Of a stretch of DNA of 46,209 nucleotides, positions 1 through 46,209 are shown one piece after another. The stretch is from Candidatus Dojkabacteria bacterium (GTDB lineage Bacteria; Patescibacteriota; Dojkabacteria; SC72; WJKH01): the NCBI GenBank assembly GCA_014729235.1, contig WJKH01000029.1, positions 1 to 46,209 of the forward strand, read 5' to 3'. How positions within the stretch are numbered: position 1 is the first letter of the stretch; each line of letters begins with the position of its first letter. A program made the translations under genes and the position numbers. The notes beneath the pieces are model-generated. The model did not search any database, was not told the DNA's origin, and saw only the letters and a list, made by a program, of their open reading frames with translations.

Positions 1-195
1 AGAAAGATCACTCCTCCACCAGAAGACTGGCCAATTTGGCGGTATTTATGGGATATTGTTGAAGTGCTATTGACTTTTGTAAACGCATTAAGCTTTACAT
101 TTATTCCCTATATACAAGCTTATACCGAAATGATGGTAGGAAAAGGAATGAGAAAAAATTACTACGTTACAGAAAAAGTCCGCATTAGAAAGTAA
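1..195 (+). CDS. C-terminal fragment of a membrane-associated protein (truncated by window start; possibly glycosyltransferase-like)
   Basis: Frame 1 is open from base 1 to TAA at 193-195: RKITPPPEDWPIWRYLWDIVEVLLTFVNALSFTFIPYIQAYTEMMVGKGMRKNYYVTEKVRIRK*; hydrophobic segment. Not in the supplied ORF list because it has no start. Confidence 0.6.
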   Translation, partial: RKITPPPEDWPIWRYLWDIVEVLLTFVNALSFTFIPYIQAYTEMMVGKGMRKNYYVTEKVRIRK

Positions 196-267
196 TTCGT
201 AATTAACTGCTCTGAATCATTCACTATTCAGGGTTTACATTTTGTGACCCAAATAATATACTAGATT

Positions 268-1527
268 ATGTTAAATCTTCCCTTCTTAAAAAAGAAGCCT
301 CCCCAAAAGCCTGAATTTGGTCAAGACCTTTTAGCTATAGATATCGGTACAGAATACCTTAAAGCTCTGCTTTTCAAAACCAATAAGCTTGGAATTATAG
401 TTCAAAAGGTTTCGAGAATTCAGCAGCAGAAAAGTGCCATGAGCAAAGGCATAATCATGAATCTTACTACAGTCCTTGAAAATTGCAAGCTCACAATTGA
501 GGAATTAACTTCTGATATTCCTCCTGAAAGCAGACCTCGAAAAGCAGTCCTCGGCTTAGCCGGAGAATTCATTCAAGGAATTTCAATTATTGTGAACTAC
601 GAGCGCGATGAAAAGCATGAAACTGAAGTGACTGAAGCTGAACAAAGCAAGATTATTGCCAAAGTACACAACCAAATTATTCAATCAGGGAAAGAAGATC
701 TGGCCCGCAGAACTGGTTTACTTACAGAAGATATTGAGATAATTCATATAACAGTTACAGGAATGGAAATCGGAGGAATGCCCGTTGATTCGATGATCGG
801 CTTTAAAGGAAAGAGCGTTAGACTTTTCTTTTATGCTTCATTTGCTCCTAAAACATTTATAGAATCGCTGCATTCGCTGACTAAATCCCTTGAACTCGAG
901 CTTTCAACTATAGTTTCGCAACCTTTTGCAGTTGCGAGGGCATTCTCAGGAGCGAGAAACCGTGATTTTTCGGGAATTTTCATTGATATTGGAGGAGGAA
1001 CTACCGACATCGCAATAGTATCAAACGGCAATGTCGTAGATACTCAAATGTTTGCTTTTGGCGGCAGAGTTTTCACAAAGGAAATCGCCGACAAAATGAA
1101 TTTAGACTACCGGCACGCCGAAATCAGAAAGCTTAAGTACTCAAACGGACAGTTAAGCGGGAAAATTAGCTCCGAGACAAAAAGTCTTATGTATGAGGTA
1201 TCAAGTCTGTGGATGCAGACTCTACAATCGGCCCTCGAAATGGCTGAGGATATCGAGGTTTTGCCTCCTCACATCTATCTCTGCGGGGGTGGAGCCCTCC
1301 TTCCGGACATTAAGGACGTAATGATTGAATTCCCATGGACAAAGCTACTTCCGTTCAGTGTGATTCCCAAAATTGAGTTAATTAGGCCGGATAAGCTTGA
1401 AAATGTAGTCGACAACTCAGGTATGCTTATAAATACTTATGATGTAACACCCGCTGCATTGGCAAAATTCGCTTACGATAAGATTAAAAACCCTGAGAAT
1501 TATTATAAGGAAAATAAATCAAATTAG
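268..1527 (+). CDS. Actin-like ATPase of the FtsA/PilM superfamily
   Basis: Phosphate-binding motifs LLAIDIGTEYLKALLF and GIFIDIGGGTTDIAIVSNG, plus YLCGGGALLPDIKDV near the C-terminus. Confidence 0.75.
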   Translation: MLNLPFLKKKPPQKPEFGQDLLAIDIGTEYLKALLFKTNKLGIIVQKVSRIQQQKSAMSKGIIMNLTTVLENCKLTIEELTSDIPPESRPRKAVLGLAGEFIQGISIIVNYERDEKHETEVTEAEQSKIIAKVHNQIIQSGKEDLARRTGLLTEDIEIIHITVTGMEIGGMPVDSMIGFKGKSVRLFFYASFAPKTFIESLHSLTKSLELELSTIVSQPFAVARAFSGARNRDFSGIFIDIGGGTTDIAIVSNGNVVDTQMFAFGGRVFTKEIADKMNLDYRHAEIRKLKYSNGQLSGKISSETKSLMYEVSSLWMQTLQSALEMAEDIEVLPPHIYLCGGGALLPDIKDVMIEFPWTKLLPFSVIPKIELIRPDKLENVVDNSGMLINTYDVTPAALAKFAYDKIKNPENYYKENKSN

Positions 1528-1539
1528 TTTCTGACATAA

Positions 1540-4275
1540 ATGACCGAGAAAAAAGACAATGATGCTAAAAAAATAAAGAAACTCATTATCAAGTCTGAAG
1601 ATGAGTTAATTGATGTTATTAGAAAGCTGAAAAACAGCGATTCAAAGCACATTATATTAACCTTCGCTGAAAAATCCGACCTATTGATTAGTCCAATCAG
1701 CTTCAAAGTCCTTCAAAAGACTGCTGATGAAGAAGGGAAGTTAATAATTGCACAGATAGTACAGCACAAAGCAGGATTGACAAATGCACAATTTGCAAAA
1801 GTAACTGCTACTTCTTCTCCAAACGAAGTCCCTGCTGATCTCTGGAAAATCGCTAAGCAGGATTTAGAATTTCGCCAAGAGGACAAAGCAGAGCGACTTA
1901 AGCATAAAGATAAATTACCTGAGCCCAAACAAGATCCTGAACCGACAGAAACTCCTGAAAACATGGATCTGAAAGAATTCGACCTCGCAAAAGAAGCTGA
2001 CTGTGGGGAGAAACCTCTTCCTATTAAAGACGAGACCGATATTCCTGAAATTGAAGACTCTGACGAAGGTTCCGAAGAACCTATAACTGAAGATAAAGAA
2101 GAGCCAAAAGAAGGTCCGCAGGAACATGTATCAGATTTTCAGAAACGAATATCCGAGACCCTCCTAAAAGCTCAAAAAGACTACACAGATCCACAAAACA
2201 AAATTGTAAGGGAAGATGATTTCATTATTGCACTCGATCAAGATATCAAGGATGTCCCGGGAGTAAACCTTGATGAATTTGAAAACGAATCTCTTGAGTC
2301 ATTTGAAAGAAGTGATGAAGATTCTGATTCCAATTCCAATGAACAGAAGTTGAAATCTAGTGACAAAAAGGCCTCCTCTGAAAAACCCACAACTGTGGAG
2401 TCTAAAGATCCAGCTGAAATCGAGTCCAAATTGCCATCATCATCTCAAAACAATACCCCTACCCCTTCAGAGAAAAAGACACCTAAAAAGCTCTCAAGAC
2501 CGGATAAAGATAACGACTTAAAACTCGAATTTTATGAAGATGATATTGACCAGTTTGACCTGCAAAATGATAAAGCCGATACCAAACAGCCCCAGAAATC
2601 ACACATAAACTCTTCGGGACCTGATACCAGCAGCCACAAAAACTCGGCAAAAGATAGAATTAAGGACTTTATTAAGTCCGCCTCTGATAAAATTCAACAA
2701 ACGGCGGCATCAGTTAAAGCCGGCTCTCCCGATGAAAAAGCTGACTCCGATTTGCAACCCAAACCCAACCCACAACTTCAAAAAAAAAGTAGTGATCTCG
2801 TAGGAAAAGACCTCAGAAATACACCTGCCCCCAAACCCCAGAAATCTATGCAGATATCACATAAACCAACAAACTACACAAACTCAGCGCTCTCACCTTC
2901 CCAATTCAATCAAATGCAAAATCATGCTCAAGGCCGTAGAAATACAGCGAGTCCGATATCATCAATTATCTCATCCCTTAAAACCTTAGTATCCAGCATC
3001 CTTCCAAAAGGAAAGAATCTCAATATTAGAAAGCTGATCCTCCCAACTGTATTTATTTTCCTCTTGATTTTTTATGGGATTTATAAAATAACTTCTCAGG
3101 CAACCGTTAATGTATCAATTGAAAGCAGACCTGTAACATTTGAAAGAACTTTTACCGGCAAAGAGGGAGCAGAATTTAGCTTATCCGAAGACCGCATCGC
3201 CGTTAAAAAGGAAGAAGTTGTCAGAGAACGGTCAGAAACAGGTGATGCAAGCGGGACAGGTTACGAAGGCGAACCATCAAGCGGCACTATTAAAGTACAG
3301 TGCCTGATATCAGTAGATGAGTTTCCTGATAACGTAATTACTATCCCAAAAGGAACTACTGCTACAGAAATATCTACAGGAAAAAAATACGAGACTCTCT
3401 CAGCGATCGATGATAAACAGTGCCCATCACTTACATCAATTGATATCAAAGCGAAAGGCGTGGGCCCTGACTATAACCTGGAATCAGGTTCCGGCGTATT
3501 CGCTTTCGATGGATTTGACCGCAACAAGGTATCCGCAGTCAATGTGTCAGCAATAGACGGCGGCACACAAGAAGAAGTACCCGAAATTACCCAAGAAGAT
3601 GTTGATGACTTAATTGAAGACCTAGAGGAAATTGTTGAAGAAGAAGCCCAGACTGAACTTGAAGAGATTAATGCTGTTGACGGCTGGATCGTAATTCAGG
3701 ATACAATTGATCACGAAACGGAAGGCGACCCAAAACCCGATCCCTCAGTTGGAACTCAATCCGAAACATTTGACATTGGACTGAGCGTAAAAAGCAGTGC
3801 CCTATACTATCGCAAAAGTGATATTGAGAATTCCCTGCCTGAGATCATTCTCGAAGAAGCCCGCAAACAAAACGTTTTTGGCAACACTACTGAACTGCAA
3901 GTAGTCGGCGAAATTGACACCAGATACAGCGTTGATGTGGAAGATAATGATGATGCGGAAGAAGTTAAAGTCAAAATCGAGGTCTCCGCTATGGTCAAGC
4001 CCGAGATTACTGAGGAGGAGATTCTCGCAAATCTGGAAGGCAAAAGCTGGAACGAAGGCATGGATTATCTTGGAGATTTGCCATTTCTCGCCGGTCCGGT
4101 CGAAGCAGATTTCAAACCCGCCTGGTTCCCTGCATTCTTGAAGCACTTTCCCGACGGCAAAAACCAAATCTTTGTCCATATTAACGAGGTTAGTTTCTCT
4201 TCCGATGAATCAGAGGACATTCCTGAAGAATCAGAATCTGAGGAATCTCAAGACGAGGATCAATCTGAAGACTAG
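1540..4275 (+). CDS. Large acidic single-pass membrane protein with baseplate-J-like C-terminal half
   Basis: 911 aa; ~480-aa low-complexity acidic/Ser/Lys N-terminal region, one TM (ILPTVFIFLLIFYGIYKI), then GTIKVQC...VITIPKGTTATEISTGKKYETLSAI...IKAKGVGPDYNL resembling baseplate J/gp47-type proteins annotated in CPR genomes. Confidence 0.6.
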   Translation: MTEKKDNDAKKIKKLIIKSEDELIDVIRKLKNSDSKHIILTFAEKSDLLISPISFKVLQKTADEEGKLIIAQIVQHKAGLTNAQFAKVTATSSPNEVPADLWKIAKQDLEFRQEDKAERLKHKDKLPEPKQDPEPTETPENMDLKEFDLAKEADCGEKPLPIKDETDIPEIEDSDEGSEEPITEDKEEPKEGPQEHVSDFQKRISETLLKAQKDYTDPQNKIVREDDFIIALDQDIKDVPGVNLDEFENESLESFERSDEDSDSNSNEQKLKSSDKKASSEKPTTVESKDPAEIESKLPSSSQNNTPTPSEKKTPKKLSRPDKDNDLKLEFYEDDIDQFDLQNDKADTKQPQKSHINSSGPDTSSHKNSAKDRIKDFIKSASDKIQQTAASVKAGSPDEKADSDLQPKPNPQLQKKSSDLVGKDLRNTPAPKPQKSMQISHKPTNYTNSALSPSQFNQMQNHAQGRRNTASPISSIISSLKTLVSSILPKGKNLNIRKLILPTVFIFLLIFYGIYKITSQATVNVSIESRPVTFERTFTGKEGAEFSLSEDRIAVKKEEVVRERSETGDASGTGYEGEPSSGTIKVQCLISVDEFPDNVITIPKGTTATEISTGKKYETLSAIDDKQCPSLTSIDIKAKGVGPDYNLESGSGVFAFDGFDRNKVSAVNVSAIDGGTQEEVPEITQEDVDDLIEDLEEIVEEEAQTELEEINAVDGWIVIQDTIDHETEGDPKPDPSVGTQSETFDIGLSVKSSALYYRKSDIENSLPEIILEEARKQNVFGNTTELQVVGEIDTRYSVDVEDNDDAEEVKVKIEVSAMVKPEITEEEILANLEGKSWNEGMDYLGDLPFLAGPVEADFKPAWFPAFLKHFPDGKNQIFVHINEVSFSSDESEDIPEESESEESQDEDQSED

Positions 4276-4338
4276 TATCTTGGATCGAGGTCTTTATTAC
4301 ACAGTATCCTGGGGATCGCTAATACTTTTACGTGAATC

Positions 4339-4491
4339 TCATTTGTATTTTTTGTATTTGCCTTTCTTGAGCTCCAATGGAAGTTTAGCCTTAAGAGTTA
4401 AGTTATGAATCAGTTCCTCTGTCTCCTTAACTGTTGTTCCGTTCAAATTTCTCACACTTATTAGACCAAGATTAGATGTTATCAGGATCAA
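4339..4491 (-). pseudogene. Possible short ORF or gene remnant
   Basis: Minus-strand open frame LILITSNLGLISVRNLNGTTVKETEELIHNLTLKAKLPLELKKGKYKKYK* with no ATG start; composition looks protein-like but no family recognised. Confidence 0.25.
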
Positions 4492-4531
4492 AAAGCCTTT
4501 TTATTCTTTGACGAATGGTTAGATGGGAAAC

Positions 4532-4617
4532 TAATATGAGTTAAGAAATTCAAAATCAATAGAGCAATAAGTCCTAGTCGCATTTTCATGCAGGATTATT
4601 TCGCATACCATGTATTA
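4532..4617 (+). repeat. Interspersed repeat copy A (hybrid/internally deleted)
   Basis: TAATATGAGTTAAGAAATTCAAAATCAATAGAGCAATAA joined to GTCCTAGTCGCATTTTCATGCAGGATTATTTCG; first half matches copies B/D, second half matches copies C/D. Confidence 0.75.
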
Positions 4618-4843
4618 ACAATATTATATTTCGGTAACACATTTTTTATCTAATGAGACTCACTTGGCCATCCAACGATTTCTTTGATATAATAGGCCTG
4701 TTTGACTGGACAGAGAAACTACGAACTTTTGCGCTTTATAATTGAGTTTTTACTTGGCTTGCGACCAGGGAGATATATCGATCTCGGCTATATTGTCGAA
4801 TCGTGTGTTAGCACCCTCCATCCGAAGCAAGACAAGAAGCGCA

Positions 4844-4902
4844 GGACTGCGAAGTGATCCTAATTTTGAGCTTGCGAAAAATTTGATCACGGAGCAAAGT
4901 CC
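4844..4902 (+). repeat. Long imperfect stem-loop immediately upstream of tRNA-Val
   Basis: GGACT(4844-4848)/AGTCC(4898-4902), GTGATC(4854-4859)/GATCAC(4885-4890), ATTTT(4863-4867)/AAAAT(4877-4881). Confidence 0.5.
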
Positions 4903-4908
4903 GAGCAC

Positions 4909-4982
4909 GGGCGAATAGCTCAGCTGGCTAGAGCACTTCGTTGACATCGAAGAGGTCGTAGGTTCAAGTCCTGCTTCGCCCA
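4909..4982 (+). tRNA. tRNA-Val (anticodon GAC), CCA not encoded
   Basis: Acceptor GGGCGAA/TTCGCCC, D arm GCTCAGCTGGCTAGAGC, anticodon stem-loop CTTCG-TTGACAT-CGAAG, T loop GTAGGTTCAAGTCCTGC, discriminator A. Confidence 0.95.
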
Positions 4983-5083
4983 TCCCGCTAACCTATAGTA
5001 AACATATTCGAATCCTTACCTTACAAAACAAAGGCGAACTTATCAACTTCGTAAAAAATTAGGAAATTTCTCCCAAAAGATGC

Positions 5084-5089
5084 TATAAT
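5084..5089 (+). promoter_or_regulatory. Candidate extended -10 promoter (TGCTATAAT)
   Basis: TGCTATAAT at 5081-5089; ATG of the small upstream ORF is 10 nt beyond the -10 box. No clear -35. Confidence 0.45.
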
Positions 5090-5099
5090 CACTCCAACA

Positions 5100-5156
5100 A
5101 TGCAAAAACAAAGCCTAAAAACACACAACAGCTGTTGCTGTAAACCAACAATTTAA
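5100..5156 (+). CDS. Candidate Cys-rich leader peptide MQKQSLKTHNSCCCKPTI
   Basis: 19-codon ORF ATG...TAA with TGT TGC TGT at 5133-5141, located upstream of cysM on the same strand and overlapping a hairpin. Confidence 0.45.
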   Translation: MQKQSLKTHNSCCCKPTI

Positions 5157-5184
5157 TATTGGTTTACTTTGCTTTGTATTTTTC
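5140..5184 (+). terminator. Terminator/attenuator-like hairpin with imperfect U-tract
   Basis: GTAAACCAA (5140-5148) / TTGGTTTAC (5159-5167), 9 bp perfect, 10-nt loop, followed by TTTGCTTTGTATTTTTC. Confidence 0.5.
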
Positions 5185-5321
5185 ATTTACCCCGATAAAC
5201 CTCCAATTCACTATTGAACCCTCAGATTTCCATACAAACCCCAAATTCCGAACCCAGCCCAGCCACACATAAATCCCCATATGCAAAAATAATTAGTTGA
5301 GTAAACCAAACTTAACTAAAT

Positions 5322-5460
5322 TAATGTGAATTAAAAAAAAGACTGCAGTTGAAAAGCGCGGGTAGCCAATCGGTTTAAGCTTTGACGGGTGAGAGGTCGA
5401 ATGACCCAAAGCTATGGCAAAAAGTCCTTGTCGCCTTTTCATGCAGGATTATTTCGTAAC
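5322..5460 (+). repeat. Interspersed repeat copy C containing a structured-RNA-like core (5343-5446)
   Basis: Shares GACTGCA(G/A)TTGAAAAGCGCG ... GCAAAAAGTCCT(T/A)GTCGCCTTTTCATGCAG(G/A)ATTATTTCGT with copy D at 26361-26583 (opposite strand). Confidence 0.8.
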
Positions 5461-5481
5461 TTAAATAGTATTATTAATTCA

Positions 5482-6378
5482 ATGGACAAAAACAGTATAT
5501 TGGGAACAATCGGAAACACACCAATAATCGAGCTGCGCAGATATTCATTCAACAAAAACGTAAAAATATTCGCAAAACTCGAAGGACGAAATCCCGGGGG
5601 GTCAATTAAAGACAGAGTCGCCCACCAACTCGTACTCAGTGCAGAGACAAAAGGACTCATAAGCAAAAACCGAGATATAAAGTTAATTGAGGCAACAAGC
5701 GGAAATACAGGAATCGGTTTGGCTATGGTGTCTGCAATACGAGGCTATAAGTTTCTTGCGGTAATGCCGAAAAATGCGAGCACCGAGCGAAAAAAGTTAA
5801 TCAAACAATTCGGAGCCGACCTCCTGCTAACAGATGGAAGTAAAGGCAGCAATTTCGCCCTCAAGACTGCACAAGAAATTGTAAAAAATACCCCGGAGAA
5901 ATACATCATGCTAAATCAATACAACAACCCGGCAAATCCGGAAGCGCATTTTTTGACTACAGGCAAAGAAATCCAGCAACAAATGCCTGAAATCACACAC
6001 TTTGTCGCCGGGATGGGAACCGGGGGCACGCTGATGGGAGTAGGAAAACGATTAAAGCAATTTAAGAAATCTATAAAAGTTATCGGAGTAGAACCTGCCA
6101 AAGGCTCAAAACTTCAAGGTCTTAGAAATATGGAAGAATTTATCCCCGGTGTCTATAAACCCGCCTTAATAGATAAGAAATTGATTATTGCCGACGACAG
6201 TCCTGCTCTTGAGCTTGTTGGTGATTTAGCCCGTATTTCCGGGATTTCTGTAGGTTTTTCTTCAGGCGCTGCTCTTTGGGGTGCCCGGGAGCTGTCAAAA
6301 TCTCTCAAAAATGGTATAATTGTAACGGTTTTTCCTGATTCAGGTGATCGATATCTAAGTCTGACGCCAGTGGTTTGA
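5482..6378 (+). CDS. cysM: Cysteine synthase (CysM/CysK-type, PLP-dependent)
   Basis: MDKNSILGTIGNTPIIELRRY, KLEGRNPGGSIKDRVA, IEATSGNTGIGLA, GMGTGGTLMGVG, FPDSGDRYLS. The ORF-track start at 5389 lies inside the repeat element; ATG at 5482 is preferred. Confidence 0.93.
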   Translation: MDKNSILGTIGNTPIIELRRYSFNKNVKIFAKLEGRNPGGSIKDRVAHQLVLSAETKGLISKNRDIKLIEATSGNTGIGLAMVSAIRGYKFLAVMPKNASTERKKLIKQFGADLLLTDGSKGSNFALKTAQEIVKNTPEKYIMLNQYNNPANPEAHFLTTGKEIQQQMPEITHFVAGMGTGGTLMGVGKRLKQFKKSIKVIGVEPAKGSKLQGLRNMEEFIPGVYKPALIDKKLIIADDSPALELVGDLARISGISVGFSSGAALWGARELSKSLKNGIIVTVFPDSGDRYLSLTPVV

Positions 6379-6645
6379 ATCGTGCTTTCGGTTATCTCGA
6401 TCACGGAAGAGGAGAAGGGTAAATAATCACCGGTAAAATTTATATCAAATAGGTTCCGGAAGTTGTTGCTCTGATCGGCTTTTCTGAAAAACCTGAGTAA
6501 AGATTGTTGGCTACCTTAACAATTTAATGCGATATCTCGAGAGATTTCCTTTTGTTTACGTGCTCGAGTCGGCATACTTGGTAACAGCTCTCTTTGCCCA
6601 CTAATAAACGGGTATTAAAACCGTTTGTTGCTTGCGTTGCTCTAA

Positions 6646-6669
6646 AGTAAATCTCTTTCGAGATTTACT
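6646..6669. repeat. Perfect hairpin AGTAAATCTC-TTTC-GAGATTTACT
   Basis: 10-bp perfect stem with tetraloop, followed by TGTGCTCGCTATC. Confidence 0.6.
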
Positions 6670-6709
6670 GTGCTCGCTATCCTCAGCAATAAAATGAGTT
6701 TAAAATTCA

Positions 6710-7859
6710 ATGTCAGAATCTGAACAACAAGAGCACTATTATCCAGAAAAACGTCAAGGTTGCGAGCCACATACTATCCAAGGCCCTAATGGAGGAAGCA
6801 TGAAGGTTTATTTCGAGAGACATGGGTCCGAACGCAACGTTAATGCTGAAACGCTGATGGGTCGAGTGCCTCCTGGTGGCATTTGTCTTGAAGCAGTTCC
6901 TCCCACACCTGGTAATTGGATTCAGTCTCCCCCAGGTAAAGTCCTTTCCCAATATTATGAAGCACCCAATGGGGAAATATATCCCATAATACCTCTTGCG
7001 CTTCACACATACTGTGCAGACAATCAAATTCCAATTCTTCTTCCGGACTTTTCAACCCCAGATATGCCAAATATAACGACAACCTCACACCTGTTAATTG
7101 CAACATCGATTATTATAGAATTCTTAGTATCGTACCTGGGGACAAGAAGCTATGAGAACGTTTTTGCTGATTCCAGAGATGAATCTGAAAAACTTATAGA
7201 CTATTTGATGAACTCTGTAAAAGTTAGCCGTAGAGAATTTCTCATTGGAACTGCGGCAGTAGCCGCAGCATTATGCATCCCTGCATCATATATAAGGCTT
7301 ATATATGCAAGATTTGCAAGAAAAGCCTCAAGCAATGGTCTCGATGATCTTTATAACACTGAAAATGACTCACCAGATTTTTGCGAAAAAAAAGAAAACT
7401 TAATGCAACATACAGAAGGACTCCATTTGCAGATTTATTAGACCCCAAAATTTTTTAAGAAACTTAGTATGGGCATCAAAGCTGGTTGCCTACCAGGAAG
7501 AAAACAAAAATTCAGATATTGCTTTTTTTCTCGGAAATAATCATGGCGGTTTTGAGTTTTTTTACAAAATCGGAACACATTTGGGTTCCGGCTTATTAAA
7601 TAAGATGATTCTTATATATTTATCTGACGCCCCAGGATTACTTGAAGATAACGGAGTCGAATCCATAACAAAAATGAAAATTTTACACCCCGCAAAAGGA
7701 TCCGGAGAGACTAAATGGACTGACACAATATTTACGAATGACAAACTAGATTACCTCTTAACTCAACTTTTCCAGCGACAGCAACAACAAAAACAGCAGC
7801 AGCAACAACAACATGAACACCAGCAACGCTTCCCCGGAATGGAGACCGAAAAAGCATGA
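6710..7859 (+). pseudogene. Tiki/TraB-like protein gene interrupted by two frameshifts
   Basis: ORF 6710-7441 and the open frame leading into 7581-7859 become one ~383-aa reading frame if one A is added to the A8 run near 7385 and one T to the T6 run near 7450: ..PDFCEKKRKLNATYRRTPFADLLDPKIFLRNLVWASKLVAYQEENKNSDIAFFLGNNHGG... Contains GNNH (GxxH) motif and C-terminal polyQ. Confidence 0.6.
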
Positions 7860-7956
7860 CTTGCCCTAAATACCCCTTCCCAAAAACGCCAAATCCAGAT
7901 ACAATACAAATATGATGACAGCAAAATCAAACAAGATGATACGCCCGGAATATACC

Positions 7957-8133
7957 CGTTTGATAAGCAAACTGGGCTACCGTTCGTTATCTGCTCTCGT
8001 TCGGTATCACAAACCCTCACGGGTTTGTGTACGCTCACTCGTTTGATAAACAAACTGGGGTACCGTTCGTTATCTGCTCTCGCTCGGTATCACAAACCCT
8101 TACGGGTTTGTGTACGCTCACTCGTTTGATAAT
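7957..8133. repeat. 83-bp tandem repeat, two full copies plus a partial third
   Basis: CGTTTGATAA... starts at 7957, 8040 and 8123 (exact 83-bp period); each unit carries the hairpin CACAAACCC-TNAC-GGGTTTGTG. Confidence 0.9.
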
Positions 8134-8153
8134 AAAATAACAATACAAAAATT

Positions 8154-8759
8154 ATGGCAATAGCATTCCTAATATTTTTAATACTAATCTGCGTAGTATA
8201 CGCCGTCAGGACAAAACTCGTAGACCTGATGGTCATCCTATTATCAGTAGCATTCTTTCTATTGATAGTACTCGGAATCGTAGGAGTATTTATACCCTCA
8301 GTATTTACAAAATTATCAGATATAAGCCTTAAAGCTTCAGGAACATACGAAAAAATCCTGGAAATTGATAAAAGCATCCCCGGCACAAACATAAGTGCCG
8401 ATCTGAAAGAATCCTCAAATTCAATTGTAAATGACGTAATTGCCTTTTTCACCGGCAACAACGATGAAAATCAAAATACTGAAGACAGCGAATTCTCTGA
8501 AATTGAAATTCCCTCAGAAAGCAATATGGGAATACTGGAGAAAAATTTGTATCCGAGCCTCGTCAGCACAGTAGCATTTATTTATCGTGCGCTATCTATC
8601 TTAGTCTCAATAGCTGGCCTGATCACAATTGTGTACCTCAGCTACGCCACAGCCGGAGTAACAGATATATACAAACTTAAAAAAAGAATATCTGAACTCG
8701 AAGGACGAACAATAAATCTGGAAAATGCAGTATTTCCGCCTCCGCAACCCACAGTTTAA
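8154..8759 (+). CDS. Hypothetical membrane protein
   Basis: 201 aa, three or so hydrophobic segments, short C-terminal coiled-coil-like tail. Confidence 0.65.
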   Translation: MAIAFLIFLILICVVYAVRTKLVDLMVILLSVAFFLLIVLGIVGVFIPSVFTKLSDISLKASGTYEKILEIDKSIPGTNISADLKESSNSIVNDVIAFFTGNNDENQNTEDSEFSEIEIPSESNMGILEKNLYPSLVSTVAFIYRALSILVSIAGLITIVYLSYATAGVTDIYKLKKRISELEGRTINLENAVFPPPQPTV

Positions 8760-9008
8760 GACCGGAATTAGTTTACCGTTGATAGAAATCTCCTACCCAA
8801 AGAACGGAGATAATCGCCGTTGCTCTTGGAAATTGGGTCTTCTCACCAGCATTTAGGCAGACTGGTTCATTTCTATTTGAGAGAGAAATCTATATTTAAA
8901 TGGGAAAAACCTACACAATTTGTAAATTAAACTAGATTCTGACACATATCAACAGACAGATCCGCCAGAGATTCTTCCACACCTAATCCAAAAATCACCG
9001 GACTCTGA

Positions 9009-9479
9009 TTAATACCGTTCATAACGACGATAGGGGGGCGGAGGGCGGCGAGATTCCGCCATATCTGAAAACAAAGAAATGTACTCTGCCAGTATAACAA
9101 TTATGAAAATCACCAGATATAAAATGTACCTGGGCATCGCAGCAATTAATTGATTTAATTCAGGAAGAGGCAACATCCGACCAATCAGATCTACCAGCCT
9201 TAACACAAACTCCAGTGTAAAGACAGCAGAAACTCCATGCAAAAGCGGTGCAAACAAGTTCATAGGAAACAAAAGAACCCATACCAGATCTCCCAAAAAT
9301 GCCAGTAAAACTGAGGCAGCAACTATACCAAGCGTTGAGTTCATAAAATCTACAATTTGGGAAAAATATTGATTATTCAAAACTTGTGACAAGCCGTTAA
9401 CAAGAAGCAGGATAAGGAAATAAACGAGAAAACTGACTATCCGCCAATACGTTGTCCACAGCAGTTTTCCTCTCACCAT
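9009..9479 (-). CDS. Hypothetical multi-pass membrane protein
   Basis: 156 aa, several TM segments, Arg/Pro/Tyr-rich C-terminus ESRRPPPPYRRYERY. Confidence 0.6.
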   Translation of the reverse strand: MVRGKLLWTTYWRIVSFLVYFLILLLVNGLSQVLNNQYFSQIVDFMNSTLGIVAASVLLAFLGDLVWVLLFPMNLFAPLLHGVSAVFTLEFVLRLVDLIGRMLPLPELNQLIAAMPRYILYLVIFIIVILAEYISLFSDMAESRRPPPPYRRYERY

Positions 9480-9577
9480 TATTATAATTATTAAAATTTA
9501 TTTCATTTTTTCTCCTATACCTTCCATTGTATCACAAGTTGACTTGGAATTAAGCTTAGAGCTATAATTCTTACATA

Positions 9578-10015
9578 ATGAAACAAAAAACTGCCCAGAT
9601 AGAAAAACTCAGCAGATCAATACCGGCTTTTAGAAACCGAAAACTCATAAGTCTTGCTTCAACGCCTGCACTCTTACTATTCACTGTAAAAGACCTCTTG
9701 TACTGGTGGTATCTCCAGATGCCATACTATTATCTCATCAGTCTCAATCGCCTGCTTTTGGTGGCAGATGACAAACTCTCACTTTCAGCTTTACTAAAAA
9801 CATTCTTCCTCCCATGGAAAAGAGACTACTCAGCGCTTGGACATATTATGGGTATCATTATCCGCATTATTTATCTCCCGATTGGCACGATGATTTTTCT
9901 ATCAATTCTAACTGTGTATCTGCTCTTTATCACCGCCTGGCTGGCTCTTCCTCCTATAACAATCTTTTTCATTGCAACGACACCTTTTCTAAAAATATTT
10001 AAGTTTGAACAATAG
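9578..10015 (+). CDS. Hypothetical membrane protein upstream of Clp ATPase
   Basis: 145 aa, hydrophobic; overlaps the next ORF by 11 bp, implying translational coupling. Confidence 0.6.
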   Translation: MKQKTAQIEKLSRSIPAFRNRKLISLASTPALLLFTVKDLLYWWYLQMPYYYLISLNRLLLVADDKLSLSALLKTFFLPWKRDYSALGHIMGIIIRIIYLPIGTMIFLSILTVYLLFITAWLALPPITIFFIATTPFLKIFKFEQ

Positions 10016-12749
10016 TTACTTGTCAAGAGTTGTAAAACAAGCAAAACAGAAAACAATCCTTGGATATCACGACAAAAGGGTAAACAAGTTTGGAGTAATG
10101 GGAACCAAACAATTGCCAATACTGACTAGTGAAGACTACTCAACGTTTTTAGTGACACGTGACCATAACTTTGTTGTCGAAACCAAGCAAATTGAGATAC
10201 TGCTCAATAATTACATGGTAACAGCCAGATTTCGCAAATTAAAAAAGCAGCTGGCAACCATCCTTATCCTCCCCGGAATTCTTATATCTATAGGATTTGT
10301 CCTCAAACTCCTAGGTTTTTTTTACGACTACCCGACACTCCATAGTATTCTCTCAAGCAGGCTTGTGAACTGGGCATTTTGGATATCAGTCCTTGGAGTC
10401 ATAATCTCGTGGCATGACTATTTCCGTCTCAAAAGTCATCCGATTAAACTGCCTGAGACACCGCCTATTCCGGAAAAGCAAGCCAAAGCAATTAAAACAG
10501 CAGGCTTTAAATTTGCCAGATACATTCAGCTAAAGGCTTTTTACTTCCTGTCAGAAGAATCTCAAAGATTGCTTGCAAAATATTATCGCAGAGGAATCTT
10601 CGACACACTTGAATTTTTTGCGGAAATTCTGACAGCAAAAGATACACAAAGAATTCTGGAAAGAGCAAATTTAGAAATTGACGTGCATGAATTTGAAACA
10701 AAAAGCATCAACAGCACAACAATACCTGATTATCCAACCGCAGGGCTCAGATGCATAATTTTGTATGCACTTGAAGACGCAATTTTGACTGAGTCTCACG
10801 AAATCAGACCTGAACACTTTTTTTCAGCATTTTTTAAAGTCTTCCCGACCCTAAAGAATCTTTTGAACGAGAACAACTCCTCGGTAGACTTAATTCGTGA
10901 AATCATCCGATTCTTTAACCGAGAAGAAGAAAAAGAAAAAGCGAGCAATATTTTAAATCCTGACACAATTTACTACAGAACTGGAGGAGTAGGGAAGTTC
11001 TGGATTTATGGCTACACCTTTATTCTAAATAAATTCAGCAAAGATATCACAGAAAAAGTCGCCTCAATTCACGACAGATTTGGAATCGGACATGAGAGAG
11101 AGATTGAGGAAATTACTTCAATCCTGGGTCGAATGTCAAATAAAAATGTCCTCCTGATAGGAGAACCCGGAGTAGGGAAGTCGAGTATCATCAAGGGCCT
11201 GGCACAATCGATCCTGGCCGGCCAGGTTCCTCCGCATCTAAAAAACAAGCGAATAATACAGCTGGATGTAACAGGATTGCTGGCACGAGGAGTCGGAGAA
11301 GGAAACCTGGAACAATTGATTCAAAAAGCTATGCAGGAATTATCCTCAGCCGGCAATACAATTTTGTATATTGACGAGATACAGGAGATTATTCCGGCAA
11401 AATCCGACCAATCAGGCACATCCATTTCCAGCATAATGCTTCCTTACATCCTCGAAAGCAATTTCCCGATAATTGGAACCATCAACTATGCCGACTACAA
11501 AAAGTTCTTTTACAGCAATGAATCCCTGCGACAGAGCTTTGACAGCGTAGAAGTTTCACCTGTATTTCCCACTGATGCTCTTGAAATACTTGAAACTATA
11601 ATTGATGACCTTGAGCAAAATTACGATATGTACATAACTTTTCCCGCTTTAACAGCAGCAGTTGAATTATCACAGCGGTATATTTCCGAACGCAAGCTTC
11701 CCGATAGTGCCGTTCGAACCCTGGAAGCAACCTGCTCATGGGCCCAATCAAAAGGAATCCGTCTTCTTGACGATGAACACGTTGCCAAATACATCTCAAT
11801 CCAGACTGAAATCCCTGTTGACAGCATAAATGCAGAAGAAGCCACCAAGCTTATGAACCTCGAGCAAAATATTAAGAAAAGAGTTATCGGACAGGACGAG
11901 GCTGTAAATAAGACCGTAGAATCTCTTAAACGTGCAAGGACCGATATTCGCGATCCAAATAAGCCAATCGGTGTATTCTTATTTCTCGGACCTACCGGCG
12001 TGGGTAAAACGCATTTAGCAAAAGTTATTGCACAGGAATATTTTGGGAGAGAGGACGGGAAAGAAGATATTATTAAAATCGATATGTCAGAATATCAGGA
12101 CACTGACAGCATCAATAAATTCCTCGGAAGCTACGAACGTGATTCTATGGGGCAATCATCGGTAACACTTTTGGACAAAGTAAAAAGCCGGCCTTACTCA
12201 GTTGTTTTATTTGACGAGATTGAGAAAGCACATGCGCGTGTACTTGACCTATTCTTACAGCTGTTTGACGAAGGCCGTCTTACAAGTAACCGCGGCGAGA
12301 CAATTAATTTTACGAACTGTATCATCATCTGCACAAGCAATATCGGCAGTAAACTTCTGTTGGATGCTTTAAATGACGAAAAAGCCCTCTGGGAAGAAGC
12401 TAAAAATCGTGCAATTATCGAGCTGAGACAAGCTATCAGGCCGGAATTACTTAACCGATTTGATGATGTAATTGTCTTTAGCCCCCATACTGTTGAAAAT
12501 CTTGTCAAAATAACTGAAATTCTTTTGACTGAATTAGCCGACCGCATTTCTGAAAAAGGTATCTCAATAACATGGGGCAAGCCTATTCCTGTGCTGATAG
12601 CAAACAAAGCACGTGTGCCCGGAATGGGAGCCCGACCTCTCAAGCGTTATATTCAGGAAAAAGTTGAAGGCAGACTTGCGACAGAGATAATTCAGGGCAG
12701 CCTGCAAAAGGGAAGCGAGATTGAGATCAAGAGTGAGTGGCTTAATTAA
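10005..12749 (+). CDS. Membrane-anchored ClpC/ClpB-type double AAA+ ATPase
   Basis: Two TM segments (~aa 83-130), Walker A GEPGVGKSS and GPTGVGKTH, Walker B ILYIDEI and VVLFDEIEKAH, C-terminal D2-small domain (PGMGARPLKRYIQEKVEGRLA). TTG start. Confidence 0.88.
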   Translation: MNNSYLSRVVKQAKQKTILGYHDKRVNKFGVMGTKQLPILTSEDYSTFLVTRDHNFVVETKQIEILLNNYMVTARFRKLKKQLATILILPGILISIGFVLKLLGFFYDYPTLHSILSSRLVNWAFWISVLGVIISWHDYFRLKSHPIKLPETPPIPEKQAKAIKTAGFKFARYIQLKAFYFLSEESQRLLAKYYRRGIFDTLEFFAEILTAKDTQRILERANLEIDVHEFETKSINSTTIPDYPTAGLRCIILYALEDAILTESHEIRPEHFFSAFFKVFPTLKNLLNENNSSVDLIREIIRFFNREEEKEKASNILNPDTIYYRTGGVGKFWIYGYTFILNKFSKDITEKVASIHDRFGIGHEREIEEITSILGRMSNKNVLLIGEPGVGKSSIIKGLAQSILAGQVPPHLKNKRIIQLDVTGLLARGVGEGNLEQLIQKAMQELSSAGNTILYIDEIQEIIPAKSDQSGTSISSIMLPYILESNFPIIGTINYADYKKFFYSNESLRQSFDSVEVSPVFPTDALEILETIIDDLEQNYDMYITFPALTAAVELSQRYISERKLPDSAVRTLEATCSWAQSKGIRLLDDEHVAKYISIQTEIPVDSINAEEATKLMNLEQNIKKRVIGQDEAVNKTVESLKRARTDIRDPNKPIGVFLFLGPTGVGKTHLAKVIAQEYFGREDGKEDIIKIDMSEYQDTDSINKFLGSYERDSMGQSSVTLLDKVKSRPYSVVLFDEIEKAHARVLDLFLQLFDEGRLTSNRGETINFTNCIIICTSNIGSKLLLDALNDEKALWEEAKNRAIIELRQAIRPELLNRFDDVIVFSPHTVENLVKITEILLTELADRISEKGISITWGKPIPVLIANKARVPGMGARPLKRYIQEKVEGRLATEIIQGSLQKGSEIEIKSEWLN

Positions 12750-12837
12750 TTCTTGCAAACATTAAACTTGCTTGTAAGTAGCTTGGAAGCCGTTTGTAAC
12801 TTGGGATTAAATTCTGAAAAATCCAAAACCCGACAAT

Positions 12838-12866
12838 TTGTGATTTACAAACAAATCGGGTATAAT
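12838..12866 (+). promoter_or_regulatory. Promoter TTGTGA-N17-TATAAT for the rpmF operon
   Basis: -35 TTGTGA at 12838-12843, 17-bp spacer, -10 TATAAT at 12861-12866, 42 bp before rpmF ATG; spacer overlaps an imperfect CCCGA..TCGGG inverted repeat (12829-12860). Confidence 0.65.
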
Positions 12867-12907
12867 ACTTTTCCGAGAAAATACTTAATTATTTGAATCT
12901 ACCAGAA

Positions 12908-13096
12908 ATGGGAGCAGTACCAAAAAGAAGAATTTCCAAAAGCAGAAAAGGCCGAAAAAATTCGCACATAGCTCTTAAAGCACCGAAGGTATCAAAATGC
13001 CCGAAGTGCGGCGAGCCCAAAAGACCATATTTTAAGTGTGAATATTGCGGTCACTACGGATCATATAAGAATAAGAAAGCTTCAAAGAAAGACTAA
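12908..13096 (+). CDS. rpmF: 50S ribosomal protein L32
   Basis: MGAVPKRRISKSRKGRKNSHIALKAPKVSKCPKCGEPKRPYFKCEYCGHY; four-Cys zinc ribbon. Confidence 0.93.
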   Translation: MGAVPKRRISKSRKGRKNSHIALKAPKVSKCPKCGEPKRPYFKCEYCGHYGSYKNKKASKKD

Positions 13097-13115
13097 ACTT
13101 GATAGAAACGGCAGC

Positions 13116-13547
13116 ATGAAGCAAAAGGCAGACCCAAGACACACAGCCAGAATTATGGCGTTGCAGACTCTTTTTTCCAAACACTTTGACAGCGGAAAAC
13201 TACGAACTGTAGCACACGATCCACGGACCCTTTCTGATATACTGGAAAACGCAAATTACAACCAGGAGCTTTTTAAGAAGTTAATTAAAGGCGTAGAGAA
13301 GAATCTTGAAAAAATCAATGAAATTATTGAAAAATACGCCCCTCAATGGCCATTAGAACAAATAAAGAAGGTTGATCTCGAGATTCTTAGAATTGCGATT
13401 TTCGAAGGCTTTATAGGCCAAATTACACCTCCGAAAGTCGCCATTGATGAAGCAATTGAACTTTCAAAGGATTTTGGAGGTGACAATAGCAGTAAATTTA
13501 TTAACGGGGTGCTGGGCGGCATATTCGAAAATCTTAAAACTAGTTAA
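13116..13547 (+). CDS. nusB: Transcription antitermination factor NusB
   Basis: RHTARIMALQTLF...VDLEILRIAIFEG..TPPKVAIDEAIELSKDFGGDNSSKFINGVLGGI. Start preferred at 13116 rather than 13038. Confidence 0.92.
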   Translation: MKQKADPRHTARIMALQTLFSKHFDSGKLRTVAHDPRTLSDILENANYNQELFKKLIKGVEKNLEKINEIIEKYAPQWPLEQIKKVDLEILRIAIFEGFIGQITPPKVAIDEAIELSKDFGGDNSSKFINGVLGGIFENLKTS

Positions 13548-13588
13548 GAATTTCAAACACTACATTTAAAATAGATAATTATTACAAA

Positions 13589-14299
13589 TTGGATAAGAAA
13601 GAATATATTGAACTTGCCAAAAGACTGGAAGTAGAATTTAAAGATATTAATCTCTTGATAAAAGCACTTACACATCGCTCGTATATAAATGAAAATCGCA
13701 AAAAAGCTCATGAACACAATGAACGATTGGAATTTCTCGGAGATGCAGTTTTAGAACTTGCAATCACCGAATATTTATTTAAAAAGTATCAGCAGCGACC
13801 TGAAGGAGATCTTACGAGTTTCCGAAGCGCAATAGTATGTACTGATTCGCTCGCAATGGCATCTCGCAGACTTGATCTCGGCAAATATTTACGACTATCA
13901 CATGGAGAAGCTATTACAGGCGGCCGAGACAAGGACTACATCCTCGCAAATACGTTTGAGGCTCTGCTGGGAGCAGTTTATCTTGAACACGGCTATGACA
14001 AATGCTATGATTTTGTTGAGAAAGTATTAGTGCCTAAAATTGATAGAATCGTCAAGCTTAGACTCGACATCAACAGCAAGACCAAATTCCAGGAAGTCGC
14101 ACAGGCGAGATTTGGCAAAACTCCTAGTTACAGAGTACTTAAAGAATTAGGCCCCGATCATGACAGAATTTTTACAATTGGAGTCTATGTCGGCAACAAG
14201 AAAATGGGAACAGGAAAAGGACCAAATAAGCAATCCGCAGAGGAAATTGCAGCTAAAGAAGCACTCGACAGTATAAGCAAAACGAAAGATAAATCGTAG
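13589..14299 (+). CDS. rnc: Ribonuclease III
   Basis: ALTHRSYINE, NERLEFLGDAVLELAITEYLF, C-terminal dsRBD (KTKFQEVAQARFGKTPSYRV..GPDHDRIFTIGVYVG). TTG start. Confidence 0.95.
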   Translation: MDKKEYIELAKRLEVEFKDINLLIKALTHRSYINENRKKAHEHNERLEFLGDAVLELAITEYLFKKYQQRPEGDLTSFRSAIVCTDSLAMASRRLDLGKYLRLSHGEAITGGRDKDYILANTFEALLGAVYLEHGYDKCYDFVEKVLVPKIDRIVKLRLDINSKTKFQEVAQARFGKTPSYRVLKELGPDHDRIFTIGVYVGNKKMGTGKGPNKQSAEEIAAKEALDSISKTKDKS

Positions 14300-14344
14300 C
14301 CTTTGTTGATAAAATTATTTTATTTTGATAGAATACCAGAACGT

Positions 14345-14917
14345 ATGTTAAAAATCAGATTACAAAGAAGAGGAAAAAGAGGCGATGCTCATTATAGAGT
14401 TGTTGTCATAGAATCACATCGACCACGGGACAGCAAGTTTATTGAAGATCTCGGCTATTACAATCCTCACCAAAAGCCCTCAAAACTAAATATCGACATG
14501 GAGCTGACAAAATCCTGGCTTGAAAAGGGAGCTCAACCTACTGACACAGTAGCGCAATTTCTTCATAAAGAAGGGGTTCTTGACGATTGGAGAAAAACTA
14601 AGCATTCAAAGCTTCCTCAGAAAAAAGCTAAAAAGAAAGAGCAGGAAGAGGCGCCAAAGGATTCGGCTGAGGCTAATTCCAATGAATCAGCAGAGAAAAA
14701 AGAAGAAGCTCCAAAGGATACGGCTGAGGCCAATTCCGGTGAAGCAGCTGAGAAAAAAGAAGAGGCATCTCCTAAAAAGGATACTTCTTCAAAAGAGGAA
14801 TCAAAAGACAAGAGTGAAGATACAACTCAGCCTAAGGCAAGCGATGATAACAAAAAAGAAAAAGCTTCCTCTGAAGATAAAGATGATAACAAGGAAGACG
14901 TTAAGGAAGACAAATAA
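14345..14917 (+). CDS. rpsP: 30S ribosomal protein S16 with long charged C-terminal extension
   Basis: MLKIRLQRRGKRGDAHYRVVVIESHRPRDSKFIEDLGYYNP; ~100-aa Lys/Glu/Ala/Asp tail with a 19-aa (57-bp) tandem repeat. Confidence 0.93.
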   Translation: MLKIRLQRRGKRGDAHYRVVVIESHRPRDSKFIEDLGYYNPHQKPSKLNIDMELTKSWLEKGAQPTDTVAQFLHKEGVLDDWRKTKHSKLPQKKAKKKEQEEAPKDSAEANSNESAEKKEEAPKDTAEANSGEAAEKKEEASPKKDTSSKEESKDKSEDTTQPKASDDNKKEKASSEDKDDNKEDVKEDK

Positions 14918-14954
14918 TCTATATTTGACCTAAATAATTTGATCAATAATTAAA

Positions 14955-15323
14955 ATGCAAGAACTACTAAAAGAGATTGTATCAGCAATCGTAAACAACC
15001 CTGATGATGTCGAGATCTCTCAAAAAGAGAGTGTAGACTTCCCAGGACTCGTTATCTTGAAAATCAAGGTAAACCCCGATGACCTCGGTATCGTGATTGG
15101 TAAAAGAGGCCGCACAATTAACGCAATTAGAGACTTAGTAACTATCGCTGCTATTCGAAGCCAGCAGAGAGTAAAGGTTGTAGTTGACGAAGAGGGTGAA
15201 AGAGCTAAGCCAGAAGACCGCAAAGATGCAGATGCACCTCAAGAGGGTAATGAAAAACCCGCAGAGGAGACATCCGAAGATTTGCCAAGCGATCAAGCTA
15301 TTGATGAGGAGTTGGGCCTTTAA
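14955..15323 (+). CDS. khpA: KH-domain RNA-binding protein (KhpA/YlqC type)
   Basis: LLKEIVSAIVNNPDDVEI...VNPDDLGIVIGKRGRTINAIRDLVTIAA; GKRG-type KH signature; downstream of rpsP as is common. Confidence 0.88.
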   Translation: MQELLKEIVSAIVNNPDDVEISQKESVDFPGLVILKIKVNPDDLGIVIGKRGRTINAIRDLVTIAAIRSQQRVKVVVDEEGERAKPEDRKDADAPQEGNEKPAEETSEDLPSDQAIDEELGL

Positions 15324-15427
15324 ACCCATATTATAAAAATTCGTTTTTTAGTATCTGAAAAGAGATTTTATATCACTTCTCATTCTGGTAGCAACATCAA
15401 TTTATTCTTTTAATTCAGGCAAAAAAA

Positions 15428-15925
15428 ATGAAGATAGCAATCATTTCAGATATTCATGATTCATGGGGAAATCTTCAAGAAGCCCTAAACATAATCTCGG
15501 ATCAAAAATGCGATCGCCTGTTTGTTGCTGGAGATCTAATATCGCCTCCGGGTTTAAGGATCATAAAAGAAGCCCAGATTCAAACTGAACTTATCCTTGG
15601 TAACAATGAAGGAGCGCTCGTCGTTTTTACAAGGCTGGCAGACAGTATAGATTCTATTAATTTTCATGAATATACTTTTGAAGAAGAAGTCAGTGGAAAG
15701 CAAATATTTATGCATCATCTTCCCAGACCAGTAGAATTGGCCGCAAAATCAGGCGAATTTGATGTCTGTATTCATGGCCATACCCATTTTTTCAGAAATG
15801 AGTCTTTCGACGATGCTCTTCTTTTAAATCCAGGGAGTCTGATTGGGAATAAAGAACCCGCCGGTTTTGTAATTCTCGATCTTGATTCTCTAGAGGTTGA
15901 GAGGCTCGACCTGGCAAAGCAGTAA
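15428..15925 (+). CDS. Metallophosphoesterase of the YfcE/MJ0936 family
   Basis: IAIISDIHDSWGNLQEAL, VAGDLISP, LGNNEG, CIHGHTHFF, LLNPGSL. Confidence 0.85.
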   Translation: MKIAIISDIHDSWGNLQEALNIISDQKCDRLFVAGDLISPPGLRIIKEAQIQTELILGNNEGALVVFTRLADSIDSINFHEYTFEEEVSGKQIFMHHLPRPVELAAKSGEFDVCIHGHTHFFRNESFDDALLLNPGSLIGNKEPAGFVILDLDSLEVERLDLAKQ

Positions 15926-15950
15926 ACTCTATCTTCAGAGCAACAATTTA

Positions 15951-16703
15951 TCATACGACCTCAGATACCAACTCATAAAAATCATGAGGCATTAATAGCA
16001 GCCAGTCATGATTTCCATCTATAAACTTCAATGTTGAATTACCAATGAGCTGAGCCATCTTATGAGCAAGCTGCGATGAAAATATCTCATCAGAATTACC
16101 CCAGAAAATATACGTTGGCTGCTTGATCTTCTCAAACGTCTTAGCATCGTGAAAAATTGATTTTCTAACAATATTCCAAACTTTTGGTATTGAGAAAAAC
16201 TTTTTAAATACTTCTCTTAGAAAATCCCCGAGGATTAATAGGGAGAGCAATTTGTTTCTGGACAAGAAAAAGCTGCGCACGGTTTTTAAAGTTAATAAAT
16301 ATACAAATTTTGAATCGAAATAATTAGGCGAAAGCCCGGCAGAATCAATCAAGATCAGTTTGGAAACTCTGTCATTTATCGGGGCCAAGTTGAGAGCAAT
16401 ACCCCCGCCAAAAGAGTGTCCCACAAGAGTAACGCTATTAAGTTCGAGAGAATCAATAAATTTTGAAAATATTGTTGCTTATTTTTCGAAGTTCCACAGT
16501 TCTTCCGGCACGCTCGATTTTCCAAATCCCGGGATATCCGGAGCGATAACATGGTATCTCTGAGATAATAACTCCAGATTTTTCTTGTAGGTGAGGGCTC
16601 TGACTCCGCCGCCATGCAAAAACAACAATGGCTTGCCTTTGCCCATTGAGGTATATTTTATTTGAATGTTGTCTGTCTCAAAAGTTTGTTCTTTATTGTC
16701 CAT
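15951..16703 (-). pseudogene. Alpha/beta hydrolase interrupted by a single in-frame TAA
   Basis: 16479-16703 encodes LLFLHGGG..VIAPDIPGFGKSS..WNFEK*; in the same frame ATIFSKFIDSLELNSVTLVGHSFGGG continues to 15951 (GHSFGG nucleophile elbow). 54 nt between ORFs = 18 codons, no frameshift. Confidence 0.85.
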
Positions 16704-16760
16704 TTCATCTTCAGTAAAAAGGGGAAAACTGACTGATCTTCTCAGGAAGAAATTATGCCA

Positions 16761-17336
16761 TTAATCGACAAACCTTATTGTCCTCCGATACTTTTTCCAA
16801 GAGGTGTTTATTTCAATCTCAATTTCTTCGGGTTTTTCAGTTGCTACCGGTCTTCCATCTATTTGTTTGGGTAATAATAGTCCATTGAGAACAGGATAGT
16901 TCTTCTCCAATATCTTGTCTTCAAAGTTACCCTCAATCCCGATATGTTTATAAAACCTTTTGAAGTTTTTAACTTCCGTTTCCTTACTTTTCACGAGGTA
17001 AGAGATAGCACTGTTGCCAATGTAGATATTCATAACAGAGAAAGGCTTTACAACTAGATTCAAATCTTTTGAAACTCTTTCTCTTTCGCCTAAGATAATT
17101 GAAATAGAATCAATTGAAATCGCTATATTGCGTAGATTCTTTATTCGCATAACAAAGTTCGGATAATAATGATTATCATCTTCGGAGATTCTATCGTATG
17201 TTGTTTCTTCACGCTCAATTATCAGTTTTGGTCTATTAAGATAATATGTTAAAACAGAAATTACTAGGGCTAGCAACGAAAATAATGATTGAAAAAAGTC
17301 CATAATTTTTTTTAATATATTAATTTTCTCAAACAA
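16761..17336 (-). CDS. Hypothetical protein with N-terminal TM helix
   Basis: 191 aa; MDFFQSLFSLLALVISVLTYYL near N-terminus. Confidence 0.55.
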   Translation of the reverse strand: MFEKINILKKIMDFFQSLFSLLALVISVLTYYLNRPKLIIEREETTYDRISEDDNHYYPNFVMRIKNLRNIAISIDSISIILGERERVSKDLNLVVKPFSVMNIYIGNSAISYLVKSKETEVKNFKRFYKHIGIEGNFEDKILEKNYPVLNGLLLPKQIDGRPVATEKPEEIEIEINTSWKKYRRTIRFVD

Positions 17337-17377
17337 AAGTTACTCACTCAAAAAGGTCCTACAGAAAAACAACACAA

Positions 17378-18097
17378 CTACTCATCCAGAAACACAGCAC
17401 CACGATCACGAATTACGGCAAGCAAATCCTCATCCTGCTGATAATTATAAAACGGCAGATAAAACAATTCACGCCCCATAGACTCAAGAGAAGCAGAATC
17501 ATCCTTCATATAAAAACCCTGAACAGACATCTCAAGACTCCAAGTATCGGCAGCAAACTCATCCTTCTTCTGAATATCAACATTTTGAACAGTAATTAAA
17601 TACGGAGAAGACTCCTGCAAATCCTTTAAAAAACTCATAATATCATCATAAGAACCGCTATATTCCAATGGCCCGCTAACACTCGTTACAGAGCCGAATT
17701 CTGTACCTTCCTGCACAATATCGGCATTGCTGGCACGAATTGAATTTAATGTGAGAGACTTTTCCTGAGCCAGCTTGTCGACATAAAAAGCAAAATCTGC
17801 CACCTCCAGCTCCGTTGGAATCATTGTAGAAAAAAGCTTGTAATCAGACTTCAGAGCCACAGAATTCATTGACTGCAATTCTTCAAGCAACTTATCCATT
17901 TGCTTTTGATTGGATATGACCTCGTCCTTTTCCTGATTCATCTCCCGAGCATCACTGATCATAGGAATATACACAAAAATAACCAGCAGTAAAAAAATGC
18001 CAATACTCAAAATCGGGATAACAAGATCCCCAAGTTTAAAATTTCTCTCTTTCCCGGCTTGTGCAACAGCTGTTGTATCTCGCGATTTTCCTATCAT
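17378..18097 (-). CDS. pilO: PilO-like type IV pilus assembly protein
   Basis: Single N-terminal TM, coiled coil, position downstream of PilM/PilN; LEYSGSYDDIMSFLKDLQESSPYLITVQNVDI typical of PilO. Confidence 0.7.
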   Translation of the reverse strand: MIGKSRDTTAVAQAGKERNFKLGDLVIPILSIGIFLLLVIFVYIPMISDAREMNQEKDEVISNQKQMDKLLEELQSMNSVALKSDYKLFSTMIPTELEVADFAFYVDKLAQEKSLTLNSIRASNADIVQEGTEFGSVTSVSGPLEYSGSYDDIMSFLKDLQESSPYLITVQNVDIQKKDEFAADTWSLEMSVQGFYMKDDSASLESMGRELFYLPFYNYQQDEDLLAVIRDRGAVFLDE

Positions 18098-18111
18098 AAA
18101 TAGATTAGCTT

Positions 18112-19083
18112 CTAAAATGAACTAATGAAAAAATCATAATTTAAACTACCTTCAAATTCAAAACTTGTCTCATTTGGATCAGTGTTAAGAGACTCCAGAT
18201 TCACAGTCTCAATTGCGTCATCAATCGAAAGAAAATGCCAAAGCTTCGCTACCTGCTCGAGGTTATCAGCTTTGCCTTCAACTGAAAACGTAAGATTGGA
18301 GTGAATTTCAATTGCCTCAATTTCAGCCAGGTTTTGAGAAATCTCCTTCCAATAAGCCAAAACTCTTTCGTAAGGAATCGCTTCAGTCTGTATGTTTTTG
18401 TAAGTATCAAGCCTTTTTTTGATAAAAGAATTTTTGACTATAGTGGATTTGTACCCTTCAACACGCGATTCATAATCATTGTAAAGAATTCTTTTTTCCT
18501 TCTGTAACTCAGATTTGGTCAAAACATTGTAGCCAACAATTACCAATGAGATAACTACCAACAATAAAATTGCCAATGCAGCTCCTATATTGAAAGATGA
18601 CTTTGTTTCTTCAACCTTGATTTCCTCCTCAGTCATTGGAGGAATTAAATTGATCCCTTCACCCTTTACGATGTTCTCAAATTTTTCTTTAATCTTTGCA
18701 TTTTGAGATTCGGTTTCTTTGTCTTTTTTTCGATTCTTGCGGTTTTTGCGACGGCTGCGCCGTTTATTTTTACGTTTGTCTTTACCGGAATCGGATTCTA
18801 AATTTCCTCCAGACTGTACATCAGAGTTATCTTTAGCAGATGGTCCGGCATCTTCGGGACCGTTCTCTTTGATCGAGACTTCTAAATTACCACTCTCAGG
18901 GCTCCCTGATGCCGCTGAGTCACTGCTTACGCGAGAAACAGGGCTTTGCCCATCAGTGATAGATTGCGAACTTTGAGGAGTACTTGAAGAAGAAGCTGCA
19001 TTTGCCTGCGATCCGGCATTCACATCCTGAACAGCACTATTTTGATTTGTTGTATCAACGTTTGTATCTGCCACAAATCCCAA
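18112..19083 (-). CDS. pilN: PilN-like protein with long disordered/basic cytoplasmic N-terminus
   Basis: TM IGAALAILLLVVISLVIVGYNVL followed by coiled coil; between pilM and pilO; contains INLIPP motif (GINLIPPM). Confidence 0.7.
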   Translation of the reverse strand: MGFVADTNVDTTNQNSAVQDVNAGSQANAASSSSTPQSSQSITDGQSPVSRVSSDSAASGSPESGNLEVSIKENGPEDAGPSAKDNSDVQSGGNLESDSGKDKRKNKRRSRRKNRKNRKKDKETESQNAKIKEKFENIVKGEGINLIPPMTEEEIKVEETKSSFNIGAALAILLLVVISLVIVGYNVLTKSELQKEKRILYNDYESRVEGYKSTIVKNSFIKKRLDTYKNIQTEAIPYERVLAYWKEISQNLAEIEAIEIHSNLTFSVEGKADNLEQVAKLWHFLSIDDAIETVNLESLNTDPNETSFEFEGSLNYDFFISSF

Positions 19084-19092
19084 AATCTCAAG

Positions 19093-20127
19093 TTATTCTC
19101 GATCCTTAAGCCCCAAACCAACAGCTACAGAGAAAGAAGGCTTACTCTTTGATAAAGTCCCTTCAATCTTTTTGTTTATCTCAATATTTTGGAATGGGTC
19201 AGCAATTTTACAACCAATACTCAAGGCAGTCGTCAGATAAGATTCAAGCCCGGGAAGAAGAGCTCCATCGCCATTCAGCAGACATTTCGGAGGAGCACTT
19301 AGCAAAGTTTGAGATTTATAAAACTCAATACCTCGCAAAATTTCTGTAACAATTGACTGCATAATCGGATCGAGTGCAGTCACAATCTTTCCTTCAAGCA
19401 CATCCGGAGTTAAACCATAGTTTCTTTTATACTCCTCAGCCTGATTGTATTCAAAATTAAACTTATTCACAATTGCTTGCGTCAAAGAATCAGAACCTAT
19501 TGAAATACTTTGTGAAAACACTAGATATCCGTCATTCATAATTGACATATCAGTGCTTTGTGACCCAAAATCAAGCATCAGCAGATGCTTTTCACCTGTA
19601 GCTCGATACATAGCCCGTCCCATAGCAATTGATTCAGTTTCAATAGCCAGAGGATCAAGTCCGGCCTTTGAAACAACATTTACATAAATATCAACTATCT
19701 TCCTGGGAGCCGCTACCAGCAGCACTTTTTGCGCATCGCGAGCCTGATCGTAACCAACTTTAATAAAGCTCATCTGTACATCATCAATTGGAATTGGAAT
19801 ATACTGTTTTGCCTCATAATACACAGCGTTTTCAAGCTCCTTCTCTTTGATACCCACAAACTCAATAAATCTAGTAAAAACAGAGTATTCGGGCATCGCC
19901 ATAACAACTTTCTTATTTCGGATATTTGAAGAATCGTAGAGTGCTTTTAGAGCATCCGCCAATTTTTTCTGATGCGCTTCATCTTCACTATTAATAACCC
20001 CATGTGGAGTCGCCTGGCTTCCAAAGTTGACCAGTTTCGGCTTTTTAGTCCCAATATCATTTATCTGAATAGCTTTTACAGAGTGGTGTCCAAAATCTAA
20101 TCCTACGTGATCGGGCAGTTTTGACAT
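19093..20127 (-). CDS. pilM: PilM actin-like pilus assembly ATPase
   Basis: VGLDFGHHSVKAIQI, MLDFGSQSTDMSIMNDG, EYSVFTRFIEFVGIKEKELENAVYYEAKQYIPIPIDDV. Confidence 0.9.
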   Translation of the reverse strand: MSKLPDHVGLDFGHHSVKAIQINDIGTKKPKLVNFGSQATPHGVINSEDEAHQKKLADALKALYDSSNIRNKKVVMAMPEYSVFTRFIEFVGIKEKELENAVYYEAKQYIPIPIDDVQMSFIKVGYDQARDAQKVLLVAAPRKIVDIYVNVVSKAGLDPLAIETESIAMGRAMYRATGEKHLLMLDFGSQSTDMSIMNDGYLVFSQSISIGSDSLTQAIVNKFNFEYNQAEEYKRNYGLTPDVLEGKIVTALDPIMQSIVTEILRGIEFYKSQTLLSAPPKCLLNGDGALLPGLESYLTTALSIGCKIADPFQNIEINKKIEGTLSKSKPSFSVAVGLGLKDRE

Positions 20128-20192
20128 TTTCTTTATCGCTTAAAACTTAGGCATTACTAATTAGAATAGCATTATTGGATGATTATGTAAAT

Positions 20193-20270
20193 TAATGTGA
20201 GTTACAAAATTCAAAAATCAATAGAGCAATAATTTTTGAATTTCGAATACCCCATATTAACGATATTAAT
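20193..20270 (+). repeat. Interspersed repeat copy B (palindromic)
   Basis: TAATGTGAGTTA... with 12-bp perfect arms AAATTCAAAAAT (20207-20218) / ATTTTTGAATTT (20232-20243) around a loop containing ATAGAGCAAT. Confidence 0.8.
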
Positions 20271-20384
20271 CCGGAGTTTAAGCCTTCAAATCTTTCTTAT
20301 TGCATCTTTATTGTTGCATCCCTGGCCAAATATGAGACCAGTAAACATGGACATGGACCTGAATCATGAAACTCGAAAGTCTGT

Positions 20385-23300
20385 TTAGTAAGGCTTAAAA
20401 CCTATACCTTTTCTGTAAACATCAACACTATCTGTAAAGAACTCCCTCGAAATATACAAGTACCTCGGATCAAAGTGCACAGCAACAGAAGGAAACTCTA
20501 CATTATCACGTAATTTCAAAGAACGCTTAAACTCAACCGAAGGTGAAACCAATCCTAAACCAATCAAGCTGCCATCAACCCTCAAACCATCAGCAGTTTC
20601 ATTTGTTTCATCAGTAGCTTCAACACTCAAGTTGCCAAATGCCAGAAAATATCCCTGCAGCAAATCATAATTCGGTTTACTTGTAGGGGTCCCGCCCGAT
20701 TGAGACTGCCAGACTCCTTCCTGAATATTAATATCGCCTTGTGATATGAATATACATCCGTTTTTACTGAAATCTCCGGTTACATCAGTTTCAATATTTG
20801 AATTAATATTTAACGGTCCATTTGCAACAATAACTGCTGTCGGCAAATCACAAACAAATGCCTCGTTTCCGGGCGCTGCTCCATGTTCGACAGTCAAACC
20901 GGAATTTGCCCTGATCACACACTTTTCCTTACCCGCTGAACAAATATCTGAAGTGCTACCTGTACTTGCAGCATCAATAGTATCACCCGGTAAAACAACC
21001 TCATCATACTCATCAGGACTCTTGGAAATCTTTTCTGTTAAACCCACAATTAAATCATTATAGAGTAGGGCACCGGCAGTATTCTGGCCGGCAGAAAGCC
21101 TGATATAAGGATTGAAATACTTATTATCGTTTGTCCGCTCATAGACCTCGATTGCTGAAGGGCCGCTCGCTAACAATAATTCCGTTGACACTTGGACCTG
21201 ATCTTTTCTGAATTCAAAATTATCATAACCCGGCATAGCTAAAGTATCTGAATCATTACTGTCCAGAACAGGAAGTGCAACTGCACCTCCGCTATATACA
21301 AGCCCCGCTTTTGTTGTCATCCACGCACTTCCAATTACACCGCAAGACTGCCCGATACAGCTTGAGTCACTTTCAAATTCACCCGCATTGCATGCATTAT
21401 CTACAACTTCCATTTTAACTCCAAGCCTGCCTTCATCAACAGTCCCAATATCAATATCATAGTTTCCAATCAATCCACCTGGAAAACTTGTATCCTCCCA
21501 AATTGGAGATGAAGTATACGTGTATGAGCCGGGTCCTCCGACAGGAACATTAAACGTATTTCCATTATTTACAACTCTCATTGTCTGACTGCCGGCAGAG
21601 TAGGGCAGAGGTTCTGAACCGTCAGGAAAAAGTCCCCCAAATCCTTGAGAACGGAGGACAGCACCTGAGTTTTCAGTTATCCTCCAGGGAATTCTGAAAG
21701 TCTGCTTGTCCTGCACTTTAAATGATCCAAAATTTCCTGTAGGAGGCGTGAGATCTACAAACCAGCTTCCTGAGTTTACCCAGCCACTGTTGGAAAGTGC
21801 CATATCTTGAGCATATCCAAATACATTCAACGTCTGGCTGTCAAAGTTATATACAGGGTTATCAAAAAATTCAACTTCATACTCAATATCCAGATACGAT
21901 CCCCCAACAGCTCCTACGAAAGAATTTACTTTTATTTCGCCATAATTTGTTCCATTTCTTGCATCGCTGTAGACATTGCCGGTCCAGAGCGAAGGTGAGG
22001 TAAAAGTATTACCACCTCCATATATACTGTCCCCAGTTGAAGGAAAAGCCCAATCGTAATTTGCAAAACATCCAAGGACACTTCCGTTACATATAAAATC
22101 GTTCGCTGCAGCGTTGATATTAGCCCCATAACCCGCTCTGTTGTCACTTCCCAGTGTAGTAGAATTCGAAGAAAACTGCACATATCCGCCGGTCTGTCCC
22201 AACCTCACAAATTCACGATTTTTCCCATGAGTGTTAATTGTCTCAGTTGCAAGCCCCGTTCCCAATGGGTAGTAAAAATCATTTCCTAAATTCTCAGCCT
22301 CAACTGTAACACCATTTACCCTGATCTTATCTACCAACAATACTCTCCAACCCAAATCACATCCCGCACCACCGCCGGAGCTAAAGCAACATTGATCCTG
22401 GAAACGTATTTTGATCCTGTTTGGGGAGACTGAGTCAGACGTATTAAAAGCATACTGCATATAAGTATTTGGAACGTACCAACTGCGCACCACTTCGTCA
22501 TCGACCAGAAGCTCCATTTTAGCCTGCTGCGGATATGCAGAAGGATTGCAGTCTCCTGTTGATCTGCCAAATACGTTAATTTTAATCCTTGTTCCATCTT
22601 TTGTCATCTTATGAAGCGACTGATCAAGATTCAGCCACGAATGAGCCCCTCCCTGCATCCATATTCCGGCACTTACTATATCTCCAATTCCATCCGGATC
22701 ACTATATCGAACCGTTAAGGTTGCCGGATTGTTATCAGTACAAAGACTTGCCGGACCGTTATCAGTATCTGGTTCTGTCCCGGAAACACCATTTGGGGGA
22801 GTAACCGAAACAACAGTCGGAAGACAGTTTGTCCTGAATGTCTCCGGATCTGACCAGTCTGAATAACGATCATTGGATTTGTTACAAAAAGACGTTGGCG
22901 GCATACGATTAATTGCTCTTACACGCCAATTATACTCAGTGCATTCATCCAGCGCTGCTCCGTCATAATCAAATGATTGCCCATAAAATACATATTTATT
23001 GTAATATGATCCAATACTTGAAGGATCAAAGGTTACTCCATCCTCATATATAACAACCTGATAAGCGTGAAGCTGTCCGTCATCTAGTTCTCCATCTGGA
23101 CAATGTATCGCCGGCGAAATACAGGATTTTACATTGTAGCCCCAATCACCTGGCGCGTCCCATTCCAGACGAAATGTATTCACAGGTACAGCGCTGCCAC
23201 CCTGATAGCCATAAGTTAACCCTGTCGGGACTCCCGGATCTGTATAGCCAACAGAATTACATGCACAGACACACTCGCCGGTACCTGGAGTAGGAGTAGA

Positions 23301-23744
23301 ACCTGTCCCTCCCTGGTAACATGTAACTGTATTTCCACATGGATTACAGATTACTGTACATGAACTCGCACCGCCGCCGGGATTTGTAACCCCATAACCG
23401 GAAGGACATTCAGGCTGGCAGTAATAGTTATCACTACAAGACCCGTTGTTACAGGCACACCCTCTAGAAAGCTGATTACAGCTTCCGCCAGCACAAGTTG
23501 CCCCCCCATCAACAGTACAAGTATAACTAAAACCGTCACATGTCTGGCACCCTTTATCGTTGTCAACTATACATTCATAGCCTCCTGCATCTGGCATCTG
23601 AGCACAGCTGTAACAAGGCGGACACCCTGAAGAATTACAGTCCTCAGCAAAAGCCACGCCCACACCAACCACTGATAACAATCCGCATAGCAAAAATATC
23701 GAAAACCCAAATTGAAACTGTTTTAACCTCACGTTTATCTTCAT
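20385..23744 (-). CDS. Large secreted Cys-rich protein, candidate pilus-associated adhesin
   Basis: Signal peptide (FSIFLLCGLLSVVGVGVAFAEDC), ~30 Cys in the first ~165 residues, fibronectin-like/Ig-like middle, encoded within the pilus locus. Confidence 0.65.
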   Translation of the reverse strand: MKINVRLKQFQFGFSIFLLCGLLSVVGVGVAFAEDCNSSGCPPCYSCAQMPDAGGYECIVDNDKGCQTCDGFSYTCTVDGGATCAGGSCNQLSRGCACNNGSCSDNYYCQPECPSGYGVTNPGGGASSCTVICNPCGNTVTCYQGGTGSTPTPGTGECVCACNSVGYTDPGVPTGLTYGYQGGSAVPVNTFRLEWDAPGDWGYNVKSCISPAIHCPDGELDDGQLHAYQVVIYEDGVTFDPSSIGSYYNKYVFYGQSFDYDGAALDECTEYNWRVRAINRMPPTSFCNKSNDRYSDWSDPETFRTNCLPTVVSVTPPNGVSGTEPDTDNGPASLCTDNNPATLTVRYSDPDGIGDIVSAGIWMQGGAHSWLNLDQSLHKMTKDGTRIKINVFGRSTGDCNPSAYPQQAKMELLVDDEVVRSWYVPNTYMQYAFNTSDSVSPNRIKIRFQDQCCFSSGGGAGCDLGWRVLLVDKIRVNGVTVEAENLGNDFYYPLGTGLATETINTHGKNREFVRLGQTGGYVQFSSNSTTLGSDNRAGYGANINAAANDFICNGSVLGCFANYDWAFPSTGDSIYGGGNTFTSPSLWTGNVYSDARNGTNYGEIKVNSFVGAVGGSYLDIEYEVEFFDNPVYNFDSQTLNVFGYAQDMALSNSGWVNSGSWFVDLTPPTGNFGSFKVQDKQTFRIPWRITENSGAVLRSQGFGGLFPDGSEPLPYSAGSQTMRVVNNGNTFNVPVGGPGSYTYTSSPIWEDTSFPGGLIGNYDIDIGTVDEGRLGVKMEVVDNACNAGEFESDSSCIGQSCGVIGSAWMTTKAGLVYSGGAVALPVLDSNDSDTLAMPGYDNFEFRKDQVQVSTELLLASGPSAIEVYERTNDNKYFNPYIRLSAGQNTAGALLYNDLIVGLTEKISKSPDEYDEVVLPGDTIDAASTGSTSDICSAGKEKCVIRANSGLTVEHGAAPGNEAFVCDLPTAVIVANGPLNINSNIETDVTGDFSKNGCIFISQGDINIQEGVWQSQSGGTPTSKPNYDLLQGYFLAFGNLSVEATDETNETADGLRVDGSLIGLGLVSPSVEFKRSLKLRDNVEFPSVAVHFDPRYLYISREFFTDSVDVYRKGIGFKPY

Positions 23745-24952
23745 CTGGACAGTCCAACTAATAAATAAACCAGTAAGCTGTTATCAACGGTAGAGTAATT
23801 ATATCCATCATCGCCGTAAGTAGGCTCATAGAAAGCTCCGAAATTATTAATTGGGGAAGCAAATGCCTCATGATCATAATCAAAAAACTCCCTTTTAGCT
23901 TTTACAACAAAAGTCCCGCGATCAGCTAAATAGTTATCATAATACAACTCGCTGAACATCTCATTATAAAACATCCCGCATACAGCCATCGCATTTACAT
24001 CAGCAGTCGTTGATATTGCGTCACCGTTATTTCCGAATTCAGACGCAAATCGGATATACTTATCATTAGCTGTTGCTCTGTACAAATCCAGAAGAGCAAC
24101 CCCCAATATGCACTTCGTTGAGTCACCAAAAAACCGATTTTCTGCTGTCTCATTAACATAAATAGAAGCGGCTTGATTTGCGAAATACTCCGCACGCTCC
24201 AAGTAGTAATCATCCTCAGTCATTTTAAACTGAGCAGCCTCATCAGAAGCATACACAGCATAGCTTATTAATTCAGGCTCCTGCTCAGAAAGAGGGAATG
24301 ATTTGTCAGCGGTCTCATATATACTCCTGTCGCCAGTCAATACTGATTCAACATAATCATAATAACCCTCCTGCTCAGAGAAGTTTTCAGTAAAACCCTG
24401 CGACAAAAGAGGATTATAAACATTGCGGCTGCACATTTTCAGAGCCTTTTCGCGTATGGATTCAGAAACCTTGTCACTCAGATAAATTTCTTGAAGAAAT
24501 CGACAATTCCAGAAGTTTATCTGAAGTGTATCTACTTTGCTTTGATCCAGATACACATCCAGATCATTATCAATCTGTGCCAGATATTCTTTTGACTTGT
24601 CTTCGTCGCTGAACGCTTCAAAATGTTTAAATTTAGCCCAAATCACAGGAGCACCGGTCTGATTACTTTCCACAGCATTGCAATCCATCCCATCGTCTTC
24701 AATTTTACAAGTTACTTTGGCTAAATACCGACCACTTTTATCACGATTTTCATTCATCCAATCCAGTACTTTTACTGCAATTTCTTTATTGGTTGGCTCA
24801 GGAACAGGATCAGTAGTCAAATCTAACCACCAATCTCTGATATACGGAAAAGCGTAAACCAACCCAAGAGTCGCCGCTCCAAGCAGCACAACAAGTACAA
24901 CAACCCTCAGTAGATCTTTTTTTTGCAGCTTAATTTTCAACGCAGATATCAA
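23741..24952 (-). CDS. Single-pass extracytoplasmic protein, possibly alpha/alpha-toroid fold
   Basis: N-terminal TM VVVLVVLLGAATLGLVYAF; repeated helical segments with YAVYASDEAAQF and CILGVALLDLYRAT; stop overlaps start of downstream gene (ATGA). Confidence 0.55.
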   Translation of the reverse strand: MISALKIKLQKKDLLRVVVLVVLLGAATLGLVYAFPYIRDWWLDLTTDPVPEPTNKEIAVKVLDWMNENRDKSGRYLAKVTCKIEDDGMDCNAVESNQTGAPVIWAKFKHFEAFSDEDKSKEYLAQIDNDLDVYLDQSKVDTLQINFWNCRFLQEIYLSDKVSESIREKALKMCSRNVYNPLLSQGFTENFSEQEGYYDYVESVLTGDRSIYETADKSFPLSEQEPELISYAVYASDEAAQFKMTEDDYYLERAEYFANQAASIYVNETAENRFFGDSTKCILGVALLDLYRATANDKYIRFASEFGNNGDAISTTADVNAMAVCGMFYNEMFSELYYDNYLADRGTFVVKAKREFFDYDHEAFASPINNFGAFYEPTYGDDGYNYSTVDNSLLVYLLVGLSR

Positions 24953-24973
24953 CTCAAGTTAAAAAAGATTGCA

Positions 24974-25363
24974 CTAACCAAGCATAACTCGCTTAATCTC
25001 ATTTACTATGTCCTCGGAATTCAATTCTGATTTGATCAAGTATGATTTAGCCCCGATTTCGTAGGCCTCTTTAATAACTTTATCGCTAACCATAGCTGTC
25101 AATACAATAACAGGCATTTCTCCATATTTATCGGGGTTATCCTTGATATTCCTCAATACCTCAAGTCCATCAATGCCGGGCATCATTAAATCCAACAGCA
25201 CTAGATCAACTTTAGGCTTATTATCAATCAAAGCTTGCATTCCCTTATAGCCATCAGGGGCTTTTAATACCTTCCATCCCTGTGCTTCCAAAATCTCCGC
25301 ATATGATTCTAAAAGTGCCTCCTCATCTTCCATTATGAGGATAGTCTTCTTTTCTTCTGCCAT
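24974..25363 (-). CDS. CheY-like response regulator receiver domain
   Basis: TILIMEDEEALLESYAEIL, DLVLLDLMMPGIDGLEVL, PVIVLTAMVSDK, KSYLIKSE. Confidence 0.93.
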   Translation of the reverse strand: MAEEKKTILIMEDEEALLESYAEILEAQGWKVLKAPDGYKGMQALIDNKPKVDLVLLDLMMPGIDGLEVLRNIKDNPDKYGEMPVIVLTAMVSDKVIKEAYEIGAKSYLIKSELNSEDIVNEIKRVMLG

Positions 25364-25409
25364 CCCTTACTTTAATTAAAACTTAACTACTGACTTTTAA
25401 AAATCCCCA

Positions 25410-26357
25410 CTACTCATCTCCTACATACTTCAGATCTCCACTACTATTGTAAAGCACATAATCAAAAATTGAAAGGGCATTGTCACTCACTGGTATGCTG
25501 AAGTAACTTCCCTGAAAACTCGAGACATTCGTAGCCTTTGGTGTAACTCTTATCGCAACAGCATTATTGCATGAAACGGAAGAAGTCATCTGCATAGTAA
25601 CAGGCCCTGGTGCAGCAATAATTCTGATCTCATGCGGTTCATAATTTTTTCCGCCATAGCTCACGGCATCCAGAGTAAAGCTCCAGGCTCCATTTGTATC
25701 CCACCCGTAGTTACTTCCAAATGGTGAGTAAGTACCACCCGATAAACAACCTGGGCATATCCCGAAAATATCATCATTAGTGTGGTTTGAGCCAAAACCT
25801 GAAGTAGAGTAGGGCTTAATTTCTATCGGATTCCCGTCAACATCCTTAATCGCATATATTTTATGAACAACCAGCCCCCCACCATCAAAAACAAAATCAT
25901 ATGTGCAGCCGCTGTTCGCAGCATCTATCATAATTGAATAACTCTCATATTCAGGAATTGTAATACCATCCGGAAACTCATTATCTTTCGTAAAACAAAG
26001 TTCAACTTCAGACTCAGCCCCCTCGTTCAAATTCAGTACTTCCAAGTCCACCGAAACACCAAGCTCAGACTCAATTTCATCTCCATCCATACAATACTCA
26101 TCAACACTTTGAAGCTCTGGCAAAACAATACTCATCAGCTCATCACGATCAGTACTCTCAATCATTCTAATAATCGACTCAACTTCCTGAGAGGCTTCCG
26201 TTGAACGTTTCTCTCCGATGAGCCGCATCCTGTTTTTAATGTTGCGGGAGTAGAGTGCCAATGCAAGCACAATTCCTACTACAAGTATGATCATTATTAT
26301 CGGCAAGATCTGCCCGCTGTAATTTCTCTTTTTTCCCTTCATTTTTTGATTCTGCAT
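25410..26357 (-). CDS. PilX-like minor pilin/pilus-associated protein
   Basis: MQNQKMKGKKRNYSGQILPIIMIILVVGIVLALALYSRN: short basic N-terminus plus TM. Start at 26357 preferred; the ORF-track start at 26414 lies in the repeat. Confidence 0.6.
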   Translation of the reverse strand: MQNQKMKGKKRNYSGQILPIIMIILVVGIVLALALYSRNIKNRMRLIGEKRSTEASQEVESIIRMIESTDRDELMSIVLPELQSVDEYCMDGDEIESELGVSVDLEVLNLNEGAESEVELCFTKDNEFPDGITIPEYESYSIMIDAANSGCTYDFVFDGGGLVVHKIYAIKDVDGNPIEIKPYSTSGFGSNHTNDDIFGICPGCLSGGTYSPFGSNYGWDTNGAWSFTLDAVSYGGKNYEPHEIRIIAAPGPVTMQMTSSVSCNNAVAIRVTPKATNVSSFQGSYFSIPVSDNALSIFDYVLYNSSGDLKYVGDE

Positions 26358-26360
26358 ATT

Positions 26361-26583
26361 TAATTTGAGTAACGAAATAATTCTGCATGAAAAGGCGACT
26401 AGGACTTTTTGCAATAGTATTAGGTCATTCGTCCCTGCCCCCTGGCATATCTTAAACCTACCGGCTGCGCGCGCTTTTCAATTGCAGTCTTCTTTCTTAA
26501 CATAAATTAAAATTTTTAATATAAAGTATTCAAAATTCAAAAGTTATTGCTCTATGGATTTTTGAATTTCATAACTCAAATTA
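26361..26583 (-). repeat. Interspersed repeat copy D, full-length with terminal inverted repeats and structured core (26383-26487)
   Basis: Ends TAATTTGAGTAA (26361-26372) and TAACTCAAATTA (26572-26583) are inverted repeats with 1 mismatch; contains the B-type hairpin and the C-type core. Confidence 0.8.
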
Positions 26584-26588
26584 TTTGC

Positions 26589-27356
26589 CTATTCTATACT
26601 TAATTTCCCGGTTGACACCGCAATCTGCTTGTAATAAAGAGACTGCTCATCTTCACCATACCATTTATTTGATTTGCCGCCAATTTTCACGTCAAAATAA
26701 GTATTTTCGCCGCCAGCACTGTTAAAATTCAATATAAAATCAGCAAAATTTATTGTATCAGAATTCAGTATAATAACATTTTTCTTGTAATCAGCCTTGC
26801 TGCTGTCAAAACATAACTCAGGGGAATATCCATTGTCAACTGCATATGAAGTTTTAACCAGAAACCCTTGCTCAGGCTGAGGTGAAAAGTCATTTGGAGG
26901 AGAGTAACTCTGAGGAACTTTAAAATATCCAAAACAAATATATCTGTCACCGCCCGGCGGGAGAATATGAATCTCATTCGCAGCTCCTGAAGCTGCACTT
27001 GAGCTGTAAACTTGCTGTAGATTGGCCGTTGAGCTTGTTTCAATTGTCATACTGCCGGGATTCATAGAGCGAATGCTCTCACTTTGGTAGATTCGGACCT
27101 CATCAGCATCTGCCTGACTCAAAAACCGTTTCATAATTTCAAGTGAAGTATCAACCTCATCCCGAACCCGCAGCTTTACATCCGACCTCAGAGAAGCTCG
27201 TATCATAGCATTCAGGGTGACTGCTACCATCATCATGATCACCATCATAATCAAAATTGTCACTATCATTTCTATCAGTGTAAATGCTTCATATTTTCTC
27301 GGACTGCCGGGTTTTGTGCAGCTGCTTCGGTTGTTAAAACGAAAAATTTTATTCAT
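26589..27356 (-). CDS. Type IV pilin-like protein (PilW/GspJ-like)
   Basis: Prepilin motif KYEA|FTLIEMIVTILIMMVIMMMV; ATGA overlap with upstream gene (27354-27358). Confidence 0.75.
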   Translation of the reverse strand: MNKIFRFNNRSSCTKPGSPRKYEAFTLIEMIVTILIMMVIMMMVAVTLNAMIRASLRSDVKLRVRDEVDTSLEIMKRFLSQADADEVRIYQSESIRSMNPGSMTIETSSTANLQQVYSSSAASGAANEIHILPPGGDRYICFGYFKVPQSYSPPNDFSPQPEQGFLVKTSYAVDNGYSPELCFDSSKADYKKNVIILNSDTINFADFILNFNSAGGENTYFDVKIGGKSNKWYGEDEQSLYYKQIAVSTGKLSIE

Positions 27357-27892
27357 CAATGATTTTTCCTCCCAATAACTAAAATTTCGTAAGTACATGA
27401 ACTGAGGTCCCTCTCAATCGGACATCTAAAATATCCGGAAATTGCAACCCCCTGAACCAGGCCATTTTCTGAATCATAATCATCAACACAATACAGCTCA
27501 TAAGTTTCCCCTGTGAAATTGAAATTTCCACTATCCCGACAGGTGTGAGGATCCCCGCCGGCGCCATACGAGCAACTTACAAAAACACTCCCGCTTTGAA
27601 GCAATGAAGGATCTTGTAAAGTGCCCTGGACCTGATAACACTCATTTACATTTGGAGAGGCAGGAAAAATTGTAGAAGATGGATCACTGTTATACTGGTC
27701 GAGAATCACATTAACCCGCTCGGCTGTAAAATTTGCCTTCGCTGTCAACTGGTCAAATCTCTCCAATTGTTCCATCTCCATGACAATATCAGCAGCCAGG
27801 CCCATGAAAACTATGCATACCATCCCTGCGATTGCAACCGCAATCACAGCTTCAATAAACCCAAATGCCTTGTATTTTTTTAATCTATTAAT
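27356..27892 (-). CDS. Type IV pilin-like protein (PilV/GspI-like), non-ATG start
   Basis: The frame extends upstream of the listed GTG (27847) as INRLKKYKA|FGFIEAVIAVAIAGMV, restoring a prepilin motif with Phe+1/Glu+5; only ATT (27890-27892) is a near-cognate start before the TAA at 27902-27904. Confidence 0.6.
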   Translation of the reverse strand: MNRLKKYKAFGFIEAVIAVAIAGMVCIVFMGLAADIVMEMEQLERFDQLTAKANFTAERVNVILDQYNSDPSSTIFPASPNVNECYQVQGTLQDPSLLQSGSVFVSCSYGAGGDPHTCRDSGNFNFTGETYELYCVDDYDSENGLVQGVAISGYFRCPIERDLSSCTYEILVIGRKNH

Positions 27893-27940
27893 TTGTCTGC
27901 TTTATAAATTTAGCACGAAATCCCGGCAACTAAAAAAAAC

Positions 27941-28711
27941 TCATTCAATTGTAGTATCACCCTTTGTAATACGGCCGGAAACAGGAGCCGCAGAAACAAG
28001 TTTCCATGCTCCGCCTGACCCGGCTGATTTTCTTCGCAAACGAAAAGCCAGAGGGATGACATCTCTTGAAGTCGATCCCCAGAAAGTCGGCTCATCATCA
28101 GATTTCGAGTAATCATAATTAATCAACTGCCCATTTGCATCGTAAACAAAAGCACGACCCGTCATTGATTCAAATACAATATAGCTGGGCTGAAAACTGC
28201 CATTTTCGTGACGCTCAAGCGAAAGAGAAGTCAGCGGAACTTTATACGTCTGATACTCACCAATTTTTACTAATTCAGAAACAGTTCTATCACAAACACC
28301 CTCGCGAAGCCCACCGGGGGGAAGCCCTCCATTAGCAACTCCATCCAGTGAAACCCCAAGATTGTACTCAGGATCAAATCCGGGCAGAGCAGAGGTCATA
28401 ATTTCATTCTCGGGATCAAATGATTCAAACGGAGCGCACCACTTAAATAAATGATACTCCCCTGTATTATCAATATCGCGAAAATCAACTCCAATACCAT
28501 AAATCCAGTCTTCATCTATCTCCCTGGAGAGAAACATCGCACTCCTTTGGGCATAACGTATGTCCTGTTCAAGAAAGCTGACAGCATTAGTTAAATCCAT
28601 AGAAGCTCGAAAATCACCCACAGATACAACACCCGCTGCAAAGAGAATAACTGTAATAACCAACACTACAACCATTTCTATTAGTGTAAATCCCCGGTAT
28701 TTTTTTAGCAT
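27941..28711 (-). CDS. Type IV pilin-like protein (GspH/FimT-like)
   Basis: MLKKYRG|FTLIEMVVVLVITVILFAAGVVSVGDF. Confidence 0.8.
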   Translation of the reverse strand: MLKKYRGFTLIEMVVVLVITVILFAAGVVSVGDFRASMDLTNAVSFLEQDIRYAQRSAMFLSREIDEDWIYGIGVDFRDIDNTGEYHLFKWCAPFESFDPENEIMTSALPGFDPEYNLGVSLDGVANGGLPPGGLREGVCDRTVSELVKIGEYQTYKVPLTSLSLERHENGSFQPSYIVFESMTGRAFVYDANGQLINYDYSKSDDEPTFWGSTSRDVIPLAFRLRRKSAGSGGAWKLVSAAPVSGRITKGDTTIE

Positions 28712-28726
28712 GGCAGATTCAAATTC

Positions 28727-29506
28727 TTATAAGCTTACTATAGTGAATACTATACCATCTGGAGCTAAACTTGCAACTACATAACCAATTGCCAAAAAGG
28801 GCAGAAAAGGGACATACTTCTTACGCCAAGCAGGATCAATTATTATAAAAAAGATGCTCGGGATTGCCAAAATCAGAGCCCCGTAAAAAAACGATATTGA
28901 GGGCTGAAGCATTTTTTCACTCACTAAGCCGATAAATAAGATTGTCAGTATATCAGCAAAGCCAAAGGACTTTTTAATTAGATTCATAAAGCTCATGAGC
29001 GCAGCCCAGAGAAAAGCCTCAACAACCGGAAAGTACAGATCCAAATAGAAACCGTGCGAATTGCTGCCCGTCAAAACCCTATTCAAGAACCATATAACTC
29101 CCATAATCATCACAGCATGCATGACAAATCGAGGAACCTGATTGTAAAGCAAGTCAAAGATACTTATGAAAAAGAGCATCGTCACAACAAAGTAATTAAT
29201 TATGGGCACACCTAGAATTGAGAATATTAAGAAAGTCCCACTTAAAAAAACTTCCGCATAAAAATACTCAGGAGATATCATTTTGCCACAATTTCTGCAT
29301 TTACCCTTTTGCAAAATATATGAAAGAATTGGGACTAGCTCAAACCACTTAAGACCGGTCTTGCATTTTTCACAGTGAGAGGGCTGAAAGAGCATTTTTC
29401 TTACAGGATACTCCTGATAGATTCTGAAAGCGAGTGCACTCAAGAAGCTTGAAATAGCAGCCCCCAGCAAAAAGAGCATTATATGCTGTAAGATAGCTAG
29501 AATCAT
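28727..29506 (-). CDS. pilD: Prepilin peptidase (A24 family)
   Basis: CEKCKTGLKWFELVPILSYILQKGKCRNCGKMISPEYFYAE zinc-binding domain and conserved Asp (FDLLYNQVP) in TM context. Confidence 0.88.
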   Translation of the reverse strand: MILAILQHIMLFLLGAAISSFLSALAFRIYQEYPVRKMLFQPSHCEKCKTGLKWFELVPILSYILQKGKCRNCGKMISPEYFYAEVFLSGTFLIFSILGVPIINYFVVTMLFFISIFDLLYNQVPRFVMHAVMIMGVIWFLNRVLTGSNSHGFYLDLYFPVVEAFLWAALMSFMNLIKKSFGFADILTILFIGLVSEKMLQPSISFFYGALILAIPSIFFIIIDPAWRKKYVPFLPFLAIGYVVASLAPDGIVFTIVSL

Positions 29507-29582
29507 AATACAAAATCCGCCATCGTATCTAAAAAATTAGTACAAATGGCGGATATAAGCTCAATAAATATATTTACTCGAT

Positions 29583-30173
29583 TTACAATGACTCATCAGG
29601 AATATCCCCTCCCAAAGTTACATCTAATCCGCTACCACTGACACCCCATCCGGAGTTCTCTTTTGACCACTGATCGATAGCAAAATTGCTCGAATTAAAA
29701 GCACTATAACCAGGATCACCCGGTTTTGTAATAGTTGTAGTTACAGCACCACCTGCCACATCAGCATTTGCCAAACCATTCCCATCACATACATATCCCT
29801 TTTCCTGAGCATCATCATATCCACCCAGCGAAGCACATATCAAAACATGCTGCTGATCAGGCGAAACAGCGTACAGATAATCAGTATCCGCACCTCCATC
29901 AAAACCCTCTGCGAAATCTTTTATACCACCCCCTGAAACAGGCTGATTCAAAAGTGTTCCTACTTTAGCCTGTGCAGGAAATTCACCTTTTTCTCCATAA
30001 TACGCAGTAGCAGCTTGATATAAATTCTTTACAGCATTCTTATGAACTGCTTTATTCGCATTTGCAATTAGCGATCTAGTCCCGATAACTCCTGCTGCAC
30101 TTAGGATGATAATGATGATAACGACTACCACCATCTCAATAAGTGTAAAACCCTGATAACTTTTCTTCTTCAT
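29583..30173 (-). CDS. pilA: Major type IV pilin-like protein
   Basis: MKKKSYQG|FTLIEMVVVVIIIIILSAAGVIGTRSLI; AVKNLYQAATAYYGEKGEFP. Confidence 0.82.
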   Translation of the reverse strand: MKKKSYQGFTLIEMVVVVIIIIILSAAGVIGTRSLIANANKAVHKNAVKNLYQAATAYYGEKGEFPAQAKVGTLLNQPVSGGGIKDFAEGFDGGADTDYLYAVSPDQQHVLICASLGGYDDAQEKGYVCDGNGLANADVAGGAVTTTITKPGDPGYSAFNSSNFAIDQWSKENSGWGVSGSGLDVTLGGDIPDESL

Positions 30174-30337
30174 CTTCTGGGCAATTAATTAAAAAATTAT
30201 TTTGAACCTACTAACTTATACTATTTATTATGCCAAACTGTCAAATTTACATTGTGCGATCCAGACACTTTTGATTCTTCTCCTGATTTCCATCAATTAT
30301 TTTGGGCGTGATCATAAATAATGCTGCCGAAACGATT

Positions 30338-31549
30338 CTATATAGCTCCGGCAATATTAAACATCGGCAAGTAAACCGAGGCGGCAACAAAAGCTACAAC
30401 TCCACCCATAATTATCAATAATATCGGCTCCAGCAAAGTAGACAAATTATTTGTCATATACTCAACCTCTGATTCATAAAAATCAGACATCTTTTCAAGA
30501 ACATGATCAAGAGCACCAGTCTCCTCACCAACAGTAATCATCTGGCTGACAATAATTGGAAAAACCTCGCTTCGTGAAATCGGCAGAGCCAGCGGGACGC
30601 CTTTCTCAACATCATCAATAGCGTTTAAAACCGCTTCCCGAAACAAAATATTATTCAGAGAATTCGCTGTCAGCTGTAACGCCTGAATAATTGACAAACC
30701 GCTGCTCAAAAGCAAGCTCAAAACTCGGGTAAACTGAGATAACTGAATATTGACAATAAGGGGCCCAATAACCGGCATCTTTATAGAAAGCATAGCAAAA
30801 AATCGCTTACCCTTGGGAGTATCAAGATAAAGCTTCAGGCCAATACCCAGCAGTGCCAATACGATAGCGATCAACCACCAATACGAAAACATAGTATTAC
30901 TTATCCAGATCAGCATCCGAGTAATTGCAGGCAGCTGCTGATCACCAAAACTTGAATACACTTCCTCAAGTGCAGGAACCAGAACTACCATCATGATAAC
31001 CACGGCCCCGATCAAAGTCACAAGCGTGAGAGCAGGGTAGGTCATTGCAGAACGAACCTTATCACGAAGTTTTTTCTTCTTCTCAATCTCCTCTGCAAGT
31101 CTTTTCATAATATCCTCTAGATTTCCACTCTCTTCACCGGCTTCTATTAAATTTATAGTAATCTCGTCAAAAACATTACTCGTGCGCTTAAGGGCTTTGG
31201 CGAGACTTACACCTCCTTCAACATCAGACAACACAGTTTCCAGAGCTGCTTTGAATTTCGGGTTTCGAGCCTGTTCCCCTAAAATCCGTAAAGATTGAGT
31301 CAGAGGAAGGCCTGCAGATATCATTGTCGCAAACTGTCTCATAAAGATAACTATCTCTTTGATGGGAACATTGCCGATATTAATCTGTTGCAGCTTTTCA
31401 AGCGTCAATCCGATTTCTTCAGATACTGACAAGACCACCAGACCCCGAGATTGGAGACTTTCTACTACACTTTGCTTGCTTTTTGCTTCTAAAACACCTT
31501 TGGAAATCGCGCCTGCCTTGGTTTTAGCCTGATATTTAAATCTCTTCAC
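30338..31549 (-). CDS. pilC: Type IV pilus inner-membrane platform protein PilC/GspF
   Basis: FKYQAKTKAGAISKGVLEAKS, FMRQFATMISAGLPLTQSLRIL, MITVGEETGALDHVLEKMSDFYE. Confidence 0.93.
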   Translation of the reverse strand: MKRFKYQAKTKAGAISKGVLEAKSKQSVVESLQSRGLVVLSVSEEIGLTLEKLQQINIGNVPIKEIVIFMRQFATMISAGLPLTQSLRILGEQARNPKFKAALETVLSDVEGGVSLAKALKRTSNVFDEITINLIEAGEESGNLEDIMKRLAEEIEKKKKLRDKVRSAMTYPALTLVTLIGAVVIMMVVLVPALEEVYSSFGDQQLPAITRMLIWISNTMFSYWWLIAIVLALLGIGLKLYLDTPKGKRFFAMLSIKMPVIGPLIVNIQLSQFTRVLSLLLSSGLSIIQALQLTANSLNNILFREAVLNAIDDVEKGVPLALPISRSEVFPIIVSQMITVGEETGALDHVLEKMSDFYESEVEYMTNNLSTLLEPILLIIMGGVVAFVAASVYLPMFNIAGAI

Positions 31550-31637
31550 CGTACAAAATATTAAATAATTTAATGTTAGGTCTTACAGTTTTCTATGATT
31601 TAAGAGCTTATAACGATTGTATCATCAAGCTCTAACA

Positions 31638-33971
31638 TCATGATTTGAGCAACCGCACAATTTCTTCAGGCTTTACAGAAAATCTCTGAGCAACCTCCAT
31701 AGTTATCTGATTTTCTCGGACCAGCTTTACAAGCGAGTGTTCAAGAGAAATCATCCCTACGTCGGCACTTGTGCGAATTACATTGTCAATCTGGTGTGTT
31801 TTTGCTTCACGAATCAGATTGCGAACCGCAGGATTCGCAAGCATAATCTCACTCACAGCTGTCCTGCCTCCCGACTGGAGAGGAACAAGCCTCTGAGCGA
31901 TTACAGCCTCAATTATATTTGAAAGCTGAGCTCGAACCTGATTCTGCTGATGCTCAGGGAAGACGTCAATTATACGGTCTATTGTCTGAGCAGCGTTATT
32001 CGTGTGCAAAGTAGCAAAAACCAGATGCCCCGTCTCTGCTAAAGTTATAGCAGAAGCAATTGTCTCATAATCACGCATCTCACCGACCAAAACAACATCG
32101 GGATCTTCACGGAGAGCACTCTTCATCGCTATTTGCCATGAATGAGTATCATCGCCAACCTCTCTCTGAGCAATTAAAGCCTTGGCTGGCTCATACACAT
32201 ACTCAATCGGATCTTCAATAGTCAAAATATGGCACGCTCTGTTCATATTTATTTCCTGAAGCAATGCGGCTAGAGTAGTAGTTTTACCTGACCCAGTAGG
32301 ACCTGTTACCAGCACAAACCCTTGATTAATCTTTGTAAGCTGATGATAAATCCCCGGCAGCCCCAATTCATCAATTGTACGAATATTGGATGGAATCAAC
32401 CTCAAAGCCGCAGCCATAGACTTTCTCTGATAAAAAGCATTCACACGGAAACGACCTTTCCCTTCATAATCATAAGCCAAATCAACTTCGCGGTTTACCT
32501 CCAATCTATCACGTTTTTCTTCTTCAAGTATTGGCAAGATCAAATCTTCAGCAACTTTTGGTGTCACAACATCGTTTGAAACAGGGGTAAGATCCCCATC
32601 GACTCTCAGCATAGCAGGGTAGTCAACACTAATGTGCAAATCAGAAGCATCACGCTGAATTACAATGTCAAGCAACTGCGAGATAGTATAAGGGTAATTC
32701 CCTGTGGAATTAACTTTTGGAGCCTGACCGGTCGGAGAGGGAGATGAATTCGCACCCGAAACAGAAGCAGGAGAAGATTGTTGAGACGTCTTCACCTGGT
32801 CATTAGCTTGACCTTTATTTACAGTGATATCATTTTGGGGCTGAGGTGTACTTGCTTGATCAGTTTTATTGTGGGCTTGAGCCTGAACTGACCCGGCACG
32901 ACCCGATTTACTATTGGAACCAGCTTGAACTGACCCAGCCGGATTCTCTTTTTCAGCTTTTTGCCCAAGTTCTTTTTGTTTAGTGTCCTCTGATTCAGTA
33001 CCTCTGGCAGAATCCGCAGGAGTAGATGAGCCTGGCATGCCAGGCTTTGCCGAACTGGAAGAAACAGGGGAGGATGATGGTGTCCCGGGTTTAGCTCCGA
33101 CTGGAGGCAGAGGCGAACTTGACGCTGAAGAAGACGGAGGTATCGGATTGGGCTTTTTAGCGCCACTTGGCGGCTGAGCTGAACTTGACGCACTTTGTGG
33201 AGAAGACTGCGATGCCGCCGATGACTTATTCTGATCATTCATCTGGACCTGGCTTAGATTCATTTTGAGATCTGGGTCCGATGAATTATTTCCCGGGTTG
33301 CTTTGAGAACTATTCGGCTTCGTGTCCTGTGGCTTCCTCTGAGGCGGCTTACCCTGAGAAGGAGATGAGGGTGGGGGGGGTGATTGCGACGACTTAGCAT
33401 TACTTTTGTTCTTGTTTTTAAGATTTTTTAATTTTGAGAGAAGATTCTGCAAAGCTGGATCATCCTTCCCGTCACTTTTCGAGCTCTGATCCTGTGAATT
33501 TCCTGTTGGGCCTGATTTTTCTGGTTTCGGTTTGGAACTCAAATCATCAGTTTTTCCCTGCTGTACCGGAGTTGATGGTTGAGCCGGTTGAGAAGAAGTT
33601 GTAGAGGGCTGGGCAGGAAGAGGTTTTGGAGCCGCAGAACCTTTTGAAACGGCATTATTCATTGGGGAATCATTCTGTTGTGGCGATTTCTGCTGTGCTG
33701 ATACAGCGTTCTGTGCGGGCTTCGAAGCGGAACTCATAAAAGCTTTGGACGCTAGATTCGACGCAGGACCTCCGTTTGAGCCTGAAGATGCGGGCTGCGG
33801 ATTGACTTGAGGCGAATTCACAACTGGTTTGGGTTTCAAGTCAGTCGGCGGCGATGATTGCTTCTGAGAGTCAGCAGCAGGAGCAGATGACGTGTTATCT
33901 GACTTTGGAGAGCTGTTCCCCGATCCTGAATTTGGGTAATTAAAATCTAATGAATTTTGTTGGGCAGACAT
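31638..33971 (-). CDS. pilT: PilT retraction ATPase with ~420-aa disordered N-terminal extension
   Basis: C-terminal PilT: SDLHISVDYPAMLRVDGDL, VLVTGPTGSGKTTTLAALL, HILTIEDPIEYVY, LREDPDVVLVGEMRDYETI, GHLVFATLHTNNA; N-terminus Pro/Ser/Gln/Asn/Lys-rich. Confidence 0.92.
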   Translation of the reverse strand: MSAQQNSLDFNYPNSGSGNSSPKSDNTSSAPAADSQKQSSPPTDLKPKPVVNSPQVNPQPASSGSNGGPASNLASKAFMSSASKPAQNAVSAQQKSPQQNDSPMNNAVSKGSAAPKPLPAQPSTTSSQPAQPSTPVQQGKTDDLSSKPKPEKSGPTGNSQDQSSKSDGKDDPALQNLLSKLKNLKNKNKSNAKSSQSPPPPSSPSQGKPPQRKPQDTKPNSSQSNPGNNSSDPDLKMNLSQVQMNDQNKSSAASQSSPQSASSSAQPPSGAKKPNPIPPSSSASSSPLPPVGAKPGTPSSSPVSSSSAKPGMPGSSTPADSARGTESEDTKQKELGQKAEKENPAGSVQAGSNSKSGRAGSVQAQAHNKTDQASTPQPQNDITVNKGQANDQVKTSQQSSPASVSGANSSPSPTGQAPKVNSTGNYPYTISQLLDIVIQRDASDLHISVDYPAMLRVDGDLTPVSNDVVTPKVAEDLILPILEEEKRDRLEVNREVDLAYDYEGKGRFRVNAFYQRKSMAAALRLIPSNIRTIDELGLPGIYHQLTKINQGFVLVTGPTGSGKTTTLAALLQEINMNRACHILTIEDPIEYVYEPAKALIAQREVGDDTHSWQIAMKSALREDPDVVLVGEMRDYETIASAITLAETGHLVFATLHTNNAAQTIDRIIDVFPEHQQNQVRAQLSNIIEAVIAQRLVPLQSGGRTAVSEIMLANPAVRNLIREAKTHQIDNVIRTSADVGMISLEHSLVKLVRENQITMEVAQRFSVKPEEIVRLLKS

Positions 33972-34104
33972 TTTATAGGCAGTCTAAATTAAATCTTATG
34001 AATTCTAATATACACAATTTTGGAGAGTATATCAATTCAATACTGACTTAATTTCAACATTAGAAATTAAAAATTGGTTATGCTATTATTTTGGTGAGCG
34101 AGCG

Positions 34105-34120
34105 TATACAAATAAGTATA
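34105..34120. repeat. Small hairpin TATAC-AAATAA-GTATA with flanks resembling the 83-bp repeat
   Basis: Reverse complement TCTCGTTTGCTATC-[hairpin]-CGCTCGCTC compared with TCTCGCTCGGTATC-[hairpin]-TACGCTCACTC at ~8075-8122. Confidence 0.4.
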
Positions 34121-34233
34121 GATAGCAAACGAGAAAGTCCCCGCCAGCTATTGCTGGATGTGGGTTCGAGGTTTATCCTTATGCAAAGACTCGTTTGATT
34201 TTACTCAGCAAATAAACTAATAAGATACTGTCC

Positions 34234-36042
34234 ATGAGCAAAACCCAAGTAATAGATTATCTCGAAGAAAAGGGCATCATTGAGAAAGGAAAAGCCGACA
34301 AACTTCGAGTAGAAATGGTCAAATCAGGCAAAACAGAAGACCTAGTCCTGGAAGGCGATTCCTCAATCAAGGAAACCGACGTGGTTCAGGCAAAAGCCGA
34401 GATCTTTAATATCCCTTTTGTAGACCTCACAAACAAAGATGTACCGGAAAGCCTTTTATCAGAAGTAGATGCCAAAATGCTCCAGAAATTCAAAGCCATT
34501 CCATTTGAAAAAACCAATTCTACCGTAAAAATCGCTATGATTAATCCGTTTGATATTCAAGCTATCCAGGCCCTTCAGACTCAATATCCCGCCGGCACAA
34601 AAATCAAAGTCTACATAGCTACAAGCGACGGAATTAATCTCCAAATGGGAAGAAAGCTCGGAGATGTCATTACAAGTGAAGTTTCCGAAGCTGTGGAAGA
34701 TGTAGGACCACGTGTCACAGACCTGGACGAAGAAGACACAGGAAGCCTTGAAGATGACTCTCTTCAAAATGCTCCTGTGGCTAGAATTGTAAATTCAATA
34801 CTGCAGTATGCAATTAAATCCAAGGCTTCGGATATCCACATTGAGCCGATGGAGAAAAAACTCAGAGTTCGCTTCAGAATTCATGGCGTAATGTCAGAAA
34901 AGCTCAGTCTACCAAAACATCTTACTAGTGCCGTTGTATCGAGAGTTAAAATTATGTCTGATTTGAAAATTGATGAAAAAAGAATCCCTCAGGACGGAAG
35001 ATTTCAGGTACGATCATCCAATTTCAAAGTAGACGTACGTGTTTCAACTATGCCATCAATTTACGGCGAAAAAGTTGTAATGAGACTGCTGGAAACATCC
35101 GTAGGTGTACCTGCACTCGAGACAACCGGTATGCGCGGCAGTGCCTACAAAACCTATGAACAGGGCATCAGGGCTACAGAAGGTATAATTTTAATAACCG
35201 GTCCAACCGGGTCAGGTAAAACAAGAACTCTCGCAGGCACACTGGATAAAATAAATACCCCTGACGTTAACATTATGACACTTGAAAATCCTGTCGAGAT
35301 CAGAATCCCCGGCGTCACACAGGTCCAAATTAATCCAGCCGCAGGACTCACTTTTGCAAAAGCCCTTCGCTCGGTATTGCGGCAAGATCCCGACAAAATC
35401 ATGGTAGGAGAAATCAGAGATACAGAAACGGCCGAACTTGCCGTTGAGGCATCGTTGACAGGACACCTGGTTTTAGCCACATTGCACACAAACAGTGCAG
35501 CAGCAGCTATCCCGCGTATGCTTGAGATGGGAATCGAACCGTATTTGCTGTCAGCCACTCTTAAAATTGCCGTAGCACAGCGTCTCCCGAGACGAATTTG
35601 TTCTCATTGTCATGAGCCGTATAAAGCAACCGAAGCCGAGATCAGTGATATAAATAAAGTTCTGGCGCCAATTCCAGGATTTGAGCTATTTGATTATGCT
35701 GAGAAGATGTGCAAAATGGAACCCAGTTCCAGAAAAGGAGTTCCTTCTCCAAATATGAAGTGCCCAGAAACTGACAGTACCGGCAAAAAGATAATATATC
35801 TCTACCGGGGTAAAGGCTGCGACAGATGCAACGGCACAGGATATCAGGGAAGAGTAGGAATATTTGAAGTCTTGCGGATAAACGAGAAAATCGTTCAGTT
35901 AATGATGAATTCACGCCCGGCATCTGAAATTCACGATGAAGCAGTCAAAAACGGTATGATCTCAATGCGTCAAGACGGCTATTTGAAAGCGCTTGAAGGC
36001 ATTACTACAATTGAAGAGATTCTCAGAGTTTCAAGAGACTAA
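34234..36042 (+). CDS. pilB: Type IV pilus extension ATPase PilB/GspE
   Basis: N-terminal GspE domain, ITGPTGSGKTRTLAGTL, LRQDPDKIMVGEIRDTETAELAVEASLTGHLVLATLHTNSA, CSHCHEP..CDRCNGTGYQGRVGIFEVL. Confidence 0.95.
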   Translation: MSKTQVIDYLEEKGIIEKGKADKLRVEMVKSGKTEDLVLEGDSSIKETDVVQAKAEIFNIPFVDLTNKDVPESLLSEVDAKMLQKFKAIPFEKTNSTVKIAMINPFDIQAIQALQTQYPAGTKIKVYIATSDGINLQMGRKLGDVITSEVSEAVEDVGPRVTDLDEEDTGSLEDDSLQNAPVARIVNSILQYAIKSKASDIHIEPMEKKLRVRFRIHGVMSEKLSLPKHLTSAVVSRVKIMSDLKIDEKRIPQDGRFQVRSSNFKVDVRVSTMPSIYGEKVVMRLLETSVGVPALETTGMRGSAYKTYEQGIRATEGIILITGPTGSGKTRTLAGTLDKINTPDVNIMTLENPVEIRIPGVTQVQINPAAGLTFAKALRSVLRQDPDKIMVGEIRDTETAELAVEASLTGHLVLATLHTNSAAAAIPRMLEMGIEPYLLSATLKIAVAQRLPRRICSHCHEPYKATEAEISDINKVLAPIPGFELFDYAEKMCKMEPSSRKGVPSPNMKCPETDSTGKKIIYLYRGKGCDRCNGTGYQGRVGIFEVLRINEKIVQLMMNSRPASEIHDEAVKNGMISMRQDGYLKALEGITTIEEILRVSRD

Positions 36043-36099
36043 AAAAGATATTTTGTACAAAGTATTTGAATTAAAATCCATTTAGAACTACAGATAAAA

Positions 36100-36825
36100 A
36101 TGACCTACTTAATAATCAACAGAGACCATGAAGTTCGGAAAGAAGAACTATTACAACAACTCAACAGGCACTTAGAGCTGGAGATCGAGACAACTCAGGA
36201 CCTGATCAAATACCCGGACATACACGTCATAGAAACAACTGAGAAAACGAAAGCTATGGGTATCGACCAAGTCAAAAAGCTCCAGTTAGAAATGCTTTTT
36301 AAACCATTAAACCTCTCAAAGCAAGCCGGTGTAATCGCAGAAGCACAGAACCTGACCAAAGAAGCTCAAAATGCTCTCCTGAAAACCCTCGAAGAGCAGC
36401 CTGAAAACACAATTTACCTCCTGACTGTCAACAACGAAAAAAACTTACTGCCGACGATTGTATCCCGCTGTGTCAAACTTTACGTTAAAAAAACACAAAA
36501 CACAGACGGCAAAGTGGAAAAAAACTATGATAAAACCGACAAACCGGAGTTTTTAGAAAAGGATATTGCCGCCCAATTTGAATTTATGAAAAAGTTGACA
36601 GAAGCCGAGAAAGAAGTTGGTGGTAAAATCCTTGATTTTATGATACAATTAGGTGATTATTACAGGGCAGAATGGAAAAGCAGCGTAAATTCAAATCCCC
36701 AGGAAGCTAGAGTATTTTCCCGGAAAATAGAGATCATTGAGACAGCTCAAAAACGCCTCCAGGCAAACACTAACAGGCTGTTTACACTCGAAAATCTCGT
36801 TTTGCAGCTCAGTAAAACGAGATGA
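36100..36825 (+). CDS. holB: DNA polymerase III delta'-like clamp-loader subunit
   Basis: GIDQVKKLQLEMLFKPLNLSKQAGVIAEAQNLTKEAQNALLKTLEEQPENTIYLLTVNNEKNLLPTIVSRC. Confidence 0.8.
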   Translation: MTYLIINRDHEVRKEELLQQLNRHLELEIETTQDLIKYPDIHVIETTEKTKAMGIDQVKKLQLEMLFKPLNLSKQAGVIAEAQNLTKEAQNALLKTLEEQPENTIYLLTVNNEKNLLPTIVSRCVKLYVKKTQNTDGKVEKNYDKTDKPEFLEKDIAAQFEFMKKLTEAEKEVGGKILDFMIQLGDYYRAEWKSSVNSNPQEARVFSRKIEIIETAQKRLQANTNRLFTLENLVLQLSKTR

Positions 36826-36837
36826 CTTGCAATTTGA

Positions 36838-38859
<2,022 letters not shown>

Positions 38860-38890
38860 GTTATTGTTATTATTTAATCATTAATTCGCT

Positions 38891-39748
38891 ATGGCTTTAA
38901 AAATCGATCCGGAAAAAATCATTAAAGCTCCATTTATTGAAAAGGACTGGTGGAAAAAAGCTGGTACAATAGCACTTTTGTTTTTTTGTGTGATTCTTTT
39001 GACAGTTATTTTTCAGATGATATCTTCGTTTATTGCTGTCCCGATAATTGGCTTAATTTTTGCAGGTATCGAGGAATCAGCTGCAATGAGGGTCGAAACC
39101 GACTTACTTCTCTCTGCAGTAGCAGCTGTAGTTATTCTTATTGTCTACGGAGGAATGTCTTTGATCCTTATACCACTATTTATATACCTGACAGGGTATA
39201 TAAATCGCTACGCAAAAGCAGTTATGCAGGACCAGAATGCCGTCCTGCCAAAGCACGAAAATATCAAGCAACAGATGAAATTCGGATTTAGAGCATTTGT
39301 AAGCACCGCTACATACAATGTAATATTTGCACTAGTCGCAAATCTGGTTTTTATTCTTCCATTTGTACTCCTACTTAATGATTTTGATACATATATTTGG
39401 GGTGTAGTAGCTTTTGCCGTAGTGTACAGCTTGATTTATACAGCAGGGACAGTGCTCTTTAACTTAATCTCCACATCCTCGGGCTATATATTTTTAAAAA
39501 CTAATAGCGTACGCAAAGCTCTTAAGTTTTCAAATATTAAGAAGGTCATCAAAGATGGATGGAAGCATATCCTAGTGTTATGGGGGTTAAACATCATTTT
39601 GTGGTTTATAATATACGCAATCTGGATATTCACTTCCTGTTTTGGTTTTATAACTATGCCAATTATTGCTTCTCTCTGGATGATCTACTCAGGCTATCTA
39701 AAAGGCTACGTTCTAGGACAATTGAAAGTTGATAATTTTGAAGATTAA
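38891..39748 (+). CDS. Hypothetical multi-pass membrane protein between gyrB and gyrA
   Basis: 285 aa, about six hydrophobic segments. Confidence 0.75.
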   Translation: MALKIDPEKIIKAPFIEKDWWKKAGTIALLFFCVILLTVIFQMISSFIAVPIIGLIFAGIEESAAMRVETDLLLSAVAAVVILIVYGGMSLILIPLFIYLTGYINRYAKAVMQDQNAVLPKHENIKQQMKFGFRAFVSTATYNVIFALVANLVFILPFVLLLNDFDTYIWGVVAFAVVYSLIYTAGTVLFNLISTSSGYIFLKTNSVRKALKFSNIKKVIKDGWKHILVLWGLNIILWFIIYAIWIFTSCFGFITMPIIASLWMIYSGYLKGYVLGQLKVDNFED

Positions 39749-39776
39749 TTAATTTGGCAGGAATGTCACAAACAAC

Positions 39777-42641
39777 ATGGCAGAAAAATCTAAAGGAAAA
39801 AAAGAAAAAAATCTGAAAAAAGCTAAAAAAGAATTATTAAAACGAGCTGAAAAGCCCGAAAAAAAAGACGAGCCGGGCAAGGAAGAAGCAGAAACAGCTG
39901 CTGATTCCGATGAACAGCAATTTGACACACCTGAATTTGAACAAGGGAAGGTAGTCAGGCAATCTATCGTAAAAGAAATGAAGTCAAATTACCTTGATTA
40001 CTCAATGTCAGTTATTGTATCCCGTGCACTCCCGGATGTCCGTGACGGATTAAAACCATCACAGCGGAGAATTCTTGTGGCTATGAATGATTTAAATCTG
40101 AAACCGGGTTCACATTACAGAAAATCCGCCAAAATAGCTGGTGACACATCTGGTAACTACCACCCGCACGGTGAACAGGTAGTCTATCCAACTATGGTTA
40201 AGATGGCACAGGATTTTTCAACCAGATATCCGCTTGTAGACGGGCAGGGAAACTTTGGTTCAATTGACGGCGATACTCCTGCCGCAATGCGTTATACAGA
40301 GGCAAGAATGGGGAAAATCACCAGCGCCATGATTCAGGATCTGGAAAAAGGAACTGTCACTTATATCCCGAATTATGACGCAACCAGAACTGAACCGACT
40401 ATTTTGCCGACAGTATTTCCTAATTTGCTTTGCAACGGCAGTGATGGAATCGCAGTAGGTATGGCAACCAAAATTCCACCTCACAATATGACAGAAGTTG
40501 TAACCGCTCTGCGTGAAATGATTAAAAAGGGCAACAAATGGAAAGGCGAGGCTCTTTACAATGATTTGAGAGAGAAGAAAGAGAAAAAGGAGAAAACACC
40601 ACGTGTTCTAAATTCGGCACCGGAAGATCTCCTTGAAAATTATGTACACGAAGACGATCCTGACAGGGAAGAAAAGATTGCAGAGATTCGCAAACAAATA
40701 CGCGAAAGCGATGAAGACAAAGTTGTAACACTTTATCCAAAATTTGAATCCGGTATCTCGCTTGACGAATTGATTGAGATTATTCCGGGCCCTGATTTTC
40801 CAACCGGAGGCACCATCTACAACAGAAAAGAGGTGCTAAAAGCCTACGAGACGGGGAGAGGGCGAGTTTTGATGCGTGCTAAGGCTTCAATTCAGGAGGG
40901 CAAGAGAAATCGCATGAGAATAATCGTCACTGAGGTCCCATACCAGGTAAACAAGGCCCATATGATAAGCAAAATCGCTGACCTGGCAAAAGAAAAGAAA
41001 ATTACCGGAATATCTGACATCAGGGACGAATCAAATCGAGAAGGTATTAGAGTAGTCATAAAATTGAAGAAAGATGCTCAGCCAAAAGTAGTTCTCAACA
41101 AACTCTACAAATACACCGAAATGCAGAAAGCCTTCAATGCCAACATGATAGCGCTCGTAAACGGTGAACCCAAAACCCTCAATTTAAAAAGAATGCTTGA
41201 ACTATTTATCACTCACCGAATTGAGATAACGATCCGCAGATATGAATTTGAACTGGCTCAGAACCGCTACAGAGGACATATCCTGGAAGGCTATCTAAAA
41301 GCTCTGGATCTAATTGATGAGGTAATTAAGTTGATCCGGGCATCAAAAACTCAGGAAGAAGCAAAAGATAACATGATTAAAGAGTTTGATTTCACGGAAG
41401 TTCAAGCTCAGGCGATATTGGATATGCAGCTTCGCAGACTTGCTGCCCTTGAAAAACAGAAAATTGAAGATGAATTCGCAGAAATCAAAGATAGAATTAA
41501 GCTTTACACCGGAATTCTCGGAGACAATTCAGAAATTTTGAAAGTAATTGATAGAGATCTGGAAGAAGTCATTGAGAAATACGGCGATGACCGGCGGACA
41601 AAAGTTGTAAAAGGCAAAGTGGATGAAATTTCAGAAGAAGACATAATCGCCGAGGAAGATACCTTTGTGACGATAACCAGAGCTGGCTATGTAAAACGAG
41701 TTTCTCCTGACGTCTACAAAACTCAAAAACGCGGCGGGAAAGGCAAGATTGGGGCCACTACAAAAGAAGGAGACTATGTTGAGCACGCTGTTTTATGCAG
41801 TACTCACGATGTATTGCTGCTATTTACAAACCGCGGAAGAGTATTTGATCTGAAAACTTACGACATCCCTGAGTCAGGCCGCACCGCAAAAGGATTACCT
41901 ATTGTTAACCTGATCCAGATAGAGCAGGGCGAGATAATCACAAGCGTACTGAAGCGGACAAATGGCATTAACACAGTCCAAAATACCAACGAAATGGCTG
42001 ATGACGATGATGGAGGGTCAGTAAAGCCTGATAACAAAAAGAAGTACCTGTTTATGGCCACCGAAAAAGGAGTAGTCAAGAAAACAGATATTTCTGAATT
42101 CGAAAATATCAGGTCATCGGGCCTAATCGCAATTAAGCTCCAGCAGGGAGACGAATTGGGATGGGTACAGCCGACCACCGGAGAGGATGAAATTATGCTT
42201 ATTACCAGAAAGGGTAAGTCTATACGATTTAGTGAAGATGATGTGCGATCTCAGGGGCGAAATACCCAGGGCGTCACAGGTATTAAGTTTAAATTTGAGG
42301 ATGACGAGGTTATCTCAATGATCGTAGTTGGAAAAGATAGTGATAAACTGTTTGTAATCTCGGAAAAAGGCTACGGAAAAATGACAGAATTAAAGCAATA
42401 TTCCAATCAAAATCGAGGAGGAAGCGGCATTTATACTTTCCAAATTCGCAAAAAGACCGGAGACCTGGTTGCCGCCGATTTAATAAATGGTGATATTGAT
42501 GAAATGGTTGTTATGTCAAAGAACGGGGTAGTAATACGCCTGGAAACCAAGGGCCTTCCAAAGCTGAATCGTCAGACCTCAGGTGTCAAGATTATGGACA
42601 TGAAAGGGGATGATGAAGTAACAGCGATGGTTCTGGATTAA
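39777..42641 (+). CDS. gyrA: DNA gyrase subunit A
   Basis: YLDYSMSVIVSRALPDVRDGLKPSQRRIL, YHPHGEQVVYPTMVKMAQ, YTEARM, ISLDELIEIIPGPDFPTGG, GyrA-box-like QKRGGKGK. Confidence 0.96.
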   Translation: MAEKSKGKKEKNLKKAKKELLKRAEKPEKKDEPGKEEAETAADSDEQQFDTPEFEQGKVVRQSIVKEMKSNYLDYSMSVIVSRALPDVRDGLKPSQRRILVAMNDLNLKPGSHYRKSAKIAGDTSGNYHPHGEQVVYPTMVKMAQDFSTRYPLVDGQGNFGSIDGDTPAAMRYTEARMGKITSAMIQDLEKGTVTYIPNYDATRTEPTILPTVFPNLLCNGSDGIAVGMATKIPPHNMTEVVTALREMIKKGNKWKGEALYNDLREKKEKKEKTPRVLNSAPEDLLENYVHEDDPDREEKIAEIRKQIRESDEDKVVTLYPKFESGISLDELIEIIPGPDFPTGGTIYNRKEVLKAYETGRGRVLMRAKASIQEGKRNRMRIIVTEVPYQVNKAHMISKIADLAKEKKITGISDIRDESNREGIRVVIKLKKDAQPKVVLNKLYKYTEMQKAFNANMIALVNGEPKTLNLKRMLELFITHRIEITIRRYEFELAQNRYRGHILEGYLKALDLIDEVIKLIRASKTQEEAKDNMIKEFDFTEVQAQAILDMQLRRLAALEKQKIEDEFAEIKDRIKLYTGILGDNSEILKVIDRDLEEVIEKYGDDRRTKVVKGKVDEISEEDIIAEEDTFVTITRAGYVKRVSPDVYKTQKRGGKGKIGATTKEGDYVEHAVLCSTHDVLLLFTNRGRVFDLKTYDIPESGRTAKGLPIVNLIQIEQGEIITSVLKRTNGINTVQNTNEMADDDDGGSVKPDNKKKYLFMATEKGVVKKTDISEFENIRSSGLIAIKLQQGDELGWVQPTTGEDEIMLITRKGKSIRFSEDDVRSQGRNTQGVTGIKFKFEDDEVISMIVVGKDSDKLFVISEKGYGKMTELKQYSNQNRGGSGIYTFQIRKKTGDLVAADLINGDIDEMVVMSKNGVVIRLETKGLPKLNRQTSGVKIMDMKGDDEVTAMVLD

Positions 42642-42714
42642 AAAACGGCTCTACGGTAACAAATCGTATTACACTAACCATAATTCTCTGTACTGCTATG
42701 TTGAAAATTCATAT

Positions 42715-43713
42715 ATGAATATGAAAAAAACAAGATTCAAAAACAAACCTATCATACTTACCCTCGCAGTAGTCTTAATCCTGCAAGTGTTTGGTATTAT
42801 CCTTTTCTTTTTTTACTCAAAAGCGAAAAGCGAAGGGGAGGGTCTGAGTAAAATTGTGGAACAATCTAGTAAATCACAGCAAGACTATAGCGACGGGGAA
42901 GACGAGCTTAGTCAGCAAACAGAACACGAGAGTGACAACGGAAATAGCAGCGGAAGTGATAGCGAAAATGATAGCGGACAAAGTGAAACTCCCAATGAAC
43001 AACAAGCTATAAATTTTGATGACCCATCTGCCAATTGCCCTGAAGTCGATTTAGGCCTCCCTCCCGGCCCACCCGGATACAAAATTGACTCGGCTGACTG
43101 GGCCGCCTATCCCACAAAAATCTCTCCTGTTACAAAAGACCCTAATGACCTGTTGGTACTCGTAAATAAAAAGTTTCAATTGCCTCAGGATTATGAACCT
43201 GAGGATTTGACAGATCTTGGAGTAACAGAGGTCAGAGGCTCTTCAGGGAAGTCAGGGAGGCAAGTTATCGTTGACCAACTGAGATCCCTGGGTCAGGCTG
43301 CAAAGGATGATGGTATAGATTTAGCTGTGAAATCAGGATACAGATCCTATGATACTCAGATCGCCACTTATAATTACTGGGTGAGTGTAGAAGATGGGAA
43401 TGAGTCAGAGGCCGACAAATACTCCGCACGGCCGGGTCACAGTCAGCATCAATTGGGTACTACGATAGATTTTACAACCAATGAGTGCGGGGACTGTATT
43501 GGGGATAATTTTACCGGGACAAAGGCTCAGGCTTGGCTTTCCCAAAATGCATGGAGGTATGGTTTTGCTCTTTCTTATCCGATCGAGGGTGAGTTTTATA
43601 CCGGTTATTTGCCTGAATCATGGCACTACCGCTTCATTGGCGTAGACAATGCTGCGTGCTGGAAAGATTCAGGTTTGGTTCTGGATAGCTGGCTTTTTCA
43701 GGTGGGACAGTAG
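42715..43713 (+). CDS. D-Ala-D-Ala carboxypeptidase, VanY/M15 family, membrane-anchored
   Basis: N-terminal TM, Ser/Glu/Asp linker, GYRSYDTQIATYNYW, ARPGHSQHQLGTTIDFT, PESWHYRF. Confidence 0.88.
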   Translation: MNMKKTRFKNKPIILTLAVVLILQVFGIILFFFYSKAKSEGEGLSKIVEQSSKSQQDYSDGEDELSQQTEHESDNGNSSGSDSENDSGQSETPNEQQAINFDDPSANCPEVDLGLPPGPPGYKIDSADWAAYPTKISPVTKDPNDLLVLVNKKFQLPQDYEPEDLTDLGVTEVRGSSGKSGRQVIVDQLRSLGQAAKDDGIDLAVKSGYRSYDTQIATYNYWVSVEDGNESEADKYSARPGHSQHQLGTTIDFTTNECGDCIGDNFTGTKAQAWLSQNAWRYGFALSYPIEGEFYTGYLPESWHYRFIGVDNAACWKDSGLVLDSWLFQVGQ

Positions 43714-43885
43714 TTTTGGGTGCATGGATTTTGGGTTGGGTAATTGGGGTGTTGAGTGGGTGGTCGGGTGTTGGTTTGGTGGAAGATTGCACACCCTCTA
43801 TTTAACAATCTCAAACGGCCTTTTTCATTATGCAAAAATTATGCAATACGCAATCCTGCTTTGGTGCCAATATTAATCTATCGTG

Positions 43886-45225
43886 TTAGATAAAAATTCA
43901 ATGTCATCGAAATCGACAAAATCAAAAGTGGTTAGATAAAAATATTTGTCATCGAAATTCAATGTATTTCGTCCCTTAATTTATCTAAAATCTCATCCGA
44001 TTTCGACCTTAATTTTACCAAATTTAGAGACAATTTAATATCCATGAGCTTTCTTTTGGTTGCCCTTTCAATTTTCCTTGACCTCATAAGCCTGTCGTAA
44101 GGAGTAGCAGGCTTCTGATAAGTTTTCTTAACAACCCGGCCTTTTTCGTCTCTTACCTTGCAGTGTAGTTTCATACAAGGAGTAAAAAAGTTGCAAATCA
44201 GATCTTCTACAGCGTAGAATTCATTTAGCAGGTTTACGGCTCTTTGAGTGTCCAATCTCCAGTGCCCAACCTGCTTCCTTACTTTATCACCATTCTTTTG
44301 CTCTACATGAGCATTATCATTCTTTTTGTAAGGTCTTGATCTGGAGACTTTTACATTCTTTAGTCTGGAGTGTACAACAGCCTCACTGGTAAGCATCTTT
44401 AAAGTGGAAGGACAGTTGTCCGGATGAAATCTTAATATTCTATGACGTATTCTTTCTAATACGATACTACATATTCCAGACACGGATTTTAGATTCTTTC
44501 CCCACCCAGCAGCTCTTACAGTCCATTGACTAAAGAGATCTACGTATGTTCCTGTTAAAGCGAATCTACCAGCACTTTGAGTTCCACTATGCTCTACATA
44601 GTCTATTTCGAAGTTTCCCGGTTCACTGGTATATTTTCTAAAATTAGCGTCGATTGGAACTAGTTGGTAAACATGGGATTTACTTTTGTAATTACGTTTA
44701 TTAGGGTTAGGAAATTCGGATATTACGTTTTTCAGAGTTCCTAGAGAAATTTCTTTACATATTTTGTAGTTTACTTCTGAAATATCTTTTAGTTTGCCGG
44801 TGTTTCTTAATGAAGTTAAGTAACTGTCTAATTCGGGAAACATTAGTTCAGTGCATAGATGGCCACTTAGTTTCCAACATTTTTCAATGACATTTTTATG
44901 AATTTGGATGTAGGTTTTCTTACGTCCTCGTTTTTTATTTTTACTGCGTTTTGTTGAAGGCTTGTTTGCTCTTCTCAGTCTTTGAACTGCAGTATTTCTT
45001 GATACTTTAGTTAAAGAGCAGTACTCATCCAGGATTTTACTTTTCTCTTTTTTAGGGGCTTTTTTATATCTTCGGGAATATTTATTTGATAATTGCATAT
45101 CGAAGTTATTCATAGGTTAAATAGATCATTAAATTTAGGTAATTTAATGATTTTAATTCATATCGTACGATGACATGAATTTTTATCTAACCACTTTTGC
45201 TTCGATGACATTTTTTATTATCTAA
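43886..45225 (-). mobile_element. Insertion sequence with doubled terminal repeats
   Basis: Left end TTAGATAAAAATTCAATGTCATCGAA (43886-43911) and GTTAGATAAAAATATTTGTCATCGAA (43931-43956); right end, reverse complement, TTAGATAATAAAAAATGTCATCGAA (45201-45225) and GTTAGATAAAAATTCATGTCATCG (45168-45191); brackets a transposase. Confidence 0.85.
43959..45113 (-). CDS. DDE-type integrase-core transposase (rve-like)
   Basis: FEIDYVEHSGTQSAGRFALTGTYVDLFSQWTVRAAGWGKN, RFHPDN, RPYKKNDNAHVEQKNGDKVRKQVGHWRLD. Confidence 0.85.
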   Translation of the reverse strand: MNNFDMQLSNKYSRRYKKAPKKEKSKILDEYCSLTKVSRNTAVQRLRRANKPSTKRSKNKKRGRKKTYIQIHKNVIEKCWKLSGHLCTELMFPELDSYLTSLRNTGKLKDISEVNYKICKEISLGTLKNVISEFPNPNKRNYKSKSHVYQLVPIDANFRKYTSEPGNFEIDYVEHSGTQSAGRFALTGTYVDLFSQWTVRAAGWGKNLKSVSGICSIVLERIRHRILRFHPDNCPSTLKMLTSEAVVHSRLKNVKVSRSRPYKKNDNAHVEQKNGDKVRKQVGHWRLDTQRAVNLLNEFYAVEDLICNFFTPCMKLHCKVRDEKGRVVKKTYQKPATPYDRLMRSRKIERATKRKLMDIKLSLNLVKLRSKSDEILDKLRDEIH

Positions 45226-45292
45226 TGCGTCTATTAGAAATTACCCGGCAAATCTGATAAACTGATAGAAGTAATATCTTATCAACAGAAGA

Positions 45293-45778
45293 TTGAAAAC
45301 TAAAACAATTAGAAATCTCATTCTGGAAACTGACTTTTTTGAACTTCTCAGCCTTGACCATCTTCCGGTCGAAGAAAGAATCCCTATTATCAACACTTTT
45401 TCAGAAAAAGTTCTTGAACACACCTTCTACCAGGCTGCAAAAAACGGTCTTTTTTCAAAGAAAGACAGACAGAACATCGACATTATGATAGAGCAGAAAA
45501 AAAGCTCCCAAGAAATTCAGCAATACATAATAAAGGCTGTGCCGAAAATCGAAAATCTCATCATAGAAACATCAGTAAGATTAAAAACTGAAGCACTAAT
45601 TCATCAGATTCAGTCTCTTCTTGAGCTTGCCGACAAGGGGGAGATTTCTTTAGGAGAAAATGATTATGAGAGACTTGAGAAGCTGATTGGTATGCTTGAA
45701 AGCGAGGGGACAGATTTCTACAAATTTAAAGCTAGCCTTAATTCTTTTAAAAAAATATTTAAGGAAAAAATGAAATGA
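45293..45778 (+). CDS. Hypothetical helical protein
   Basis: 161 aa, TTG start, LDHLPVEERIPIINTFSEKVLEHTFYQA; stop overlaps the next ATG (ATGA). Confidence 0.6.
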   Translation: MKTKTIRNLILETDFFELLSLDHLPVEERIPIINTFSEKVLEHTFYQAAKNGLFSKKDRQNIDIMIEQKKSSQEIQQYIIKAVPKIENLIIETSVRLKTEALIHQIQSLLELADKGEISLGENDYERLEKLIGMLESEGTDFYKFKASLNSFKKIFKEKMK

Positions 45779-46209
45779 ATCCAGAAAGTATTCCCCATAG
45801 TCCGGGACCGCCTGATGAAAGCAGCCCGGAGGCATCTAAAGATGATGATTCTAAAGGTAGAAGAAATATTAAACTATCTCCGGACAGACCCTTTGCTACA
45901 TCCGCAAAAGAGTATTTAAATAACCTGGCGGATGAAATAGACCCGTCAGGAAATGGAATAGAACGCTTCGTTGATCAAGAAAGCGGTCAATCAATAGCCA
46001 ACAACCTGAATGAATTTTTCATAAAAGTTGAAGTCACAGCCCTCGATGAAGAGGAAGATGAAGGCGAAGAGGAAAGTATTGAGTCTAATGGACTTCGAAA
46101 AGTTCGTGCCTGGGCGGAAAGGTCAGCGAAGGCAATTCTAGAAAAAACTGCAAAACCAATTGAAAATACCTCTGAAAGATTAGCTAATCTTTTCACTGAT
46201 CCTTCTATC
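45775..46209 (+). CDS. Hypothetical acidic protein, truncated by window end
   Basis: Open frame MNPESIPHSPGPPDESSPEASKDDDSKGRRNIKLSPDRPFATSAKEYLNNLADEIDPSGNG... through the last base; not in the ORF list because it has no stop. Confidence 0.65.
   Translation, partial: MNPESIPHSPGPPDESSPEASKDDDSKGRRNIKLSPDRPFATSAKEYLNNLADEIDPSGNGIERFVDQESGQSIANNLNEFFIKVEVTALDEEEDEGEEESIESNGLRKVRAWAERSAKAILEKTAKPIENTSERLANLFTDPSI

Follow-up and report, generated by a model that had tools for sequence, protein, structure and literature searches.

A predicted cysteine-responsive attenuator leader ahead of cysteine synthase genes in Patescibacteria

The region upstream of a cysteine synthase gene in a Candidatus Dojkabacteria contig is very probably the leader of a transcription attenuator that responds to cysteine through a translating ribosome, judging from comparison with a second copy in the same genome and with distant relatives. 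A preliminary description of the contig (the whole stretch of 46,209 nt, referred to here as the window) had proposed a cysteine-sensing attenuator leader at this place, and its recurrence at the paralog and in distant relatives supports the proposal. Most leader-bearing relatives appear to carry a trp-type four-segment attenuator with an intrinsic terminator; in the window copy the sensor and antiterminator seem to be preserved, and an ordinary terminator is absent. The coordinates of all features are collected in Table 1.

Table 1. Features of the predicted attenuator and its surroundings in the window
Feature	Position	Strand	Basis or remark
Extended -10 promoter box TGCTATAAT	5081..5089	+	10 nt 5' of leader ATG
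Leader ORF MQKQSLKTHNSCCCKPTI	5100..5156	+	Same-type ORF at paralog and distant relatives
Outer helix, 5' arm (0) AAAAACAAAGC, early leader codons	5104..5114	+	MFE fold
Regulatory Cys codons TGT TGC TGT	5133..5141	+	Cys run recurs in relatives
Segment 1 GTAAACCAA	5140..5148	+	Folds; paralog has GTAGACCAA at same place
Segment 2 TTGGTTTACTT, partner of 1 or 3	5159..5169	+	TTGGTTTACTTTGCT identical in paralog
Outer helix, 3' arm (0') GCTTTGTATTTTT	5171..5183	+	Folds
C-rich, G-poor stretch, possible Rho-loading site	5184..5290	+	36% C, 6.5% G; parts segments 2 and 3
3:4 hairpin TTAGTTGAGT-AAACCAA-ACTTAACTAA	5293..5319	+	Fold; exclusive with 2:3; arms 5293-5302/5310-5319
Segment 3 GAGTAAACCAA	5299..5309	+	Pairs with segment 2 over 11 nt, including one G-U; p 0.014
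Dispersed 150-bp repeat, imperfect terminal inverted repeats	5321..5469	+	Where terminator U-tract would be
Cysteine synthase (cysK/cysM type), presumed regulated	5482..6378	+	TIGR01136, E 6e-101, just below cut-off

RESULTS

A Cys-codon leader ORF ahead of two cysteine synthase genes

The leader ORF encodes 18 residues followed by a stop codon at 5154–5156. The promoter-like box, the ATG 10 nt past it and the 19-codon ORF stand where the preliminary description had placed them, and the three Cys codons within the ORF agree with it letter for letter. The same-strand gene beginning at 5482 had been called a cysteine synthase, an assignment borne out by its best NCBIfam match, TIGR01136 (cysKM), with 337.7 bits against a cut-off of 344.15. 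As in trp-type attenuators, a run of codons for the end product thus lies in a same-strand leader ORF upstream of a pathway gene. The window ORF has no Shine-Dalgarno sequence and is predicted to start nearly leaderless; a Shine-Dalgarno sequence was found in none of the 21 leaders examined, and a -10 box lies 3–13 nt 5' of the leader start in 11 of these 21 (mean 3.2 and maximum 8 in 500 shuffles). The spacing of the box and the missing Shine-Dalgarno sequence suggest that translation of these leaders would start near the 5' end of the transcript.

The same genome encodes a second cysteine synthase (locus L010), 56% identical to the window copy and preceded by a leader of the same type, MNSINSRNNSSCCCRPNN plus stop. 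The pattern TATAAT-N28-58-TGYTGYTGY occurs twice in the 1.16-Mb genome, each time directly ahead of a cysteine synthase gene. Across the phylum it is unspecific, turning up in 225 of the 380 genomes scanned, so that it was used for this genome only, where the evidence lies in its position rather than its presence.

Several tRNA genes lie near these leaders. At all three loci of the clade a tRNA gene stands closely upstream of the leader: tRNA-Val in the window (4909–4982), tRNA-Pro at L010 (2698–2771) and tRNA-Leu at L049 (2524–2607). At L049 the leader ATG follows tRNA-Leu by only ~13 nt, a distance that suggests a joint transcript. At L010 a tRNA-Cys (GCA) gene (2400–2473, minus strand) sits between the Cys leader and the cysteine synthase gene, and owing to this placement it may itself fall under the attenuator.

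Recurrence of Cys leaders in the phylum

We looked for ORFs of 6–50 codons with three or more consecutive Cys codons at most 400 nt upstream of cysteine synthase genes. Such an ORF precedes 15 of 41 same-phylum loci, collected in searches of the class, the phylum and the G391 class and not fully independent of each other; a looser criterion (three Cys within four codons) raises the count to 17. The antisense strand has no ORF with the Cys run at any of the 41 loci, and dinucleotide shuffles yield it at ~0.2 loci on average. At cysteine synthases of other phyla, taken from an alignment-based genome search and often higher in G+C than the phylum loci, it was found once in 80 (Fisher p 1.4e-7 versus the phylum), the shuffles guarding against this difference in composition. 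Roughly every second cysteine synthase of the phylum lacks a Cys leader. On the protein tree of cysteine synthases the leader status switches at least 10 times, and the association is therefore not a single inherited accident. The Cys run and the hairpin, which the preliminary description expected to be shared by relatives, thus do recur, with the limit that roughly half of these genes in the phylum have no leader.

Distant relatives of the same class have the leaders MNKYLNLKQNCCCTNSL, MKYILKNLKIQFCCCKDPPCCS, MQKIFLNNNFFCCCEPII and MISKHEFQEFTNFCLGFPNSCPGRTCSCC, each ending at a stop codon, and across clades no peptide sequence is conserved beyond the Cys run. Some members of the phylum read TGA as a sense codon, a trait that suggests Gracilibacteria-type Patescibacteria. 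No relative was found by a single-protein scan of genome contigs, and the searches of the genus, the family and the G092 and G179 classes gave no additional cysteine synthase.

Three loci differ in arrangement. At L025 (~1214–1500) two Cys leaders in tandem, each with its own terminator, precede one cysteine synthase. At L026 (~1430–1500) the search for an intrinsic terminator found none; here another ORF containing Cys codons, together with a hairpin beside the start codon of the cysteine synthase, suggests translational control instead. The sole control locus with a Cys run, L105 (upstream of 2001, MFTFAAACVCCCPELPGG...), belongs to an Acidobacteria MAG and is possibly a further case of a Cys leader.

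Mutually exclusive structures in the leader RNA

Within the leader, GTAAACCAA at 5140–5148 pairs with TTGGTTTAC at 5159–5167 over 9 bp and is followed by the T-rich TTTGCTTTGTATTTTT, in agreement with the hairpin and tract of the preliminary description. RNA folding, named there as a check, gave a structure for 5096–5190 that is more stable than all 200 shuffles (z -2.9). Taken alone the 9-bp arm is modest (p 0.024), and it is its conservation that raises it above chance: the paralog forms the corresponding hairpin GTAGACCAA/TTGGTTTAC. Since its 5' arm directly adjoins the Cys codons and its loop contains the stop codon, placing the stop between segments 1 and 2, we assign 5140–5167, by analogy, as the 1:2 (protector or pause) hairpin of a trp-type attenuator.

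Segment 2 has a second partner in segment 3, and this 2:3 antiterminator is exclusive with 1:2. It is kept at the paralog, whose segment 3, GAGTAAGCCAA, has one change that preserves the pair as G-U (p 0.016); the window and the paralog thus have the segment 3 motif TGAGTAARCCAA in common, along with 1:2 and 2:3. In fold predictions, masking of segment 1 leads the RNA into 2:3, and a ribosome placed at the stop codon leads it into the 3:4 hairpin with arms 5293–5302 and 5310–5319.

The pairing of 5104–5114 with 5171–5183, which the preliminary description had offered as an alternative structure, is borne out and recurs elsewhere, but it is read here as an outer helix around 1:2 and not as the antiterminator. 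The paralog builds the outer helix from different letters (AATAAATAGC/GCTGTTTATT), G051, G071 and others have it as well, and it is enriched in 17 leaders outside the set on which it was defined (p 5e-4). The outer helix would close the untranslated leader and favour termination.

Attenuator anatomy in relatives and predicted mechanism

The 3:4 intrinsic terminator of trp-type attenuators is found in related loci. The first leader of G051 has the full set of segments, GTACTAACTCTT (1), AAGGGTTAG (2), CTAACCCTT (3) and GGTTAGTTTTTTT (4). For the 18 of 21 leaders with a terminator candidate, the 2:3 pairing has a mean score of 18.8 compared with 12.3 after shuffling. A strong intrinsic terminator lies at most 130 nt from the gene at 13 of 20 leader loci, whereas the same scan found one at 4 of 21 phylum loci that have no leader, at 5 of the 80 control loci and in 1% of the shuffled sequences. 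It overlooked longer-loop terminators that are seen by eye in G741 and G693; in G071 no terminator was found. In four leaders, which represent three classes or more, CTCTCGG stands in the terminator arm and segment 2 matches it, and homologous attenuators appear to be shared between classes.

Promoter use, translation of the ORF and the response to cysteine are predicted from these features as follows. Transcription would begin just before 5100, and a ribosome would initiate at the 5'-proximal AUG. When Cys-tRNA is scarce, the ribosome would stall at 5133–5141 and cover segment 1, leaving 5159–5169 to pair with 5299–5309, so that 3:4 is blocked and transcription reaches cysM. When Cys-tRNA is plentiful, the ribosome would reach the stop codon, inside the loop of 1:2, masking segment 1 and part of segment 2, whereupon 3:4 would form and transcription would stop. 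In an untranslated leader, 0:0' and 1:2 together would close the structure and again leave 3:4 free.

The altered window copy

In the window copy the U-tract after the 3:4 hairpin is absent, and the search for an intrinsic terminator gave merely a weak candidate, inside the repeat. With the intrinsic terminator looked for in this way and not found, we class the window copy as no more than a relative of the trp-type attenuator that has been remodelled or has decayed. Segments 2 and 3 are ~130 nt apart, compared with 20–72 nt in relatives, and the core of the dispersed repeat starts one base after the 3:4 hairpin. The preliminary description had pointed to the ~300 nt that separate its hairpin from cysM; this gap exists, but most of it is the repeat, which had been missed.

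A search of the genome with 5040–5490 gave 51 matches, nearly all to ~5312–5470, and nearly all intact copies inspected have a core of 149–151 bp with imperfect terminal inverted repeats, TTAATTTGAATTAAGAAA. The ~50 matches in the 1.16-Mb genome include loci L002–L024; further copies lie in the window at 26363–26500 (minus strand) and, in part, at 4564–4603, and the element sometimes stands in tandem, two or three times. A search of 41 further genomes from the order found no copy, and the repeat resembles a small mobile element of the non-autonomous kind. A tRNA-like nature of the repeat was considered and dropped, there being no Rfam tRNA match in it and no clear consensus fold across its copies. 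On the minus strand (5276–5319), the hairpin 5319–5293 together with TTATTTTTG behind it resembles a terminator for repeat-derived or cysM-antisense transcripts.

Given the missing U-tract and the repeat in its place, the window copy is today either served by a different terminator, with Rho one possibility, or partly decayed. In the most serious competing account, which we consider plausible although clearly the less probable one, the leader is a relic: insertion of the repeat would have removed the terminator and freed cysM from cysteine control, with the gene expressed from the leader promoter, from the transcript of the tRNA-Val gene upstream, or from a promoter within the repeat or behind it. 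The absent U-tract, the repeat core from 5321, the weak terminator candidate and the existence of a second, more complete copy elsewhere in the genome all agree with such a loss; yet the window has kept intact the leader ORF, the outer helix and segments 1, 2 and 3, where decay would be expected of an unused element.

The C-rich stretch between segments 2 and 3 brings in a different output, in which Rho would load at 5184–5290 once the leader is completed and released and would end transcription before cysM, while a stalled ribosome would alter the RNA pairing or the access of Rho. The composition given in Table 1 extends over 107 nt, which places the stretch among those with the highest C-minus-G per 100 nt on both strands of the window; Rho is encoded in the genome (TIGR00767 match over cut-off) and has been proposed for the Cys leaders of Mycobacterium (PMC1262725). 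Still, Rho-dependent output seems unlikely to us, as a C-rich stretch of comparable length is missing at the paralog, 5184–5290 would stay uncovered by a stalled ribosome, and composition by itself makes no rut site. A wider conjecture is somewhat less probable again: the near-leaderless Cys leaders of Patescibacteria may be a distinct build, in which the ORF start, paired with the RNA right behind segment 2, keeps the leader closed except when a ribosome initiates immediately, the module may have been repeatedly gained or moved with cysteine synthases between classes, and the repeat and the C-rich insert of the window may have turned intrinsic into Rho-dependent termination.

The preliminary description had taken the hairpin 5140–5167 with its T-rich tail as the terminator itself. 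TTTGCTTTGTATTTTT does follow the hairpin directly, and the paralog keeps a T-rich tail, TTTGCTGTTTATTTTC, after its 1:2 hairpin. Translation, however, would block this hairpin at any cysteine level, whether the ribosome stands on the Cys codons or on the loop's stop codon, and 5140–5167 is therefore no sensor-controlled terminator. Only three of its nine pairs are G-C, the tail is interrupted by GC, the terminator search did not score it, segment 2 has a conserved second partner, and the terminators of relatives stand separately downstream, nearer the gene. We consequently rejected this assignment on geometry and hold it to be quite improbable.

That the ORF encodes a functional Cys-rich micropeptide acting in trans, as a metal or thiol sensor, is very improbable: Cys-rich peptides can bind metals and the ORF is conserved in kind, but the peptides share no sequence across clades outside the Cys run, which is tied to RNA pairing and to a site ahead of cysteine synthase. 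A chance ORF and hairpin, frequent as both are in A+T-rich DNA and common as the promoter-plus-Cys pattern is in the phylum, can be dismissed almost entirely, with 15–17 leaders observed ahead of cysteine synthase where 0 to 2 are expected and both copies of one genome in that position.

DISCUSSION

Within the literature searched, the cysteine-responsive attenuator predicted here belongs to a family not previously described for this phylum, and no paper there links leader peptides or transcription attenuation with the phylum in any relevant manner. Little is known about metabolic regulation in these tiny, mostly uncultured, host-dependent bacteria. The recurring switch implies that leader-bearing lineages would sense the supply of cysteine, perhaps host-derived, and respond to it by ribosome stalling alone, and ~20 loci are now at hand for studying near-leaderless attenuators.

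T-boxes and other riboswitches of cysteine and methionine genes would act on a gene of this sort, likewise by ending transcription early, but in an Rfam search of the region only tRNA passes. In the trp, his and leu attenuators of enterobacteria the regulatory codons lie at the edge of segment 1, the stop codon stands between segments 1 and 2, and 2:3 and 3:4 are mutually exclusive. The present leaders share the placement of the codons and of the stop as well as the exclusive pairings, and differ in having cysteine codons, no Shine-Dalgarno sequence and an additional outer helix; the window copy differs further in its missing U-tract. Polycysteine leader ORFs of Mycobacterium are reportedly the subject of work by Canestrari et al. 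in 2020 (doi 10.1111/mmi.14498, cited in PMC13236596).

Mycobacteria and their relatives have Cys-run leaders ahead of cysteine genes without conserved terminators (PMC1262725; PMC4633059); conserved terminator hairpins were not found in mycobacteria, and Rho was suggested (PMC1262725). Those leaders, like the present ones, are short ORFs with a Cys run near the stop codon, and they start at or very near the 5' end of the transcript, as is predicted here from the -10 box 10 nt before the ATG. In contrast to them, most loci described here have 1:2, 2:3 and an intrinsic 3:4 terminator, belong to a different phylum and precede a lone cysteine synthase gene. A further predicted ribosome-mediated Cys-codon attenuator is uORFC-8-2 of Rhodobacterales, a leader whose Cys codons stand in tandem and whose terminator has a U-run at the end (PMC8632094). 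According to the parts of that source consulted, uORFC-8-2 has two Cys codons, at positions 14–15, and lies ahead of cysS (cysteinyl-tRNA synthetase) in Alphaproteobacteria, whereas the downstream gene here is a cysteine synthase; a near-leaderless start or an outer helix is not reported in those parts (PMC8632094). The leaders described here would thus extend Cys-codon attenuation beyond Actinobacteria and Rhodobacterales.

Follow-up and report, generated by a model that had tools for sequence, protein, structure and literature searches.

A probable MITE-like, modular intergenic repeat beside a cysM-like gene in a Candidatus Dojkabacteria genome

The structured stretch directly upstream of a cysM-like gene in the window (the whole 46,209-nt stretch of DNA analysed here) is very probably a copy, now decaying, of a lineage-specific, non-coding, modular and non-autonomous intergenic repeat of the MITE-like or BOX-like kind. 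The copy number of the repeat, its dispersal, its terminal inverted repeats, its modularity and its intergenic location were observed; its copy number and dispersal further suggest transposition and the existence of a mover. A preliminary description had seen in this stretch either a riboswitch-like regulatory RNA or an RNA borne by a mobile repeat, which would provide 5' UTRs. What stands of the second proposal is a high-copy, dispersed repeat with terminal inverted repeats; the regulatory RNA finds no support, and a 5'-UTR bias is absent.

The cysM-side copy and its family

Reading of the sequence confirmed the position of every motif named in the preliminary description, and showed that the element exceeds the limits given there, with termini at 5321 and about 5469. 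The repeat is built of two modules, A and B, and the stretch beside the cysM-like gene (copy C) is a module A, with the following features:

5321..5333, plus strand: left terminal repeat (R) of module A, TTAATGTGAATTA, found by pattern search, 1 mismatch to TTAATTTGARTTA
5324..5458, plus strand: module A core (BLAST, alignment; family model 136.7 bits)
about 5343-5358 and 5432-5446, plus strand: outer arms of the preliminary description, CTGCA..TGAAAAGCG / CGCCTTTTCA.TGCAG, motif present
5343..5358, plus strand: 5' arm of the conserved palindrome (CTGCA GT TGAAAAG C G), helix 1, 90% of cells paired over 34 copies
5361..5431, plus strand: variable loop between the arms, containing the previously described inner helices, which are not conserved (identity and helix counts over 34 copies)
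5364-5375, plus strand: AGCC-N4-GGTT, motif present
5378-5384, plus strand: AGCTTTG, motif present
5395-5406, plus strand: GGTC-GAAT-GACC, motif present
5407-5413, plus strand: CAAAGCT, motif present
5432..5446, plus strand: 3' arm of the conserved palindrome (CGCCTTTTCATGCAG; alignment, pairing counts)
5457..5469, plus strand: right terminal repeat (R'), eroded, TAACTTAAATAGT, 4 mismatches to TAAYTCAAATTAA
5482..6378, plus strand: cysM-like gene adjoining the repeat (TIGR01136, E 8.7e-101)

The cysM-like gene likely starts at the ATG at 5482. Extended to its mechanical maximum, the reading frame opens with a GTG at 5389, and the TIGR01136 alignment begins at residue 34-39 of the ORF counted from there.

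The second copy reported in the window (copy D) proved real, a palindrome-bearing relative of the cysM copy at about 26507-26371 on the minus strand and close to it in length (137 vs 135 nt). With an E value of 1.5e-29 against the 5322-5460 query (BLAST, own genome), the similarity of the two is far beyond chance. In a B-A composite at 26584-26360 (minus strand), copy D makes up the second half. The gene behind it (ORF 25410-26414), without NCBIfam match, lies near type IV pilus genes. The other parts of the repeat in the window are:

4533..4606, plus strand: B/A chimera, in which GCAATAA links the 5' half of module B with the 3' part of module A (BLAST, flank alignment)
20192..20270, plus strand: module B with junction, without module A (BLAST, flank alignment)
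26508..26584, minus strand: module B and junction upstream of copy D, forming the B-A composite with its module A (BLAST, flank alignment)
26371..26507, minus strand: module A, copy D (BLAST; family model 151 bits)
26360..26372, minus strand: right terminal repeat of copy D (TTACTCAAATTAA; pattern search), 3 nt before the ATG (26357-26355) of the next gene

Copies C and D are a small sample of a large repeat family, since the query 5322-5460 gave 51 BLAST matches to module A on some thirty contigs of its own genome (1,155,814 bases in 88 contigs, 94.7% complete; the stretches around the copies were read), the best non-self match reaching E 1e-34. Module B gave 41 matches in the same genome, and chaining of the A matches with related modules brought the family, for which a search for additional copies had been proposed before, to about 60 loci. 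Fragments of many sizes are present as well, so the family is also decaying. A covariance-model search, likewise proposed before, was run with a model of module A: it recovered at least 38 near-full-length copies in the own genome, while 85 other genomes of the class and 379 other genomes of the phylum yielded no copy, under stricter filters that weak relatives could escape. A DNA search of 58 relatives found no copy of the repeat (sampled relatives' genomes, 0.5-1.6 Mb), and there was no match to a 21-nt pattern of the repeat in IMG/VR and none to the repeat in phages (blastn). One 21-nt match to an archaeal MAG, from an exact-pattern search of GTDB in which own or near-relative records were possibly left out, is likely due to chance; three relatives gave weak matches to module B, but these span 25-46 nt, no more than a portion of the AT-rich sequence, and were likewise ascribed to chance. 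A full-text search of the literature on MITEs in CPR bacteria and on intergenic repeats in Patescibacteria returned nothing relevant.

The window holds further features of note. Compared with solved and NCBIfam gyrases, GyrA (39777-42641) has about 75-88 extra residues, inserted in frame between residues 245-250 and 326-334 (window 40510-40780). An 83-nt unit is tandemly duplicated at 7954-8119 (94% identical), and large or mid-size ORFs without NCBIfam match occupy 1540-4275, 6710-7441 and 8154-8759.

Modular architecture

An intact module A is an imperfect palindrome of about 150 nt with terminal inverted repeats TAATTTAATTTGARTTA...TAAYTCAAATTAAATTA, and because these ends run on into the inner arms, an intact copy amounts to a single long, imperfect hairpin. 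Alignment of near-full copies gave the consensus TTAATTTGARTTA(C/A/T)GAAA(G/C)AAGACTGCAGTTGAAAAGCGCG - ~70-nt loop - GTCGCCTTTTCATGCAGGATTATTTC(G/T/A)TAAYTCAAATTAA, of which only the arms are well conserved (pairwise identity 89%, vs 70% in the loop). Module B (about 75 nt), found just upstream of copy D, consists of R, GAAATTCAAAAATCAATAGAGCAATAACTTTTGAATTTC and GAATACCTTATATTAACAATA and is itself a hairpin. It usually precedes A via a shared junction, and the order is B then A wherever both occur. The full unit thus reads as a B hairpin (~75 nt), the short junction CCTTATATTAACAATA and an A hairpin (~150 nt), bounded by an inverted repeat of about 17 nt including poorly conserved outermost bases.

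The loci are mostly 75-300 nt long and gene-free, and their make-up varies: flank alignment distinguished B-A, A, A-A, B-A-A, chimera-A-A, B alone and B/A chimeras, module A being single, double or triple per locus. Leading terminal repeats tend to TTAATGTGAGTTAY and internal ones to TTAATTTGARTTA. In the chimeras, the 5' half of B is fused to A at differing points, the commonest join being GCAA(TAA), which is found in both modules (B GAGCAATAAC, A TTGCAATAAG; for example window 4533-4606); in others the junction was lost at the shared TTTGAATT. Such chimeras and arrays would be expected as products of recombination or slippage between short direct repeats.

Folding, gene context and alternative readings

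The inner helices are hardly shared beyond copy C: of 34 copies, just the one from which it was read has AGCTTTG/CAAAGCT complete, and 2 have GGTC/GACC complete. The AGCC/GGTT stem fared better, being kept in both window copies and complete in 21 of the 34, with its innermost pair broken in 10. Neither an exhaustive column search on these 34 copies nor mutual information gave a well-supported inner helix. The outer stem is 90% paired and the whole structure 89%, vs 38-51% after sliding by 1-3 columns. The overall covariation score was reached by 1 of 500 shuffles, and the clear compensatory signal lies at column pair 11/135 in the terminal repeat (AU 12, CG 7, UA 3). Covariation, which the preliminary description had named as a check, is present mainly in the terminal inverted repeat, chiefly at one pair, and absent internally; related copies of an inverted repeat give this pattern, and it is no evidence of a folded sensor. 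Intact copies elsewhere in the genome fold at -50 to -57 kcal/mol (z -5.8 to -8.6 vs dinucleotide shuffles). Erosion of its terminal repeats leaves the cysM copy no more stable than shuffles (z = -0.73), and copy D is intermediate (z = -1.45).

All chained loci are intergenic with respect to predicted genes. Where a gene was predicted on either side of the locus (58 loci; simple ORF prediction, counts approximate), orientation relative to the upstream and downstream gene was same/same in 21, opposite/opposite in 17, divergent in 12 and convergent in 8. Counted against the downstream gene, the sense orientation occurs at 33 loci and the antisense at 25, and neither strand is clearly preferred; the suggested 5'-UTR bias is not there. 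Tight spacing before start codons is equalled by spacing after the stop codons of opposing genes. The location ahead of a start codon, which had suggested regulation, is therefore just one among four arrangements that this compact genome shows.

These observations bear on the reading of the element as a cis-regulatory RNA, a riboswitch or attenuator whose copies would place cysM and other genes in one regulon. Several copies do end 3-30 nt before a start codon, the outer stem is conserved and AGCC/GGTT is retained in both window copies; however, the sense and antisense counts, the unshared inner helices, the mainly terminal covariation and the lack of the element in all sampled relatives speak against it. 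Moreover, Rfam gave nothing above gathering score in the window stretch except a nearby tRNA, and no family matches the repeat even at a permissive threshold, where nothing meaningful appeared. The regulatory role is thus unsupported and the regulon reading, to which we attach hardly any credence, is already largely refuted; nothing points to a ligand-sensing leader. An expressed small-RNA family with many dispersed paralogues would account for the strong hairpin of intact copies, for arms more conserved than the loop and for the tandem arrays. Yet the conservation is that of an inverted repeat extending to the ends, chimeras and truncations of graded extent are frequent, the copies lie close against genes on both strands, where a promoter of their own would find little space, and Rfam offers no match here either; we consider such a family highly improbable.

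Co-option as transcription terminators or mRNA 3'-end stabilisers kept by selection, as has been proposed for some pneumococcal SPRITE repeats, appears very unlikely too. A full-length symmetric hairpin would work for both strands, convergent genes flank 8 loci and the end of a gene immediately precedes many, but the hairpin has no following T-run, the 12 loci between divergent genes are where a terminator would be useless, and some copies, among them the cysM copy with its z of -0.73, lack the outer stem. It is also very unlikely that propagation of the repeat proceeds through a folded single strand, either a DNA hairpin or RNA, with arms selected for pairing and with B and A as interacting modules of a lineage-specific mobilisation system. 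Integron attC sites were also considered and dropped, the tandem units leaving almost no room between them for cassettes.

Spread, significance and known repeats

Returning to the MITE-like or BOX-like repeat as the favoured reading, we suggest that it spread as MITEs do, moved in trans by an enzyme recognising its ends. Recombination or deletion at short shared sequences (R/R, TTTCG, GCAATAA) would then have remodelled copies into A alone, A-A arrays, B alone and B/A chimeras, and the copies would now be decaying. If transcribed, intact copies may form a long hairpin and could incidentally affect mRNA stability or read-through. Target-site duplications were sought at lengths of 2-9 nt, with 36 offsets per length, in 25 composites that have both ends; the best of the 288 offset/length combinations gave p = 0.01, within multiple-testing expectation, and the flanks are AT-rich and the ends eroded.

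Among four transposase families, no insertion sequence with matching ends was found in the 94.7% complete genome, an outcome that a lost parent would also produce. Y1_Tnp (PF01797), for which control genomes gave matches, and DDE_3 transposases are absent from the own genome; members of DDE_Tnp_1 and rve are present, none with the termini of the repeat. The sole reverse transcriptase is a group II intron reverse transcriptase/maturase (TIGR04416; L093 91-1353, minus strand), unrelated to the repeat as far as seen. Pairs of R sites that might enclose a transposase held only eroded repeat fragments or unrelated genes, and the only inverted R pair at a spacing of about 1 kb (contig C30) has an ordinary ORF between its sites.

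The window also contains a probable insertion sequence (43880-45205, minus strand) with a 384-aa ORF (43959-45113) in which DDE-like motifs were read by eye (FEIDYVEHSG, DLFSQW, NDNAHVEQKN). This ORF has no Pfam or NCBIfam match and is flanked by 35-nt inverted repeats (43920-43954 / 45168-45202). An end of seemingly the same insertion sequence directly follows a truncated module B at L024 ~2150-2250; its subterminal TAATTTAATGA resembles the outer end of the repeat over 8-9 nt, probably by chance.

The repeat is real and lies outside known families by sequence, but its kind is familiar. Its high copy number and modularity in only 1.16 Mb make this interspersed repeat instructive as a case of a selfish repeat multiplying within a small genome. 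Moreover, paired structured and conserved leaders read from one window can be repeats, which calls for repeat screening before riboswitch calls.

The general features of MITEs, such as Nezha and QMITE, have been reviewed (PMC10969869). Like them, the present repeat is usually under 300 bp, intergenic and without coding capacity, with terminal inverted repeats, AT-rich ends and a high copy number in one lineage; it differs in its modular B-A architecture and in that no parent insertion sequence was found among the four transposase families. REP/BIME elements are also intergenic palindromes, sometimes arrayed, whereas the present repeat is several times longer and its genome has no Y1 (RAYT/IS200-type) transposase. 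ERIC (enterobacterial repetitive intergenic consensus), an imperfect palindrome of about 127 bp whose variants arise by internal deletion, is likewise intergenic with many copies, but it is a single module, taxonomically distant and, as far as searches show, unrelated in sequence. ERIC copy numbers range from tens to hundreds (PMC10969869).

The closest described architecture is that of the BOX element of Streptococcus pneumoniae, a boxA-(boxB)n-boxC composite in which the modules at the ends are fixed and those in the middle vary in number; its termini are inverted, and RNA hairpins are predicted for it (PMC3049150). BOX elements show target-site duplications (PMC3049150), whereas none were detectable in our 25 composites; here, moreover, two hairpin modules (B and A) share terminal sequence and A can be tandem. 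No sequence relationship to BOX was found, in that the searches gave no match outside the own genome. Both repeats are short, intergenic and modular, with modules in fixed order but varying number and with terminal inverted repeats; both would form an RNA hairpin if transcribed, and neither encodes its mobiliser. Claiming homology to none of these elements, we suggest from this likeness of architecture that the repeat may work in the manner of BOX/MITE-type elements.
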